Assembly (NCBI GenBank): GCA_944390005.1
Contig: CALXOJ010000004.1
Span: 124,001 to 188,000 of the forward strand
Length of the DNA stretch: 64,000 bases
Direction of reading: 5' to 3'
DNA from: an uncultured Spirochaetota bacterium
GTDB lineage: Bacteria; Spirochaetota; Spirochaetia; JAFGXN01
The notes under the pieces were generated by a model. It searched no databases and was not told the DNA's origin. It saw nothing but the letters and a program-made list of their open reading frames with translations. Within the stretch, counting starts at the first letter, position 1. Each line of letters opens with the position of its first letter. Both the position numbers and the translations under genes were made by a program. Shown here one piece after another: positions 1-64,000 of the stretch.

Positions 1-15
1 TGGAATATGCAAAAA

Positions 16-660
16 TCAATCCGACACTGGAGACGCATCCGTCCGTGGAACCGTAACGGCGACCGTTCCCGATAAAACGGTTAAAGATGCCTGTGAGTCG
101 ATAATTTCATTGCTGAGACTGAATGAAAATTCGTTCAGCGGGTAACCGTTCAGGGACCATCGGAAACCGTCGGTTTTAACCGAAGCCGTTGCTGTCAGCG
201 CGAACACCGACACAACAGCGGGCGCCTTAACCGCATCCGGGCGCCATGTTTCTCCGCACTTGATTTTAAAAACGCTTTCGCACTTCGTTTCCCACCTCCG
301 CCACTGCGGAGATCGAGCAAAAAGCGAACGCAGCGCTGTCCAATGATCCATTCGCCCGCCTCCGCCGCCAAACAGCACGACTGAACGGCAGCCGGCTTCG
401 AGTACCGCTTGAAACGCCGCTTCAGTATCGGTAAAATCTTTTGCGCGCGGATAACGGCAGACTTCGGCATGGGAAGGCAAAGGCAGCCGCAGCGAATCGA
501 AATCGCCGACAAATCGGTCAACGCGAACACCTGCCTGCGCGGCCGCCTCCCAGCCGCTATCGGCACACACGGTAAAAAGACCGTCGCTGCACAAATTTTT
601 GATCACTTCCAAAGGCGCGCATTCTCCGCCGGTAAACACAATTCCGTCGTATTGTTCCAT
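16..660 (-). CDS. thiN: thiamine pyrophosphokinase
   Basis: This 214-residue protein should transfer pyrophosphate from ATP to thiamine, giving the cofactor thiamine diphosphate in the cytoplasm. The family motifs are all visible: ADSG at residues 33-36, GDFDS at 52-56, a KDFTDTE stretch at 74-80 and a glycine-rich GGGGGRMDH at 98-106, which supply the metal- and nucleotide-binding acidic residues. Length is normal for the family. It starts at ATG 660 and is divergent from the nucleotidyltransferase gene at 778, so the 117 bp between them holds both promoters. Nothing in the sequence suggests a thiamine riboswitch. Family assignment is confident. Confidence 0.9.
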   Translation of the reverse strand: MEQYDGIVFTGGECAPLEVIKNLCSDGLFTVCADSGWEAAAQAGVRVDRFVGDFDSLRLPLPSHAEVCRYPRAKDFTDTEAAFQAVLEAGCRSVVLFGGGGGRMDHWTALRSLFARSPQWRRWETKCESVFKIKCGETWRPDAVKAPAVVSVFALTATASVKTDGFRWSLNGYPLNEFSFSLSNEIIDSQASLTVLSGTVAVTVPRTDASPVSD

Positions 661-743
661 ATCCGTCAGTATAACCGACTAACCTCAATCAAACAAGACG
701 AAAACCTTTTTTTCGATCGCTGCATCGAATTTTCCCGAAAATC

Positions 744-772
744 TTGACCAAATTGTTCGTTCGCTGTAATTT
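744..772 (+). promoter_or_regulatory. sigma70-type promoter of the CCA/poly(A) polymerase gene
   Basis: TTGACC (744-749) and TAATTT (767-772) are separated by exactly 17 bp. The predicted transcription start falls at about 778-780, right on the GTG start codon at 778, so the mRNA may have almost no leader. No ribosome-binding site is visible before that GTG. Confidence 0.5.
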
Positions 773-777
773 AAATC

Positions 778-2136
778 GTGTCCTTGTTTGAAAAAATTCC
801 CGATTCCGTTTATCGATTTGCCGCCCGTTTCGAATCCGCCGGATTTGAATGTTACCCTGTCGGCGGCTGCGTTCGCGATTTGTTGTCGGGGAAAAATCCG
901 GCTGATTACGATTTTGCTGTCAGTTCACCTCCGGAACTCACCTGCAAACTCTTCCGCCGTGTGATTCCGACCGGCATCAAACACGGAACGGTAACTGTTT
1001 TGTTTGAAGGATTTTCGTTTGAAGCGACCACATTCAGAACCGAAAACGGTTACAGCGACAGTCGGCGCCCCGATTCCGTTTCATTTACCGGCTCTCTCGC
1101 CGAAGACTTGAAACGGCGCGATTTTACCGTCAACGCTTTGGCTCTCGATCTGAAAAACCAAAAGATCATCGATCTCTTTGACGGCTGCGGCGATTTAAAG
1201 CGAAAACTCATCCGCTGTATCGGTTCTCCGCAGGAACGGTTTGAAGAAGATGCGCTGCGGTTGTTAAGAGCCGTTCGCTTTGCTTCCTGTCTCGGTTTTG
1301 AAATCGATCATCCAACATTCGAAGCAATAGTGAAAGCAGCTCCCTCCGTGAAAAAAATTTCTGCGGAACGAATTCGCGATGAATTGACAAAGATCATGAA
1401 ATCTTCAAAGCCGTCTATCGGATGGGAGTTGATGCGCCGCTCCGGACTGATAACAGCCGTTCTTCCCGAACTGCTGCCATGCATCGGATTTCAGGAAACG
1501 GAAAACCGCCGCCGCGACCTTTACACCCGTCTGATCGAAACCTGCGATGCCCTTCCGCCGGAAAAACCGCTGCTTCGTTGGGCAGCCCTGCTGAATAATA
1601 TCGGAAAAACGAAATCGCTCGCCGAAAAAGACAATCGGCAGTCAGACAACGACTATGGGAAAATTTCTGCCGAAATCGCCGGTGCCGTCATGCGCCGGCT
1701 GAAATTTTCGAATGAGCAAACGCAAACTGTCCGTTTGCTCATCAAAACCGGTACCATTCGTTACGACTCGTCTTGGAGTGACGGCGCTATCCGCCGTTTT
1801 GCGGCTGCCGTTCCCGAAAATCTGTGGGATGATTGGTTCACATTGCGGAGAGCTGAAGCTCTTACGGAGGAGTCCCGAACAACACTGCTGCTTCTTGACG
1901 AATTCCGCGAACGTTTTCGAAAATGCGCGATGGAAAATCCCGCTCTCTCATTAAAAGATTTGGCAATTAACGGAGCCGATTTGCTCGCTGCCGGATTTCC
2001 GAAAAGCAGAATCATCGGCGATACTTTGAAGTTTTTATTGGAAGCGGTTTTGGAAAATCCGTCAGAAAACACCCGCGAACGGCTGACGGAGTTGGCAAAA
2101 GAATATCTTCTCCGCACAAGCGAAAATCAATCATAA
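778..2136 (+). CDS. CCA-adding / poly(A) polymerase family nucleotidyltransferase
   Basis: A 452-residue class II tRNA nucleotidyltransferase family protein, which adds CCA to tRNA 3' ends or A tails to RNA. The N-terminal catalytic head has GGCVRDLLSG at about residues 28-37, the PADYDFAVS metal-binding aspartates just after, and RRDFTVNAL further on. The HD-type domain is degenerate: the usual LLHDIGK reads LLNNIGK, with Asn273 and Asn274 in place of His-Asp, so phosphohydrolase activity is probably absent. The tRNA at 5064-5136 has no encoded CCA, so this organism needs CCA addition, and this is the likely enzyme; whether it is the CCA or poly(A) type cannot be decided by eye. The start is GTG 778 with no clear ribosome-binding site. 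The last 10 bases overlap the convergent rnc gene. Confidence 0.88.
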   Translation: MSLFEKIPDSVYRFAARFESAGFECYPVGGCVRDLLSGKNPADYDFAVSSPPELTCKLFRRVIPTGIKHGTVTVLFEGFSFEATTFRTENGYSDSRRPDSVSFTGSLAEDLKRRDFTVNALALDLKNQKIIDLFDGCGDLKRKLIRCIGSPQERFEEDALRLLRAVRFASCLGFEIDHPTFEAIVKAAPSVKKISAERIRDELTKIMKSSKPSIGWELMRRSGLITAVLPELLPCIGFQETENRRRDLYTRLIETCDALPPEKPLLRWAALLNNIGKTKSLAEKDNRQSDNDYGKISAEIAGAVMRRLKFSNEQTQTVRLLIKTGTIRYDSSWSDGAIRRFAAAVPENLWDDWFTLRRAEALTEESRTTLLLLDEFRERFRKCAMENPALSLKDLAINGADLLAAGFPKSRIIGDTLKFLLEAVLENPSENTRERLTELAKEYLLRTSENQS

Positions 2137-2882
2137 TCGATCCACAAATTCTTTTCCCGTAAATACGCAACAGCCTCCGCTGCGGCTCGAATTTCTGCCG
2201 TTTTCCGTGACGAACCGCAGCCTTCTCCCAGACGCTCCTCTCCGACAAGGACTTCAACAAAAAAAAGAGCGTCATGATCGGGACCTGTTTTTCGAATTAA
2301 CCGATAACGCGGTAAAATCTTTTTTTGCCGCTGCACAAACATCTGCAGCGCAGTCTTCGGATCAAGAGAATCAAAATGCTTCAATCGCTCTGATGAAACA
2401 GGAAAAATCCGTAAAATCAATTTTTGCGCCTGTCCCCAACCTCCGTCCAAATACACAGCTCCAATCAAAGCTTCGACGGAATCGGCAACAGGTGCCTTAC
2501 GAAAACGTCCTGATGAATGCTGTTCACTTTTTCCGACGATCAGCAGACGATCCATCCCCTGTTCACAAGCAATTTCATACAGGCTTTCTTCGCACACCAA
2601 AGCCGCTCTCCGGCGTGTCAAAAAACCTTCATCGCAGGTTGGAAAATTTTCATACAAAAACGACGAAATAACGAGAGACAGGACACTATCTCCCAAAAAT
2701 TCAAGCCGTTCATTGCTTTGCAGAGTATCGCTTGAAAATGAACGATGTACAAATGCATTGACAAGCAGCGCTTCCGAACGGAAGCGGTAACCGATGTTCT
2801 TTTGAAAAATTTTGAGGGATTGCCGATCGGCAATCCCCTCTGAAATCAACTTCAGATACGGATCACTTTTTGAGCTCTTCAT
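2127..2882 (-). CDS. rnc: ribonuclease III
   Basis: A 251-residue double-strand-specific endoribonuclease for rRNA and mRNA processing. The signature NERLEFLGDSVL lies at about residues 57-68, carrying the catalytic Glu and Asp. A double-stranded-RNA-binding domain follows from about residue 175, with DPKTALQMFVQ at its start and an alanine-rich AEIRAAAEAVAYL helix near the C-terminus. The length is slightly above the typical 225-235 because of an N-terminal extension of about 25 residues. Its ATG (2880-2882) lies inside the end of acpP, so the two are probably translationally coupled. Confidence 0.95.
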   Translation of the reverse strand: MKSSKSDPYLKLISEGIADRQSLKIFQKNIGYRFRSEALLVNAFVHRSFSSDTLQSNERLEFLGDSVLSLVISSFLYENFPTCDEGFLTRRRAALVCEESLYEIACEQGMDRLLIVGKSEQHSSGRFRKAPVADSVEALIGAVYLDGGWGQAQKLILRIFPVSSERLKHFDSLDPKTALQMFVQRQKKILPRYRLIRKTGPDHDALFFVEVLVGEERLGEGCGSSRKTAEIRAAAEAVAYLREKNLWIDYD

Positions 2883-3111
2883 TCAGCCACTTGACAACAT
2901 CGCCGACTGTTTCGATTTCACGCAGTAAATCATCGGGAACTTTTCGTCCGAATTCCTGTTCAACGTAGTAAACCAAATCAAAGGTCTCTAAGCTGTCTGC
3001 GCCCAAATCCTGCAGAAAACAGGAATCCATCGTGATTTTATCGGGATTATCAATGTCCAATGTTTCGGCAACGATTTTTTTTACTTTTTCGAAAATTTCC
3101 TGTTCAGACAC
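2863..3111 (-). CDS. acpP: acyl carrier protein
   Basis: An 82-residue acyl carrier protein for fatty acid synthesis. The 4'-phosphopantetheine attachment serine sits in GADSLE (about residues 36-41), within an acidic four-helix protein of normal length. I chose GTG 3111 as the start because an AGGAG sits seven bases upstream and the protein then begins VSEQEIFEKV; the reading frame is open further upstream but that part has no family resemblance. It lies 23 bp after rpmF and overlaps rnc by 20 bases. The neighbour coaD makes the CoA precursor of its prosthetic group. Confidence 0.93.
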   Translation of the reverse strand: MSEQEIFEKVKKIVAETLDIDNPDKITMDSCFLQDLGADSLETFDLVYYVEQEFGRKVPDDLLREIETVGDVVKWLNEELKK

Positions 3112-3134
3112 GGTTTGTCTCCTCTGCTTTCCGA

Positions 3135-3323
3135 TTAATCCAATCTTTCTGTTTCGATGACTGATCGGCCTTTGTAGTATCCGCACTTCGGACAAACGCG
3201 GTGCGACGGAATCTTGCTTCCGCAGGTTGAGCATTCCGAAAGAATCGGTCTCTCCAACTTCATATTAGCCGCTCGTCGGCTGCGTGTTTTCGATTTAGAA
3301 ACCTTATACTTGGGTACTGCCAT
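3135..3323 (-). CDS. rpmF: 50S ribosomal protein L32
   Basis: A 62-residue L32 starting MAVPKYKVSKSKTRSRRA, the usual basic N-terminus. It keeps a zinc ribbon, CSTCG near residue 32 and CPKCGYYKG near residue 44, which marks the zinc-containing (C+) form. It forms a run with acpP and rnc, without the plsX and fab genes found between rpmF and acpP in many other bacteria. Confidence 0.96.
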   Translation of the reverse strand: MAVPKYKVSKSKTRSRRAANMKLERPILSECSTCGSKIPSHRVCPKCGYYKGRSVIETERLD

Positions 3324-3362
3324 CTTTTTTCCTCACAAAGTCAGTTTTACTTTATCTTACCT

Positions 3363-3860
3363 TTATTTTCCGCTCTTGTCAACAGGTATTAGTTTTCTTT
3401 TTAACGCCTCTACAACAACAGAGGGTACCATTGCCGAAATATCGCCGCCGTAAGAAGCGATCTCTTTGATAGCCGAAGAGCGCAAAACAAAAAACTGCGG
3501 ATCTGTCGGAAAAAAAATGACTTCAATGTTTTTATTCAGCGATTTATTGGTCATAGCCAACTCGAACTCATAACCGAAATCCGCCAATGCTCTAACCCCT
3601 CGAATCATCAGCGGCACTGAATAACGGTCGACAAAATCGACAACCAAACCGTGCCACGCCACTGTCTCGACATTCGGTAAATGCGCTGTCAGCTGTCTGA
3701 TCAGATCAAGCCGTTCGTCCGTTGAAAACAACGACTGTTTTGAATCGTTAACGGCCACGACAACGTAGAGCTTTTCGAAGATTTTAGCAGCCCTCTCAAT
3801 AATATTGAGGTGTCCGTGTGTCGGGGGATCAAAGCTCCCGGGGAAAAAAGCGTTTTTCAC
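3363..3860 (-). CDS. coaD: phosphopantetheine adenylyltransferase
   Basis: A 165-residue enzyme of CoA biosynthesis that joins ATP and 4'-phosphopantetheine to dephospho-CoA. The nucleotidyltransferase motif PGSFDPPTHGHL is at residues 6-17, followed by an IRGVRALADFGYE substrate-binding stretch and an LRSSAIKEIA motif. I placed the start at GTG 3860, which has GGAG five bases before it; a longer open frame exists upstream but overlaps the end of the preceding gene and adds nothing conserved. The stop of the upstream gene is at 3863-3865, so the two are tightly coupled. Confidence 0.93.
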   Translation of the reverse strand: MKNAFFPGSFDPPTHGHLNIIERAAKIFEKLYVVVAVNDSKQSLFSTDERLDLIRQLTAHLPNVETVAWHGLVVDFVDRYSVPLMIRGVRALADFGYEFELAMTNKSLNKNIEVIFFPTDPQFFVLRSSAIKEIASYGGDISAMVPSVVVEALKRKLIPVDKSGK

Positions 3861-3862
3861 GA

Positions 3863-4462
3863 CTACTCCAGCTGTTTGCGCATTTTGACGGAAAAAGCGT
3901 TGCGCCACGGTTTAAAATCGCGTGTATCTTCAAAGGGAATTTCTCTGACAATATCAAAACGGTTTTTATCTGTGTAAACGACAACGGCAAAGCGCCGGTT
4001 CCCCATATAAATGACTGACTCGCCGGGCTGCAAATTTTCAGAGCTCTTTAAGCGTTCAATGACGCAGTCAAAATGCGCCGGCGACTCGTTCTCCGGAACA
4101 TCGACAGCCAGAGACATTTCTTTAATCGGATGATGGCAATAGCAGCACACTAAATGTTCGGCTTGAGAATCTCCGAGCAACGGTTGATCGGGAGTCGCTT
4201 TTAAATCGGAAAAGAATTCGGGTCCGACAACTTTTCCGTGTGGTTTTTGAAGATCTTTTAAAGTTAAAAATCCTTCAGGAGTATAGTCTTTGTTTACATC
4301 GGAGCGTTTTTGCTTTTTGATTGACGAACGCCGTTCGTCTCCTGATTGTCCCCCGCGGCGACGCTGGCGATTGGAACGCCGGGAACTGCGTCTGTTTTGA
4401 GAAGACTCTTTTGAGAAACCGGAATTTTTCTTTTTTGAATCGGAGAAAGATGAACGACTCAT
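3863..4462 (-). CDS. unknown protein with basic disordered N-terminus and Cys/His cluster
   Basis: A 199-residue protein I do not recognise. Residues 1-60 are Ser/Arg/Lys-rich and look disordered (for example RRSSRRSNRQRRRGG), as in an RNA- or DNA-binding tail. A compact region follows with CCYCHHPI at about residues 105-112 and HFDC about 20 residues later, a spacing that could hold a zinc ion. It is followed at once by coaD, and a 45-residue gene lies 14 bp upstream. The position among translation and RNA genes suggests a nucleic-acid role, but this is inference only. Confidence 0.75.
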   Translation of the reverse strand: MSRSSFSDSKKKNSGFSKESSQNRRSSRRSNRQRRRGGQSGDERRSSIKKQKRSDVNKDYTPEGFLTLKDLQKPHGKVVGPEFFSDLKATPDQPLLGDSQAEHLVCCYCHHPIKEMSLAVDVPENESPAHFDCVIERLKSSENLQPGESVIYMGNRRFAVVVYTDKNRFDIVREIPFEDTRDFKPWRNAFSVKMRKQLE

Positions 4463-4475
4463 TTTTTTTCCTTAC

Positions 4476-4613
4476 TCAATAGTAGGCTAACAATTTGTCA
4501 GTTAAAGCGGCTGCAATTTTATCGATTGCATTAGCTATGTACAGAGGATCTTGCAGTTTGATTTTGATGGAATCCAACTTAACCTGGTTGATCACAACCG
4601 CTGTTTTACTCAT
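4476..4613 (-). CDS. small unknown 45-residue protein
   Basis: A short open frame from ATG 4613 to a TGA at 4476-4478 encodes 45 residues beginning MSKTAVVINQVKLDSIKIKL and ending LLAYY. A GGAG about nine bases upstream of the ATG supports translation, and it fits exactly between yraN (6 bp upstream) and the next gene (13 bp downstream), all on one strand. It has no transmembrane segment or cysteines; the C-terminal half, rich in Ala, Ile and Leu, may be helical. Function unknown. Confidence 0.6.
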   Translation of the reverse strand: MSKTAVVINQVKLDSIKIKLQDPLYIANAIDKIAAALTDKLLAYY

Positions 4614-4619
4614 CCGATC

Positions 4620-4985
4620 TTACTCCGTAAAGGCGTTTTCAAAAGTGGTTACACTTTTTATATCGGATAAAACCGCGGCAACATCAAACCGAAAATCTCT
4701 GTTTTCCTCTTTTTTTACTGTCAAATAATGACGGGCACTTTCCGAAATCTTTTTACGTTTCCGCGCATTAATCAAATCGGAAAGACTTTCCATTCCGGAA
4801 AAATCCACAACCTTCACTTCCAAAAAAACAATCAGCGAATTTTTTTCCAATACCGCATCGATTTCACCGTATGGACAACGGTAATTGCGTTCCAAAATCC
4901 GATACCCTCTGTTTACGTAATCGGAAACGGCCAAATCCTCTCCGCGATTGCCTTTTTCTTTGGATGTCACAGACTTATTATACAT
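4620..4985 (-). CDS. yraN: YraN family (UPF0102) predicted endonuclease-fold protein
   Basis: A 121-residue YraN/UPF0102 protein with the PD-(D/E)XK nuclease-like core: GNRGEDLAVSDY at about residues 12-23, NYRCPYGEIDAV at about 34-45, and FLEVKV at about 54-59, where D43, E56 and K58 form the expected acidic-lysine triad. The cellular role of this family is not settled; a link to DNA processing has been suggested. It heads the run of minus-strand genes that continues to rnc. Confidence 0.88.
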   Translation of the reverse strand: MYNKSVTSKEKGNRGEDLAVSDYVNRGYRILERNYRCPYGEIDAVLEKNSLIVFLEVKVVDFSGMESLSDLINARKRKKISESARHYLTVKKEENRDFRFDVAAVLSDIKSVTTFENAFTE

Positions 4986-5024
4986 GAGGGAGAAAAAAAA
5001 TCAATCTTCATTTTGAATTAAATC

Positions 5025-5059
5025 CAAATAAAAAAAGTTACGGAGAGATCCGTAACTTT
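5025..5059 (-). terminator. intrinsic terminator after the tRNA
   Basis: A perfect 11-bp stem (AAAGTTACGGA at 5034-5044, its complement at 5049-5059) with a four-base loop is followed on the minus strand by a T-rich run. It lies 5 bp beyond the 3' end of the tRNA gene. Confidence 0.85.
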
Positions 5060-5063
5060 GAAA

Positions 5064-5136
5064 TAGCGGCAAAGGGACTTGAACCCCTGACAGAGCGGAT
5101 ATGAGCCGCTTGCTCTACCGACTGAGCTATGCCGCC
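5064..5136 (-). tRNA. tRNA with CAU anticodon (elongator Met or Ile2)
   Basis: A 73-nt cloverleaf on the minus strand with 7-bp acceptor stem (a terminal G-U pair), D arm GCTCAGTCGGTAGAGC, anticodon stem AGCGG/CCGCT, anticodon CAT at 5101-5103 and T loop TTCAAGT. The first pair is formed and the anticodon stem lacks three stacked G-C pairs, so it is not the initiator. Whether it is elongator Met or an Ile2 whose C34 becomes lysidine cannot be told from the gene alone. CCA is not encoded; the bases after the discriminator A are TTT. Confidence 0.95.
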
Positions 5137-5179
5137 GATTTTTTTTAAGTTAACAATTTTATGTTTTTTTGTCAATGCC

Positions 5180-7744
5180 TTATTGAAATTTATTTCCTTC
5201 AATGGTGAAAAAACGGGTCCAATAGTTGTTCTTTAAAAACTCTTCACAAATCGGAGTTTTGGAAGTAAAAAACTTTTTTTCATAAAAAAGCAGTTGTATC
5301 TTGGCCGATAACGTCTCTTTATTGATTTCATCACCGTGATTGTCCGCTAAAAATCGTAAAGCAGAAGCGTTTGTATAGAGAAAAAAGATAAAATTCGGTT
5401 CCGGTTTTTGTATAAATTGGACTCGAATAAATTTAGAAAACTTTAAAAGCGCACCTGCTTCCCCTTCAACCGCTTTCAGAAGACCGTTTAAAAAATCTAT
5501 ATAGCAAGATAAAAAAGGTTTTCGCAAATTAAAAAAGTAAAAATGATCTTCAATTTCAAATCCGGAAGAAAAATTTTTCAGTGTTATCAATGCGACAGGA
5601 AGCGCTTGAATCGGCTTTAAATTTTTCATTGCCACTATCAAAAACTGCTTGGCCTCGTCAAATTGTCTTTCAAACAGAGCGCCTTCCGCCTGAAAAAAGA
5701 GAGAATCCGCTGTTTCAACAGGCAAATCGGAAAAGCATTGTTTGGCATCTTCTTTGCGATTGCTGTAAATATAAATACGGCCGATCCATGCTTGCAGAAC
5801 GGCGATACTTTCGGTTGAAATGGTTTTTTGCGTTGAACACTCCTTTATTAAATCAGATAAAATCTTTTCAGCCTGTTTATACCGTCCCATATCAAAATAA
5901 AAACGGCTTTGTAAAAAACGATAAAAAAAGCGATTTTGAAACAAAGAATCGGTAAAAATTTCATGCGGCTGCGTAAAAAACTTTTCCAGATCGTGAAATT
6001 GCCCTGAAACATATAAGGAAGCCGCTCTTAACAACTGCGCTTGAATACAATAAACAGAAGGTGTTTCCAGAGACTTTTCGGAATCAAAAATAAATTTCAG
6101 ATAGCAAGAGCCTTCATATAATTTCTGCATTCCGAACATAGAAGCCGCAATCAAGTAATTGCCGACGCTCTTATAATACAGTGTCCAACTGTCGGAAATT
6201 CCATTGACGCGGAACAGCAAATCTTTCGCAACGTTTACCGCCTCTTCCATTCGGCATGACATAAAGTGAAAAACCGCAGAGACAGCCTTTTTTTCAAAAT
6301 CAAGCTTTTGATTTCCGCAAGATGCCGGTAATTGTAAAATTTTATCTCCGCACAGTCGAATTGCCGGAACATCAAAGGTTGTACGGGCTTTGTAAAATTG
6401 ACCGAGAAGAAGCGTCTCTTCCAGAATAGTGTCTTCCGGCATCGATGAGACCGCATCGGAGAGCATTTCCAAAACCATATCGGCTTCCGCTATTCGCAAA
6501 TAGCGCAATAACACTTCAATAATGATTAAAATTTTACTGTAACGATCAGAATCATCGGTCTGATTTAATAAGTAACCGGCATAAGACTCGGGATAAAGGA
6601 TTTCTCCCGAAAGGAACATATTGAAGATCGTATTATTGACTCGATGAAAAAAATCCTCATTTTTTCCGAAAATTCCGCGATTAATCATTTTCTTTAATTG
6701 TAAAAAATCGCTTTTGTCTTCAGGGTTTCCGCTCCAAAATCCGAATAAAAATGCCGTTTTTACACAAAAATCGATCTTTTCCGGTGAAAATTCGTTTACT
6801 TCTTTCAATAAATGCGAAATTTGCTCAATTTCAAGAAAATCTTTGACTGTCGCAATGATTCCGAAAATACGAATCTCATCTCTTTCCCATCGATCAGGAT
6901 CGGCAAAACCGGCAGAAAGAGAAAGCGTCGGCTTAGAAAGCCGCAGAGGCTGTGTTCCCGGTTGTAAAATAACAGGAATTTCTCTCTTTCTATCAAATTT
7001 TTCGCTTTCAATGAGATGAACAACCCTCTCCGCCTGTTCGGAACCGGAGACAGAAATTAAATACAGAGTTTTCCGCCGTCCTCGTTTAAAAGGCGTTGTG
7101 CAGTCGGTAATACGGATATCGTATACCTCCTTCAATGAATTGGAGATCCAATTTCTCAGCAAAAACGGCAAACCGCCGTAAATTTCGATCAGTGAAGCGT
7201 CTTCTTCCGAAGATTTATGCCAACCGGCAATTAAATTCTCAAAGTCGCGATTAAAAGCAGAAAAATCGGAATCAAGCGAGCCGTGAAGCAGCCAGCCGTT
7301 TTCGCTTTTTTCGACCATAAAAATTCCGTTGGAAAGCACCCCTGTAAAAAATTTCGAATATGGAAAAGAAACCGTTTCTTCAAAAAAAAGCGTATTGACT
7401 TCTTTAAAAAGAAACAGGCGGTTTTTCAGTCTGTCAAAAATCCCCGTCGGAGAAGAGGTCCGGGATTTATCTTCACCGATCAATAGTGTAAAATCAAACA
7501 GAGACTGAAAATTCGTTTCAAAAAAATTTAAAACAGCCGCAAGCGTGTTAACAAGCCGATTATCAAAAGAGGTATCGTATTCGATCTTGTACAGAAATAA
7601 GTCATCCTGCTCAAAAACCAATTCTACATTCAGTTCATTTTTTAAAATTGCCGTTAAATCTTTTACAGAGATCGATTCGTTTTCTTTGTGCGATGCCCGT
7701 TTTTTCATCCGGTAACCGCCCCATTCCGTTAACAACCAAAGCAT
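5180..7744 (-). CDS. large unknown protein, helical-repeat C-terminus
   Basis: An 854-residue protein I do not recognise. The first 250 residues mix strands and helices with no familiar motif; from about residue 400 on the sequence is dominated by paired helices resembling TPR-type repeats, for example RFYFDMGRYKQAEKILSDL followed by a helix with IGRIYIYSNRKEDAKQC. There is no signal peptide or transmembrane segment, so it is probably cytoplasmic and a protein-binding scaffold. ATG 7744 lies 2 bp after the upstream lipoprotein stop; ATG 7708 (MKKRASHKEN) is an equally possible start. The two genes look co-transcribed. Confidence 0.7.
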   Translation of the reverse strand: MLWLLTEWGGYRMKKRASHKENESISVKDLTAILKNELNVELVFEQDDLFLYKIEYDTSFDNRLVNTLAAVLNFFETNFQSLFDFTLLIGEDKSRTSSPTGIFDRLKNRLFLFKEVNTLFFEETVSFPYSKFFTGVLSNGIFMVEKSENGWLLHGSLDSDFSAFNRDFENLIAGWHKSSEEDASLIEIYGGLPFLLRNWISNSLKEVYDIRITDCTTPFKRGRRKTLYLISVSGSEQAERVVHLIESEKFDRKREIPVILQPGTQPLRLSKPTLSLSAGFADPDRWERDEIRIFGIIATVKDFLEIEQISHLLKEVNEFSPEKIDFCVKTAFLFGFWSGNPEDKSDFLQLKKMINRGIFGKNEDFFHRVNNTIFNMFLSGEILYPESYAGYLLNQTDDSDRYSKILIIIEVLLRYLRIAEADMVLEMLSDAVSSMPEDTILEETLLLGQFYKARTTFDVPAIRLCGDKILQLPASCGNQKLDFEKKAVSAVFHFMSCRMEEAVNVAKDLLFRVNGISDSWTLYYKSVGNYLIAASMFGMQKLYEGSCYLKFIFDSEKSLETPSVYCIQAQLLRAASLYVSGQFHDLEKFFTQPHEIFTDSLFQNRFFYRFLQSRFYFDMGRYKQAEKILSDLIKECSTQKTISTESIAVLQAWIGRIYIYSNRKEDAKQCFSDLPVETADSLFFQAEGALFERQFDEAKQFLIVAMKNLKPIQALPVALITLKNFSSGFEIEDHFYFFNLRKPFLSCYIDFLNGLLKAVEGEAGALLKFSKFIRVQFIQKPEPNFIFFLYTNASALRFLADNHGDEINKETLSAKIQLLFYEKKFFTSKTPICEEFLKNNYWTRFFTIEGNKFQ

Positions 7745-7746
7745 TT

Positions 7747-8541
7747 TTATTCCCAGTTATAAAAATTGTAGGCACCCGGCTCAAAAGGATCTTCGGGCGG
7801 TTTGTATTCGTCAAACAGCTTCATAAGATCGGCTTGAAAATCGGTAATCAGCCACTTTTTCCCGTCATCGGTTTCGGTTTCTTCCAGAATCATTTCCCCG
7901 TCGGTTACTCCCTTATCCCGATAAAAACGAAGGTTGATTCGAGCAGATTTTCCCGTTATTTCAGCCTTACCGATTCTTACGAAATCGGGAACAGCCTCTT
8001 CTTCCAGATAAAAACCGAATGAAGAGGAGAGCAGCAGCAGAGCACTCGGATGAATACACTCTTCGTTGAGCGTTCCGATTCGCAAATCTTTAAAAAACGT
8101 ATTTGCAGTTTTGAGGATCAGAGAAGTTCTGTAATCGGATGACTGCAAGTTTTCCAAAGGTCCGATAAGAAAATCTTCGGGAACAATCCGTTTCTGTGTT
8201 ATTTTATAAATAAACATATCGTCGATTCGATCTTGAGGAGGCGTATCGGCGGATGAGTTGGCCGTCGAAGGCTGCTGCGCGGCGGTTTGCGGTGGCCGTT
8301 TCTCCTCCGTCGGCGCTGTATTCGGAAGAGCTTCATCCTGCAAAGGCGGCTGCTGCGAAGCGTTTGCTTCTTCAGCAGGCTGAACCGTGCTCTCAGCCTC
8401 AGTTTCGGGAGAAAAAACGGTCTCTGGGACCGATTCGGCAGATTGAATCGGTTCGGAGGCGTCTGCTGCCTTTTTTTTGCAACCGACGATCACTGTTAAA
8501 GAAAGAAAAACGAAAACGCAGATTGCAAAATTCCGAATCAT
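7747..8541 (-). CDS. putative lipoprotein of unknown function
   Basis: A 264-residue exported protein. The N-terminus (MIRNFAICVFVFLSL) is a hydrophobic signal ending in a lipobox-like VIVGC at residues 17-21, so Cys21 is the likely lipidated residue. Residues 22 to about 105 form a Pro/Ala/Gln/Glu-rich linker, followed by a compact domain of about 150 residues without a motif I know (it contains FYRDKGVTDGEMILEE). It precedes the 854-residue protein with a 2-bp gap. It is divergent from the aconitase gene. Confidence 0.75.
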   Translation of the reverse strand: MIRNFAICVFVFLSLTVIVGCKKKAADASEPIQSAESVPETVFSPETEAESTVQPAEEANASQQPPLQDEALPNTAPTEEKRPPQTAAQQPSTANSSADTPPQDRIDDMFIYKITQKRIVPEDFLIGPLENLQSSDYRTSLILKTANTFFKDLRIGTLNEECIHPSALLLLSSSFGFYLEEEAVPDFVRIGKAEITGKSARINLRFYRDKGVTDGEMILEETETDDGKKWLITDFQADLMKLFDEYKPPEDPFEPGAYNFYNWE

Positions 8542-8601
8542 AGACTCAGTTTACCAGAGAATTTTTTTATTGTCAAACAGTTTATCTTTTTACGCGAAAA
8601 A

Positions 8602-8610
8602 TGTTATAAT
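8602..8610 (+). promoter_or_regulatory. extended -10 promoter of the aconitase gene
   Basis: TGTTATAAT at 8602-8610 is a consensus extended -10 element (TG, one base, TATAAT). No good -35 lies at the expected distance. An AAGGAG at 8628-8633 precedes the ATG at 8640. Confidence 0.6.
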
Positions 8611-8639
8611 CGACAAGAGCAGATTATAAGGAGAGTGCA

Positions 8640-10577
8640 ATGAAAGAGACACTGACAGATAAAATTCTAAAAGCCCATTTGGTTTCGGGGACTCCGACGG
8701 CGGGAGAAGAAGTGACTGTCCGCATTGATCAGACTCTGACTCAGGATGCGACGGGAACAATGGTCTATCTTCAATACGAATCGATGGAAATTCCCCGCGT
8801 TAAAACGGAACTGTCGGTTTCTTACGTTGACCACAACACCCTTCAGTCCGGGTTCATGAATATGGACGACCACCTTTTTTTGCAGTCGGCTGCCGCCAAA
8901 TACGGTTTGTGGTTCTCCCGACCCGGAAACGGAATTTGTCACCAGGTTCATCTGGAGCGTTTCGGCATTCCCGGAAAAACGCTTTTAGGTTCGGATTCGC
9001 ATACGCCGACCGGCGGCGGTTTAGGCATGATTGCCATCGGCGCCGGCGGTCTGGATGTAGCGTGCGCGATGGCGGGCGCTCCTTTTCGACTGACTTATCC
9101 GCAGGTCATCGGCGTTCGATTGACGGGAGAACTGCAGCCGATGTGTTCCGCCAAAGACATCATTCTGTATCTTTTGAAATTAGAAACCGTTAAAGGCGGT
9201 GTCGGTAAAATTTATGAATACTTCGGCGACGGCGTCAAAACTCTCTCTGTTCCCCAGCGGGCAACCGTTACCAACATGGGTGCCGAATTGGGAGCGACGA
9301 CAAGTATCTTTCCGTCCGATGAGAGAACGCGGGAATTTTTGAAACTCCAAAAACGGGAAGAAGTCTGGAAAGAGATGAAAGCCGACGAAGGAGCCGAATA
9401 CGCGCGCGTCATCGACATTAACTTGTCGGAAATCGTCCCTTACGCCGCCTGTCCGCATATGCCGGATATCGTCAAACCGGTCAGCGAATTGGAAGGAATG
9501 CCTGTCAATCAGGTTGCTGTCGGGTCGTGCACCAACTCCTCGATCAACGATTTGGGAGCGGCGGCCGAAATTCTTGAAGGCAAAACGATTGCTCCAAATG
9601 TCAGTTTCGCGATTGCTCCCGGTTCCCGTCAGGTGATGCTCAATTCGATTGAGGCGGGCATTTTTGAAAAATTGATCGCTTCCGGCGCGCGGATTTTGGA
9701 GAGCGCCTGCGGTCCGTGCATCGGTATGGGTTTTTCACCGAATTCGGGCGGCGTTTCTTTGAGAACATTCAACCGCAACTTTAAAGGCCGCAGCGGAACG
9801 GCCGACGCTTCCGTTTACCTCGTCTCTCCGGAAACGGCGGCCGCTTCGGCACTGACGGGGGTTTTCACCGATCCACGGAAATTCCAACCGAAAACGCGCA
9901 AAGATTACTCGTCTTTTTGCAAAACCGACGACAGCATGCTGATTCCTCCTTTGTCGCCCGAAAAAGCCGCCGAAATCGAAATCGTCAAAGGTCCCAACAT
10001 TAAAGAGTGTCCGAAAGCGCATCCGATTGAAGAAAACCTCTGTGCCGACGTTGTTTTGAAGACGGGGGACAACATCACAACGGATCACATTATGCCGGCC
10101 GGAAGCAAAATTCTTCCGCTGCGCTCAAACATTCCCGAAATCGCCAAACACGTCTTTGAACAGGTGGATCCCGAATTTTACGAACGGGCCTTGGCAGCCG
10201 GACAGAGCATCATCATCGGAGGTGAAAATTACGGACAGGGTTCAAGCCGCGAACACGCTGCGCTGGCGCCGATGTATTTGGGCGTCCGAGCCGTAATTGC
10301 CAAAAGTTTTGCCCGTATTCATAAAGCGAATCTGGTCAACTTCGGAATTCTGCCGCTGACATTTGCCAACGCCGCGGATTATGACAGAATCGACCGCGAC
10401 GACCGACTGGAAATGACTGACGTTATCGAATCGCTGAAAAGCGGTCGGCCGATTTCAGTGGTCAATCAAACCAAAAACCTGCGTTTTGAGGTTCTTTCCG
10501 ATCTGGCGCCGTCCTCCGTTGAAATCATGCTGGCCGGCGGTTCGCTGAATTACACGAAGAAGATGCTGGAAAAGTAA
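8640..10577 (+). CDS. aconitate hydratase, Aquifex-type
   Basis: A 645-residue aconitase/isopropylmalate-isomerase superfamily enzyme, interconverting citrate and isocitrate with a [4Fe-4S] cluster. Cluster ligands are visible as SCTNSS near residue 295 and ACGPCIGMG near residues 357-365; GSDSHTPTGGG near residue 117 is a family signature, and the swivel domain carries GENYGQGSSREHAALAP near residue 530. Domain order and length fit the short, single-chain Aquifex-type putative aconitase rather than the approximately 890-residue AcnA. No other TCA-cycle gene is in the window, so whether it acts in glutamate synthesis or on another substrate is open. Confidence 0.9.
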   Translation: MKETLTDKILKAHLVSGTPTAGEEVTVRIDQTLTQDATGTMVYLQYESMEIPRVKTELSVSYVDHNTLQSGFMNMDDHLFLQSAAAKYGLWFSRPGNGICHQVHLERFGIPGKTLLGSDSHTPTGGGLGMIAIGAGGLDVACAMAGAPFRLTYPQVIGVRLTGELQPMCSAKDIILYLLKLETVKGGVGKIYEYFGDGVKTLSVPQRATVTNMGAELGATTSIFPSDERTREFLKLQKREEVWKEMKADEGAEYARVIDINLSEIVPYAACPHMPDIVKPVSELEGMPVNQVAVGSCTNSSINDLGAAAEILEGKTIAPNVSFAIAPGSRQVMLNSIEAGIFEKLIASGARILESACGPCIGMGFSPNSGGVSLRTFNRNFKGRSGTADASVYLVSPETAAASALTGVFTDPRKFQPKTRKDYSSFCKTDDSMLIPPLSPEKAAEIEIVKGPNIKECPKAHPIEENLCADVVLKTGDNITTDHIMPAGSKILPLRSNIPEIAKHVFEQVDPEFYERALAAGQSIIIGGENYGQGSSREHAALAPMYLGVRAVIAKSFARIHKANLVNFGILPLTFANAADYDRIDRDDRLEMTDVIESLKSGRPISVVNQTKNLRFEVLSDLAPSSVEIMLAGGSLNYTKKMLEK

Positions 10578-10579
10578 TC

Positions 10580-11212
10580 ATGAAGTGGCTTCAAAATATA
10601 AAGGTTTATTTTCAGTCAAACGACCGCTTTCCCGTCAATTTTCAGACCAATCCGCTCTCTGTGAGAAAAATGACGTGGCTGAACGAGCCGAAAAAAAAAA
10701 GGATGAAAGAACGCTGTCTGTGGATTTCGCCCGAAGGAAAAACCGATTGGTGGCAACGGACATTTTTCGAATACTCTCACGACAGCGCGCACTTTTTATA
10801 CTATAAAACCGACCGCAATTTTACAATGGAGACCGAATGCCTTTACAGGCCGCAGCACACCTTTGACCAAGGCGGCTTGGCGGTTCGTGTCGATTCACAG
10901 AATTGGATCAAAGTTTCGATTGAATTCAATCCTGATGAAACGCCGCAGCTGGCGTCCGTAGTCACCAACAACGGCTACTCCGACGCCTCGTCTCAAACTC
11001 TTCCCGACGGAATTTTTCAGGCTAAATTCCGCATAACGCGCACCGGACAGGACTTCCTCATCGAAGCCAATATCAACAACGAATGGCAAACTGTTCGACT
11101 GACGCACCTTCACGCTCGTTTCGATGAAATTGCCTGCGGAATGTTTGCCGCTGCTCCGAAAAACGAAGGCTTTCAGGTTGGATTTAAAGATTTCAAATTG
11201 TGGGAAGTGTGA
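10580..11212 (+). CDS. DUF1349 family protein
   Basis: A 210-residue protein of the DUF1349 family, a concanavalin-like beta-sandwich, starting 2 bp after the aconitase stop. The family-type stretch DQGGLAVRVDSQNWIKVSIE is at about residues 94-113, followed by SVVTNNGYSD. Members often bind or act on carbohydrates, but the reaction is not established. No signal peptide is seen, so it is likely cytoplasmic. It is probably in one transcript with the flanking genes. Confidence 0.82.
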   Translation: MKWLQNIKVYFQSNDRFPVNFQTNPLSVRKMTWLNEPKKKRMKERCLWISPEGKTDWWQRTFFEYSHDSAHFLYYKTDRNFTMETECLYRPQHTFDQGGLAVRVDSQNWIKVSIEFNPDETPQLASVVTNNGYSDASSQTLPDGIFQAKFRITRTGQDFLIEANINNEWQTVRLTHLHARFDEIACGMFAAAPKNEGFQVGFKDFKLWEV

Positions 11213-11233
11213 GTCCGCAAAAGGAAAAGGCCG

Positions 11234-12484
11234 ATGAAAAACGAAACGCTGGCGACGAAACTTTACCGCCGTTTTGATACGCCGATCCGCGACCCCTTAT
11301 GGAACCACATTTATCTGGACGAAGCATTTACCGCAATCACACGAACAGAACCGTTTGACAATCTGACAAAAATCCGCCAGCTTGGACCTTCATTTCGCGT
11401 TTATCCGGGGGCTGTTCATACGCGGGCTTCGCACAGCCTAGGTGTTTTTGAAATCGGTAAGCGAATTTTAATGCGGCTGCTCAGAGATCCGTTTTGCCCC
11501 GCTTTGAGCGAAATCGGCGCACTGTCGTTTTTAACCGCTTGCCTTCTCCACGACACAGGGCATTTCCCTTTTACCCATTCACTCAAAGAATTGCCGCTGA
11601 AAGAACACGAACAAATCAGTGCAGAAATCATCCTCGAAGAGTCGCTGCGCTCAAAAATCAAAGCGGCCGGCGCCGATCCCGAGTTTTGTGCTGCCGTCAT
11701 TGACGACTCGATTTCAACGGGAGAGAGTGAAATTCTTTTTTACCGCAACATTCTTTCCGGAACTTTGGATCCCGATAAACTCGATTACCTCAACCGCGAC
11801 GCTTATTTCTGCGGCGTTCCGTACGGAGTTCAGGACATCGACCGTGTTCTGGATCGAATGACAGCCGACGATCTCAACGGAATCGGTTTGTATGAAGACG
11901 GCATTCTTTCGGTGGAAAACATCCTTTTCTCAAAATATTCGATGTATCAAAGCGTTTATTGGCACAAAACCGTTCGCAACGCAACCGCCATGATAAAAAA
12001 GGGGGTTGCAGCGGCATTAAACCGCGGTTTTTTGAAACCGCAGTCGCTTTACCGTCAAAACGACGTCTCTTTTTTCGCCCTCCTGACCGACAGCCGCTTT
12101 CCGCTGCACCGTTTCTTTTCCGATGCCGACAAAGGCCGATTCTATCTCTGCGTTGCCGAAAAACAGTTTTCGGAATTTTCCGGACAGCAGCTGACTGAAT
12201 TGGAGGCGCGCGCACGGTTTGAAGCGGAAACGGCGGCCGCTCTCGGCGTTCCGGAGACCGAAACGGATTTGCCGGTCATTCTCGATATTCCGGAACCGAT
12301 CCGTTTTGAGACGCAAATTAAACTTTTTAATAAAAATCACGAAGCGAGTGCCGGTAATCCGTCGATTTTTGACGGCAACGGCAGCCGGCGATTCTCAGAT
12401 TGTCTGCGGCGGGTTCGGCTTTTTGTCCGTCCAGACATCAGCCGGCTGATCGGGAGCGAGGAATGGCAGAGTTTTCTCAACTAA
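11234..12484 (+). CDS. HD-domain phosphohydrolase, SAMHD1/dGTPase-like
   Basis: A 416-residue HD-domain protein of the COG1078 type. The metal-binding residues are visible as HTRASHSLGV near residue 62, LLHDTGHFPFTHS near residue 105, and DKLDYLNRDAYFCG near residue 180, the order found in dNTP triphosphohydrolases and SAMHD1. The true substrate of bacterial members is mostly unknown, so dNTPase activity is inference. The end of the gene overlaps the start of the TtcA-like gene by 22 bases. Confidence 0.85.
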   Translation: MKNETLATKLYRRFDTPIRDPLWNHIYLDEAFTAITRTEPFDNLTKIRQLGPSFRVYPGAVHTRASHSLGVFEIGKRILMRLLRDPFCPALSEIGALSFLTACLLHDTGHFPFTHSLKELPLKEHEQISAEIILEESLRSKIKAAGADPEFCAAVIDDSISTGESEILFYRNILSGTLDPDKLDYLNRDAYFCGVPYGVQDIDRVLDRMTADDLNGIGLYEDGILSVENILFSKYSMYQSVYWHKTVRNATAMIKKGVAAALNRGFLKPQSLYRQNDVSFFALLTDSRFPLHRFFSDADKGRFYLCVAEKQFSEFSGQQLTELEARARFEAETAAALGVPETETDLPVILDIPEPIRFETQIKLFNKNHEASAGNPSIFDGNGSRRFSDCLRRVRLFVRPDISRLIGSEEWQSFLN

Positions 12485-13227
12485 AAGAGATTTTTTCCGG
12501 AAACATTCCGCCGCGAATTCACCGTTTTGTGAAGGAAACCGGACGCGGTATCAATGAACACAAGATGATCGGCGACGGAGACAAGGTAATCGCCGGCATT
12601 TCCGGAGGAAAAGACTCTCTGGCGATGGCAATGGCGCTTTCGTTGCGGCGCAAACATCTTCCGATCCGCTACGATTTGGAAGGCGTTATGATTGAGTGGA
12701 AAGAACATCCTCTTTCCCCTGCTTACCGTACCGACATTGAACACTTTTTTAAAATTCTCGGCGTGCCGTTTTCGATTCTGTCGTTTCAAATGCAGCCGGA
12801 GAGCTTTCACGGAAAATTCAACTGCTATCTGTGCGCCCGCAACCGCCGTCGAATTCTTTTTGATTACGCGGCGGAAAAAGGAATCAAAAAAATCGCTTTC
12901 GGGCACCATCTCGACGATTTGGTTGAAACAGCACTGATGAATCTCTTTCATCGCGGCAATTCGGCTCCGATGAAGCCGGTTTCATCATTTTTTGACGGAA
13001 AAATTGAGGTTATTCGCCCTCTTTGTCTGGTTAAAGAGTCAACTGTTCAACGTTTATCGCAGTCGCTGGAGTTTCCGATTTTGGAAATAGACTGTCCGTT
13101 TAAAGAAATCAATTTACGCAAAGACGTCAAAGAGATCATTCGTCAGATGACAAAAATCGATCCGTTGACAAGGGAGCACATTTACAACGCTTACTTCGGA
13201 AAGGAGAAAAATCGTGGCAGAAATTAA
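12463..13227 (+). CDS. TtcA-like tRNA 2-thiolation PP-loop ATPase
   Basis: A 254-residue PP-loop protein. SGGKDS at residues 47-52 binds ATP; CYLCARNRRR at 121-130 provides the two-cysteine motif, and a further Cys in DCPFKE near residue 213 fits the third cluster-ligand position. TtcA enzymes bind an Fe-S cluster and thiolate cytidine-32 in tRNA; the match is to the family and other TtcA/TilS relatives modify other positions. I chose ATG 12463, preceded by a GAGGA, over an upstream in-frame ATG at 12400 that would lie deep in the preceding gene. The stop lies inside mutL. Confidence 0.85.
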   Translation: MAEFSQLKEIFSGNIPPRIHRFVKETGRGINEHKMIGDGDKVIAGISGGKDSLAMAMALSLRRKHLPIRYDLEGVMIEWKEHPLSPAYRTDIEHFFKILGVPFSILSFQMQPESFHGKFNCYLCARNRRRILFDYAAEKGIKKIAFGHHLDDLVETALMNLFHRGNSAPMKPVSSFFDGKIEVIRPLCLVKESTVQRLSQSLEFPILEIDCPFKEINLRKDVKEIIRQMTKIDPLTREHIYNAYFGKEKNRGRN

Positions 13228-15049
13228 AATTTTACCGCCTGAGATTGCCCGAACCATTGCCGCCGGCGAAGTCATCGACCGCCCCGCTTCGATTCTGCGG
13301 GAACTTTTGGATAACGCCGTCGACGCCGGCGCCGACTCGATTGAAGTTCACCTGAAAGACGGCGGACTCGGGGAAATCACCGTGACCGATAACGGCTGCG
13401 GGATGGATCGGGAAAACCTCAAACGCTCCATTCTCCCCCACGCCACCAGCAAAATCGAAACGGCTGAAGATATGCATCGAATCGCCACTTTGGGCTTCCG
13501 CGGAGAAGCGTTGGCCTCCGTCGCAGCGTGCGCACGGCTGACGATTTTAACCCGTTCGGCCGAAAGCGACGAGGCATACCGGCTGACAGCGAACGGCATC
13601 GAAGAGCCGCTGCTCGAAACAGCTGCCGGTCCTCCCGGAACCGCAGTCACCGTCCGCGAAATTTTTTACAATATCCCCGCTCGGAAAAAGTTTCTCTCGT
13701 CACCGGCAGGAGAATCGACCGCTTGCTTGAACATCTTCACCGAAAAGGCCGCCGGTCACCCGCACATCGCTTTCCGCCTGTTTCAAAACGGAAAAATGCG
13801 GCTTTTCTATCCGGCAGCCGACTTAAAAGGCCGTACCGCCGCCGTTTTGGCAGGATCTTTACCTCAAGATGCACTCCTCTCCGGAGAACGGGAATTTGAT
13901 CGGTTTAAAATCTCAGTCATCGCCGCTGATCCGGGATTTTACAGAAAAGATAAAAAAGGGATTCGTATTTTTCTTAATAAGCGGCAGATTGCCGAATACG
14001 CCTTCGTTCAAGCCGTCGAATTCGGTTTTAAGGAATTCATGCAGTCAGTCTGTTTTCCTTACTGCTTCGTCTTTATTGAAATTGATCCCGCGTTCGTTGA
14101 TTTCAACATTCATCCTGCCAAAAAAGAGGTTCGGATCGCGAACAAAGACGACGTTCACCGAGCCATTGTTTTGACCGTCAAAGAAACAGTCGGCAAAAAC
14201 CGAACCGGAGCCCCGCTGCGGCAGAAAACGGAAACGCACACTGTTTCCCTCTTCGACGAACCGTTTACGGAAACCAAAGAGAAACCGCTCTTTCGCACTT
14301 CACTGCTTACTCATCCGGTCATTCGGGAGAAAACACCGGAACTCATACGATCGATTCAGGCGACTGAACCGGCACGCAGTTTCGAATACCGCCGAGCGAA
14401 AAACGACGAAAAATCGGCGCCCGCATTCAAACCTGTTTTGGAGGCAGTCAGTGAAACAGCCGAAATTTCGACCGCCGCGGAAGCCTCCGTCCCGTATCGG
14501 AGCGACGAAACAGATGATTTTATCTACCGCGGACAAATTTTCAATCTTTTTTTATTGGCCGAACGGGGTGATGAATTTTACATTATCGATCAACACGCCG
14601 CCCATGAACGGATCCTTTTTGAAAGTTTTCGAACGCTGCCTCCCGTTCGTCAGCCGCTGCTGGTACCGTTGAAACTGGAAATTGACGAACCTCAAAAAAT
14701 CACCGCAATGATCGAATCTCTAAAAACCCTCGGAATTGAAATTGAGAATCGGGGCGATAACGAACTCTTTTTAATTTCGTTAGGGGCATTTTGGAACGGA
14801 AACGAACACTTAATTGCCGAAGAGCTGAATCGACCGTTTACATCGCTTTTCGAACTGGAAAAACGACTGACAGCGGCGCGCGCCTGCAAGTCAGCGGTTA
14901 AAGACGGAGATCTCCTCTCCGAGGAGACGGCAAAAGAGATTATCCGCGGTGCGTTCCGTTTGGAAAATCCTCACTGCCCGCACGGCAGGCCGATTTGGTT
15001 TCGATTGACCCGCACTGAATTGTTCAAACTGGTCGGCCGCCTCGTCTGA
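13214..15049 (+). CDS. mutL: DNA mismatch repair protein MutL, endonuclease type
   Basis: A 611-residue MutL. The GHKL ATPase half has ELLDNAVDAGA, DNGCGMD and TLGFRGEALAS motifs in the first 110 residues. The C-terminal half carries the nicking-endonuclease signature DQHA-x2-E-x4-E from residue 459, with supporting ACKSA near 556 and CPHGRP near 588. Such MutL proteins nick the strand themselves and occur in bacteria without MutH. The start is GTG 13214, seven bases after AAGGAG, overlapping the TtcA-like gene by 14 bases. It is convergent with comF, with a single base between them. Confidence 0.96.
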   Translation: MAEIKILPPEIARTIAAGEVIDRPASILRELLDNAVDAGADSIEVHLKDGGLGEITVTDNGCGMDRENLKRSILPHATSKIETAEDMHRIATLGFRGEALASVAACARLTILTRSAESDEAYRLTANGIEEPLLETAAGPPGTAVTVREIFYNIPARKKFLSSPAGESTACLNIFTEKAAGHPHIAFRLFQNGKMRLFYPAADLKGRTAAVLAGSLPQDALLSGEREFDRFKISVIAADPGFYRKDKKGIRIFLNKRQIAEYAFVQAVEFGFKEFMQSVCFPYCFVFIEIDPAFVDFNIHPAKKEVRIANKDDVHRAIVLTVKETVGKNRTGAPLRQKTETHTVSLFDEPFTETKEKPLFRTSLLTHPVIREKTPELIRSIQATEPARSFEYRRAKNDEKSAPAFKPVLEAVSETAEISTAAEASVPYRSDETDDFIYRGQIFNLFLLAERGDEFYIIDQHAAHERILFESFRTLPPVRQPLLVPLKLEIDEPQKITAMIESLKTLGIEIENRGDNELFLISLGAFWNGNEHLIAEELNRPFTSLFELEKRLTAARACKSAVKDGDLLSEETAKEIIRGAFRLENPHCPHGRPIWFRLTRTELFKLVGRLV

Positions 15050-15050
15050 A

Positions 15051-15785
15051 TCACGGCGTTTCTGCCAATGCGCACCAACGCACTTCGCGTGCGCCTGCCT
15101 CTTTTAAAAGCAGCGCACAGCGTTTGATGGTGCTGCCGGTAGTGCGAACATCGTCAATCAGAAGAACCGACTGCGGAACAACAGCGCCTTCCCGCAAACG
15201 GTATGAATCAAGCGCAGCGCAGAGTCGCTGCTGCCGATTCATCATTTTTAAAGAAACAGCGCCTTTTCCCCATTTTTTTCGTTCGAGCAAATCAGCCGCC
15301 GCAAAACCGCGGCTTTTCAAATCTTCGACGACGACGGCAACGGGATCCCAACCGCGCAGACGGATATTTTTACGGTTTCCGGGAACAGGAACCGCAGTCC
15401 ATTTGTCAGACTCCCAAAATGAATCAGAGAATTCCGATGAACGAAGAAAAAGAGCAAGGAAATCGGCATAAATTACACCGAACGAACGTTTGTTTTTAAA
15501 TTTAAACGCACGAATTCCTTCTTTTCCTATCCCGCGGTACTCAAACAACGCGCGGCCGGGAACGATTTCCGCTTCATTTTCCCGACACTCGCAGCACATT
15601 TCGATTTCGGAAATCAGCGGCTTTCCGCATAAACGGCAAAGCCGCCCTTTTCTCCGTTTTTCAAACTCAAATTTCAATTGAGCAAAACACTCTTCGCAGA
15701 GAATCTTCCGTTCAAAACAACCGCATATTGCGCACCGTTCCCTACCGGCAAACATCCGCATTAACTTCGACATTGATTTCTTCAT
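15051..15785 (-). CDS. comF: ComF/GntX family phosphoribosyltransferase-like protein
   Basis: A 244-residue ComF family protein. The N-terminus has cysteine pairs (CAICGCFERKILCEEC at residues 18-33, then CRLCGKPL and CCECRENE) that form a zinc ribbon. The C-terminus holds the PRPP-binding motif VLLIDDVRTTGSTI near residues 206-219. In competent bacteria ComF helps ssDNA reach recombination after uptake; in others it has a more general DNA role. No other competence gene lies nearby. The neighbouring mutL is convergent. Confidence 0.87.
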   Translation of the reverse strand: MKKSMSKLMRMFAGRERCAICGCFERKILCEECFAQLKFEFEKRRKGRLCRLCGKPLISEIEMCCECRENEAEIVPGRALFEYRGIGKEGIRAFKFKNKRSFGVIYADFLALFLRSSEFSDSFWESDKWTAVPVPGNRKNIRLRGWDPVAVVVEDLKSRGFAAADLLERKKWGKGAVSLKMMNRQQRLCAALDSYRLREGAVVPQSVLLIDDVRTTGSTIKRCALLLKEAGAREVRWCALAETP

Positions 15786-15823
15786 ACTTTTATTAATGCG
15801 AAAAATATCACTTTCCGGAAATT

Positions 15824-16543
15824 TTAAGCCGATTTATCCTCAACCGCAGCCATATCTTTTTCTTCTTTTTCCGTTTTTTTACTGCGGTTTCCAAAGTAGT
15901 AACGTCCGCCGAGACTCATCCGACCGTACCCGGCTTTGGAGACTTTGCTCGGATAATCGGTTTTCCCGTTTCCGATCATATGCATTCCCCCTCCGAATTC
16001 CATGACAATCGCTACCGAACGACTGACGTTGATATTAAATCCAGCTCCGCCGCCGATTTCCCAATAAAACGGAGCGTCAAACAAAAATTTTGCCTGTTTA
16101 TTTTTATCAAATGAAACAAAACCGAAACTGCCGAACATAAATCCGTAACGGCTGATGGAAATTTCATCCAAGTAAATATCCTTCCCTCCGAAGGTGAACT
16201 TCTGCATCAGTCCGAGTTCGTAAAGATTCGGTTCATCATCGTAAATTTTCGAACCGACGATGGCTGTAAAACTCTTCATTTCAAAATCGTCTTTTTTGAA
16301 AAGTTTGAATCCAAACTCAAGATTGACGCTTGTCTTCAGCGAATCGGCACTGCTGAAAAGACCGACAGAGAAAAAACGATTGTCTTTTTCAGTCGTAAAA
16401 CCGCCTTTTTCTTCTTCACTTGTCAACTCATCGGCTTCTTCAACAGAAATTTCCGCCTCCTGCCGAACCTCTTCCGTTTCCTGAGCCGCTGCCCGGAAAA
16501 TGACTCCTGACGCCATTAAAATTAAACAGATGCCTTTTTTCAT
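15824..16543 (-). CDS. exported protein, probable outer-membrane beta-barrel
   Basis: A 239-residue protein with a signal peptide ending about AAA-Q (residue 21), a Glu-rich linker (residues 22-48) and then alternating hydrophobic and glycine/aromatic stretches typical of a small outer-membrane beta-barrel (SVNLEFGFKLF, FYWEIGGGAGFNIN, YGRMSLGGRYYFG). The last 17 residues are charged and would be periplasmic. GGAGGAG lies just before the ATG. It is 17 bp downstream of the TPR protein gene and is likely co-transcribed with it. Specific function unknown. Confidence 0.75.
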   Translation of the reverse strand: MKKGICLILMASGVIFRAAAQETEEVRQEAEISVEEADELTSEEEKGGFTTEKDNRFFSVGLFSSADSLKTSVNLEFGFKLFKKDDFEMKSFTAIVGSKIYDDEPNLYELGLMQKFTFGGKDIYLDEISISRYGFMFGSFGFVSFDKNKQAKFLFDAPFYWEIGGGAGFNINVSRSVAIVMEFGGGMHMIGNGKTDYPSKVSKAGYGRMSLGGRYYFGNRSKKTEKEEKDMAAVEDKSA

Positions 16544-16560
16544 TGATCTCCTCCGAATTT

Positions 16561-17241
16561 TTATAAGGGTTTACGCTCGTTTTCGTTGCGTTCAAGCGCT
16601 TGATTCAAAAGATAGCCGTTGGGAAACAAAGTTTTTGCTTTATCAACAAAGAGACGGTAATTCTGCTCATCATCGATTTTGAAGTAATATTGAGAGAGCC
16701 AGACGTCTGCCGCATAACGTTCGTACGGTTCGACAGCGGCTGCTTGTGCTTTTAAAAACCACTCGAGCGCCTTTTCGTTACTGCCGCCGAAAATTGCCGG
16801 TGTGTGCAGGAACCCGATACCGAGACCGAGCATAGCCGAAACGTTGTCCGGCTGCAATGACAGCACCCGTTCAAAAAGTTTTTTGCTCTTCTTTCCGTAA
16901 GAAATTTTTTCGCTGAGCCGGGAACAGTAAACGATATCAAACATTAATTCCGCTGCCGAAAGCATGAGGTCAATATCATCCGATTCCTCGAGATTTTTAT
17001 CATCCTCCAATTCGGCGGAAAGAATGCGGTACTTCTCCGTTTTGCCGACAGTTTGCCTTGCTAAGCTCCATGCCAGAAGATTGCGTACAGTGGGTGACTC
17101 ATCCGATTCCGAAAACAAGGGCACTCCTGATCCGCACTCGGCGCTTTCCGCATTCATAAATTCTTTAATTTCCGTCGATTGATACGCCCAAAGCGAAGAC
17201 GAAAATAAAACCATAAAGAAAAAAGTGTGAAAAAATTTCAT
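16561..17241 (-). CDS. exported TPR-like protein
   Basis: A 226-residue protein with a signal peptide (MKFFHTFFFMVLFSSSLWA, cleaved before Tyr20) and helical repeats in the mature part. The repeat KLFERVLSLQPDNVSAMLGLGIGFLH, followed by FGGSNEKALEWFLKAQ, is TPR-like and recalls the spirochaetal TatT-type periplasmic TPR proteins tied to TRAP transporters; no TRAP genes are present here. GGAGG precedes the ATG. The upstream 450 bp is non-coding and carries the palindrome array. Confidence 0.72.
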   Translation of the reverse strand: MKFFHTFFFMVLFSSSLWAYQSTEIKEFMNAESAECGSGVPLFSESDESPTVRNLLAWSLARQTVGKTEKYRILSAELEDDKNLEESDDIDLMLSAAELMFDIVYCSRLSEKISYGKKSKKLFERVLSLQPDNVSAMLGLGIGFLHTPAIFGGSNEKALEWFLKAQAAAVEPYERYAADVWLSQYYFKIDDEQNYRLFVDKAKTLFPNGYLLNQALERNENERKPL

Positions 17242-17293
17242 TTTTACCTCCGAAATATTGTTTTCGGCCGAAGCCGATTTTTCCGCTTACAAA

Positions 17294-17609
17294 GTTCGCT
17301 CAAGCGAACCTAAAAAGATCAAAATCCGATCTCCATCTGTCTCTCCCCTTTGAACTCATCCGCTGTTTCGAGAAGAGAAAATCGCTTCTCTTTAGTTCGC
17401 GTATGCGAACCAAAGGCAGCAGCTGCCCCTTTGTCATTCAAAGACGAGCATTGAAATTCTCCAAGGTTCGCTACTGCGAACCTTAAAGTCCTTCTTTCTT
17501 GAATCCGTGCCCTTACGGATTCCCGATTAAAGTTCGCTTATGCGAACCTTAACCGCTATCGACAGCTCTCAAGAAGACGAAACGGCTTTTAGAGTTCGCT
17601 TAGGCGAAC
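17294..17609. repeat. array of five GTTCGC-N4-GCGAAC palindromes
   Basis: Within the 446-bp gene-free stretch 17242-17687 the 16-bp palindrome GTTCGC-N4-GCGAAC occurs five times, at 17294, 17395, 17466, 17532 and 17594. The arms are identical; the central four bases differ (TCAA, GTAT, TACT, TTAT, TTAG). Spacing falls from 101 to 71, 66 and 62 bp. Other hairpins sit between the copies, for example AGATC...GATCT at about 17317-17333, GGCAGC-A-GCTGCC at 17415-17427 and GAATCCGT...ACGGATTC at 17501-17522. A TATAAT lies just right of the last copy. The stretch is upstream of the TPR/beta-barrel genes and downstream of the ECF operon. Confidence 0.85.
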
Positions 17610-17687
17610 TATGTATAATAGATTTCCCTTTTCAGAATAAACCTGTGATTCTCCTGACGAAAAGGAAACCCCTTCCGCGGAGAGTTT

Positions 17688-19121
17688 TTATTTCTCCTGC
17701 AAAACTCTTCCCTCTCCGAAATATTCGCAAACTAAATCTTTTCCGCCGCGGCGGACAATGGTTCCGTTATGGATTAAAAAGGCTGTATCGCACAGCGCTT
17801 CGGCGCAGCGGAGATCGTGAGTAATCGTCACCATTGTATTTCCCGTTTTTTGATGAATTCCGTTGAGAATTTCCGTCATCGAACAGAGACCGTCGTAATC
17901 CTGTCCGACCGTCGGCTCGTCAAGCAATAAAACCTCAGGTTCTCCTGCCAAAACGGCCGCAAGTGAAAGTCTCCGCTTTTGCCCCTCCGAAAGAGAGTGA
18001 GGATGGCGATCCAAAAACGGTTCTAAACCGAACAACGCGGCAGTTTCAAGAGCCTTTTCGGGTGAAACTGCAGAAAACATGATTTCCCTGCGCACTGTCG
18101 GCATAAAAAGCTGATAATCGGGATTCTGAAAGACAAATCCGACTTTTTTAAACCGATTTTCTGGAAAAAATCTTCCGAAACCGCTTTTTTTATCAAAAAA
18201 TCGGTCAATTTTTCCCGATTTTGGCCGGTACAGTCCTGCCAATAACCGCAGCAGGGTGGTTTTTCCGCATCCGTTTTCTCCAAGAAAAACCGTTCGTCCG
18301 CCTTTTGGAATTTCGCAAGTCACATCGTTCAGAATCTGCTTCGACTTAATAGAAAAAGCGACCCGATTTAACGAAAACGCCGGTCTGTTTGCGGAAAAAA
18401 CGGGGCAGTCATCACGAATTTTTGCCGTTTGCTCTTCCAAATACGTTTGCTTATCTTCAATTTTTTTTATCCGCTTTCCGCCGACATGATAAACTGAATC
18501 AACAAAAGGTAAAACACGATCCAAGCGGTGTTCGATGACAATCACACAATAACCGACTTTTGTCAGTGCGCGCAGCGTTTTCATCAGCGTTTCCGCACCC
18601 TCTTTATCGAGATTGGCTAGCGGTTCGTCCAGAATGATGATTTTCTGGCCCATTGCTAATGTCGAAGCGGTCATCAGCCGTTGTTTTTGTCCGCCAGAGA
18701 GAGTGCGGCACGCCTGTCGCGGATCGAGATTCATCAACCGGCAGACAATTTCGATCTGTTTCCCGATTTTTTCCGGAGGGAAAGCCTCGTTTTCACAGCC
18801 GAATGCAATTTCATCCTCTGTTATTTTTTGCACGATTTGTTCATCCGGATTCTGCAGAACAACGCCGACGGTTCGGCAAATTTTTCCGATTTTTTTTCCG
18901 TCAATATTTTCGCCATTGATAAAAACCTCTCCGGAAAGTTTGCCGCCATTGATATCGGGAATGATTCCGGAAGCGATGTACATCAAAGTACTCTTTCCAT
19001 CGCCTGAGTGGCCTGAAAAGAGAGCCAATTCGCCGTAAGAGACGGAAAAAGAGGCATTTTCAAAAATCATTGTTTTTCCGTCGTAAGTAAAACCGACATT
19101 TCGAAATTCGATCGCTTTCAT
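17688..19121 (-). CDS. ECF transporter energy-coupling ATPase, two fused NBDs
   Basis: A 477-residue protein with two ABC ATPase domains in tandem, as in YkoD/EcfA-A' fusions. NBD1 has Walker A GHSGDGKST at residues 37-45, LSGGQKQR and ILDEPLANLD. NBD2 has GENGCGKTT near residue 281, LSEGQKRR and LLDEPTVGQD. It should power substrate import through EcfT and the S component encoded just upstream. Its ATG overlaps the ecfT stop (ATGA). The second signature motif has Glu in place of the first Gly, a tolerated change in this group. It is the last gene of the operon. Confidence 0.9.
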   Translation of the reverse strand: MKAIEFRNVGFTYDGKTMIFENASFSVSYGELALFSGHSGDGKSTLMYIASGIIPDINGGKLSGEVFINGENIDGKKIGKICRTVGVVLQNPDEQIVQKITEDEIAFGCENEAFPPEKIGKQIEIVCRLMNLDPRQACRTLSGGQKQRLMTASTLAMGQKIIILDEPLANLDKEGAETLMKTLRALTKVGYCVIVIEHRLDRVLPFVDSVYHVGGKRIKKIEDKQTYLEEQTAKIRDDCPVFSANRPAFSLNRVAFSIKSKQILNDVTCEIPKGGRTVFLGENGCGKTTLLRLLAGLYRPKSGKIDRFFDKKSGFGRFFPENRFKKVGFVFQNPDYQLFMPTVRREIMFSAVSPEKALETAALFGLEPFLDRHPHSLSEGQKRRLSLAAVLAGEPEVLLLDEPTVGQDYDGLCSMTEILNGIHQKTGNTMVTITHDLRCAEALCDTAFLIHNGTIVRRGGKDLVCEYFGEGRVLQEK

Positions 19122-19795
19122 AACACCGCCGTTACGGCAGCCGACGCCGTCAATCCAAAGAGAAAGAGAAAATCGGAGAAAACAAAATTCTCTTTTTTGT
19201 AAATCGTATACGGCTCCTTTCCGATCGTAAATCCTCGTGTCTCGACAGAGAGAGCCAAAGTATCCGAAACAGAAACCAATCTCATCGCAAAAGGAACCAA
19301 AAATGCGCGGTAAAAAACCGGCGGATTCAAAACGGAGCCCGCATTCCGCGTTTTCATCGCTTCCCGAACCCGTTTGATTTCGGTTTTTAACAAAGGCATA
19401 AAGGACATGGCGATGAGAATGCCGAGAGTTGCCGACCGCGGTGCGCGCATCTGTGATAAAGCCCGCGTCATGCGAACCGGTTCCGTCGCCATACCGGGAA
19501 CAACTGCCAAAAAGACGGCGGCAAATCGGTTTGCCATGGCGTGACCGGCTTCAAAACTCCCGGTTGCCGCATAAAAAATTCCGAAGAAAATCAAAGCAAC
19601 CGCCAAATAAAACGGAAAAATCCTCATTGCAGCGGCGCTGCAGCCGAAAATCATCAGCCAAATCAACGAAAATCCGAGAAAGGCGGAGCACAGCGTTAGA
19701 TTTTTTGCTTCCGCCAATCCAAAGATGATGATAAAAACTCCGGCGAAAAGCGCTGCTGTCGGATACAGTTTGCGGTTAAAACGAAAGAAATTCAT
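19118..19795 (-). CDS. ecfT: ECF transporter transmembrane component EcfT
   Basis: A 225-residue membrane protein with about five to six hydrophobic segments. The cytoplasmic coupling region contains ALSQMRAPRSATLG and later ETRGFTIGKEP, matching the short Ala-Arg-Gly-type coupling motifs of EcfT. I set the start at ATG 19795, which overlaps the upstream S-component stop as ATGA; an open frame continues upstream but only as the antisense-like shadow of the neighbour. It connects the MptD-like S component to the fused ATPase. Confidence 0.85.
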   Translation of the reverse strand: MNFFRFNRKLYPTAALFAGVFIIIFGLAEAKNLTLCSAFLGFSLIWLMIFGCSAAAMRIFPFYLAVALIFFGIFYAATGSFEAGHAMANRFAAVFLAVVPGMATEPVRMTRALSQMRAPRSATLGILIAMSFMPLLKTEIKRVREAMKTRNAGSVLNPPVFYRAFLVPFAMRLVSVSDTLALSVETRGFTIGKEPYTIYKKENFVFSDFLFLFGLTASAAVTAVL

Positions 19796-20478
19796 TTTTT
19801 CATCACCCCTGATTTTTTTAATTCGCGGGAAATCAAAACGCCGATCAGAGAACCGAAAAAACAGAGCGCTGTAACGGCAATCGACATGCCGATCGCCGCA
19901 CTCGGAGAAGATCCCAGAAATGCGCTGACTGCCTTCCCTTCCGAACCGCTCCATGAGTAAAAAAAGCGGTAATAAAGATACAAAAACGGAAGAGTCATCG
20001 GAAAGAAAACGGTTCCTGCCAGCAGGCATGCGCCGTCTTTTCTGTAACTGCGAAAGATGAGCAGCGCCGCACCTTCGGCGATGACCGCGCAAATCAGCAT
20101 GCAGACAAACATGACCGTATTCATAAAAATCAACAGCGCACCGCAGCAAAACGCCGTAAAGAGCAGCGCTCCCGGTTTGCGAACCTTCATCATTCCGATA
20201 ACAGGAAACAGTGAAAACTGAAGAGCAAGCGCCAGCTGAATGATTCCAAAAATCGGAATTTGTCCAACGAGAGGCATAACGGCTCCCGTGACCAACATAC
20301 ACGCAGCCATAACAGCCAAAAAAACAATATCCTTAATTCGATATACCGGAAAAATCCGAGATTCTTCCGTTTCATTCTTCATGGAAACAGCAGCCTCTTT
20401 TTCGGAGAGCGCTTTCCGAATCTCTTCCGTGTGGAGAATCAAAGACTCGGCAAGCGATTGCGTTTCATCGTCAACCAT
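19792..20478 (-). CDS. MptD family (Trep_Strep) ECF transporter S component
   Basis: A 228-residue integral membrane protein. After a charged N-terminal region of about 55 residues there are about five to six hydrophobic segments (IVFLAVMAACMLVTGAVM, FSLFPVIGMM, GALLIFMNTVMFVCMLI and others). Sequence style and operon context match the Trep_Strep/MptD family known from treponemes and streptococci. The start is ATG 20478, five bases after an AAGGAGG. The substrate is unknown; the flanking exporter-type ABC pair and the DtxR-type regulator suggest a metal chelate. Confidence 0.78.
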   Translation of the reverse strand: MVDDETQSLAESLILHTEEIRKALSEKEAAVSMKNETEESRIFPVYRIKDIVFLAVMAACMLVTGAVMPLVGQIPIFGIIQLALALQFSLFPVIGMMKVRKPGALLFTAFCCGALLIFMNTVMFVCMLICAVIAEGAALLIFRSYRKDGACLLAGTVFFPMTLPFLYLYYRFFYSWSGSEGKAVSAFLGSSPSAAIGMSIAVTALCFFGSLIGVLISRELKKSGVMKK

Positions 20479-22162
20479 TCTCCCCTCCTTCATGCAGACG
20501 ATGATTTTCCAAACGATAAATCCGATCTGCGATTGACATCGTCGATTCTCTATGGGAAACCAAAATGATGCACTTGTCTTTTTTGGCATTCACCAGCGAT
20601 TTTAAAAGAATGCCTTCGTTGAGACTGTCGATGTTGCCGGTGGGTTCATCCAAAAGTATCAGTCCGCTGCCGCGCAAAAAGGCTCTCGCCACGCCAAGAC
20701 GCTGCTTTTCCCCCGCCGAAAGCCGAGAACCGCCGAAACCGACGCGGGTTCTGTATCCGTCGGGAAGCGAAACAATCCTCTCATGGATTGCCGCGGCCCG
20801 GCACGCTGCCTCCAACTCCTCCGCCGTCGCATCCGGTTTCGCTATCCGTAAATTCTCTTCAACAGTTTCATCAAAAAGCCAAACGTTTTGAGGAACCATC
20901 GTTACGTTATCGGTGAGATTCACCGAATCGATTTCACCGATTTCCGTCTCGTTATAATCGATCCGACCGCTGTTTTTTTCCCGAAATCGCATCAAAAGTT
21001 TCAGCAGCGTCGATTTGCCGCAGCCGCTTTTGCCGACGATGCCGATAATTTCGCCTTTTTTAGCGTTCAGACAAATCTCCTTTAAAATCTCTGTTTCATC
21101 ATTGTAAGCAAACGAAAGGCGATCAACATTGACTCTGTCAAAGCGAAAGGTTTTTCCTCCGATGACCGGTTGAACGGCGGGCTGTTCCTCCAAGAGATTC
21201 AAAACGCGATCGCCGCAGGCAAACGTCTGTGTTAAATTGCCGGGTAAAGCCGACAGCGCCGTTACCGGACCGAAACTGCCGAAAACGGCGGTGACGCCGA
21301 TGATCATACGGCCCAAACTCAATGTTCCTTCTGAAACAAGAAGAACACCGACAGCAAACGACGCGATGATAAAGAGCGAAATCAACAACTCAACGGCTGC
21401 CGAATTTTTTGCAACGGAATTCTTCATTTTTTCGGTCTCTTTCAGAAGATCTTCGGAGCGGCGGTTGACCTCCTCTTTCCGTTCCTCGCCGCCGTTATTG
21501 AGAACAATCTCCCGAATTCCTTTGATGCTGTCGAGAAAAAACGCATTGAACGACGCAAAACCGCGGCGGTAATTCACTCCGCCGGCTTTTAACTTGGCAG
21601 AAGCGCGCAACGGCGAGGCAATACCGATAACAACATATCCGATAAGAGCCGTCAGAGCCAAATACCAGCTTGCAGCCAATCCGACAAAAAGAAAAACCGA
21701 AACCGAAACAACGGCGGCAATACAGATCGGACTGACGGTGTGAGCGTAGAACACCTCCAAAGTTTCAATATCGGAGGTAATCATTGCAATCAAATTTCCT
21801 TTTTGCCGCCCCTCCGTTTTTGCCGGTGCCAGCAACCGCAATGCGGAAAAAATTCGGTCGCGAAGAACAGCCAGCAGCTTGAACGCAATATAGTGGTTGC
21901 CGTACTGTTCGAAATAACGCAATACGCCGCGTAAAACACCGCAGGCAACAGCGGCCGCGGCAATGGCCCCGTAAGAAAGTGCAACCGTTTCACCGAGAGC
22001 CTTAGCGACTCCAAGCGAGGCAAAGACAGTGACTCCCATCGCCGCAAAGAATCCGAGGGCGCCGTTGACAACTGCGGCGACCATGACAAACGAAAGCGAG
22101 CCGAGCAGCGCCGCCAAACCCGCTGCGATTTTAACTCCGCTTCGACGCAGTTTCTCTTTCAT
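20471..22162 (-). CDS. ABC half-transporter (membrane plus ATPase), partner 2
   Basis: A 563-residue exporter-fold ABC protein: six hydrophobic segments in the first 320 residues, then an ATPase with Walker A GKSGCGKST near residue 377, signature LSAGEKQRLGVARAF and Walker B LILLDEPTGNID. Together with the overlapping partner upstream it should form a heterodimer. In this operon context, with ECF genes and a metal-type regulator, the pair resembles IrtAB/YbtPQ-like importers that keep an exporter fold, although CydDC-like export is an alternative. The start overlaps the partner stop by four bases. Confidence 0.85.
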   Translation of the reverse strand: MKEKLRRSGVKIAAGLAALLGSLSFVMVAAVVNGALGFFAAMGVTVFASLGVAKALGETVALSYGAIAAAAVACGVLRGVLRYFEQYGNHYIAFKLLAVLRDRIFSALRLLAPAKTEGRQKGNLIAMITSDIETLEVFYAHTVSPICIAAVVSVSVFLFVGLAASWYLALTALIGYVVIGIASPLRASAKLKAGGVNYRRGFASFNAFFLDSIKGIREIVLNNGGEERKEEVNRRSEDLLKETEKMKNSVAKNSAAVELLISLFIIASFAVGVLLVSEGTLSLGRMIIGVTAVFGSFGPVTALSALPGNLTQTFACGDRVLNLLEEQPAVQPVIGGKTFRFDRVNVDRLSFAYNDETEILKEICLNAKKGEIIGIVGKSGCGKSTLLKLLMRFREKNSGRIDYNETEIGEIDSVNLTDNVTMVPQNVWLFDETVEENLRIAKPDATAEELEAACRAAAIHERIVSLPDGYRTRVGFGGSRLSAGEKQRLGVARAFLRGSGLILLDEPTGNIDSLNEGILLKSLVNAKKDKCIILVSHRESTMSIADRIYRLENHRLHEGGENG

Positions 22163-23907
22163 GCGTTCACCTCCGTCTGCTTGGAAACCGAATATTTATA
22201 TCCCTCTTCCTGCTCTTTCTGAGCCGCATAGAGCCTCGCGTATCTTCCGCCAAGACTCATTAACTCTTCGTGAGTGCCGCTCTCTTCAACCTTCCCCTCT
22301 TCCATGCAGTAAATGCGGTCGGCGCGGACGACGTTTTCCAAGCGGTGAGAGATGACGATGACGCAATGATTTCGGCTCAGCTCCTCGATATTTTTCATAA
22401 TCAGTGATTCGCTTTCAATGTCAATGTTGCTTGTCGCCTCATCAAAAATGTAAATATCTTTGTCGGCAACAAGGGCTGCTGCCAAGAGCAGCCGCTGCTT
22501 TTGCCCTCCGGAGAGATCGCTGGCGTCTTCGGAAATCACACGTTCCAGACCGCCGTTTTCACGGACAAAACCATCCAGATTGACCTTTTTCAGCGCTTCG
22601 TAAATTTCCGCATCACTAATCTCTTTTTTCACCATGCAAAAATTGGCTTTGACTGTATCGTTAAAAAGATATCCATTGCAGGAGACTGCCGCCAAATGGG
22701 AATAATACAAGCTCCTTGAAAGATTTTCGAGTTGTTCGCCACCGATAAGCACTTTACCGGATTGCGGCCGACAAGCCCCGATGATGAGATTGACAACGGT
22801 TGACTTACCGCAACCGCTTTCGCCGACAACAGCGGTCATTCCTTTTGAAGGAAATGACATATTCACTCCGTCGACAACGCGGCGGTGACCGTCATAGGAA
22901 AAAACGACATTTTCCAAGCGGACAGCGGCTGAAGAGATCTCTTTGCCGCCCCAAATCGGATCAGGAGTATTTAAAAGTGCAATAATTTTTTTACCGGCGC
23001 CTGCGCCGTTCATCGCAACGTGAAACGCCGAACCGAGAGCGCGCAGCGGAAGAAAAAATTCGGCTGCCGTTAAAATTAAAAACAGCGTTTCAGCGGGAGA
23101 AATCCGCCCCGCCGCCAAACCGGAGAGCGCCACCGCTGCTCCCACTCCCGCGCCGCCGAAAGCAACCAGATCCATGATCGTGACGCTGGCCAACTGCATA
23201 ACAAGAACTTTCATCGTCATTTTGCGAAATTCTTCGGCGTTGCGGTTCATCTTTGTTTGGCGGGCGGCGTCGGCGTTGAAAATCTTTAAATCATTCAGAC
23301 CTTGCACGCTGTCCAAAAAGGTGTCGCCCATCGATGTGTATTTTCCCCAATATTTCGCAAAAATTCGTTTAGCGTATTTGGAAACGGCAACGATCGAAAG
23401 CGGAATAAGGGGAACGCACGCCAAAAGAACCGCCGCTGTACGAACATCGATTCCGATAAAGATAAAAAAAAGCAGAAACGGCGCACTCAGCGCGAAAAAG
23501 AACTGCGGAAGGTAAAGCGAATAATACAAATCAAGCTGTTCGATTCCTTCCAAACAAATCTGAGTCAATCCTGCCTGGCCCGAACCACCGTCGGCTGCTG
23601 CACCAAGTTTCAAAATTTTATCATAAGCCCGCATGCGCAGATCTTTTTTGACACTGCGGCCGATTAAGTCTTTGATGCGGCCGACGGAACAGCTTGTGAT
23701 ATAACGGACGGCAATACAAACGGCCGCCGCCGCTGCCGGAATGGCATACGCCGAAACTTCGGCTCCGCGAATCAACAGTGAAACGGAAAAACAGATACTT
23801 GCCGTCACACCGACGCCGGCAGCCGTTCCCAGAATCATCAGAAAAACAGCGTAAACAACATATTTTTTATTCGGCCCAAGCAGGCGAATCAATTCTTTGT
23901 CAAACAC
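22159..23907 (-). CDS. ABC half-transporter (membrane plus ATPase), partner 1
   Basis: A 582-residue exporter-fold ABC protein with transmembrane segments in the first 310 residues, Walker A GESGCGKST near residue 364, signature LSGGQKQRLLLAAAL and Walker B IYIFDEATSNID. It is the first of the ABC pair. The start is GTG 23907, just after GGAGGA, overlapping the end of the NOSP-type gene by eight bases. The two half-transporters differ from each other throughout, so they are heterodimer partners rather than a recent duplication. Confidence 0.85.
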   Translation of the reverse strand: MFDKELIRLLGPNKKYVVYAVFLMILGTAAGVGVTASICFSVSLLIRGAEVSAYAIPAAAAAVCIAVRYITSCSVGRIKDLIGRSVKKDLRMRAYDKILKLGAAADGGSGQAGLTQICLEGIEQLDLYYSLYLPQFFFALSAPFLLFFIFIGIDVRTAAVLLACVPLIPLSIVAVSKYAKRIFAKYWGKYTSMGDTFLDSVQGLNDLKIFNADAARQTKMNRNAEEFRKMTMKVLVMQLASVTIMDLVAFGGAGVGAAVALSGLAAGRISPAETLFLILTAAEFFLPLRALGSAFHVAMNGAGAGKKIIALLNTPDPIWGGKEISSAAVRLENVVFSYDGHRRVVDGVNMSFPSKGMTAVVGESGCGKSTVVNLIIGACRPQSGKVLIGGEQLENLSRSLYYSHLAAVSCNGYLFNDTVKANFCMVKKEISDAEIYEALKKVNLDGFVRENGGLERVISEDASDLSGGQKQRLLLAAALVADKDIYIFDEATSNIDIESESLIMKNIEELSRNHCVIVISHRLENVVRADRIYCMEEGKVEESGTHEELMSLGGRYARLYAAQKEQEEGYKYSVSKQTEVNA

Positions 23908-24238
23908 GGCTCCTCCTTTTTTCCGTTTTTCTTTTTTGTTTTATGGTTGCTGCCATGTGACGAATGGCCATTATAGGATGGTAAATGAGCATCCGAGGTC
24001 CGGAAAACCGCATCACTTCAACGATTTTTTCCCGCATATCCGAACGGTAACAGTGAATCGGACAACACGAACAGAACGGTTTATCTTTGCCCCACGGACA
24101 CTTTTCCCTCCGCAATCGGACGTATTCCAGCAAAAACGCACAATCGGGACAAAGTCTTCCCCGCTGCGATTTGTGCTTTTTGCGGCAAAAGAGCGTAATC
24201 ATAAAAGCAACAGTATTCATTTCTTCGTTTTCTGTCAT
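23900..24238 (-). CDS. YgbA/NOSP family cysteine-rich protein (nitrous-oxide-stimulated promoter family)
   Basis: A 112-residue protein that I recognise as the YgbA_NO (nitrous oxide-stimulated promoter) family: CPDC, CPWGKDKPFCSCCPIHCY and then a YHPIMAIRHM stretch in the C-terminal third. The cysteine cluster could bind a metal or Fe-S cluster. The family name comes from its induction by nitrogen oxides; its biochemical role is unsettled. I chose ATG 24238; an open frame continues 33 codons upstream into an AT-rich region that looks like promoter DNA. It is the first gene of the ABC-ECF operon, which hints that the operon answers nitrosative or metal stress. Confidence 0.8.
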   Translation of the reverse strand: MTENEEMNTVAFMITLFCRKKHKSQRGRLCPDCAFLLEYVRLRREKCPWGKDKPFCSCCPIHCYRSDMREKIVEVMRFSGPRMLIYHPIMAIRHMAATIKQKRKTEKRRSRV

Positions 24239-24313
24239 TTGGGAACCTATGGCAACTATATTCGCTCTATCGTATTTAATTAGTTTAATCTTATTATGTT
24301 TTTTATAATTAAT

Positions 24314-24350
24314 AACAAAAACAGAGAAATCCGTCAAGAACTTCTCTGTT
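24314..24350 (-). terminator. terminator downstream of the DtxR-type gene
   Basis: A 9-bp stem (AACAGAGAA at 24320-24328, complement at 24342-24350) with a 13-base loop is followed on the minus strand by TTTTG. It separates the regulator gene from the ABC-ECF operon, which therefore has its own promoter in the AT-rich stretch 24239-24313. Confidence 0.7.
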
Positions 24351-24388
24351 TATTATTGAATTTTAAAGAAAAATTTGATGCCGAGAAA

Positions 24389-24763
24389 TCAGCGATTCAG
24401 AAAATTTTTGAAGATAAGCATTAAATCTTCGGAAATGACGTGTTCAATGCGGCAGGCGTTCTCTTCGGCACAACCTCGTTCGGCGCCCATTTTGACGAAA
24501 AGTTCGGTTAAAACCCGGTGCCGTTCAAAGATGGATTCGGCTTTTGCCTTTCCCGCCTCTGTGAAAACGATTTGTCCCGATCGGCGGTCAACCGAAATAA
24601 ATCCGCGCTTTTTCAGTAATCCGAGAGCCCGCGAAACGCTCGATTTGGCGAATCCTAACTCTTCGCTGATGTCGACGGCGCGCACCGCCGGACGTTTGTT
24701 GTAAAGGCGTAAAATTGTTTCCAAATACATCTCTTCCGATTCGCGGGTTCGTTGAAATGCCAT
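24389..24763 (-). CDS. DtxR/MntR-family metal-dependent repressor
   Basis: A 124-residue regulator with an N-terminal winged helix (VRAVDISEELGFAKSSVSRALGLL at about residues 27-50) and a C-terminal dimerisation/metal part carrying Glu, His and Cys (GAERGCAEENACRIEHVISED near 94-114). This order fits the short two-domain MntR/DtxR group that represses metal uptake when Mn or Fe is bound. It sits 150 bp upstream of the transporter operon in the same direction and is the likely regulator of that operon. Confidence 0.85.
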   Translation of the reverse strand: MAFQRTRESEEMYLETILRLYNKRPAVRAVDISEELGFAKSSVSRALGLLKKRGFISVDRRSGQIVFTEAGKAKAESIFERHRVLTELFVKMGAERGCAEENACRIEHVISEDLMLIFKNFLNR

Positions 24764-24782
24764 CGTTTCTCTCTCCCGATTA

Positions 24783-24811
24783 ATTATAACGCCGACGAAA
24801 CAAAATGTAAA
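24783..24811 (-). promoter_or_regulatory. promoter of the DtxR-type gene
   Basis: On the minus strand TTTACA (24806-24811) and a perfect TATAAT (24783-24788) are separated by exactly 17 bp, followed by a GGGAGAGAG purine run before the ATG at 24763. Confidence 0.7.
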
Positions 24812-24850
24812 GAAATTTCGGAAGAAGCGGCGGAGAGCGTTTAAAATAAT

Positions 24851-24949
24851 GCGTCAGGCGCACGAAGGGTGAACGGGGCGAAAGCCCCGTTTCAGTCCGA
24901 AGGACCGCGCCCGGAGTGCGCCGACGACCGCCGCAGGCGGTCGGGACGC
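24851..24949. other. GC-rich nested hairpin element
   Basis: A 99-bp block, far richer in G+C than its surroundings, folds by eye into a nested structure. GCGTC (24851) pairs with GACGC (24945), GGCGCAC (24857) with GTGCGCC (24916), and inside are hairpins ACGGGGC-GAAA-GCCCCGT (24873-24890) and GTCC-GAA-GGAC (24895-24905), plus GACCGCC-GCA-GGCGGTC (24926-24942). It lies immediately downstream of the P-type ATPase stop, in the region between that gene and the DtxR promoter. It could be a 3' UTR structure, a small RNA or a mobile palindromic repeat. Confidence 0.7.
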
Positions 24950-24958
24950 CCTAAAAAT

Positions 24959-26881
24959 TCAGGAAATTTTATACTTTGTGTTGACGCGCATGGCGTTGAG
25001 AATTGCGATCACCGCTACGCCGACATCGCCGAAAACGGCAAAGCCCATACCCGCCAGACCGAATGCTGAAAGAATCAAAATCGCGAGTTTGACGGCAATC
25101 GAAAAGGTGATGTTTTGAAATACGATGCTCATGGTTTTGCGGGCAATTCTCTTGGCCAGCGGCAGGGCCGTCAGGTTGTCGTTCATTAAAACGATGTCTG
25201 AGGCTTCAATGGCTGCATCACTGCCGACACCGCCCATCGCAATACCGATGTCCGATCGCATGAGAACCGGTGCGTCGTTGATGCCGTCGCCGATGAAGCA
25301 AAGCGTTTCGCCGCTCTTTTTTTCTTTCATCAATTTTTCCACCTCTTCCACTTTGTTTTGAGGCAGCAGAGAGGCTTTATACCCGCTCACACCGATTTCT
25401 TGGGAGACAGCCGCGGCAATCGCTTCGTTGTCGCCGGTCAGCATAACGGTGCGGCAGCCCATTGCATTCAGTTCGCCGACAACCGTTTTCGATTCCGGTT
25501 TGATTTCGTCGGCTATCAGAAGCGAACCGATAAACTCACCGTTCTTGGCGACATAAACGACAGTCCCGATTCCGTTTTCGGGAATAAAGGAAATTCCGTG
25601 ACGGCGCATCAGTTTTTCATTGCCGCAGTAAACGGTTTCGCCTCCGCGGAAGGCAGCAACGCCTTCGCCCGGTTCGACAGTCGGCACAAACCCCTCTTCG
25701 ATCGGTTTTCCGTAACGGGCGGCAATCGAAACGGCTATCGGATGGCTCGAACCGCCTTCGGCAGCCGCCGCCAGCCGAAGGATTTCGTCAGCGCGTTCGG
25801 CAGGTGAAATTTTGACAACAGAAAAAGTGCCCTTCGTCAAAGTGCCGGTTTTGTCAAAAACAAAGATCTTTGACTTGTTGAATTGTTCAAGGTAGTTTGA
25901 ACCTTTCACCAGAATGCCGTAACGGGATGCGGCGCCGATACCGGCAAAAAACGAGAGCGGAACGGAAATGACCAGGGCGCAAGGACAAGAGACGACCAAA
26001 AAACTCAGTGCACGGTAAACCCAGACCGACCACATTCCCGTTAAAAAACCGGGAATAACAGCCAAGAGAAGCGCTGCCGCAACGACCGCCGGCGTATACC
26101 AACGCGCAAATTTTGTGATGAAATTCTCCGCTTTCGATTTGCGGCCGGAGGCGTTTTCGACCAACTCGAGAATTTTAGAGACTGTCGAGTCGTAAAAAAG
26201 TTTTTCAACTTTGATTTCAATTTGAGATGAAAGATTGACGCTGCCGCTGATGACCGAAGTTCCGCAGAGCGCCTCGCGAGGAAGCGATTCGCCGGTCAAC
26301 GCCTTTGTATCCAAAACGGCGGCTCCTTTGACAATCGTGCCGTCCAACGGAATTTTTTCACCGGGATTAACCACGATGATCTCGCCTATTTTGACATCGG
26401 CCGGATCGACTTTTTCAATTCCTTCGCCGCGTTTAAGATTGGCATAATCGGGACGAATGTCCATCAATGTTGAAATCGACCGACGGGATTTTCCTGTCGC
26501 ATAACTCTGAAAAAACTCTCCGACTTGGTAAAAAAGAAGCACCGCACACGCTTCGTCGAAACCGACAATCGGCTGTCCTGCCGCACCGCGGGAAACTGCC
26601 AACGCAAAAGCGCCGAGTGTCGCCGTGCACATCAGAAAATTCTCGTCGAAAACGCGGCCGCGAAAGATGTTTCTCACCGCCCTCTGCAAAACATCATACC
26701 CAATGAGAAGATAGACGGCAAGGTAACATGCAAACGGAAGCAGCCAGCCGTAAGCGCCCGCAAAAACGGTGTCAAGCCCCACTGCCTTGTCGGCTGCAAA
26801 AACAGCAGTAAAGAGCATCAAGGCAGCAAGAATACGAATCAGATTCTTTTTTTCTTTTCGGCTCAAGTCGGAAAACTTCAT
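24959..26881 (-). CDS. P1B-type ATPase exporting Zn/Cd/Pb-type metals
   Basis: A 640-residue heavy-metal P-type ATPase. Visible motifs are TGES, the transmembrane CPC in SCPCALVIS, the phosphorylated Asp in DKTGTLTKG, the SSHP histidine-proline pair and GDGINDAP. Near the C-terminus a Lys and an Asp in the last membrane helices (AVKLAIL and FGDVGVAVIAI) match the ZntA/CadA group for divalent soft metals. It lacks its own N-terminal HMA domain; a separate HMA gene lies 11 bp upstream. The start is ATG 26881 with AAGGAG seven bases before it. Confidence 0.92.
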   Translation of the reverse strand: MKFSDLSRKEKKNLIRILAALMLFTAVFAADKAVGLDTVFAGAYGWLLPFACYLAVYLLIGYDVLQRAVRNIFRGRVFDENFLMCTATLGAFALAVSRGAAGQPIVGFDEACAVLLFYQVGEFFQSYATGKSRRSISTLMDIRPDYANLKRGEGIEKVDPADVKIGEIIVVNPGEKIPLDGTIVKGAAVLDTKALTGESLPREALCGTSVISGSVNLSSQIEIKVEKLFYDSTVSKILELVENASGRKSKAENFITKFARWYTPAVVAAALLLAVIPGFLTGMWSVWVYRALSFLVVSCPCALVISVPLSFFAGIGAASRYGILVKGSNYLEQFNKSKIFVFDKTGTLTKGTFSVVKISPAERADEILRLAAAAEGGSSHPIAVSIAARYGKPIEEGFVPTVEPGEGVAAFRGGETVYCGNEKLMRRHGISFIPENGIGTVVYVAKNGEFIGSLLIADEIKPESKTVVGELNAMGCRTVMLTGDNEAIAAAVSQEIGVSGYKASLLPQNKVEEVEKLMKEKKSGETLCFIGDGINDAPVLMRSDIGIAMGGVGSDAAIEASDIVLMNDNLTALPLAKRIARKTMSIVFQNITFSIAVKLAILILSAFGLAGMGFAVFGDVGVAVIAILNAMRVNTKYKIS

Positions 26882-26892
26882 ATAAAATCTCC

Positions 26893-27111
26893 TTACAACA
26901 AAATACGGCAATCCGGTTCGATTTTTCGGCAGGTCTTGACGACTCGTTTCATGATTTCATCAAAGCGCTGCTCATCCGCCTCCAATGTCAGGCGGCAGCC
27001 CATAAAATTGACGTTGACCGCTTCCACTCCGTCAAGTTTGGCGAGCGCCCGTTCCATTTCCGCGGCGCAGCTTGGACAGTCAAGATCTTCCATCTTGTAA
27101 ACTCGTTTCAT
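26893..27111 (-). CDS. stand-alone HMA metal-binding protein
   Basis: A 72-residue ferredoxin-fold HMA protein with the metal motif DCPSCA at about residues 10-15 (a variant of GMTCxxC). It is likely the metal-handing domain for the P-type ATPase encoded next, which lacks a fused one. The start is ATG 27111 with GGAGG five bases upstream. Expression is probably controlled by the ArsR operator-like site at 27144-27157. Confidence 0.85.
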   Translation of the reverse strand: MKRVYKMEDLDCPSCAAEMERALAKLDGVEAVNVNFMGCRLTLEADEQRFDEIMKRVVKTCRKIEPDCRILL

Positions 27112-27143
27112 ATAGACCTCCATTTATTGAATAATTGCTTTTT

Positions 27144-27157
27144 TGAACAATCATTCA
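27144..27157. promoter_or_regulatory. ArsR/SmtB-type operator upstream of the HMA gene
   Basis: TGAACAATCATTCA matches the imperfect inverted repeat (TGAACA...TTCA core) recognised by SmtB/CzrA-type repressors. It lies between arsR and the HMA gene in an AT-rich 80-bp gap. Confidence 0.55.
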
Positions 27158-27191
27158 ATTATAATGCATTAAAAATCGCCCCTTCGTCCCG

Positions 27192-27515
27192 TTACCGATC
27201 TTCGTTGATGTGAGTCAAACCGTACTCCATGATTTTCGTCACATGGTCATCGTCAAGGGCGTATCTGACCTCTTTTCCCATTTTGGTGCCTTTTACCAGC
27301 TTCGCTCCGCGCAAAACCCGCAGCTGATGCGAAACCGCCGAAACGCTCATACCGAGAATTTCGGCAATTTCGTAGACGTACAGGTCGCCGAATTGCAGAC
27401 AACTCAAAATCTTTGCCCGCGTCGGATCGCCGAATACCTTAAAGAGATTGGCCAATTCGTAAATCACCTCGTCGTCCGGCAGCTGCCGCCGCAGCGTTTC
27501 ATTTCGTTCGTTCAT
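27192..27515 (-). CDS. ArsR/SmtB-family metal-sensing repressor, alpha5 type
   Basis: A 107-residue winged-helix repressor. The DNA-recognition helix is in GMSVSAVSHQLRVLRGAKLV (residues 55-74). The C-terminal helix has Asp89, His91, His102 and Glu105 in a D-x-H-x10-H-x2-E pattern, the alpha5 zinc site of SmtB/CzrA-like sensors; the alpha3N Cys pair used for Cd/Pb sensing is absent. It should repress the HMA-ATPase genes until zinc or a similar metal is in excess. ATG 27515 is preferred over an in-frame TTG three codons upstream. Confidence 0.9.
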   Translation of the reverse strand: MNERNETLRRQLPDDEVIYELANLFKVFGDPTRAKILSCLQFGDLYVYEIAEILGMSVSAVSHQLRVLRGAKLVKGTKMGKEVRYALDDDHVTKIMEYGLTHINEDR

Positions 27516-27520
27516 AACTC

Positions 27521-27557
27521 TCAATAATTGAATATTTTCTCAATTGTTCAATTACAA
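27521..27557. promoter_or_regulatory. candidate autoregulatory ArsR operator
   Basis: The AT-rich stretch just upstream of arsR has two adjacent inverted elements (TCAATAATTGA and TTCTCAATTGTTCAA) that share the TTGAAC/TTCAA words of the site at 27144-27157. Confidence 0.4.
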
Positions 27558-27667
27558 TTAAAAAGTAGCATGATTCACAAAATTTGTCAATCGGAAAAGA
27601 AAAAAAATCGTAAAACCCAGCTGCATTTTCTGAAATTTCAGACAGCCGGCGCGTTGAAACGCGTCGG

Positions 27668-28519
27668 TTAGTCGTGCACTTTATAAGCGGCTGCCAACCG
27701 CTCGCCAAGACCGGGAGTTTCAGGATCGTGAATGCCTTTTCCGGTATCGAGACTCCTCAGTTCCGCCATCTCTTCCTGTGTCAGCGAAAAATCGAAAATA
27801 GCGAGATTCTCCTCCATTCGGTCTGCGTGAGTCGATTTCGGGAGAACGATAAGTCCGTCCTGAGTTTCAAATCGAAGAATGACGGCAGCGGCCGTTTTGC
27901 CGTACTTTTCGGCAATTTTCAGAACAAGCGGATGGGAAAACAGCGCTTTATTGCCTTGTCCGAGCGGAGCCCACGCTTCGATTTTTACATTCAGCGGCTG
28001 TAGAACAGCGCGAAGCGGCCGTTGCTGAAAAAAAGGATGACACTCCACCTGATTCACGGCAGGCATCGTTTCAAAGTGAGGAACAAACTTCTGCCAAAGA
28101 TTCGGCGTCATGTTGCTGACTCCGATGGAGCGGATTTTTCCTGCCGCTTTTGCCTGTTCCAACGCACTCCAGGCGCCGACAACGTCTCCGTAAGGTTGGT
28201 GAAGCAGATACAAATCGATAAAATCGCAGCCCAGTTTCCGAAGAGACGCATCAATTCCTTTAACGGCTGCTTCAAAACCGTAATCCTGCAGCCACAGCTT
28301 GCTTGTAACAAAAATTTCATCGCGGGGAATGCCGCTGTCGCGAACCGCGCGGCCAACCTCCTCTTCGTTGAAATAAGCCGCCGCCGTATCAATGTGACGG
28401 TAACCAATTTTCAGAGCCGTCTTCACAGCTTCGTAAGTCGATCCGTCGGCGGGAATCAAAAATACGCCGAACCCAACCGCGGGAATTTCGTTCCCGTCAT
28501 TCAAAATCACCCGTTCCAT
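27668..28519 (-). CDS. aldo/keto reductase
   Basis: A 283-residue NADPH-dependent aldo/keto reductase. The catalytic tetrad can be placed: Asp in HIDTAAAY, Tyr in the same stretch, Lys in TSKLW, His in LLHQP. The C-terminal VLPKSTHADRMEEN binds the NADP phosphate. Start ATG 28519 follows CGGAGG. It is a paralogue of the next gene (same length, same motif order) but the two differ enough not to be a recent copy. The substrate cannot be inferred. Confidence 0.9.
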   Translation of the reverse strand: MERVILNDGNEIPAVGFGVFLIPADGSTYEAVKTALKIGYRHIDTAAAYFNEEEVGRAVRDSGIPRDEIFVTSKLWLQDYGFEAAVKGIDASLRKLGCDFIDLYLLHQPYGDVVGAWSALEQAKAAGKIRSIGVSNMTPNLWQKFVPHFETMPAVNQVECHPFFQQRPLRAVLQPLNVKIEAWAPLGQGNKALFSHPLVLKIAEKYGKTAAAVILRFETQDGLIVLPKSTHADRMEENLAIFDFSLTQEEMAELRSLDTGKGIHDPETPGLGERLAAAYKVHD

Positions 28520-28681
28520 AAAAACCTCCGTTTTATTTAAATGACTAAAATAAGACTGCCGTCTGTCTTTAAAACTCTTCCTGTTCGCTTGGGAATGGAT
28601 CATGCAAAAAGAATTTTATAAAAACATTCGACAGCGTATCGTTTGCATCGATTTAATCAAATTTCCGTTATCCGCCGTCTC

Positions 28682-29533
28682 TCAATCGTGAATACGGTGA
28701 GAATTGAGAAAAACGACCGTATCGACGTTTAAATGATCGATGATTTGCGTCTTTCCCGTATCAAGCTTCCGAATCGCCTCCCGATCTCCGTCGTCCAACG
28801 AAAAGTCGAAAACGCATCCGTTTTCCTTTAACCGCTCTTCTCGAACCGTTTTGGGAATGACGCAGACGCCTCGTTCGATATTCCAGCGCAAAACGATTTG
28901 AGCGACGCTTTTGCCGTGTTTTTCGCCGATACTCTTCAGCGTCGGATTGTTCCAAATATCATGTCCGCCCTCCGCAAACGGCGCCCACGCCATCGATGCT
29001 ACCGAAAAACGTTTCATCACTTCCAAATCGTACTCTCGTTGATAAAACGGATGGCACTCAATTTGATTGACCGCCGGTTTGATTTCGGCATTCATGCAAA
29101 GATCGGCCAAGCGGTCGGGATAAAAATTGGAAACGCCGATAGAACGCACCTTTCCTTCCTCAGTCAGCTTTTCCAACGCCCGCCAAGCGCCGTAGTAATC
29201 GGAAAGCTGCTGATGCAGTAAAACCAAATCGATATAATCGGTTTTCAATTTTCTTAACGAGTTTTCGACCGATTGTCTTGTTTTTTCATAACCGAAATCC
29301 TGAACCCACACCTTTGTCGAAAGAAAAATTTCATTGCGGTCGACAGAACTGTTTTCTACAGCCGCACCGACCGCTTCTTCGTTCAAATAAGATGAGGCAG
29401 TATCAATCAAACGATAACCGTTTTCCAAAGCCTCTGCAACGACCTTTTCACAAAGAGAATTTCCGTCAATTTGGAAAACACCCGCACCGAGAAGCGGCAT
29501 CCGAACGCCGTTATTTAAAATCACCGTTTTCAT
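28682..29533 (-). CDS. aldo/keto reductase
   Basis: A 283-residue aldo/keto reductase with DTASSY (Asp, Tyr), STKVW (Lys), LLHQQ (His) and the cofactor motif VIPKTVREERLKEN. ATG 29533 is chosen over an in-frame TTG two codons upstream because AGAGG sits six bases before it. It is divergent from the LysR-type gene, which is the likely regulator of this reductase and perhaps of the next one. Confidence 0.9.
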   Translation of the reverse strand: MKTVILNNGVRMPLLGAGVFQIDGNSLCEKVVAEALENGYRLIDTASSYLNEEAVGAAVENSSVDRNEIFLSTKVWVQDFGYEKTRQSVENSLRKLKTDYIDLVLLHQQLSDYYGAWRALEKLTEEGKVRSIGVSNFYPDRLADLCMNAEIKPAVNQIECHPFYQREYDLEVMKRFSVASMAWAPFAEGGHDIWNNPTLKSIGEKHGKSVAQIVLRWNIERGVCVIPKTVREERLKENGCVFDFSLDDGDREAIRKLDTGKTQIIDHLNVDTVVFLNSHRIHD

Positions 29534-29580
29534 TTTCAACCTCTGAAGAAAAATTCGATTGAATTATACAATTTTTGACG

Positions 29581-29610
29581 TTGACACGGAATGACCAATT
29601 CAGCTATAAA
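29581..29610 (+). promoter_or_regulatory. promoter of the LysR-type gene
   Basis: TTGACA (29581-29586), 18-bp spacer, TATAAA (29605-29610). A divergent TATAAT for the reductase gene lies at 29563-29568 on the minus strand, so the two promoters are back to back. Confidence 0.6.
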
Positions 29611-29642
29611 GGTATTGAGATTTTTTCAACACGAAGACTGAT

Positions 29643-30533
29643 ATGCTCAATCGTGCCCTTCTGACATTTCTTTGCGCCGCGGAAAGCGGCAGTTTTACGG
29701 CGGCGTCGGAAAAACTGAATACAACGCCTGCGTCGGTGATGCACCAAGTCAACAATTTAGAGTGGGAGCTCGGTTTGACATTGTTTGAACGAAGACCGTC
29801 CGGAGTCTCGCTGACCTCCGCAGGCCGGCTGATTTACGACGAAGGGAAACGGCTCGTTTCGGAAACGGAAGCCGTTATCTCCCGAGCCAAACAGGTTGAC
29901 GGAAAACGTTCTTTTATCGTACGCGTCGGAACGTCGCTTCTGAATCCGGTTCAGGGGCTGACAGAATTGAGAGAGAAAATCGAAGACGAACGCTTTCAAA
30001 TCAAAATTATTCCGTTTGAAGACGACCGCACCACCATGCTCTCCGTTATTTCATCACTCGGAAAGAAATTTGATTTTTTGGTCGGACCGTGCGGTTCGCA
30101 GGCGTACGCGCGCCGCTGCCGTTTTCTGATTTTGGGATACGATGATGTGTGTGTCGCCGTCGCCCGTTCTCACCGACTGGCAGGAGCTGAACGAATTGCG
30201 CCCGAAGATTTAAACGGGGAAGCGCTTTTGATGTGCAGACGGGGCGACGCTCCCGTTTTGGACGAACTCAGAGATTTTTTGAGAGAAAAATATCCGCAAA
30301 TCCGCATTGTCGATCTGCCGCACTACTACGATGCTGAAGTTTTTAACACCTGTGAACACTCCGGCAGCGTTCTGTTGACGCTCAGCATTTGGAAAGATGT
30401 TCATCCGGCACTGGTGACCATTCCAGTCGATTGGGAATTTCGCATTCCGCGCGGATTGATGCATGCCGAACACCCCGGCGAAGCTGCCGCCGCCTTTTTA
30501 AAAGCCGCCAAAAAGGTTCTAAAGACTCCGTAA
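29643..30533 (+). CDS. LysR-family transcriptional regulator
   Basis: A 296-residue LysR protein. The winged helix spans residues 1-60 (GSFTAASEKLNTTPASVMHQ, then NLEWELGLTLFER), followed by a linker helix and a two-lobed effector domain. It is divergent from the aldo/keto reductase at 28682-29533, the classic arrangement for control of the neighbour. The effector is unknown. Confidence 0.92.
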   Translation: MLNRALLTFLCAAESGSFTAASEKLNTTPASVMHQVNNLEWELGLTLFERRPSGVSLTSAGRLIYDEGKRLVSETEAVISRAKQVDGKRSFIVRVGTSLLNPVQGLTELREKIEDERFQIKIIPFEDDRTTMLSVISSLGKKFDFLVGPCGSQAYARRCRFLILGYDDVCVAVARSHRLAGAERIAPEDLNGEALLMCRRGDAPVLDELRDFLREKYPQIRIVDLPHYYDAEVFNTCEHSGSVLLTLSIWKDVHPALVTIPVDWEFRIPRGLMHAEHPGEAAAAFLKAAKKVLKTP

Positions 30534-30576
30534 CAGTCATTCTCTTTTGCTATCAAAAACAATAGATAACAAGCAT

Positions 30577-30605
30577 TTGCCTTTTTTTCCGATTCTGATT
30601 ATGAT
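30577..30605 (+). promoter_or_regulatory. promoter of the cyclophilin-like gene
   Basis: TTGCCT (30577-30582), 17-bp spacer, TATGAT (30600-30605); CGGAGG follows about ten bases before the ATG at 30635. Confidence 0.55.
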
Positions 30606-30634
30606 TAAGAAAAACAATCGGAGGTTCCGCTGCC

Positions 30635-31102
30635 ATGAACCGAATAACAGTTTCCCTGCTGATTTTTTGCGTTTTGCAGAGTGCTTCATGCGAAGAAAAT
30701 CGACCGATTCAAACAATCGGTTCAAACGGAGAATCTATGATCATCGGTGTGACTGCCGGAGGAAAAACGGTAACTGTAAAACTTGAAGAAAACGAGGCGG
30801 CGCAGGAATTGATTCGTCGGCTTCAGGAAGATGAAATCACCTGTACCGTCGACGATTACGGCGGATTTGAAAAAGTCGGACCGCTCGGATTTGATTTGCC
30901 TCGAAACGATACCCGAACAAACGTTCGTTCGGGTGATATTGTTCTCTATTCCGGAAATCAAATCGTTCTGTTTTACGGAAACAACAGTTGGTCGTATACC
31001 CGCCTCGGGCGTGCCGAAGACGTTTCTCAAGATGAATGGATGGATTTTTTGTCCGCCGGCGCAGGAGAAATTGAAATCACTCTCAGTTTGATTTCAGAGT
31101 AA
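30635..31102 (+). CDS. cyclophilin-like domain lipoprotein
   Basis: A 155-residue protein with a short signal ending in a lipobox-like QSASC (Cys19) and one cyclophilin-like domain of the bacterial stand-alone type. Typical stretches are IGVTAGGKTVTVKLEENEAAQEL, YGGFEKVGPLGFDLPRNDTR, GDIVLYSGNQIVLFYGNNSWSYTRLGR and the ending EIEITLSL. These proteins often sit beside flavodoxins and reductases; here a flavoprotein gene follows 11 bp downstream. Activity is not established. Confidence 0.85.
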   Translation: MNRITVSLLIFCVLQSASCEENRPIQTIGSNGESMIIGVTAGGKTVTVKLEENEAAQELIRRLQEDEITCTVDDYGGFEKVGPLGFDLPRNDTRTNVRSGDIVLYSGNQIVLFYGNNSWSYTRLGRAEDVSQDEWMDFLSAGAGEIEITLSLISE

Positions 31103-31113
31103 AGGAGAATAAA

Positions 31114-31737
31114 ATGAAGGTCCTTTTGTTTAACGGAAGCAGCCGACCGACCGGCTGCACATTTACGGCACTGTCTGAAGTGGCAAAAATTTTGAACAGC
31201 GAAGGTATCGAAACGGAAATTCTGCAATCCGGAAACGGCGCTTTCCGAGACTGCATTGCCTGCGGTTTCTGCGCTCAGAACAACCGCTGCGTTTTTAATG
31301 ATGATGTTGTCAACGAATGGACGCAGAAAGCCGAAAAAGCTGACGGTTTCGTTTTTGGTTCGCCGGTGTATTACGCCCATCCTTCCGGACGCATTCTTTC
31401 GCTGATGGACAGAATGTTCTACTCCCGCGGCTCAATCTTCGCCGGTAAACCGGGAGCCGTTGTCGTTTCCGCTCGCCGCGCCGGCACAACCGCCTCTCTC
31501 GATGTACTGGCAAAGCACCTTACCATCAATCAAATGCCGCTGGTCTCTTCCACTTACTGGACAATGGTTCACGGCAATACGCCGGATGAAGTACGCCGCG
31601 ACGCCGAAGGACTGCAAACCATGCGCAACCTCGGACGGAACATGGCGCGGCTTTTAAACGCGATAAAAGCGGGCAACGAGGCGGGGTTAAAAGCGCCTGA
31701 AACAGAAAAAGGCGCGCGGACGAATTTTATCCGATAA
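31114..31737 (+). CDS. flavodoxin-fold NAD(P)H-dependent FMN reductase
   Basis: A 207-residue flavoprotein of the multimeric flavodoxin/WrbA-like iron-sulfur-flavoprotein branch. The FMN phosphate loop is NGSSRPTGCTFTAL (residues 6-19), a CIACGFCAQNNRC cluster (residues 47-59) resembles the cysteine motif of this branch, and GSPVYYAHPSG binds the isoalloxazine ring. It likely transfers electrons or reduces quinones; it is probably co-transcribed with the cyclophilin-like lipoprotein. Confidence 0.85.
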   Translation: MKVLLFNGSSRPTGCTFTALSEVAKILNSEGIETEILQSGNGAFRDCIACGFCAQNNRCVFNDDVVNEWTQKAEKADGFVFGSPVYYAHPSGRILSLMDRMFYSRGSIFAGKPGAVVVSARRAGTTASLDVLAKHLTINQMPLVSSTYWTMVHGNTPDEVRRDAEGLQTMRNLGRNMARLLNAIKAGNEAGLKAPETEKGARTNFIR

Positions 31738-31779
31738 GAATCAAAGCAGCCGCCGAGGCGGAAGCGTCGTGATTGCGAA

Positions 31780-32217
31780 TCATTCACCATTGACGCAGCG
31801 GAGGATTTCGCCCCGAAGATCACCGATAGTAAATTCGCGCATTTTATCTTCCATTACCTGTTGAATGGCGAGAAGTTTTTGATCCAGCAGTGCGTGGATA
31901 TTTCTGCCGACAGGACAGGAAGGATTCGGATTCTCATGAAAACGAAACAGCGTATTGTTTTCCACGGACTCCACAGCGCGGTAAACGTCGTAAAACGTAA
32001 TCTCCTCCGGCGGACGGACAAGTTCGATTCCGCCCGTTCCGCGGGCTACGGAAATCAGCCCGGAACGGGAAAGCTGCCCGAGAATTTTCCGCACAATCAC
32101 CGGATTTGTGTTGATACTGGCGGCAAGAAAATCGCTTGTCACTTTGTATTTCCCGCTAAACGCTTCAACGCAGGCAAAAATATGCAGGGCTACGGTAAAA
32201 CGTGTTGAAATCTGCAC
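31780..32217 (-). CDS. Rrf2-family transcriptional regulator
   Basis: A 145-residue Rrf2 protein. The winged helix includes DFLAASINTNPVIVRKILGQL and SGLISVARGTGGIEL; the C-terminal half (PNPSCPVGRNI) keeps a single Cys, so it is not an IscR-type three-cysteine cluster binder. The start is GTG 32217 six bases after GGAGG; the frame is open for another 330 codons upstream, but that part belongs to the broken genes described next. Its target may be the convergent flavoprotein or the lost neighbours. Confidence 0.85.
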   Translation of the reverse strand: MQISTRFTVALHIFACVEAFSGKYKVTSDFLAASINTNPVIVRKILGQLSRSGLISVARGTGGIELVRPPEEITFYDVYRAVESVENNTLFRFHENPNPSCPVGRNIHALLDQKLLAIQQVMEDKMREFTIGDLRGEILRCVNGE

Positions 32218-32368
32218 TGCAAACCTCCGTATCCATTTTACTCTTTTTTCCGACTTTGCCAAGTTTTGCCGAAAAATTCTTGGAAGAAAACTTTTTTCTC
32301 GACGAAGCGCGGTGATAAAAAGCACACCGTGCAGTGTCTTAAGGAGACAGAGGTAAAATACGGTTCTT

Positions 32369-32590
32369 GTGCTTCTCATCAGCCAACTGCTGTGCGAATC
32401 GGCGGAATACAAAGACATTCCGGTTCCCACAACACAGGAGGAGAAGCGGCAGCTTTTACGCGCGCTCATGAACGTGCGGCCGCCTCGCCCTGCAAGCGAT
32501 GAATTTCTTCGCGTGCAGGATGAGTACCTGAAGGAGCGCCTTGCCGAACGCGGCGGTATGACAACTCTCAAAGATTTTTCTCCGGCGTAT
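32369..32590 (+). pseudogene. N-terminal fragment of a macrodomain protein-ADP-ribose hydrolase
   Basis: The plus-strand frame reads an N-terminal module that I recognise from zinc-dependent macrodomain ADP-ribose hydrolases of sirtuin-linked operons: LLRALMNVRPPRPASDEFL followed by QDEYLKERLAERGG. The catalytic macrodomain itself is missing; the frame runs into the antisense of a metallo-hydrolase fragment and stops at 32674. GTG 32369 has no good ribosome-binding site. I read it as a deletion remnant; the right boundary is approximate. Confidence 0.6.
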
Positions 32591-33207
32591 CCCGGGAAGC
32601 GTCTTTTCATTTCTGTCAAAAATGAAGACTTATCCGTACATTGGGAAGCAGCTGCCTTCAGATCTTTTAAGTAAGCGATTTTCGTTTCCGCATCTTTCAA
32701 ATCTTCCGGTGTGTAGTGAGATGTCAGAATCAGCGTGTGTCCCTTTTCTTTGAAATCTTCAAGCTGCGCTATCATCGCATCGGCGTGATCAGCTCCGGCT
32801 ACAATTGAATGGCAGTCGTGGCCGAGCATGTGCGTGTAAACTGCATGGATCTCCGGAATTTCTACGTCAAACGCATCCTGTGTCGGAGAAATGAGAAAGT
32901 CGATACCGCACAGCGTGATTTTCCCTGCCGAAATCACGTCCGTGATCTCATGCGGTTTTTCGTCAAAAGCCGCGCCAAACGCCTGCGTAAAGCCGTCGAC
33001 AATCGCTTTTCCGCCGCCTGAGGTTCCGTACTTCACGGCATTCTGTGTCGCATATTTGCGCACACCGGGCAAATACGTTCCGCCTGCCATGTGATACGAT
33101 ATCAACATCGCTTCAACCGCAATATTCCCCATTTGTATCGCAGATGACAGGCGCTCGAAGAACTTTACACAAACCCTCCCCTTTCCGCATTGACCTGCAT
33201 CGTACAC
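32570..33207 (-). pseudogene. C-terminal part of an MBL-fold metallo-hydrolase
   Basis: The minus-strand frame from 33207 encodes about 210 residues that look like the C-terminal half of a metallo-beta-lactamase-fold hydrolase: VYTHMLGHDCHSIVAG, then HTLILTSHYTPEDLKDAETKIAYL and FPGYAGEKSL. The zinc-binding HxHxDH of the N-terminal half is absent, and the 5' end runs into the promoter of the alkA gene, so the gene is truncated. The frame reads on in the other direction into Rrf2, giving a misleading 475-residue fused frame. Confidence 0.55.
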
Positions 33208-33218
33208 GGATGTATAAT
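33190..33218 (+). promoter_or_regulatory. promoter of the alkA-ogt pair
   Basis: TTGACC (33190-33195), exactly 17 bp, TATAAT (33213-33218); AAGGAG at 33225-33230 precedes GTG 33237. Confidence 0.75.
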
Positions 33219-33236
33219 TGCGGCAAGGAGATAAAA

Positions 33237-33881
33237 GTGTTTTTCGTTTACGGCGAGAAGGAAACGGAGTATTTGAAGAGCCGCGATACGAAACTGGGAG
33301 AAGTCATCGACCGAATCGGTCACATCGAACGGGAAACAGACGGCGACCTTTTTTCAGCGGCGGCGCATCACATTATCGGACAGCAGATTTCCAACAAGGC
33401 GCTGGCGACCGTTTGGGGACGAATGTGCTGCGGATTGGGAGAGGTGACGCCCGAAACGGTAGCTGCCGCCGATACGCAGACGCTGCGTTCCTTCGGAATG
33501 TCGCAGCGCAAAGCCGAATACATCCGCGAGTTTGCCGAAAAAATTGTCGGAGGCGAGTTTGATTTGAATGAAACCGCTCGAATGAATGACGAAGAAGCGA
33601 TCCGCCGCCTCACCTCATTGAAAGGAATCGGCGTGTGGACAGCGGAGATGATTCTGCTGTTCTGCCTTCAGCGGTCTGACATTTTCAGTTTCGGCGACGC
33701 AGCTATTCAACGCGGTGTACGCATGGTTTACAACTGCGATAAAGTCGAACGGCAATTTTTCAAAACACTGCGGGAACGGTTTTCACCGTACGGAAGCACG
33801 GCCTCTCTCTACTTTTGGGCTGTCGCCGGCGGAGCGCTGCCTTATCTGCGCGATCCGGCGCTGACGGAAAAGGAGGCATAA
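33237..33881 (+). CDS. DNA-3-methyladenine glycosylase, AlkA-like
   Basis: A 214-residue HhH-GPD DNA glycosylase that removes alkylated bases. The helix-hairpin-helix and catalytic segment is LKGIGVWTAEMILLF near residues 127-141, with the likely catalytic Asp155 in FGDAAIQRG. It lacks the Cys cluster of endonuclease III relatives. The start is GTG 33237, six bases after AAGGAG, although the frame is open upstream into degraded DNA. The stop overlaps the ogt ATG by one base, so the two alkylation-repair genes form an operon. Confidence 0.88.
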   Translation: MFFVYGEKETEYLKSRDTKLGEVIDRIGHIERETDGDLFSAAAHHIIGQQISNKALATVWGRMCCGLGEVTPETVAAADTQTLRSFGMSQRKAEYIREFAEKIVGGEFDLNETARMNDEEAIRRLTSLKGIGVWTAEMILLFCLQRSDIFSFGDAAIQRGVRMVYNCDKVERQFFKTLRERFSPYGSTASLYFWAVAGGALPYLRDPALTEKEA

Positions 33882-34387
33882 TGCATTTTACCTGTAAAAT
33901 TCAAACTCCGCTCGGAGAGATGCTGGCAGCTTCCGACGGAAGCGCTTTGACCGGATTGTGGTTTGAAGGACAAAAACACTTTGCCGCCGGTTTGAATCTT
34001 CCCGGTGAAGCAAAAAAACTCCCGCTTTTTGACGAAGTCAAACGGCAGCTGGGGGATTACTTTAACGGTTCGCTGCGGCGCTTTTCCGTTGCGCTGCGCC
34101 CGCACGGCACACCGTTTTGTCAAAGCGTCTGGCATCTTTTGGAAGAGCTTGCCTACGGAGAAACCGTCGCCTACGGAGAACTGGCTGCCCGCCTGAACGC
34201 CGAAACAAACAGAAAAACCTCCGCGCGGGCAGTTGGAACCGCTGTCGGCCTCAATCCGATTTCGATTATCATTCCCTGCCACCGTGTTGTCGGATCCGGC
34301 GGCAAACTCACCGGTTACGCCGGCGGTCTTGAACGCAAGCGCAGCCTTTTAAAAATCGAAGGAGTCAGACTCGAAACGCTCAAATAG
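33881..34387 (+). CDS. ogt: methylated-DNA-protein cysteine methyltransferase
   Basis: A 168-residue O6-alkylguanine-DNA alkyltransferase. The acceptor cysteine is in IIIPCHRVVGSGG near residue 132, followed by LTGYAGGLERKRSLL; the helix-turn-helix AYGELAARLN lies before it. The suicide enzyme moves a methyl group from O6-methylguanine to itself. ATG 33881 overlaps the alkA stop (TAATG), with AGGAGG upstream. No AraC-type Ada domain is present. Confidence 0.93.
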   Translation: MHFTCKIQTPLGEMLAASDGSALTGLWFEGQKHFAAGLNLPGEAKKLPLFDEVKRQLGDYFNGSLRRFSVALRPHGTPFCQSVWHLLEELAYGETVAYGELAARLNAETNRKTSARAVGTAVGLNPISIIIPCHRVVGSGGKLTGYAGGLERKRSLLKIEGVRLETLK

Positions 34388-34430
34388 CAATGCGCAGCTC
34401 TATCGTTTTCAATAGCAATTACAGCGATTT

Positions 34431-34573
34431 TTAATCCCCGAACAGGCGAATTCCGGCTAACACACGAGAAAGCCGCTCTTCATCAAACGGAAGGTATTCG
34501 GCAATTGTCAGCCCGATCATTTCAGCGTGAGTGTCAATCAGGTGCAGCACCTGCTCGAGTTTTTCCGTCGTCA
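34431..34573 (-). pseudogene. C-terminal fragment of an arginase-family enzyme
   Basis: About 47 residues on the minus strand, from TTEKLEQVLHLIDTH to MIGLTIAEYLPFDEERL, resemble the last helix-strand unit of arginase/agmatinase/formimidoglutamase proteins. The metal-binding core is missing and the frame upstream becomes unrelated sequence. Confidence 0.5.
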
Positions 34574-34719
34574 TTTTCCCGGCGCATATGCAGAAGCGGA
34601 TAGGGATTGCCCTGTTCGTCGCGGTCTGTCCGCTTGTATACCTGAAACCCCATGCGCTCATAAAATCCCTTTGCCTGCGGATTCTGTTCGTTAACCGCGA
34701 GCCGCTCAACGCCGCAGTA
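34534..34719 (-). pseudogene. C-terminal fragment of a GNAT acetyltransferase
   Basis: Read in another minus-strand frame, 34575-34719 gives RLAVNEQNPQAKGFYERMGF and then QVYKRTDRDEQGNPYPLLHM, a clear GNAT C-terminus (the GFYERMGF cofactor helix). The frame stops at 34534-34536, inside the arginase fragment. The N-terminal half of the acetyltransferase is absent. Confidence 0.6.
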
Positions 34720-34866
34720 CTCAGTCGTTTCCCGAAAGAACGGCTGCTGTTCGGAACCGATTTTCCCGCATCGCTTGTTTTTACCGACGCCGCGGACAGC
34801 CTGCCCGATATTCCGGATGAAAAGCAGCTGTCCCGGTTATATGCCGATTGGCACAAAAAAACATAA
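34720..34866 (+). pseudogene. C-terminal fragment of a TIM-barrel amidohydrolase
   Basis: The plus-strand frame RFPKERLLFGTDFPASLVF and then DEKQLSRLYADWHKK looks like the end of an amidohydrolase-2-type protein, where FGTDFP carries the last metal Asp. It abuts the GNAT fragment on the opposite strand with no gap and ends at TAA 34864-34866, six bases before the next gene. Confidence 0.45.
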
Positions 34867-34872
34867 GGAGAA

Positions 34873-36030
34873 ATGAAAACAATCCGACAACCCGATCAGA
34901 CTGAAGAAAAACCGATCATCGCCCGAAAGGTCGAACACTTTCTCGAATCCGCGGCCTCTCTCTCTTATAAAAAAGTGATTGCCAAAAGCCGTTACGCGTC
35001 CGGCCGCCGGATTAACGGAGACGAATTGCTGCAAAAAGTCAGGGAAACATCGAAACTGTTTTTACTGCAAAAAGCAGCCGAAAGCCGCAATCCGTTTTCT
35101 GTTTGGCACGAAATCACTCTACTGACCGATCTGTACGGCTTCTCCTCTCTGTCGGAAACGGAGTGGGAAACGATTACGGCACAATTGTCCGCTTTTCCGG
35201 TAAACGAAGAAGCCCCGCCGATTCCCCGTTTCGACAATTTCCGCCCGAACCCGCAGCTTTACAGAAAACGCCCTCTTTTGGCCCTTCAGCTGCTGCGCCT
35301 TTGCGACCGGTGCGTTTCGGATGATTCCGCCCTTCTTTACCGGTGGAAAATCGAATACGCTTCTCAAATCATCGAAAATCTGCCGCCCGATTTTCAAACG
35401 GAAGAAACCCAAGCGGCAGCCCGAAACATTTCGACCTGCTTCCTCCGACTGGCGCCGGAACTGCTTCGAAAAAACATCGCCCTCCCGTTAACCGGCATCG
35501 GTATCATCGGCGGGAATACCATTCGGGAAGCGGCACGTCAACTGAAAAACGAACAAACCATCACCGATGCGTTTCTCTGGTTTTTGCTTCGCAGCGCCGA
35601 ATCGGCCGGTAAAGAGTCGCCTCTACACAAAGAGCTGTGGACGATTTTTGCCGAATCTCATTTGCGCTATTTGCAGGCCAAAGGGACTTTTTTTTACGGA
35701 ATGTATCGAAAGAGTTTTTTTACCCGCCCTTTTTTTCACCCGCTGTATTGGCTGAACGGCGGTTTCGATTTCGATCTTGTCCGGGAGCACATCTTCACGC
35801 TCATAGAAACACTCCGCTCCGACCCGCAATTAAAACCGATGCGGGAAAAAGATCTCAACGCCTTCTCCCGATATTTGTCGGATGATCCGGATGCCCCGCT
35901 TCGTTTTCGTAACGCCGTTGCGGCTCTTTCCAAAGCAAAATACGGCGAAAACGACGAGCGAACGCGAAAGGCTTACGACGCGTTGGAAATGTTTCGGGAA
36001 AATGGAGAAGAGAAGCTGGACAAACAGTGA
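34873..36030 (+). CDS. unknown 385-residue protein
   Basis: A soluble, mostly helical protein I do not recognise. It has no signal peptide or membrane segment. The first 80 residues are charged (ARKVEHFLESAASLSYKKV), the middle holds leucine-rich helices (RPLLALQLLRLCDRC) and the C-terminal third is aromatic (FFYGMYRKSFFTRPFFHPLYWLNGGF). AAGGAG lies only two bases before the ATG, closer than usual. It ends before the bidirectional terminator at 36077. Its base use resembles the core genes rather than the island to the right, so it may mark the island edge. Confidence 0.7.
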   Translation: MKTIRQPDQTEEKPIIARKVEHFLESAASLSYKKVIAKSRYASGRRINGDELLQKVRETSKLFLLQKAAESRNPFSVWHEITLLTDLYGFSSLSETEWETITAQLSAFPVNEEAPPIPRFDNFRPNPQLYRKRPLLALQLLRLCDRCVSDDSALLYRWKIEYASQIIENLPPDFQTEETQAAARNISTCFLRLAPELLRKNIALPLTGIGIIGGNTIREAARQLKNEQTITDAFLWFLLRSAESAGKESPLHKELWTIFAESHLRYLQAKGTFFYGMYRKSFFTRPFFHPLYWLNGGFDFDLVREHIFTLIETLRSDPQLKPMREKDLNAFSRYLSDDPDAPLRFRNAVAALSKAKYGENDERTRKAYDALEMFRENGEEKLDKQ

Positions 36031-36076
36031 AGATTGTTTGCGGAAGCGGATGATGGTCGGATGATTGATTATTTTA

Positions 36077-36108
36077 AAAGAGGGAGAAAAGAATTTCTCT
36101 CCCTCTTT
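36077..36108. terminator. bidirectional terminator between convergent genes
   Basis: An 11-bp stem (AAAGAGGGAGA, 36077-36087, with its complement at 36098-36108) has T-rich sequence on both outer sides. It separates the plus-strand 385-residue gene from the minus-strand HerA operon. Confidence 0.8.
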
Positions 36109-36136
36109 CATTTATGATTTTCAATCTTAAACTTTC

Positions 36137-36535
36137 TTAATCGTAATAACCTTTTCGAAACAGCAGTACCGACTCGATTTGATTATGATCCGGGGCATAA
36201 ACAGAAATCCCCGCATCCGAATCGATAAGCCCGTATTCATCTTCACGGCAATTGTGATCTTTTAAAAGTTTAACCGCTTCCGCATAAGAAATTTGCAGAA
36301 GATTTTTATCACGGTAAAGAACCGAATTTGCCGGAAAAACCTCCACAGCTTCTACCTTATCGGAACCATCATAAAAAACATGGTATCCGCCGAAATCATC
36401 TGTCGTATTTTGACTGAATTTTGTTTTTTTAAATTCACGGAACGAATCACCGCTTTCTTTACGAACAGTTCCTCTTTCCTCTCCGAACAGGATTGTTCCC
36501 ACCGAAATGCAAGGTTTAAAAATCATCTCAGACAC
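36137..36535 (-). CDS. unknown 132-residue protein, candidate immunity protein
   Basis: A 132-residue acidic protein that I do not recognise, rich in strands (GGYHVFYDGSDKVEAVEVFP, ESVLLFRKGYYD). It begins at GTG 36535 inside the end of the toxin-like gene, with AAGGAGG upstream, so the two are coupled. Small acidic proteins encoded directly after polymorphic-toxin nucleases usually block them; that role is inferred from position only. It ends the four-gene operon. Confidence 0.65.
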   Translation of the reverse strand: MSEMIFKPCISVGTILFGEERGTVRKESGDSFREFKKTKFSQNTTDDFGGYHVFYDGSDKVEAVEVFPANSVLYRDKNLLQISYAEAVKLLKDHNCREDEYGLIDSDAGISVYAPDHNQIESVLLFRKGYYD

Positions 36536-37064
36536 CTTTCTCCTCCTTTATGCTTTTGTAATACTCTTCCGCCTGTTTGATAGCTTCATCGTACTTATCT
36601 CCGAATTTATCGCGAATGTCTTCGATATCCATTTGCATGGCTTCTTCGAATTTGCCTTCCTGTATCAATTCTTTCTGTTTTTCCCGGTATTCGCGGGCTT
36701 CCCTCGAGTTACCGCAACTGGCAGTTTCCCGATGATCTTCTCTTTCCATAACAATTGCCGGTCCGTCATTGCGCTCCAAAGGACTGGCTTCCGCCGAAGG
36801 CATATGATGCACTTCTTCCGGCGGATCACTGTTCCATCCGTGTCCTTCTTCTTTTAATTCACCGTAACTGCCGCCTTTTTTCTTTTCGGAAACTTCGGCT
36901 TTGCTGTCCGGATCAAAATCGTTTGATTTCATTTCCGACTTCGAAGAAATCTCCGCACGTTTATCGGGATCAATTTCATATCTCTCTTTTAAATCCTGCT
37001 TTCCGACTTCTTTTCCTGCATGTTCGACGGCTTTTTCACCGAGTGTACCGAGTGATTCTATCAT
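36528..37064 (-). CDS. small protein resembling a polymorphic-toxin nuclease domain
   Basis: A 178-residue protein. Residues 1-75 are charged and look disordered; the rest (about 78-170) resembles nuclease modules seen at the C-terminus of bacterial polymorphic toxins: EVHHMPS near residue 84, then GPAIVMEREDHRETASCG, a REYREKQKELIQEGKFEEA helix and DKFGDKYDEAI. The paired His in EVHH and the later Asp-His are the likely metal or catalytic residues of an HNH/EndoVII-like fold. There is no signal peptide or trafficking domain. Its ATG overlaps the HerA stop (ATGA). The match is from memory of the family and should be tested by profile search. Confidence 0.6.
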   Translation of the reverse strand: MIESLGTLGEKAVEHAGKEVGKQDLKERYEIDPDKRAEISSKSEMKSNDFDPDSKAEVSEKKKGGSYGELKEEGHGWNSDPPEEVHHMPSAEASPLERNDGPAIVMEREDHRETASCGNSREAREYREKQKELIQEGKFEEAMQMDIEDIRDKFGDKYDEAIKQAEEYYKSIKEEKGV

Positions 37065-40000
37065 AATACTCCCTCATTCCTCCATTTATTGTAAGATTGA
37101 TTGTCGGAAAGTTCGTTATATAAATACTGTGTGATAACACATTGCCGAATATTCCGTATCTGTTCAACAGAAATCCGAGGATTTAATTCACGAATGGCAT
37201 TATCGACAGCCAATGTCCATGCTCTCGGTTCCGGTGTTACAGAAAAGGCATTTGTCAGTACTTCTTTCAAACCGGGTAATAATTCGCAGACAAGAGGCGC
37301 CAGTTTTGTAAAACGTGGTTCATCGGAAGAGTCCATCGTCTTAATAACGGCAACCTTTGAAGAACCGGGTAACGGCAATTCATCCAAAAGCAAATGTATT
37401 CTCTCCGTATCGGTTTCTTCTTTTTGAAACAATGACTGAACCACTTCCAATCTTTTTTGCGTTAAATCGACATTTTCCGTCACGATTTCCGGTTCGAAAA
37501 CAAAAGATTTCTCCTTTTTTTGCTGAAAATGGTCGACTTTACACAAAACCGGTTCGATCCATTCGTTCTGGTAAACGGCCGCAACGCCGCAAGGCAGTTT
37601 AGCCAATTCGATAATCTGGTCGTCGTTCAAATTGGCTGCCTTTCCGACCAGCTCCCGATCCGCTTTATCCGGAAGCCTCATCAGAATCTTTGTGTTGGTA
37701 TTGCGAATGACCGCCTTATCCAAAAGCCCCGGAGCCTGGTCGACAATGATGAAGCCCTCGCCGTATGTGCGCATTTCGGCTATCGCATTGGTGATCATCT
37801 CGACCGATTTTGCCTGAAGAGCCGACTCCGTACCGTTAACAGGCTGTTTTAAAAGATTATGCGCTTCTTCGATCACCGTAACGTGATTCAAATCTTCGTT
37901 CATACCGCCGCAGGACATTCGGTACTCCTGAAGTTTTAGCAGAAGAATCCCCATTAAAAGAGCTTTTGTTTCGCCGGAACCGACACGGCTCAAATCGGCA
38001 ATCACATTTTTATCAAATAAATCGTGTGCCGGAATTTCATCCGATCCGAAAATCAGGCCGTTGATACCGTTTGTCAGTGACTGCAGACGGGTCATCAGAG
38101 ACCCTTTGTAAGCTCCTTTGTTTTCGGAATCGTATTCGGACGAATCGATAACGGTGCGGATATTGCGAACGACATCGGCAAATCCGGGGTAATAGGAATC
38201 GCCGTACGGGTTGACGGATGTCATCAAATCCCAGCCGGTATCCTCGTACGACCTGACAATCGCATCCTTTAAGACCGCCGGCATCGCCGCATACAGCGGC
38301 CAGCAGACATTAAATATTTCAATTAAACGGTCGATATGTTCCAGAACGTGAATTCCCTTCGGAAAAGAAAAGGGATTAATCCGCAATAATTTCGAAAGCT
38401 GCGGGTTGGTTCCGTATACCGACACATCTTTCCGGTTCCCGAAAACGTGTTTATATTCCCCTTTCGCCGGTTCGATGACCAGAAACGGAATTTCGTACAC
38501 TTTTAAAAGACTTCCCAAAATGGTGTATACGGTATTCGATTTTCCGCTGCCGGTCGACCCGGTAATAAAGGTATGGGAACAGAAGCGTTTCAAACTCAAA
38601 CCGACGTCGGCGCTTGCGTCTTCTTTATGCATGTGATAAACATGTCCCAATTCGATGCGCTCTTCCGATTGCGACCCACCGCCTCCGCCGTTAAACTCGG
38701 ATACGTTTCTGCCGAACCGGGCACATTCGATGACCGGCACTCCCGAAACGGAACGGTTCGGTAATCCGGCATGAATAGCCAGTTCCGCACTGCTGACCAG
38801 CGTTCCCGGCGTAACCGATGAAATCGTCGGTGTCGACAAAACGGGATGTTTCATAGCCTTTAAGTAGGGCAATATTTCCCGGGATTTTTGATCATCCCAC
38901 ACCGTAATGCCTCCTGTCTCGAGCGAAGAGTTTTTTCCCCGAATCAACGCCTGATAAGTATCGGCCGCCAGCTGCGAAACAATCGGCGTATCGGAAAGAC
39001 AGTAAACCGCACAGTTCCACATTCCCAAATCGGCACACTCATCATACCGTTTCAGCTGCTCATCGATTTTCGTCATAATCTGCGTTACGGTATGATTTTC
39101 TTCCATGTACTGAAACGAAGTACTGGTGCCGGCCGCTTTTGCCACCCCCTCCGAAAAACTGGACGATGTCGTATCGGTTGTTCCGTGAGTTTTGGTTGTC
39201 GTTGTTGTCGTCGATTCAAATTCACCCGATGAAGAGGAATGAGATGACGAAACACCTGCGTTCATCCCCATGCTTTTTCCATTGCCTGTTGTTATGCCGC
39301 CTGTTATGCCCGCAGCCTTCCCTTTTGTTTTACTTGTCGAATGGGAAGTGCCCACCGTATGGCTGACGGAAACCGCCAGACTTTCGCTGACAGCATGAGA
39401 AAATCCTTTTGTATAATTCTTGGATGCCGTTACCGTTTCGTTTGTTCCCAATGAGACGGTGACACCGCTTAACGGGGAAAAACGGCTGTACAAATTTTCG
39501 AGACTGCGGCGGCTTTGTATCAAATCTTCATTGGAAATCGGGTCGGCAATCAGCAGTAGCGCATAATCGGGATTATTCTGCGTAATCCGAATCCGACTCA
39601 TCGAATCGATTAACTTTTCCAATCCCTGAACAAATCCCTCCTGGCTGCCCTCTTCGCTCCGGTCGCCGGCAATACCGGTAACGGTCGAAATATGAGGCAT
39701 CGAATCGATAACAGCGGCTATACTTCTTTCTATGGCATCATTATTTAACCTGTCAATTTCGATTCCCGGGAAATTCCCGTGAAGCGTTCCTTCGAGAATC
39801 TGCTGGGAAACACTGGCTTTTTGCGGGTTCACATGCCGTACACCGAAATAGATCGAAACTTTTCCCGTCCTACACCCGTGCAGGAAAAAGAGCAACGTCC
39901 CGCCGGTTTCCCAGACGGAACGAAACACCGAAACCAGTTTCTTTCGCGAATCTTCCTGCCGGTCAACAACCACCTGACTGATATTGATAAAGCGGATTTC

Positions 40001-40153
40001 CGTTTCCTCATTGTCCGCCGACAACATCAGATCGGCATTTCTCAATTCCGGTAAATACGATTTACTTAAAATGGTGTCGGTAATTTCAAAAGCCGGCAGT
40101 AAGTCCTGCACCGCCGGCACCGGTATTGTTTCCGTTGGCTTTTCTTTTCCCAT
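37061..40153 (-). CDS. HerA/DUF87-type hexameric ATPase with Ser/Thr/Gly-rich insert
   Basis: A 1030-residue ATPase of the HerA/FtsK/VirB4 superfamily. Walker A is TGSTGSGKSNT near residue 530 and the Walker B-type segment is VTVIEEAHNLL near residue 757, followed by an Arg-finger-bearing helicase core (IIVDQAPGLLDKAVIRNTNTKIL). Residues about 245-335 form a striking low-complexity insert (VSHTVGTSHSTSKTKGKAAG, later TTTTTTKTHGTTDTTSSS). HerA-type proteins form hexamers that pump DNA or protein or assemble with nucleases in anti-phage complexes. Here a nuclease-like gene follows by ATGA overlap and a coiled-coil protein gene precedes. No membrane helix is obvious. Confidence 0.85.
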   Translation of the reverse strand: MGKEKPTETIPVPAVQDLLPAFEITDTILSKSYLPELRNADLMLSADNEETEIRFINISQVVVDRQEDSRKKLVSVFRSVWETGGTLLFFLHGCRTGKVSIYFGVRHVNPQKASVSQQILEGTLHGNFPGIEIDRLNNDAIERSIAAVIDSMPHISTVTGIAGDRSEEGSQEGFVQGLEKLIDSMSRIRITQNNPDYALLLIADPISNEDLIQSRRSLENLYSRFSPLSGVTVSLGTNETVTASKNYTKGFSHAVSESLAVSVSHTVGTSHSTSKTKGKAAGITGGITTGNGKSMGMNAGVSSSHSSSSGEFESTTTTTTKTHGTTDTTSSSFSEGVAKAAGTSTSFQYMEENHTVTQIMTKIDEQLKRYDECADLGMWNCAVYCLSDTPIVSQLAADTYQALIRGKNSSLETGGITVWDDQKSREILPYLKAMKHPVLSTPTISSVTPGTLVSSAELAIHAGLPNRSVSGVPVIECARFGRNVSEFNGGGGGSQSEERIELGHVYHMHKEDASADVGLSLKRFCSHTFITGSTGSGKSNTVYTILGSLLKVYEIPFLVIEPAKGEYKHVFGNRKDVSVYGTNPQLSKLLRINPFSFPKGIHVLEHIDRLIEIFNVCWPLYAAMPAVLKDAIVRSYEDTGWDLMTSVNPYGDSYYPGFADVVRNIRTVIDSSEYDSENKGAYKGSLMTRLQSLTNGINGLIFGSDEIPAHDLFDKNVIADLSRVGSGETKALLMGILLLKLQEYRMSCGGMNEDLNHVTVIEEAHNLLKQPVNGTESALQAKSVEMITNAIAEMRTYGEGFIIVDQAPGLLDKAVIRNTNTKILMRLPDKADRELVGKAANLNDDQIIELAKLPCGVAAVYQNEWIEPVLCKVDHFQQKKEKSFVFEPEIVTENVDLTQKRLEVVQSLFQKEETDTERIHLLLDELPLPGSSKVAVIKTMDSSDEPRFTKLAPLVCELLPGLKEVLTNAFSVTPEPRAWTLAVDNAIRELNPRISVEQIRNIRQCVITQYLYNELSDNQSYNKWRNEGVL

Positions 40154-40159
40154 AATCTG

Positions 40160-41998
40160 TTACTCCAAAAAAACAAAATAAGACTTAATTTTCAACAAAA
40201 CAGAATCCCAAAGCTTTCCGACTCCTTCACTGTCATTAATCTGCATTCTTAAAAGCTGTATTTTTTCTAAAATCGAATTTTCCTGTGCAATCAACTTTTG
40301 TTCCTGTTGGAAAAACTGTTCTTTAAGTTCGGACGTAATTCTCAGAAAGCCGACTTTTTCCAAAGTATAAGCTTCCAAATCGTCCAAAAATGAGAGAACA
40401 TCTGCCATCAAACGGGGATAGACTTCTTTTAAAACAGACTTGACCGGATTCCAATTAATGATATATCGTTTTCCGATGCTATTCCAATTCTCCTCCCACT
40501 GAGAATGGACTTTGGCACAATCTATATTTCTCAACAAATGACTTTCATATCGCAAAAACAGGTTGAATTTTTCTTTTGTCATCCATTGGTCATAAAAATC
40601 GGAAATAAATTGTTCTGTTAAGGAAACTTTCCGAATTTTTTCCCAGCTGATTTTATTCCGATTCGTACTTAAAAAGGATAAGAAAGAATGGGAATATTCA
40701 TTTTTTATTTTTTTATATTGAGGAGGGTTCAATGAATCCGCAAAATTTTGAAGTGCCGAATAGTCCCGCAATCGAAAAAATTTCCTAAGCTTTTCAACGA
40801 AAATACGATTGCGTGATTCATCAGAATGCCAACCTGAATAATAAAAAATAGAATTGGGTTCACAATCCCAATCTCTTGAAAGAGTTCTTTCGTGGTATTG
40901 AATACAATAAGCCGAATTAGATTCTGAATTGTAGCGATCCAAATATTTACATAGCTGTTCTTCAAATCTTTTTCGATCCAGAATTTTCGGTATTTCCCGA
41001 TACTGTTCTTTTTCTTTCCGTAAAGCCTCACGCTGCGCTTTCAAATCCCGCAGATCCTTTTCCGCTGCCTCGATTTCCTCTTTCAGTTTTTCCACCTCGG
41101 AGGCATTTTTCCGAATCGGTTTCGAAAGGGAGTCATTAATTTGAGTAAAATATCCAAGCAGACATCCGCCGAAAACATAATCCCCGAAAAAGGTTTCCGT
41201 TGTTTTTTTGACTTCTTCGGAGACCGATTTCCGGTTAAACGCAAGCAGCGGTATTGTGTTCTCTTTCAACACCGAATCGATCCGGTCACAAAGATCTTCG
41301 TATTCTTCGCTTTCAAAATCGTATTCACACAGGAAAAAAGTATCGGGCAACGTTCGCCTGCTTCGGGATTCCAAAAGGGAACGGATTTTTTCCAAATACT
41401 GTTTACTCTTTTTAAAAGCCGTTCCGTCCAAGTCGCAAAGATGAATATAATAAAGGGCGTGTTCCGGTTCGGGAAGACTGTCTGCCGTTGCGGCATCGAC
41501 AACCGTCACTTTTCTTTCGGCATAATATTTGTTTTTTTCGGGATCATATAACAAAGTTCTAAGCTGGTCCGAACTCCATCCCGCATCCGGTGTCAGAAAG
41601 ACAATTTCGGTCATTCCGCCGGTAATTTGCCGATATTCTTCATGCAGAAAATCGTATTCGGATGCGTCATACTCACGAATTGCTTCACCGAGTTCCCGGT
41701 AAAGTCTTTCCGGTTCGTAAACCGTTTTTTCCGTCAGTGTTATTTGCAGCTTTTTTTCCGTTTCGGCTCCGTTTTTCAGGTAAGAAAGAAAGCGAAAATC
41801 TTTGGCCATTCCCGTAAACGAAACGGAGAGAACATCATCATTATATTTTTTGGCCAGAACCTCGAAACAGTTTCCTTTCCATTCCTCGAGCGGGATATCA
41901 CGGCTTCCGCAGCATTCCGAAAGCCGCTCTTCCGCCCCGTTAACCGCAATCTGCCGTCGGTTCGTCAGCGGATTTATCGAAAAATCAACATTCAGCAT
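40160..41998 (-). CDS. unknown 612-residue protein with central coiled coil
   Basis: First gene of the HerA operon. The N-terminal 280 residues are a mixed fold with no motif I know (including EIVFLTPDAGWSSDQLRTLL); around residues 295-335 a strong coiled coil occurs (EVEKLKEEIEAAEKDLRDLK and onward), followed by a helical C-terminus with another coiled coil near residues 555-590. It may be the adaptor or sensor of the HerA complex; this is inference from position. ATG 41998 follows AAGGAG by six bases. The gene is separated from the HerA ORF by only six bases. Confidence 0.7.
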   Translation of the reverse strand: MLNVDFSINPLTNRRQIAVNGAEERLSECCGSRDIPLEEWKGNCFEVLAKKYNDDVLSVSFTGMAKDFRFLSYLKNGAETEKKLQITLTEKTVYEPERLYRELGEAIREYDASEYDFLHEEYRQITGGMTEIVFLTPDAGWSSDQLRTLLYDPEKNKYYAERKVTVVDAATADSLPEPEHALYYIHLCDLDGTAFKKSKQYLEKIRSLLESRSRRTLPDTFFLCEYDFESEEYEDLCDRIDSVLKENTIPLLAFNRKSVSEEVKKTTETFFGDYVFGGCLLGYFTQINDSLSKPIRKNASEVEKLKEEIEAAEKDLRDLKAQREALRKEKEQYREIPKILDRKRFEEQLCKYLDRYNSESNSAYCIQYHERTLSRDWDCEPNSIFYYSGWHSDESRNRIFVEKLRKFFRLRDYSALQNFADSLNPPQYKKIKNEYSHSFLSFLSTNRNKISWEKIRKVSLTEQFISDFYDQWMTKEKFNLFLRYESHLLRNIDCAKVHSQWEENWNSIGKRYIINWNPVKSVLKEVYPRLMADVLSFLDDLEAYTLEKVGFLRITSELKEQFFQQEQKLIAQENSILEKIQLLRMQINDSEGVGKLWDSVLLKIKSYFVFLE

Positions 41999-42024
41999 GG
42001 ACGACTCCTTTTTGTATACATTCG

Positions 42025-42053
42025 ATTATACAACAGGTTTTCTTCCTTGACAA
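42025..42053 (-). promoter_or_regulatory. promoter of the HerA operon
   Basis: On the minus strand TTGTCA (42048-42053), exactly 17 bp and TATAAT (42025-42030), one of the strongest-looking promoters in the window, 27 bp upstream of the coiled-coil gene's ATG. Confidence 0.8.
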
Positions 42054-42075
42054 CTCATTTTCCGTGTCGTAAACT
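42047..42075 (+). promoter_or_regulatory. promoter of the beta-lactamase pseudogene
   Basis: TTGACA (42047-42052), 17 bp, TAAACT (42070-42075); GGAGG then lies five bases before ATG 42097. Its -35 hexamer occupies the same bases as the -35 of the divergent HerA promoter. Confidence 0.6.
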
Positions 42076-42096
42076 GGGAAGAGGACGGAGGCGTTT

Positions 42097-43206
42097 ATGA
42101 AGCGGGAAACCGGTTGAGAAGTAATCGGAACGGCGTTGGCGGTGGCTGTGTCGGTGCTGATGGTGGCGTTGCTGTCGGGGTGCCGGGCAGACGGGACGGA
42201 AAATCTGCGGCGGGAGCTGGAAAAGGCGGTTGAGGGGGTCGATGCGCGGATCGGCATCGCGGTGCTTTCCCCTTTCGGCGAATCGGCGGCGGTCAACGGC
42301 GGTGAAGATTTTCCGATGATGAGCGTCTTCAAACTCCATCAGGCGCTGGCCGTTTGCGACCGGCTGCACGGCAGCGGCCGAAGCCTCAACGAAACGGTCG
42401 CTGTCAAAGCCGAAGACATGGCGCTCGAAACGTACAGCCCCCTTAAAGACCGCTACCCGAACGGCGGAATCACCCTTTCGGTGGCCGAACTGACGGAATA
42501 TACACTGAAAAAAAGCGACAACATCGCCTGCGACATTCTCTTCGACCGCATTGTTTCGCCCGAAGAAACCGATGCGTTTATCCGCGAAAAAGCCGGAATC
42601 GACGGGGTGAAAATCCGCTACAACGAAGCCGAAATGCAGGCCGACCCGATGCGCGCTTACGAAAACAGCACGACACCGACGGCGGCTGTGCGCCTTTTGG
42701 AACGGCTGTGGAAGAATGAAATTCTTCCGGAAGAACAGACCGCCTTTATCAAAAAACTGATGATCGAATGCGAAACGGGTGCCCGCCTCTACGGCGGTGA
42801 TTACGACTACTTTCTGTGGAAAAAGGCGCAAACAGCCGCCGACACCCCGGCACCGGCCGTGCGCAACGGCAGCCCCGCCCCCTCCGGCCGCAGCAGCGCA
42901 CCGCAGCCGGCCGCCCCCGAAAGCCGCGGCGCAGCCGCCGGCGACGACCACCGCCGCCAAAAAGAACAGCGCAACCTCATCAACCGCCTGCAAAAGGAGT
43001 CGGAAACACTGTTGGCGCAAATCGATGATACCGAAGCGGAACTGAAGCGGCTGCACGCCGAATGGGCGCGCGAAGAGTGTTACAGCGATCCGCAAAAGTC
43101 GGCCGCCGTTGCCGAAGCGGTCCGCGCCGCCGAGGCCGAACAGGAGCGGCTCACCGCGCGCTGGGAGGCTGTCGAAGAGGAACTGGCCGCCGCCCGCAAA
43201 GGGTGA
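42097..43206 (+). pseudogene. CfxA-like class A beta-lactamase fused to the tail of an ABC-F protein
   Basis: The native start appears to be ATG 42097 (GGAGG upstream), but an in-frame TGA at 42115-42117 interrupts codon 7; the frame is then open from TTG 42136 for 356 residues. The first part has a lipoprotein signal (VALLSGC), the serine motif SVFK with LHQALAVCD as in CfxA-type enzymes, and SDN. Just where the KTG motif should follow, the sequence changes after CETGARLYGG to DYDYFLWKKA, a Pro/Ala-rich linker and a long coiled coil (QRNLINRLQKESETLLAQID) typical of ABC-F ATPase C-termini. So this is a deletion fusion lacking the KTG strand. The locus is GC-rich compared with its surroundings, in keeping with transfer. 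Confidence 0.8.
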
Positions 43207-43253
43207 CAGCCCCCGCACCCCGAACAGAAAGCAGCGCACCGCGGTTTGTCTCG

Positions 43254-43380
43254 AAAAAAACGTCCTACGTTTTTAAAAAAATCTCCTACGTTTTTAAAAA
43301 AACGTCCTATGTTTTTTAAAAAATGTCCTATGTTTTTTAAAAAATGTCCTGTGTTTTTGGGGAAATGTCCGACGTTTTCG
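43254..43380. repeat. 21-bp minisatellite, six copies
   Basis: Six tandem units with an exact 21-bp period, anchored on (C/T)GTCC-type cores at 43261, 43282, 43303, 43324, 43345 and 43366. Each unit is about AAAAAA-YGTCC-TAYG-TTTTTT. On the minus strand one frame would read a heptapeptide repeat (NIGHFLK and variants); the KAP gene uses another frame and ends inside the array. Units differ by one to four bases. The period is a codon multiple, so copy-number change would not shift frame. Confidence 0.9.
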
Positions 43381-44824
43381 GAAGATGCCCGGTCGAATGT
43401 TCGCACTCTTCTTTCAAATCGTACATGAAATCCGATTCATCTTCATCACCGGACAATATTTTCGTGACCGACTCAAAGACTCTTAAGAACAGTGTTGTTT
43501 GGCGAATACGCTCGCTGAAAGAAGACGCATAAAATGAATCAATATACTCGACTTTTTCTGCTTCCAGAAAATAAGCCAAAATCACGGATACGGGTTTTCC
43601 CATATCCGCAAGGAGTTTCCAGGCGGTTTGAGTCGAATCCTGTGTAAAGCAGTTATCCAATCGAAATATCTGACCGATTTTCCATTCGATTGGTGTCTTC
43701 TCCGATACATCCAGACGAATTCGAACGGGCACGGACGCCACAACTCCGAACCGCTCTTTATTTCCCAGATAATAAATCGAAACAGCCGTCAGAATTTCAT
43801 AGACTAAAACGCCGTAGTGAAACGAATCGAGCTGAACTCCCTGAAGGCGGGGGGCGCACTTAGCGCTCCAATTCACGGCCAATTCGTGACACAATTTAAC
43901 CTGTTTAAAAATCTTTTCCTGGTCGCGGCGCGGTATTTCTTCCATGATTTGTGAAATACAGGAAGATAAAAAATATCCGTCAAAAATCATTTTATGATAA
44001 AAAAACGGTATATACTCTTTGTCGAGCCCCATTAACAGATTTTCGGCGTCGGAATCGGTTCTGCCAAAAGACAACGGGATAACGATATCGGCAAATTTGG
44101 TCATGTATTTGTCAAAAAAAGAACGCACCACCTCCTCCTTCTCCTCCTTTGCAGAAGTTCCGTAAAAAACGTTATAGATGCTGTGAGCCAGACGGGAAGC
44201 GTCGACGGCGGTTATCAGAATGATTTGCGTTTCGCCGACAATGTGGTGCAGGCGTTCCAAAACTTTCACGGCGTATTCGGGCAGGCAGCGATCCAGTTCG
44301 TCGACAATCAGCACCACCGGCCTCTTTTCGGACAAATCGGCTAATGCGGAATGTAATTTTCCGACAGCTGCCGTTAGCGGCAAACAGGTATCAATCTCTT
44401 TCGGAGAAAGAAATTGCCTTTCATGCTTTTTAACAAATTTCAGAATTTTAGCCGCCCCTTTAATTTGGCGAAGCCCGGTCAGATCGCCCATGAGTCCGAT
44501 AATCTCAATGAGATTGTCGATAAATTCTTTTTGATCATCTTTTTCGGATAAAATCCGATTTTCTTTCATTTGCTCCAAAAACACAGAAACCAGAGCCATC
44601 AGCGGTTCGTCGTAATAATCGCGTTCCCAGGCGTTGTAATGAAAAATAAGGGCGCGGGTTTCGAGCTGTTTTTCCAGCATTTGCAAAACATAGGTTTTGC
44701 CGCTTCCCCATTGACCGTCGATAGCCAGCGAATAACCGGCTTTATTGTCGATTTTGTTTTCAATGACCTGCCGAACCATTTCGACATAATCGCCCCGTTT
44801 GAGAACGTCGGGAGGAAGAACCAT
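43337..44824 (-). CDS. KAP-family P-loop NTPase
   Basis: A 495-residue KAP-type NTPase. Walker A DGQWGSGKT is at residues 36-44 and Walker B VVLIVDELDRCLP near 168-180, both in the KAP style. No clear transmembrane helices are inserted, unlike many KAP proteins. ATG 44824 lies 4 bp after the SIR2 gene stop, with AAGGAG nine bases before it, so the two are one unit. The last eight residues (SPKTQDIF) come from the minisatellite, so the C-terminus has been rewritten or truncated by the array. KAP NTPases occur in conflict systems, but this pairing is not one I can name. Confidence 0.85.
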   Translation of the reverse strand: MVLPPDVLKRGDYVEMVRQVIENKIDNKAGYSLAIDGQWGSGKTYVLQMLEKQLETRALIFHYNAWERDYYDEPLMALVSVFLEQMKENRILSEKDDQKEFIDNLIEIIGLMGDLTGLRQIKGAAKILKFVKKHERQFLSPKEIDTCLPLTAAVGKLHSALADLSEKRPVVLIVDELDRCLPEYAVKVLERLHHIVGETQIILITAVDASRLAHSIYNVFYGTSAKEEKEEVVRSFFDKYMTKFADIVIPLSFGRTDSDAENLLMGLDKEYIPFFYHKMIFDGYFLSSCISQIMEEIPRRDQEKIFKQVKLCHELAVNWSAKCAPRLQGVQLDSFHYGVLVYEILTAVSIYYLGNKERFGVVASVPVRIRLDVSEKTPIEWKIGQIFRLDNCFTQDSTQTAWKLLADMGKPVSVILAYFLEAEKVEYIDSFYASSFSERIRQTTLFLRVFESVTKILSGDEDESDFMYDLKEECEHSTGHLPKTSDISPKTQDIF

Positions 44825-44828
44825 ATAG

Positions 44829-47800
44829 CTACTCTCCTTTTGATAACGGATTCTCCTGAATCCAATATTCGATAGCATCACTGCTTTGATGGTATTTTTC
44901 CTTGAGAATTGCGGCCAGCTGTTTCAGCTGTGCTTTGACAAATAAAATATCGTAGCAGTACGGAACAGACAATTGAAATTTTCTCAAAATTGCCAGCGCC
45001 AAAGACAGGGTATATTCATTATTGAAAATACCGTGCCAGTATTCGTCATCACCGAAAGCATTAACAATAACTTCTATTACTGCCTCAAATTCACGATCAT
45101 CCTGAACATAAACTTTTGTCAGACCGGCATTAAAAACATACAAGTATTCCTTCGTAATATTCAGGGCTCGAAAATAACGAAACGATCTGATATAAGAAAT
45201 CTTGAACTTCTGTAAATTGGGGGTATAGAGCCATTCCAAACGGAGGAAATCTGCCAATTCGCTCCGAAGTGCTTCCCGAAATACTTCGCAAGTTTTTTCT
45301 ATCGAAGGGCTTTTCCGGCGCTCTTCTTCATTTGTTATATAATTTAAAGATGAATAATACGAATTGAAAAAAATAAGTCGATCATCCGAATCCCGTCCTA
45401 ACAAATCGGGATTTTCTTTGTAAAAATCATAGTATTTTAAATAAATCCGGGCAATCTCTTCCTTATCCCCAAAAGAGAGAAGTTCCGCAGTATGGAGTGC
45501 ATTGATATAATCGGATATCCGGTAATCGGAGGGAGAATGGAAGCGGGTCATTTCATGCTTTCTGACCGTATCCATCACCTTTTCCCTGACGGCTTCGGAT
45601 TTAAGTAAAATAACAAAATAAGGATCTCTTTGAGTAAAAATCATTTCAGGATAGGCTTGTTCCACCTTTTTTTGAATATCGTTTTTTAAATAAGGATATC
45701 CGTACAGACAAAGCTGCATTCTGTCTTTCACGTCCTGTTCCAGCAAGTCCCGAATTTCCTTTAAACCAAAAACCTGCCGAATTACGGAGTGCATATCTTC
45801 CTTTCTCAGCAACTCCTGATAATAATACAAAAATTCGGAATAAAAGATCTCACGTGTCTCTTTGGAGGCATCTTCCCGAAACCGACGCATAACCCATTGT
45901 AAAATAAAAGCAAACTGTTTTTTATTTTTGAGCCGCTCTATATAAACGGTAAACGGCAACATAGCACCCCATCTGTCCCCTAAAGATATCAGGTATCTGA
46001 TCTGATGGTCATCATCCGACGGGCTTTGAATTTCGTCAAAAAAAAAGTCGAAAAACGGTTCCCCGGTTCGGGGATCCGTATATTTCGACATTTCTGCCAG
46101 TAAAAAAAGATAGATATATATAATCTCTCCGGATTTTAATTTTTGTTTGAGAATGTCAAAAGCTGCACTAAAAATGTGCGCAATCGTTTTTTCCGGTAAA
46201 AACCTCATGATTTTCGACAAAACAAGACGTAAATAGCCTTCATTTGAATCATACCCAAACGCCGAAAGAGAATAAGCAAAAAGTTTTACCAAATGATAGG
46301 ATGATTCGGCAAGTCCGGGAATCATTTCGATTACTTTTTTATTTCGTATTAACCCGAACACCGGCTGCCCCGTATACTCGCAAAAATTAAGGTGCCGCAC
46401 CGCATAAAAATACTCTTTATTCGGATCGACCATCATCGGAATAGTCACCTCATATCTTACCGACTCGTTAAAAGATAACGACTCGGAGGTATGGTGCCGA
46501 AACGCATCGAGAAAATCGGAGGGATTTTTAATTTTTCTATCGGGGGAAATAGTCTCGCTTATCCGATACCCCGGATTGGAAAGTCCGCCATTCAATGTTT
46601 TTTTATAGTAATTGATATTGGCAGCAACAAAATGTTTCAGTTGCGGGGTGTCTTTATCGCACGCTTTCTCTGCCGCTTCCGCCAACGCACGAATCTCTTC
46701 TTTTTGCTCCCGATTTTGATACCTTAAAGATTCGAAAAGATTCAAAAGCGTCATTTTTCGTAAAATAAAAAGCGCGTTCGGCTTTTCTCTTTTTTCGGGA
46801 TGCCATTGCATCAAAAGTGTTTTGAGTTCCGTATAACGCAAACGATCTATACAGTTCAACGCTTTTTGATAAAAAACAATCTCTTCCAGATTTGCGGATT
46901 TACCTTCGTTCTCGCAAAAAAGGTCAAACTCCTTTTGCCGCTCTGTTTCCCGATAATACTTCAGAATCAGCTCCGAAAAAACAAAGGCGTCCGTTTTTAT
47001 CAAATCCTTTTCCCGAAATTTCAGAACAATCTTTTCGACTGTTTCGACGGAATAAAGATCTGTCAGAGAATAATAATTGCTCAAAAGCCAACGGTATAAG
47101 AAAATGTAGTGAACCTCTGTCCAATTCTCAATATCGCCCGCCATTTCCTGAACCTTGGATATTAAAAATCGGGGAATCACCAGATTGTAGTAAGAAAAAA
47201 GCTCGATACTGTTATATTTTTCCATATCGGAAAGAGATAATTTTCCGTTTGAAAAATCAATTTCTCTGATAATACGAAAATCAGTCTGATCAAAATTATC
47301 TGTCAGTAATTTTGTATTTTTAAGACGGGCGATTTCTTCAAAAATGAACTCGTTTAAAGAGAAATAAGTTAATTCTTTATGGTTATTGTTCTTACCGTGA
47401 CTGTCGGGCAGCTCATGGTCTGCGTTCAGCAAACGATAGTAATCGCGTACTTTGAGTCTGATAATGTTGTTGTTGCGGTAAAATTGATTTAAGGCTCTTT
47501 CATATTCACTGTCCGACGGTTTCGGATCAAAGGGGCACACATCGAAAAGAAAAATCGGATTGGGATATTCCGTATTTCCGCCTTTGGTCATCGTTCTCTT
47601 TAATTCTTTTATCCAATAAAGGAAATTGGGATCCCGACCGGAAAACCCCATCAGGCAAAACGGCAGTTCAAGGATTTTTGTCTGCATAAAATTGAAAAAG
47701 GATGCATGTTCGGTTTTGTAATTGTCGAAATCCGACTGTGTCGCAATATACAAACAGGAATCGCAATCATCAAAACTGTATTCGTTTTTATCGACTTGCT

Positions 47801-48422
47801 CTTTTGTCCGAATCGATCCGTTCAATTTTACAATCCGACGATCCTTCCGACACCGTAAATCCTTCGCTCTTTGAACAGGATAATAACCATTTTCCGCCGG
47901 ATTTCTTTCCAGTAAATCATCCCAATTGGTTGTCATGACATCGACCCATCCCAACTCCAAAAGTCTTTGATGTAAGGAAAGATTATCCGTATTTTTATCG
48001 ATACGGGAAAACTGATTTTCTATATAAATATCCAGCGCCTCCCGCATACCGCCTTTTGCCTTTACATATTCTTGGGCAACAACCGTTTCACCCTTTTGTA
48101 GTATTTCTTTCTCGATATTTTCCTCATCGCATTTCGGATACAGTTCTTTGTAAGCGTTTGTTAAAAGTGCTGCCCAGTTTTGATAACAGGCTTCTTTCTT
48201 TTGCTGTTTTCCCTCATTGGCATTTAAACTGAAGCCGGCACCCACCATCACGGATATTCCGCCTTCCGTCAGTTTTTGGGCAATATAGTTGAGACACATT
48301 TCGAATTTCAGACGCTCATTCGATTCGTGATAATACTTTTCATATTCAAACAGATTCGGCGAAGCGACAATTTTCTGCCGACCGGAGTCAATTTGTTTAT
48401 CGGACACTTCTTCTTCCCTCAC
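44829..48422 (-). CDS. SIR2-domain defence-type protein with helical C-terminus
   Basis: A 1197-residue protein with an N-terminal SIR2 NAD-binding domain and a long helical, TPR-like remainder. Visible are GAGFSLNA at residues 61-68, TTNWDDLLE at 164-172, KLNGSI at 199-204 and GFSGRDPNF near 268. The third motif has Asn201 where catalytically active SIR2 proteins usually have His (LHG), which could mean altered or lost NADase activity. SIR2 effectors in anti-phage systems destroy NAD to stop infection. The ATG overlaps the hsdS stop (ATGA), and a KAP NTPase gene follows. I do not see a STAND NTPase within this protein. Confidence 0.85.
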   Translation of the reverse strand: MREEEVSDKQIDSGRQKIVASPNLFEYEKYYHESNERLKFEMCLNYIAQKLTEGGISVMVGAGFSLNANEGKQQKKEACYQNWAALLTNAYKELYPKCDEENIEKEILQKGETVVAQEYVKAKGGMREALDIYIENQFSRIDKNTDNLSLHQRLLELGWVDVMTTNWDDLLERNPAENGYYPVQRAKDLRCRKDRRIVKLNGSIRTKEQVDKNEYSFDDCDSCLYIATQSDFDNYKTEHASFFNFMQTKILELPFCLMGFSGRDPNFLYWIKELKRTMTKGGNTEYPNPIFLFDVCPFDPKPSDSEYERALNQFYRNNNIIRLKVRDYYRLLNADHELPDSHGKNNNHKELTYFSLNEFIFEEIARLKNTKLLTDNFDQTDFRIIREIDFSNGKLSLSDMEKYNSIELFSYYNLVIPRFLISKVQEMAGDIENWTEVHYIFLYRWLLSNYYSLTDLYSVETVEKIVLKFREKDLIKTDAFVFSELILKYYRETERQKEFDLFCENEGKSANLEEIVFYQKALNCIDRLRYTELKTLLMQWHPEKREKPNALFILRKMTLLNLFESLRYQNREQKEEIRALAEAAEKACDKDTPQLKHFVAANINYYKKTLNGGLSNPGYRISETISPDRKIKNPSDFLDAFRHHTSESLSFNESVRYEVTIPMMVDPNKEYFYAVRHLNFCEYTGQPVFGLIRNKKVIEMIPGLAESSYHLVKLFAYSLSAFGYDSNEGYLRLVLSKIMRFLPEKTIAHIFSAAFDILKQKLKSGEIIYIYLFLLAEMSKYTDPRTGEPFFDFFFDEIQSPSDDDHQIRYLISLGDRWGAMLPFTVYIERLKNKKQFAFILQWVMRRFREDASKETREIFYSEFLYYYQELLRKEDMHSVIRQVFGLKEIRDLLEQDVKDRMQLCLYGYPYLKNDIQKKVEQAYPEMIFTQRDPYFVILLKSEAVREKVMDTVRKHEMTRFHSPSDYRISDYINALHTAELLSFGDKEEIARIYLKYYDFYKENPDLLGRDSDDRLIFFNSYYSSLNYITNEEERRKSPSIEKTCEVFREALRSELADFLRLEWLYTPNLQKFKISYIRSFRYFRALNITKEYLYVFNAGLTKVYVQDDREFEAVIEVIVNAFGDDEYWHGIFNNEYTLSLALAILRKFQLSVPYCYDILFVKAQLKQLAAILKEKYHQSSDAIEYWIQENPLSKGE

Positions 48423-49888
48423 CCCTCAACCGCTTTTTCGATAATATCAAGGATACCAAAAATCTGCTCTGTCTTTTCCACAATCCGCTTTTGTTCGGCA
48501 AGAGGCGGAAGGGGGAAAAGTAGCTCTCTAAACGAGTTCAAACCAACAAATCTTTGTACTCCACCACGTGCATTTTTCCCCAAAATATCCTGCATATAGT
48601 AAAAGAAATAATAGACATATTTCATATTGGTATATTCTAGTGCATATCGCTTTAGTAAGAGAACATTTTTTATACTGAAATTTCTGTCTTTTTTGACAAT
48701 GACAGGATTCCCTATACTTCCTATCATTGCCATCAAAATATCTCCATCTTCAACAAAAGACCTTTCTGAAAACTTTCTATGATCACTTTCTGAAATATAA
48801 GAACATGTTGAAAAATCAATTTCACCATTTCTAAGATTTTTTGCAGTTACAAAAGGAATACCTTGACTGTAATATTTAGGAGAATCATGTGTTCCATCTC
48901 TTACATCCAAATAGCTCCCCAATCTCACCCACTTCCACCCGGCGGGAATATCAAAAGGTATTTCCTCTTCCGTAATTTCCGGCAGGGGCTTCTCTTTTTT
49001 GAGTTTTCCCCCCGCAATCAGGCGCTGTTTTTCTTCTCTGACGCGCGCTAACAGTTCAGCCGCGCTGCCGTCTTCGGGACGCTGTTCTGTCAGCTTGCCC
49101 CGTACCGCCAAATCCAGCACCCGGCTTTTGGTGTGACGTACCGCGGTTTTTAACGCCAGCCGTTTTTCTTCGATAATGTCTGCCTGTTTGAAAATCGCTT
49201 CAATCTTTTCCACAATCCGTTTCTGTTCGGCAAGGGGTGGAAGGGGAAATAATGTATTCGCAACATAATCTCTGCTAATTCTTTGTTGTCCCACAGCTCC
49301 AGAGAAACAGGCAATCCCATTTTTTATAAAACTTTCTGTTTTGACAAACCAAAAAAGAAAGGTGTCTGATAAAATATCATGAATTGGACGTAAAATATGT
49401 AATTCTGTTGTACCCGCACCAAAACCATTTACAAGATTCTTAAAAAGCACAGATTTTTTGTTTTCAAAACAAGGTGTTATTTTCGCTATACCTACATCAT
49501 TATCTGCAAAAACAGTAAATCCGGATTTAACGGAATCCCATTGTCTGATTTCGTATGTAAAGTTTCTTGAAAAACCCGGACTGATACAAGCCATAGGAAC
49601 AAAGGAAATATCAATATTTTTTTCTATATTATTTCTTGGATTTATATCACATATCTCCCCCAACCTGCACCACTCCCAACTGGCGGGGATATTAAAGGGC
49701 TTTTCGTCTTCTGTTATTTCAGGCAGTTTTTTTTCTTTTTTTATTTTTCCTTCGGCAATCAGGCGCTGCTTTTCTTCTCTGACACGCCCTAACAGTTCAG
49801 CCGCGCTGCCGTCTTCGGGACGTTGTTCCGTCAGCTTGCCCCGTACCGCCAGATCGAGGATTTTTGATTTCAGGTGGGCAATCTTCAT
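48419..49888 (-). CDS. hsdS: type I restriction-modification specificity subunit
   Basis: A 489-residue HsdS with two target-recognition domains (about residues 70-190 and 310-430), each followed by a conserved helix (FPLPPLAEQKRIVEKIE at about 217-233 and again near 456-472). Each half begins with the same conserved block containing LDLAVRGKLTEQRPEDGS. It determines the DNA sequence recognised by the HsdM/HsdR complex. Start ATG 49888 overlaps the fic stop and the stop overlaps the SIR2 ATG, both as ATGA. Confidence 0.93.
   Translation of the reverse strand: MKIAHLKSKILDLAVRGKLTEQRPEDGSAAELLGRVREEKQRLIAEGKIKKEKKLPEITEDEKPFNIPASWEWCRLGEICDINPRNNIEKNIDISFVPMACISPGFSRNFTYEIRQWDSVKSGFTVFADNDVGIAKITPCFENKKSVLFKNLVNGFGAGTTELHILRPIHDILSDTFLFWFVKTESFIKNGIACFSGAVGQQRISRDYVANTLFPLPPLAEQKRIVEKIEAIFKQADIIEEKRLALKTAVRHTKSRVLDLAVRGKLTEQRPEDGSAAELLARVREEKQRLIAGGKLKKEKPLPEITEEEIPFDIPAGWKWVRLGSYLDVRDGTHDSPKYYSQGIPFVTAKNLRNGEIDFSTCSYISESDHRKFSERSFVEDGDILMAMIGSIGNPVIVKKDRNFSIKNVLLLKRYALEYTNMKYVYYFFYYMQDILGKNARGGVQRFVGLNSFRELLFPLPPLAEQKRIVEKTEQIFGILDIIEKAVEG
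49014..49110 (-). repeat. direct repeat within hsdS, copy 2
   Basis: 97 bp encoding the second conserved block of HsdS. It matches 49755-49851 with about five substitutions; the copies are 741 bp apart, a multiple of three, so recombination between them would delete one recognition domain in frame. Confidence 0.85.
49755..49851 (-). repeat. direct repeat within hsdS, copy 1
   Basis: 97-bp partner of 49014-49110, encoding the first conserved block of HsdS near the N-terminus. Confidence 0.85.
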
Positions 49889-50808
49889 CGGCTGCTGTCC
49901 TCTTCTTCGTAATAGTAGGAATAATCGATTCCTTTCATAAACATTTCCCGGTCGTCGATTTTATCGGTTAACGCCTCAAACAGCAGTTTTTTGATGAATG
50001 CCGCATCGGCAACACTTTCGCTCATGGCGTTCAGATAGTCGTTTTTATTGATCCGGCTCCAATCGATACATCGATTCAAAGAATGCTTTAACATTAAATC
50101 GAGCCAGATACGGGTTGCTCTGCCGTTTCCTTCCATAAAAGGATGGGCAACATTCATTTCCACATATTTATCCGCTATCTGTTCAAAAGTCTCTTCGGGC
50201 ATCCTTTCGATTTGTTCCAGAGTGGCACCGAGAAACTCCGCAGAGGCAAAATGAAAACCGCCTTTGGAAATATTGCGGGTGCGCAGGGAACCGGCAAAGT
50301 CGTAAAGTCCTCCAAAAAGGTATGCGTGTATCTGTTGTAACGATTTGACGGTTCCCGGCTTCAGTGTTTGAAGGATACCGCTTTCAAAAAGCTGATACGC
50401 CTTTTTTTTGCTTTGTCCGTCAACGGTATTATCGCTGTAGAGAAACCAATCCAAAAAGGCGGCTGCTTTTTCGTTCGGAATGGATTTTGCCACGGTAATC
50501 ACTTCGCGGCTGTCCAAAACATCACTGCTGTATTTTTTTCCGTCGGCAGCGGTGATTTTCAGTTTGTGAGTGCTGCTCACGAACTGAACGCCCTGTAATT
50601 TCAGTTTTCGCTTCAGCCACCGCCAGTAGTTACCGGCTTTGGTGTAGTCCGCTTCGTTGTTCACGGCTCCGATAATATCTGTTGCCGAAAACCACCATTT
50701 GCTGTTTTGTTCATCCCAAAAGGCACGGACTTCATGGTCATTGAAAAAGCGGATGGAAATTTTCCGGGAAGAATCAACAGAATTGTCATCTTTCACCTGA
50801 ATGCTCAT
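49885..50808 (-). CDS. Fic/DOC-family protein in the type I R-M operon
   Basis: A 307-residue protein. The Fic core carries HPFMEGNGR at residues 222-230, a full HPFx[D/E]GNGR motif, so it could transfer AMP to a target protein. The first about 120 residues (FFNDHEVRAFWDEQNSKWWF, SATDIIGAV) resemble the Bro-N/RhuM-like DNA-binding module, giving a Bro-N-Fic fusion. No obvious inhibitory (S/T)xxxE(G/N) helix is recognised by eye. It lies directly between hsdM and hsdS, with 0-bp gap and ATGA overlap, so it is made with the R-M enzyme. Confidence 0.85.
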   Translation of the reverse strand: MSIQVKDDNSVDSSRKISIRFFNDHEVRAFWDEQNSKWWFSATDIIGAVNNEADYTKAGNYWRWLKRKLKLQGVQFVSSTHKLKITAADGKKYSSDVLDSREVITVAKSIPNEKAAAFLDWFLYSDNTVDGQSKKKAYQLFESGILQTLKPGTVKSLQQIHAYLFGGLYDFAGSLRTRNISKGGFHFASAEFLGATLEQIERMPEETFEQIADKYVEMNVAHPFMEGNGRATRIWLDLMLKHSLNRCIDWSRINKNDYLNAMSESVADAAFIKKLLFEALTDKIDDREMFMKGIDYSYYYEEEDSSR

Positions 50809-55156
<4,348 letters not shown>

Positions 55157-55310
55157 CACTATTTTTCCGCTGACAGGAAAAGTATACACTATTTTCCGGG
55201 TTTTATCTATGATAAAATTTGATGAAAATTACAAGAACCAAAACGGCAACTCTCTTCATTAAATGAAGATTAAAAATGAAATTTTTATGAAATATTTTAA
55301 AAAAAATCAT

Positions 55311-55343
55311 TACCACACTACACATAGTGTGGTATAGTATAAT
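55311..55343 (+). promoter_or_regulatory. operator-like palindrome and promoter of the HU-like gene
   Basis: A near-perfect palindrome with 10-bp arms (TACCACACTA at 55311-55320, its complement at 55325-55334) overlaps the position where the -35 should lie; a TATAAT follows at 55338-55343. No good -35 exists, so a bound protein may control or help initiation. The 291 bp between hsdR and the HU-like gene also carries CTATAGCTATAG (55413-55424) and a very AT-rich stretch. Confidence 0.55.
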
Positions 55344-55447
55344 ATCGTGCTTTTCGACGCTTGCGCGCACATTCGCCGAAAGCAAAAATCTATTTTTACG
55401 GAGGGATAAAACTATAGCTATAGCAAACTAACCTCAAAGGAGTTCTC

Positions 55448-55825
55448 ATGAACTACAAAATTATGTCCAAGAAGAATCCGCTGAATCAGGCGGATCCCGA
55501 GAAGTTCTACCCGTACCCGAAGTGGTCATCGGAAATGAACTTAAGAAGAATCGCCGAGCAGATTGCCCGACATTGCACACTGACACCGGCCGACGTAACG
55601 GCTGTATTGGAGGCGCTGCTTTCCGAATTGCCCGATTTGCTGATGAGCGGTCATATCGTTCGTCTGGGAGACTTCGGAATCCTCAAACTTTCCTTTAAAG
55701 GCGAAGGTCGCGGAACGGCGGAAGATGTGACGGCAAAGGAAATCAAAAATCCGCGTATTCTGTTTCTTCCCGGTGTCGAATTCAAGCAGAGGCTTCAAAA
55801 AACGGATTATAAGAAATTTGAGTAA
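55448..55825 (+). CDS. HU-like (HU_rel type) DNA-binding protein
   Basis: A 125-residue basic protein of the HU/IHF-related (histone-like) group. Residues 1-30 are an unusual Tyr/Pro/Lys-rich tail (EKFYPYPKWSSEMNLRR); the rest follows the HU fold with helices IAEQIARHCTLTPADVTAVLEALLSELPDLLMSG and GHIVRLGDFGILKLSFKGEG, the beta arms that bend DNA. AAAGGAG lies before the ATG. It is the only plus-strand gene of the right half besides the beta-lactamase remnant. It could be an architectural protein of a mobile island. Confidence 0.85.
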   Translation: MNYKIMSKKNPLNQADPEKFYPYPKWSSEMNLRRIAEQIARHCTLTPADVTAVLEALLSELPDLLMSGHIVRLGDFGILKLSFKGEGRGTAEDVTAKEIKNPRILFLPGVEFKQRLQKTDYKKFE

Positions 55826-56181
55826 TGTATTTAAAATAAGCTGACTTGACTTAAAAAGATTATAACGAACGAAACACAGACTATATAGTGCTGTGTAGAG
55901 AATGTAACGAACGAACAGCCGGTAACGGCTTTAGATTTTAGGAATCGGGATTTCCCTAAGTGAATCCCCCTATAAAAACGAGATATGTATTAATTGATGT
56001 GGACTTACCCTAGCGGTAGTCAGTATGAGCAATGTCGCTTTGCGGATAATGTGACGTGACGATTGATACGATATGATAACGAGCAGGCGTTTCGACGCCT
56101 CGGATATAACTTAATGAGAAGCGGTGCCGGCTTCGGCCGGCAAACCGCACTAATCGATTTTTATTTATTTGATTCTATTAA
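55826..56181. other. gene-free, hairpin-rich stretch with a repeated motif
   Basis: Between the HU-like gene and the hamB terminator no coding frame is credible. The motif TAACGAACGAA occurs twice (about 55863 and 55910). Small hairpins include ACACAG...CTGTGT (55873-55894), AGCCG-GTA-ACGGCT (55919-55932), AGGCGT-TTCG-ACGCCT (56084-56099) and a larger one whose GCGGT...ACCGC base carries a GCCGG...CCGGC tip at about 56121-56149, followed by a T-rich run. This could be a structured RNA read on the plus strand and ending there, or the long 3' end of the HU mRNA. Confidence 0.5.
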
Positions 56182-56212
56182 AAAAACCTCCCGTCCCTGA
56201 CGGGAGGTTTTT
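56182..56212. terminator. strong terminator downstream of hamB
   Basis: A 13-bp perfect stem (AAAAACCTCCCGT at 56182-56194, complement at 56200-56212) with a 5-base loop and T runs on both sides; it ends the minus-strand Hachiman operon and may also stop plus-strand transcripts. Confidence 0.9.
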
Positions 56213-56223
56213 CAGATCAAAAA

Positions 56224-58299
56224 TTAAATTCCATCATAAAAATATTCTAAAATAGATTTATCAAAGGAGTCTAAATCCTTCACATTTTTAGTCAAGCCTT
56301 GGAAACCAATCGACTTTAGTTTTTCAAGCACATGTTCGAATTGATTGTTTTCAAAATTAATTACACCTGCGTTTTGAATTTTTTGGGATAGCATACGCGG
56401 CAGTCCGTATTCTTCTAAATAATATACCGATGATGGTAAAAATGCAAAAGATATTTTTTGAATAAAAGATGAAATATCGATCTTTTCATTGGGATAAATC
56501 GATTTTTGCAATTCGTTTATTTCATTAAGTAAAGATGAAAAATTAAATACTACATGCCTTTCTAAAGTAAAAAATTCATCAATAGGAATAGCATTTTCCT
56601 CTAATTTACTAAAAAGCTCTGGAATAGAATTTATCCAATTTTTAGAAATAATTTTTATAAAGTTAACATAACTCCTGTGATTAACAGGCAATTTCAAATG
56701 ACAGTATCTTATTATATTATATAAACTGGTTCCCCACTGTGACTCATCTGAACTATTTAAATATTTCAAAGCGCAAATTAAATTTTTATTTTCTTTAATA
56801 AATTGTGCCAAAAAAACTATCTGTGACATATTATCAAATTTTAACTTTCTTTCTCTAATTAATTTTTCAACATTTTCTCTCCCTAATATTGTTTCAAGTT
56901 GGGATTTTAATGTATTAATTTTATTTTTTTTCTCTTCTGAAAGGTAATCGGTATATGCCTCAATATCAATATCGACTTGAATATTGTCAGAAAAATCAAC
57001 ATCAAGCTGTGTATCAACATCAGGAATTGGTTTTTCAAACAGATAAACGTTTCCTGTAAAATGACGGAACATTCTACCACCTCGACCTATAAGATTTTTA
57101 TAATCTAAAGAAGTAAGCGCTGATGTACCGTTTTTTCTTTGCCACATAATAACATTTTTAGCAGATGTGTTAACTCCTTGAATAATTGATGATGTTGAAA
57201 CTATTGTCTCTAAATCATCTCCTGATTCAAAAATTTTTATCATTAATTGAGCAAGTGATCGATGTAATTTTCCGTTATGCAGTCCGATTCCACGTTTTAC
57301 CAACTTATACAAAGTTAATTTTGTGGAATAATTATCCCCTATCCAATCCGAAAAACTATTTAAAAGATTGGTATCTTTTTCAGGCATTTTATCTATTAAC
57401 AATGAAGTAATATTTTTTAGAGAAGTATGTGTACCAGCATATAATAATGTTTTGCCAAAATTCGGAGTTGTTAATAATCTAATTAATTTTTTATTTTTAT
57501 CAAAGTCTTTTTCTTGATAAGAATTATTAATTTTTGTTACAACGGTATTGAAATCTAATTCCTGAATGAAGTTCATATCTTTAGTAAAAGCAGAAGTTGC
57601 AAAATCTTTGATTTTTGCTATATTTGGACTTAAATAATACCGTTGCTTTGCTTTTTTTCCTATTTCCATTACTGCCCTTAGCAAAATATCCGAACGATCA
57701 TCGTATGTCTTTGAAACTTTATAAAATTCATCTACAATTAAAATATCTAAATCATCGCATAAATCAGCGTATCCAAATGCTCTTTCTTGTGGGAATATGA
57801 GTATAGTGTTATCTGCCAATTCAGAATTGGGAATTGTGATTATTTTATAATGATTTCCAAACTTATTTGTTAATCGCCTTCTTGTCTCATCCATTAAGGC
57901 AATAGTAGGAACAATAATCATGACTAAATGAGGTTTTTTAATAGCTATTAATGAATCAATTATAAAGCTCTTGCCGAAGCTGGTAGGTGCACTTAGAGCA
58001 ATATTTTTTCCTTCTAATAAATTTTTTAAAACATACGATTGTTCTCTATGCAACGTAACCGGTTCTGCTTCTCCTATATCAACTTTAAAAATTTCGTGAA
58101 CAAAGACATCCTGCCAATTTGCAGTGTCAGTATCCATGTACGGATATAATCCTGTTTCCCTAATTAAATGATTTAAATAGTCAGGATAAGGTCGCTGAAT
58201 ATTGTCAAGTAATTTAATAAGAGAGTTTCTTGCTTCCGATTCTTTGCCTAAATTGATAAGTTGATTTATTTCTGTACAATTCTGAAAAATATCATCCAT
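56224..58299 (-). CDS. hamB: Hachiman defence helicase HamB
   Basis: A 691-residue superfamily 2 helicase. Motif I is SAPTSFGKS at residues 103-111, motif II VDEFYK at 189-194 (an unusual DEFY box), and late motifs include STSSIIQGVNTSAKNVI with IGRGGRMFR. This helicase always pairs with a DUF1837 nuclease (HamA) in Hachiman anti-phage systems, and the hamA gene is 3 bp upstream here. In Hachiman the helicase holds the nuclease inactive until it meets damaged or phage DNA. The gene is far more AT-rich than the left half of the window. Confidence 0.9.
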   Translation of the reverse strand: MDDIFQNCTEINQLINLGKESEARNSLIKLLDNIQRPYPDYLNHLIRETGLYPYMDTDTANWQDVFVHEIFKVDIGEAEPVTLHREQSYVLKNLLEGKNIALSAPTSFGKSFIIDSLIAIKKPHLVMIIVPTIALMDETRRRLTNKFGNHYKIITIPNSELADNTILIFPQERAFGYADLCDDLDILIVDEFYKVSKTYDDRSDILLRAVMEIGKKAKQRYYLSPNIAKIKDFATSAFTKDMNFIQELDFNTVVTKINNSYQEKDFDKNKKLIRLLTTPNFGKTLLYAGTHTSLKNITSLLIDKMPEKDTNLLNSFSDWIGDNYSTKLTLYKLVKRGIGLHNGKLHRSLAQLMIKIFESGDDLETIVSTSSIIQGVNTSAKNVIMWQRKNGTSALTSLDYKNLIGRGGRMFRHFTGNVYLFEKPIPDVDTQLDVDFSDNIQVDIDIEAYTDYLSEEKKNKINTLKSQLETILGRENVEKLIRERKLKFDNMSQIVFLAQFIKENKNLICALKYLNSSDESQWGTSLYNIIRYCHLKLPVNHRSYVNFIKIISKNWINSIPELFSKLEENAIPIDEFFTLERHVVFNFSSLLNEINELQKSIYPNEKIDISSFIQKISFAFLPSSVYYLEEYGLPRMLSQKIQNAGVINFENNQFEHVLEKLKSIGFQGLTKNVKDLDSFDKSILEYFYDGI

Positions 58300-58302
58300 T
58301 AT

Positions 58303-59202
58303 TTATTCCCTATAAATCTGTGCCTTTTTTGTAAACTTTTTTATTAATTCCTGTTTATCAGGAATAGGGAATAATAGCAAATGAAAGGTTATAGATTCCC
58401 ATAAAGAAATACCTCCAATTTTTTCAAATAATTTTTCAAAATAGACTGTACATCTTTGTTTATGAAATTCAATAATGGATTTTTTATATTCATCTGAAAG
58501 ACGGTTTGTTTCCTGAGTAATTTTACATTCATGAAGAAGGAAAATAGGAATATGGATTTTTGTTTTAATATAGTCAATACTACTATCATGCTCTAAAGCC
58601 AATAAAATCTGTTTTAACAAAACTTCGTCTTTTATAAGTTTTTTTATATCTTGCAAATTAGTAATTATTGAATTTTCTTTCTTTATTTTGTTGGTATTTA
58701 GAGAATCTATTACGGATTCTACAATACGATCTAAACGACTATCTTCAATAGATTTATAGAATTTTGCTTCTCCTAACCACAAAGAAAAATCATTATCATT
58801 GATGACAATATGAACCGAATCAGCTCCTTTAACAGGATCCTGTGAGTTTTGCTTATAAAATATCTTTGGGACAACTGGCAAGGCATGATAATACTCATTC
58901 ATGATTCCGTATAAAAAGATTTCCGCAATTTCACTGCCTTCTCCTTTATCCTTCGAATCGGTAAAACGTAATTTTCTACACGCTTGTTGTAAACGTGTAG
59001 AATCTTGATTTATCATTTTTTCTCGCTCTTCTTCACTTAGGGCTGTATACATAAGATTATTAAAGATAAAGTTTATAAATCTTGTATAATTCCATTCTAA
59101 ATCTTCAAAATCATTTACCAACGAAAACAGATGTGTTTTATCCCAATTTGATTTTACGTTAAAAACCTCATCTGAAAATAAGATATGAAATTTCGTTATC
59201 AT
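58303..59202 (-). CDS. hamA: Hachiman defence nuclease HamA (DUF1837)
   Basis: A 299-residue DUF1837 protein. The nuclease core is visible as SEIAEIFLYGIM (Glu91/Glu94), then KGADSVHI with Asp128 and LWLGEAKFYK with Glu145 and Lys147, a PD-(D/E)XK-type set. Length fits. HamA degrades DNA once released by HamB. Its ATG overlaps the stop of the second hsdS (ATGA), so the Hachiman pair is translated together with a type I specificity subunit. Confidence 0.9.
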   Translation of the reverse strand: MITKFHILFSDEVFNVKSNWDKTHLFSLVNDFEDLEWNYTRFINFIFNNLMYTALSEEEREKMINQDSTRLQQACRKLRFTDSKDKGEGSEIAEIFLYGIMNEYYHALPVVPKIFYKQNSQDPVKGADSVHIVINDNDFSLWLGEAKFYKSIEDSRLDRIVESVIDSLNTNKIKKENSIITNLQDIKKLIKDEVLLKQILLALEHDSSIDYIKTKIHIPIFLLHECKITQETNRLSDEYKKSIIEFHKQRCTVYFEKLFEKIGGISLWESITFHLLLFPIPDKQELIKKFTKKAQIYRE

Positions 59203-60452
59203 CTCACCCGTACCTCTCCGTTCATCAGCATGGGCAGAAGCCAGTCACGGAGTTTTGTTAGTTCACAATTTTCCTGTTTTGTTTGTCCAATCTTTAGATG
59301 AATCGGATAAACCTTTTCTTTGAATTGCTTTATAAGAGATTCTGGCGGCAAAGGAATTTTGCTTTGTTCAAGATGATCGATTGTAATATGTCCCATTGTC
59401 GTTTTCCTTGCTTCTGCCATCTTAATAAAATTAACAATATAAGAACTTAACTGTTCGTATACATATTCTTTAGGAAAATACGATTTAGGATTTACCTTAA
59501 AAATATGTTGATTCAATCCACCGCTCCCGCCATACCAATACATTATCTCTAATGTAGCAGACCAAGAAAACAAAATATCTCCATCAAAAATTTTATGCTT
59601 TGAAGGTATATTTTCAGAAACTTGCTCTGTTTTTGCTGTAATACCATCATGCATCTCTTTGATTTTTATAACTGGAAGTGCGTTTTCTCCATCCTTGGGT
59701 CTAAACTTCTGACACGCTAATCCATTTATAAAATCTGCAATACTGTATAAATTCCCCACTTCCCAGCCTTCCGGAATCTCCCGTTTGAGGGTTTCGTTCC
59801 AGACCATTTTGCCGCCGGAAGATTTATAAGGTTTGCCCTGTGCATTGGGAAAATCAAACTGCACAAACCAGTAATCGTAGAGTTCCTTTGCCATGGTTTC
59901 CAGTTCTCTGTTGATTTTTTTGTTCAGCTCGATTTTATCATCGATAGTGCTCAGAATCTTTGCGATACGCTGCTGTTCGGAAAGATCGGGAAGTAAAACC
60001 GGTATATCCATTAAACATTTGGATGAAAGAGTAAAACGCATTCCACTCCCTGTAGCATTTAACTCAAAAAACTTTTTAGCAAATTTAGAATGTAAAAACG
60101 CGTTTAAATATTCTCCATCTAAAATATTTACATAAGGTTTTACTAAAACACAATGATAACCTAAAATAAGATCATCAAAATCATCAGCAATATATGTCGA
60201 AATACCTATATCATCTCGTGTTTCACTATCTTTTGTAAAAGCAACAAATCCTTTTTTTAGAAGTAAGGTATTTATTTTATTATCATTTGCAGTTGCTTTC
60301 ATATAACTATTGTCAGAAGACTTTCTAATTGCCCAATTACGATAAACATCTGTAAAATTACAAAGATATATAGATTTTTCGTTTGGTCTTGATTTTTTAT
60401 CCACGTTACTTATGACAATATCAGCAATCTCTCCCAACTTATATCTCTTCAT
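59199..60452 (-). CDS. hsdS: type I R-M specificity subunit (second system)
   Basis: A 417-residue HsdS with two recognition domains. Conserved linker helices are LPDLSEQQRIAKILSTIDDKIELNK (first half) and a related IKQFKEKVYPIHLKIGQTK near the C-terminus. The first domain is AT-rich, the central NAQGKPYKSSGGKMVWNETL block is closer to the window's usual composition, so the recognition domains have probably been exchanged. I start at ATG 60452, overlapping the rloB stop by one base (TGATG). A matching hsdM lies beyond rloAB; no second hsdR is in the window. Confidence 0.88.
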   Translation of the reverse strand: MKRYKLGEIADIVISNVDKKSRPNEKSIYLCNFTDVYRNWAIRKSSDNSYMKATANDNKINTLLLKKGFVAFTKDSETRDDIGISTYIADDFDDLILGYHCVLVKPYVNILDGEYLNAFLHSKFAKKFFELNATGSGMRFTLSSKCLMDIPVLLPDLSEQQRIAKILSTIDDKIELNKKINRELETMAKELYDYWFVQFDFPNAQGKPYKSSGGKMVWNETLKREIPEGWEVGNLYSIADFINGLACQKFRPKDGENALPVIKIKEMHDGITAKTEQVSENIPSKHKIFDGDILFSWSATLEIMYWYGGSGGLNQHIFKVNPKSYFPKEYVYEQLSSYIVNFIKMAEARKTTMGHITIDHLEQSKIPLPPESLIKQFKEKVYPIHLKIGQTKQENCELTKLRDWLLPMLMNGEVRVR

Positions 60453-61033
60453 CACCTGTCTCCGTTTTCGTTTTCATGGCGGTAGTCTTCCAAAGTTCGG
60501 ATAAATTCAGGTATGTTGGAAAAGGCGGCGCCTGTAGCGGATGACTCGGCGATATTGCGCATCGCTTCCAGACGCTTCTCCCACAAAAGATTTTTTTCGT
60601 TTTCCGAAAGGAAACCTTTCCGGTACCCTTTCCACTCCTCTATTCTTGTCAATCGGCGCAGACATTCGGCAGAAGATAAATCTGCGGCTGGTACTTTTTC
60701 CGTATGAGCCAAAAACCACACTTCCAGACATGGACGGCTTAAAATAACCGTTGCATTGCAGGCAGCCGTTTTACCGATAATTTCGGGTACATCGGCATCG
60801 TAAATCAGAAAACAGTCTATCTGTTCCGACCGGCGAATTTGCAGCTCTTTTTTGTACCGCTCTACCAGACGGGAGTTGATTTTTTGCCCCACCACTTTGG
60901 AAACGACGCGAATCGGTAAACGGTACTTCTGCTTTAGGCAATCAACGTAACACTCTTCCGTTTCACCTTCACAGAGAACCAGAATGACCGGTTTCATTTT
61001 CCGGGGCGCTCGCCCGACCGCTTTCTTTCCCAT
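60452..61033 (-). CDS. rloB: RloB-like TOPRIM-type protein
   Basis: A 193-residue RloB/AbiLii-like protein. The TOPRIM-like motif VLCEGETEECYV is at residues 19-30 and CFLIYDAD, with Asp79 and Asp81, at 74-81. In RloA-RloB pairs found inside type I R-M loci the ATPase is thought to control this nuclease-type subunit as a back-up or abortive system. It lies directly after rloA, 5 bp apart, and is coupled to hsdS. Confidence 0.85.
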   Translation of the reverse strand: MGKKAVGRAPRKMKPVILVLCEGETEECYVDCLKQKYRLPIRVVSKVVGQKINSRLVERYKKELQIRRSEQIDCFLIYDADVPEIIGKTAACNATVILSRPCLEVWFLAHTEKVPAADLSSAECLRRLTRIEEWKGYRKGFLSENEKNLLWEKRLEAMRNIAESSATGAAFSNIPEFIRTLEDYRHENENGDR

Positions 61034-61038
61034 AACCT

Positions 61039-62292
61039 TTACTCAAACAATTTTTTAATGGTGTCGACCGATGTGGCTGTGTACGGCACGGCATCGAAAC
61101 GTCCCTGCAGATAGCCTTTCTCCGCATCCATATTTTCACGGAAATCTTTAAAATCGTAAAGAGAATAAAATTCCGTGGAACCGTCCTCTTTTTTGTTGGT
61201 AAAGCAAATCTGATCCCGGCGAAACTTTTTGGTACTGATCAGATTGGTGTTGTGACTGGTAAAAAGAAACTGCGCCTTATCCGAGGCGTGAATCATGTTA
61301 ATGATAAAATCGGACATTGCCGAATGCAGGCGTAAATCGAATTCGTCAACTACAAGTGTTTTTCCGTTTTGGCAGACATCCAGCAGAACAAGCAGCAAAG
61401 AGAAAATCTGAATCGTTCCTTCCGATTCTTCCGTCATTAAATCGAACTGAATATCGGGATTTCGTTTGTGTTTTGTCAGAAACCGGGGAATATTTTTCTG
61501 CTGCATCATCGGTTGAACACCGTACCGCGGATTCTGCTCAAGAACAGGAACCGTCACCCGTTCGTTGCGAACCTCCATATCAACAATATCGCTGTCGGCC
61601 ATACGCAACGCTTCCAAAAGCAGTTTTTTGTTTCGGTTAAAAAGATCAACGACATATTCATTATGAATTAAAGGAGAGCCGACATAAAATTCGCCGTAAA
61701 AGAACTGGTATATTTTTTGAGCCAGTTCCCGATCCATTTGTGCGGCACGGCTGATAAACAGTGTCGTACGACCCGTGCTTTGTGCTACGTCAAGCGGGCG
61801 GACAAAATAGCCTTCACCGAAGCTGTAAATTTCGCTTTTGGGTTTTCCGATTTTTTCCTCCCGCAAAAACACTTTGGCACCCCGCCCTCCGGAAAAATCG
61901 CGCAGGCTTTCGCTGATAATTTCCTTCCGGTTAAGTGTAAAGGAATATTCGTATTCGGTACCGTTGCACACAAAACGAATCGCAAAAGAACTGGGCTGTT
62001 CGTCATATCCGTCAAACTTAAACGGAACAAAATTAAAATTTCCGCCATCGTGATTGCCGTGGGAATTTAAAATCATCTGAACACAAAACTGCAAGGCTTT
62101 ATAAATACTCGATTTCCCGGAAGCGTTGGGGCCGAAAATCCCCACTGTTTTCAGATACTGTTTTTTTCCTGCAGTAAAAACATTGTCAGCCAAATCACGG
62201 GCCGATGCAGTGGTAATTTTTTCCGCCTCAAAACTGACGGTAACGGTATCTTTAATCGAAAAAAAGTTACTGAGAGAGAACCACAATACCAT
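61039..62292 (-). CDS. rloA: RloA-like AAA15 family ATPase
   Basis: A 417-residue ABC/SMC-like AAA15 ATPase of the RloA/AbiLi group. Walker A GPNASGKS is at residues 54-61; a TEESEGTIQIFSL signature-like segment and LVVDEFDLRLHS (Walker B) follow near 290 and 317. ATG 62292 is preferred over an in-frame GTG two codons upstream, because AGAGG sits seven bases before it. It has its own promoter just upstream and starts the rloA-rloB-hsdS-hamA-hamB operon. Confidence 0.87.
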   Translation of the reverse strand: MVLWFSLSNFFSIKDTVTVSFEAEKITTASARDLADNVFTAGKKQYLKTVGIFGPNASGKSSIYKALQFCVQMILNSHGNHDGGNFNFVPFKFDGYDEQPSSFAIRFVCNGTEYEYSFTLNRKEIISESLRDFSGGRGAKVFLREEKIGKPKSEIYSFGEGYFVRPLDVAQSTGRTTLFISRAAQMDRELAQKIYQFFYGEFYVGSPLIHNEYVVDLFNRNKKLLLEALRMADSDIVDMEVRNERVTVPVLEQNPRYGVQPMMQQKNIPRFLTKHKRNPDIQFDLMTEESEGTIQIFSLLLVLLDVCQNGKTLVVDEFDLRLHSAMSDFIINMIHASDKAQFLFTSHNTNLISTKKFRRDQICFTNKKEDGSTEFYSLYDFKDFRENMDAEKGYLQGRFDAVPYTATSVDTIKKLFE

Positions 62293-62322
62293 TTCCACAC
62301 CTCTTTTTGCAGTTATACTACA

Positions 62323-62351
62323 AAAATAGCACTTTATTCGGAATATGTCAA
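62323..62351 (-). promoter_or_regulatory. promoter of the rloA-rloB-hsdS-hamAB operon
   Basis: On the minus strand TTGACA (62346-62351), exactly 17 bp, TATTTT (62323-62328), in the 117-bp gap between hsdM and rloA. Confidence 0.6.
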
Positions 62352-62409
62352 CAATTAAAACTGAACAGCAGTCCGCCGTTATTCCGGATTTTTTCTCTTT
62401 CTTTCCGCC

Positions 62410-64000
62410 TTAGCGGTTCTCTTTTGCGCTTTCGTCGAAAACCAGTGATTCAAAGCCGGAAAGAATCGCCTCTTCCAGCTGCCGGCTTTCGGCAAACATC
62501 TTCCGCAACGCGGTTTTGTGGGTGTTCATTTTTTGCGTAAATTCCGCCGCCGTTATATCGGTGTATTCGATCTTAATATCGAAATATTGCCCCGCTGAAA
62601 GGCTGTAACCTTTGTCTTTAATATCGCTGTAAGAAACGGCAATACTGAAATCGTCAATGCTCTCTTTATTGCGGAAAGCCGAAACAATTTTCTCTTCCTC
62701 TTCGGGGCGCAGCCGCCGTTTTTGAGTCGAACCGTCTTTATAATCTTCGCCCAGTTTCGAGGCATCGATTAAAATGACTTTGTCGCTATCATTCTTTTCG
62801 CTGCGGTCAAAAAACAGGACGCTGACATTGGTTCCGGTCGTTGCAAACACATTGCCGGGCATACTGACAACGCCGCAAATAATATGGTCGTCGACAATGC
62901 GTTTGAGGATTTTATTTTCGACACCGCTTTTGGCGGTAATAAATCCGGTGGGAACCACAATGGCGCCCCGGCCTGCCGGTTTCAGCGAATTGATAACGTG
63001 CTGAATAAAACAGGTATAAATAGCCATTTTGGGTTTTTGCGGGTCAATCGTTTTGACTTTGTTGGGAACACCCGCCCAGAAACGGATGCCGTCCGCAGCC
63101 AGTGTATCGGCATATTCGGGAAAATCGAGTTTAAACGGCGGATTGGAAACCACAAAATCGAAAATTTTCAGGCGGCCGTCGCTCTCTTTATGTGCCGGTT
63201 CGGTCAGCGTATTGCCCTGTACCACATGAGGCAGACTGCCGATCAGATTATTTAAAATCAGATTCAGCCGCAGCATTTCCGTCGATTTTTCGGAAATATC
63301 CTGGCTGTATATCGAACAGCGTTCTTCGCCGATTTCATGGGCCAGTGCCATTAACAGTGTTCCCGTACCGGCGCTGGGGTCGTAACACTCCGCGCCTTTG
63401 TATTCTTTGCCTTCTTCGGTCAAAAGACGCGCCATAATGCGGGCAATGGAACGGGGGGTGTAATATTCGGCATATTTGCCCCCGCCGGCATTGTTGTAAT
63501 CTTTAATAAGGTACTCGAAAATACCGGAGAAAAAATCGTATTTTTCATCGAAAACGGATTCGAAATTAAATGTGGCAATGGCTCGCAGAAGCGCCCGGGC
63601 AAAATTGTCCCGTTTGGAAATGTCGGTAACATACACCGTCACCGCATCGAAAATTTTGACTTTTGATTTTCCCGATGTGGCAACGGAAAAAGTTTCGGCG
63701 TTTTGGTCGGCAATTTCAATTAATGTCGAATCCAGCAACCCGCCGAAATCGCCCTTCCCCGAAGCGTTATACAAATGAGCCAGAGTCTGATGCGGTTTTA
63801 AACGCGGCACACTGCCCGGTAAAAATGTAAACAGATCCTCGACTTCCTCTTCACTGAACGAATCGTACTCGGCATCCCACTTTGGCGAACGCAAAAGCCT
63901 TTCGCCGTAAATCGGCGTTTTTTTGGCTTCGTAGCCGAACTTGTCGTTAAAAAACTTGTAGAGAAAAATTTCGGTAATAATTTTGTATTCACTGCCGTTA
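62410..64000 (-). CDS. hsdM: type I R-M methyltransferase subunit (second system), 5' end outside window
   Basis: A partial HsdM of at least 529 residues that runs off the right edge; the visible part begins GSEYKIITEIFLYKFFND, the usual beginning of such proteins. The SAM-binding motif YDPSAGTGTLLMAL and the catalytic NPPFKLDFPEY are present. It is not closely similar to the other hsdM in this window (DPSAGTG against DPACGTGG), so it belongs to a different type I family. Its cognate hsdS is probably the one beyond rloAB. Confidence 0.93.
   Translation of the reverse strand, partial: NGSEYKIITEIFLYKFFNDKFGYEAKKTPIYGERLLRSPKWDAEYDSFSEEEVEDLFTFLPGSVPRLKPHQTLAHLYNASGKGDFGGLLDSTLIEIADQNAETFSVATSGKSKVKIFDAVTVYVTDISKRDNFARALLRAIATFNFESVFDEKYDFFSGIFEYLIKDYNNAGGGKYAEYYTPRSIARIMARLLTEEGKEYKGAECYDPSAGTGTLLMALAHEIGEERCSIYSQDISEKSTEMLRLNLILNNLIGSLPHVVQGNTLTEPAHKESDGRLKIFDFVVSNPPFKLDFPEYADTLAADGIRFWAGVPNKVKTIDPQKPKMAIYTCFIQHVINSLKPAGRGAIVVPTGFITAKSGVENKILKRIVDDHIICGVVSMPGNVFATTGTNVSVLFFDRSEKNDSDKVILIDASKLGEDYKDGSTQKRRLRPEEEEKIVSAFRNKESIDDFSIAVSYSDIKDKGYSLSAGQYFDIKIEYTDITAAEFTQKMNTHKTALRKMFAESRQLEEAILSGFESLVFDESAKENR

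What the first reader, a model, noticed from the sequence alone, without database searches (positions are those of the whole stretch)
36137..42053. Four-gene HerA ATPase plus toxin-like nuclease operon, a candidate undescribed conflict system
Seen: one strong promoter, then a 612-residue coiled-coil protein, a HerA/DUF87 ATPase with a roughly 90-residue Ser/Thr/Gly insert, a 178-residue protein with EVHH and DH motifs, and a 132-residue acidic protein. The ATPase overlaps the nuclease-like gene as ATGA, and the nuclease-like gene overlaps the last gene. Known: HerA hexamers assemble with nuclease or SIR2 effectors in several anti-phage systems, and HerA/FtsK-like pumps export toxins elsewhere. 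Inference: this is either a HerA-effector complex whose effector is a toxin-derived nuclease held by an immunity protein, or a small secretion-like module. I know of no named system with this four-gene order.
Basis: partly seen in the sequence, partly recalled or inferred. Interest (0 to 1): 0.82.

Follow-up and report, generated by a model that had tools for sequence, protein, structure and literature searches.

The report
HerA-motor, dynamin-linked polymorphic toxin cassette
A widespread but apparently undescribed bacterial gene set pairs a ring-type pumping ATPase and a dynamin-related partner with a swappable toxin and its matching antidote, so it may be an unknown way for bacteria to deliver toxins to rivals or to defend themselves.

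Summary
The four genes are real: one minus-strand operon (41998 to 36137). Among 86 ATPase relatives from several phyla, all 84 with upstream sequence carry a dynamin-like or dynamin-derived protein just upstream; all carry a small toxin-like gene just downstream, and 85 a small immunity-like gene after it. Toxin C-termini are interchangeable (colicin-DNase/WHH, LHH, Endonuclease_NS_2, metallopeptidase, Ntox15, others) and toxin type predicts immunity type. The short toxin N-terminus follows the ATPase, not the toxin type. This is polymorphic-toxin logic built on a HerA motor. The window's toxin/immunity pair recurs together in three distant loci, and its toxin domain also ends a HINT polymorphic toxin in Streptomyces. 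The 612-aa protein carries the N-terminal domain of the dynamin-like partner but no GTPase. The same genome holds a second, dynamin-type copy with a different toxin. I found no named system with this set in open-licence papers, Pfam, NCBIfam or PADLOC. Whether the machine exports the toxin to rivals (favoured) or keeps it as an intracellular anti-invader weapon is undecided; WYL regulators and a neighbouring defence island keep the second reading alive. Nuclease activity of the EVHH domain is inferred, not shown.

The parts
42025..42053 (-). sigma-70-type promoter TTGTCA-17-TATAAT in front of the operon
   Evidence: 11 of 12 consensus matches, best site in the region; sequence read directly
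40160..41998 (-). P612: dynamin-partner-derived protein without GTPase ('NPY protein')
   Evidence: hmmsearch with class-I dynamin-like profile 6.5e-16; hhalign 97.7%; no Pfam Dynamin_N
41657..41998 (-). NPY N-terminal domain of P612 (residues 1-114)
   Evidence: hmmsearch of an NPY profile built without the window, 2.6e-14; AF2 pLDDT mostly 62-88
40997..41218 (-). long helix / coiled coil of P612 (residues 261-334)
   Evidence: AF2 secondary structure, low confidence before residue 290; weak coiled-coil Pfam matches
37061..40153 (-). HerA/DUF87-family motor ATPase (1030 aa)
   Evidence: Pfam DUF87 6.5e-11; NCBIfam NF033849 3.4e-38, below cut-off; 53% identity to own-genome paralogue
39089..39457 (-). 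Ser/Thr/Gly-rich insert of the ATPase (residues 233-355)
   Evidence: 41% S+T; family-wide, about half of relatives have a hydrophobic, often Gly-rich segment here, the window copy does not
38537..38560 (-). Walker A GSTGSGKS (residues 532-539)
   Evidence: invariant residues in alignment A1
37856..37876 (-). Walker-B-like VIEEAHN (residues 760-766)
36528..37064 (-). toxin-like effector (178 aa)
   Evidence: same position, overlap and N-terminal motif as 85 other loci; CTD 48-52% identical to three relatives
36882..36977 (-). N-terminal machine-associated motif repeats IDPDKRAEIS / FDPDSKAEVSE (residues 30-61)
   Evidence: same motif in many loci with other C-termini; N-terminus tracks the ATPase
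36549..36815 (-). variable C-terminal toxin domain with EVHH and DH (residues 84-172)
   Evidence: A7 invariants; 43% identity to CTD of a Streptomyces HINT polymorphic toxin; AF2 pLDDT 81-94 from residue 101 to about 170
36137..36535 (-). cognate immunity protein (132 aa), GTG start
   Evidence: relatives in exactly the same three loci as the toxin, 34-39% identity; orphan copy in Ruminococcus albus KH2T6

Best explanation
The operon is a polymorphic-toxin cassette built on a HerA-family motor. Shown by comparative sequence: (1) a constant machine, namely a HerA/DUF87 ATPase plus an upstream NPY-domain partner that is usually a dynamin-like GTPase and here lacks the GTPase; (2) a small effector with a short machine-matched N-terminus and an exchangeable toxin C-terminus; (3) a matching immunity protein. 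Inferred: the toxin's N-terminal FDPDK motifs are the docking signal, the hexameric motor unfolds or pumps the toxin, the NPY/dynamin partner places the complex at a membrane, and the toxin is delivered to neighbouring cells while the immunity protein protects kin. The EVHH/DH domain is inferred to be a metal-dependent HNH-like nuclease.
For: Partner upstream in 84 of 84 testable loci; toxin and immunity gene downstream, mostly overlapping the ATPase stop. Toxins are Colicin-DNase 45/82, WHH 43, LHH 9, Endonuclea_NS_2 8, DUF6782 metallopeptidase 3, Ntox15 1; immunities SUKH 28/79, DUF6985 23, YezG-like 7, Tdi1_C 1. Toxin type and immunity type agree: mutual information 0.87, largest of 2000 shuffles 0.37. 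On the ATPase tree the toxin type changes at least 31 times, the machine class 7 times. N-terminus similarity rises with ATPase identity whether or not the C-terminus is the same type. Two cassettes in tandem (L121/L122) and several small proteins with a common N-terminus behind one motor (L124). Orphan immunity gene without its toxin in R. albus KH2T6, and a degenerate toxin with intact immunity beside a HINT-bearing toxin fragment. Metallopeptidase effectors fit delivery better than a DNA-feeding nuclease machine. Membrane links in most relatives: C-terminal hydrophobic anchor protein, hydrophobic ATPase insert in 36 of 78, NPY protein with two C-terminal TM segments in L124.
Against: The window's own copy has no predicted transmembrane segment in P612, ATPase insert, toxin or immunity protein. 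No known secretion component or surface-delivery domain accompanies the family. WYL regulators lie in front of several dynamin-type loci, and the window operon borders a defence island, which suits an anti-invader role. No experiment.
Confidence: 0.5

Rival explanations
1. Intracellular anti-invader (abortive or DNA-capturing) system: the HerA ring with its dynamin-derived partner senses phage or plasmid entry or membrane damage and frees or directs the resident toxin, which acts in the same cell; the immunity protein only keeps it silent before infection.
For: The window operon lies next to a KAP NTPase (PDC-S20), a SIR2 protein with a Dsr2-like N-terminus and a type I RM locus with a Fic protein. 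WYL regulators precede several relatives. HerA rings serve in several defence systems (PADLOC HerA models match weakly). A bacterial dynamin gives phage resistance in B. subtilis (PMC8844932). The window copy has no predicted membrane anchor.
Against: Effector types include metallopeptidases, so DNA feeding to a nuclease is not general. Effector and immunity switch very often while the machine stays, and orphan immunity genes exist without the toxin, as expected for competition between cells.
Confidence: 0.33
2. Addiction-type module: the toxin and immunity pair stabilises plasmids or islands, and the ATPase and dynamin-like genes are plasmid maintenance or transfer factors.
For: Complete sets lie on plasmids of Treponema, Lactococcus, E. 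coli and Exiguobacterium.
Against: Most copies examined are not on recorded plasmids. The toxin N-terminus tracks the motor, so toxin and motor work together. Toxin precedes antidote, and no partition or relaxase genes recur next to it.
Confidence: 0.08
3. The window copy is a decaying remnant: the dynamin GTPase has been lost and the set no longer works.
For: P612 lacks a recognisable GTPase, and a search for a degenerate G domain was negative. The window ATPase has a short insert without a hydrophobic segment.
Against: All four ORFs are intact, with overlaps, promoter, Walker motifs and conserved toxin and immunity residues. GTPase-less NPY partners occur at four separate places on the ATPase tree (window, L007, L008, L059/L068) and in L124-L127, so this is a recurrent state.
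Confidence: 0.07

Closest known systems
[quoted passage not shown] 2012, PMC3482391)
   Same: Constant N-terminus, variable C-terminal toxin, cognate immunity gene downstream, the same toxin and immunity families (WHH, LHH, NS_2, Ntox15; SUKH)
   Different: That survey lists T7SS FtsK/HerA ATPases but no dynamin and no HerA-dynamin machine; here toxins are small (about 140-340 aa, two longer) with a short motif instead of a known trafficking domain
NCBIfam NF033849 'serine-rich protein' (ser_rich_anae_1)
   Same: ATPase family with a Ser-rich insert; the window matches at 3.4e-38
   Different: 130.7 bits against a cut-off of 650; the name states no function or partners
HerA-based anti-phage systems (NCBIfam NF042943, NF042944; PADLOC HerA)
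   Same: HerA-type motor encoded with an effector
   Different: 48 and 31 bits against cut-offs of 800 and 850; here the effectors are polymorphic toxins with immunity proteins, plus a dynamin-derived partner
Type VII secretion (EssC)
   Same: FtsK/HerA-superfamily motor linked to polymorphic toxins
   Different: EssC model 9.8 bits against 778.4; one motor domain and no WXG100, LXG or other T7SS gene annotated near the loci read
LeoABC dynamins of enterotoxigenic E. coli (PMC4159319) and C. jejuni DLP1/DLP2 pair (PDB 5OWV)
   Same: Paired bacterial dynamins; Leo is tied to toxin release; weak matches of family members to PADLOC LeoA and LeoBC and of the P612 model to 5OWV
   Different: No HerA ATPase and no toxin cassette; P612 has no GTPase

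Membership tests
Polymorphic toxin system | Variable C-terminal toxin domain behind a constant region | tested here: met
   at least 31 type changes on the ATPase tree
Polymorphic toxin system | Cognate immunity gene directly downstream, matched to toxin type | tested here: met
   for the window's pair
Polymorphic toxin system | Toxin domain shared with other polymorphic toxins | tested here: met
   Window CTD 43% identical to the C-terminus of a HINT polymorphic toxin of S. glaucescens
Polymorphic toxin system | Known trafficking domain (signal peptide, WXG/LXG, PAAR, TcdB and so on) in the toxin | tested here: not met
   No Pfam match outside the toxin domains; only a short motif
Polymorphic toxin system | Delivery to other cells | not testable with these tools
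   Needs competition and secretion assays
HerA anti-phage systems | HerA-type motor with Walker motifs | tested here: met
HerA anti-phage systems | Curated model cut-off and a SIR2, DUF4297 or NurA-type effector | tested here: not met
   48.2 of 800 and 31.4 of 850 bits; effector is a polymorphic toxin
Type VII secretion (EssC) | Full-length EssC match and WXG100 partner | tested here: not met
   9.8 of 778.4 bits; no such gene in the annotated neighbourhoods
Bacterial dynamin-like proteins (P612) | Dynamin GTPase domain | tested here: not met
   No Dynamin_N in P612; remnant search no better than shuffles; present in class I and II partners
Bacterial dynamin-like partner family of this system (P612) | NPY N-terminal domain and position upstream of the ATPase | tested here: met
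HNH/Endonuclease VII toxins (EVHH domain) | Recognisable beta-beta-alpha-metal fold or family match | tested here: inconclusive
   No Pfam match; AF2 confident only for helices after about residue 100, no fold match; invariant HH and DH residues are suggestive

The most novel reading that the evidence does not exclude
An undescribed toxin-delivery machine: a HerA-family hexamer with dynamin-like or dynamin-derived partners that recognises a short N-terminal tag and exports interchangeable toxins, spread across Bacillota, Spirochaetota, Actinomycetota, Pseudomonadota and others.
Probability: 0.4. Interest if true: 0.93.

Novelty: new variant of a known kind. Interest (0 to 1): 0.8.

Why it matters
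If the delivery reading holds, it adds a new motor and possibly a new secretion route to interbacterial competition in gut and rumen bacteria, and gives bacterial dynamins a concrete job. If the defence reading holds, it is the first case known to me of a polymorphic toxin/immunity cassette wired to a HerA motor for anti-invader defence. Either way the set predicts many toxin/immunity pairs now labelled 'hypothetical' or 'HNH endonuclease', and complete copies on Lactococcus dairy plasmids make it testable.

Tried and rejected
Pfam, NCBIfam, PADLOC and PHROGs on the window proteins gave no named system. PDB sequence search with the toxin gave only designed proteins and chance. Fold search with the toxin model found nothing. 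P612 model is low confidence (mean pLDDT 55); its best fold match, the C. jejuni dynamin pair (E 1e-3, low TM), is only a hint, because dynamin-like rows were in the alignment. I suspected a degenerate GTPase in P612 residues 115-292; scored against 500 shuffles it ranked no better than chance, so it is not claimed. tblastn of P612 against plasmids: none. My reading of L061 as a third relative of the window toxin was a mis-count and was corrected to L065. HerA relatives of about 30% identity (L009-L011) lack the set, so the association is specific to this ATPase branch. Literature: nothing with HerA, dynamin and polymorphic toxin together; the library holds only open-licence papers and no preprints.

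Full report
OBSERVATION. The four ORFs are present on the minus strand as described. A TTGTCA-17-TATAAT promoter (11/12) ends 26 bases before the 612-aa ATG, with AGGAG upstream; the junctions are 6 nt, ATGA and GTGTCTGA. A stem-loop lies just past the last gene (36080-36101), though terminator-like and promoter-like sites in the region as a whole are at chance numbers. The ATPase is DUF87/HerA with Walker A GSTGSGKS and VIEEAHN; its insert is about 123 residues with 41% Ser+Thr.

A SECOND COPY IN THE SAME GENOME. The genome (1.95 Mb, a spirochaete-phylum assembly judged by its relatives) has a paralogous ATPase at C1:12774-15854, 53% identical. Its neighbourhood (L003) reads: two dynamin-like GTPases (431 and 752 aa, Pfam Dynamin_N 1.8e-14 and 1.7e-13), a 174-aa protein with a C-terminal hydrophobic segment, the ATPase, a 193-aa protein with a colicin-DNase/WHH domain (4.5e-32), and a 131-aa SUKH protein. 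The two effectors share only a short N-terminal stretch.

RELATIVES ELSEWHERE. The same order occurs on plasmids of Treponema saccharophilum, Lactococcus cremoris and E. coli TW10590, and without dynamins in Exiguobacterium. It is accessory: 10 of 393 genomes of the window's phylum and 1 of 5426 E. coli genomes (near search only). These 80 are the best matches, so they are biased to near relatives.

CONSERVED ORDER. With a simple ORF-chain caller on 86 loci, the ATPase is followed by a small protein, most often with a -4 or -1 overlap, and in 85 by a second small protein (the positional call in L022 is uncertain, L008 has none). Every locus with upstream sequence (84 of 84) has a member of the dynamin/NPY family just upstream. 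HerA relatives at about 30% identity lack this set.

THE DOWNSTREAM PAIR IS A TOXIN AND ITS IMMUNITY PROTEIN. Pfam finds Colicin-DNase (45/82), WHH (43), LHH (9), Endonuclea_NS_2 (8), DUF6782 metallopeptidase (3) and Ntox15 (1) among the effectors, and SUKH (28/79), DUF6985 (23), YezG-like (7) and Tdi1_C (1) among the second proteins. Clustered toxin type and immunity type agree: mutual information 0.87, shuffle maximum 0.37. Over the ATPase tree the toxin type changes at least 31 times and the machine class 7 times (quick tree, parsimony count). The first 50 residues of the effector become more similar as the ATPases become more similar, whether or not the C-terminal type is the same; for L075 and L085/L087 (ATPase 75% identical) the N-terminal score is 126-135 against a shuffle 95% value of 32, while the C-terminal score is 21-23. 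About half of the effectors carry FDPDK-like or DKPL-like motifs by a simple pattern.

THE WINDOW'S OWN PAIR. The EVHH domain has no Pfam family, but the toxin (48-52%) and the 132-aa protein (34-39%) have relatives in exactly the same three loci, L028, L065 and L040, whose ATPases are only 40-44% identical to the window's; the closest ATPases (about 51%) carry other toxins. The CTD is also 43% identical to the C-terminus of a HINT polymorphic toxin on a Streptomyces glaucescens plasmid. R. albus KH2T6 has an orphan copy of the immunity gene without the toxin, and the L028 genome has a degenerate toxin with an intact immunity gene on a small contig that also bears a HINT-like fragment and further small genes. 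AF2 gives a disordered N-terminus and a confident helical C-terminus; the HH strand region is not confident and no fold match was found. Nuclease activity is therefore an inference from HH/DH conservation and from the company it keeps.

THE 612-AA PROTEIN. Its residues 1-114 match the N-terminal domain of the class-I dynamin-like partner (6.5e-16; hhalign 97.7%; independent NPY profile 2.6e-14). It has no GTPase in Pfam, and a search for a remnant was negative. GTPase-less partners occur at four separate places on the ATPase tree and in the contigs L124-L127, so the window represents a recurrent variant rather than a unique decay. The class-II partner of about 850 aa is a dynamin (Dynamin_N 1e-18 to 1e-20).

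MECHANISM. Shown: constant machine, variable toxin, matched immunity, machine-matched N-terminus. Inferred: docking through the N-terminus, ATP-driven unfolding or pumping by the HerA ring, membrane placement by the NPY/dynamin partner, and release toward neighbouring cells. Membrane links exist in most relatives (C-terminal hydrophobic anchor protein, hydrophobic insert in 36 of 78 ATPases, TM segments in the L124 partner) but none was predicted in the window copy. The defence reading rests on WYL regulators, on the KAP/SIR2/RM island next to the window operon and on the known phage role of a dynamin (PMC8844932); the delivery reading rests on the polymorphism, orphan immunities, metallopeptidase effectors and the link between Leo dynamins and toxin release (PMC4159319).

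NOVELTY. The parts are known families; the assembly was not found in Pfam, NCBIfam, PADLOC or open-licence papers. The 2012 survey of polymorphic toxins mentions T7SS FtsK/HerA ATPases but no dynamin and no such module. NCBIfam knows the ATPase branch only as 'serine-rich protein'. I file it as a new variant of polymorphic toxin systems, because delivery, the defining function, is untested.

Noticed in passing
window 43337-55189: Defence island beside the operon: KAP NTPase (PDC-S20), SIR2 protein with Dsr2-like N-terminus, HsdS, Fic protein (PDC-S04), HsdM, HsdR.
   Followed up: partly
window 42136-43206 (+): ORF joining a class A beta-lactamase-like N-terminal part (Beta-lactamase2 4.5e-24) to an ABC_tran_CTD segment (7.8e-9): looks like a chimera or broken gene.
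   Followed up: no
window about 43200-43406: ORFs here read as short repeats (KKTSYVFKKISYVF / GHFLKNIGHFLKN), suggesting a small tandem repeat array at the 3' end of the KAP gene.
   Followed up: no
L125-L127: ATPase relatives (37-38% identity) followed by a small acidic protein, a GTPase-less NPY protein and an Hsp70/DnaK-like protein, with a J-protein-like gene a little further on: a possible chaperone-coupled class (chaperones read by eye).
   Followed up: partly
L124:10773-13085: Four small proteins behind one ATPase; three begin with a similar motif (M..I(G/D)(N/S)F.E.E), suggesting several substrates per motor.
   Followed up: partly
L121:9459-11516: Two toxin-immunity cassettes in tandem, a WHH-type and then a metallopeptidase-type.
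   Followed up: partly
L003 (own genome C1:4000-23900): Second, dynamin-type copy of the system with a colicin-DNase toxin and SUKH immunity in the same genome.
   Followed up: yes
L008:11040-12587: R. albus pRUMAL01: the gene after the ATPase is 515 aa, ends in a Gly-rich hydrophobic region and has no immunity gene called after it; a possible pore-former.
   Followed up: no
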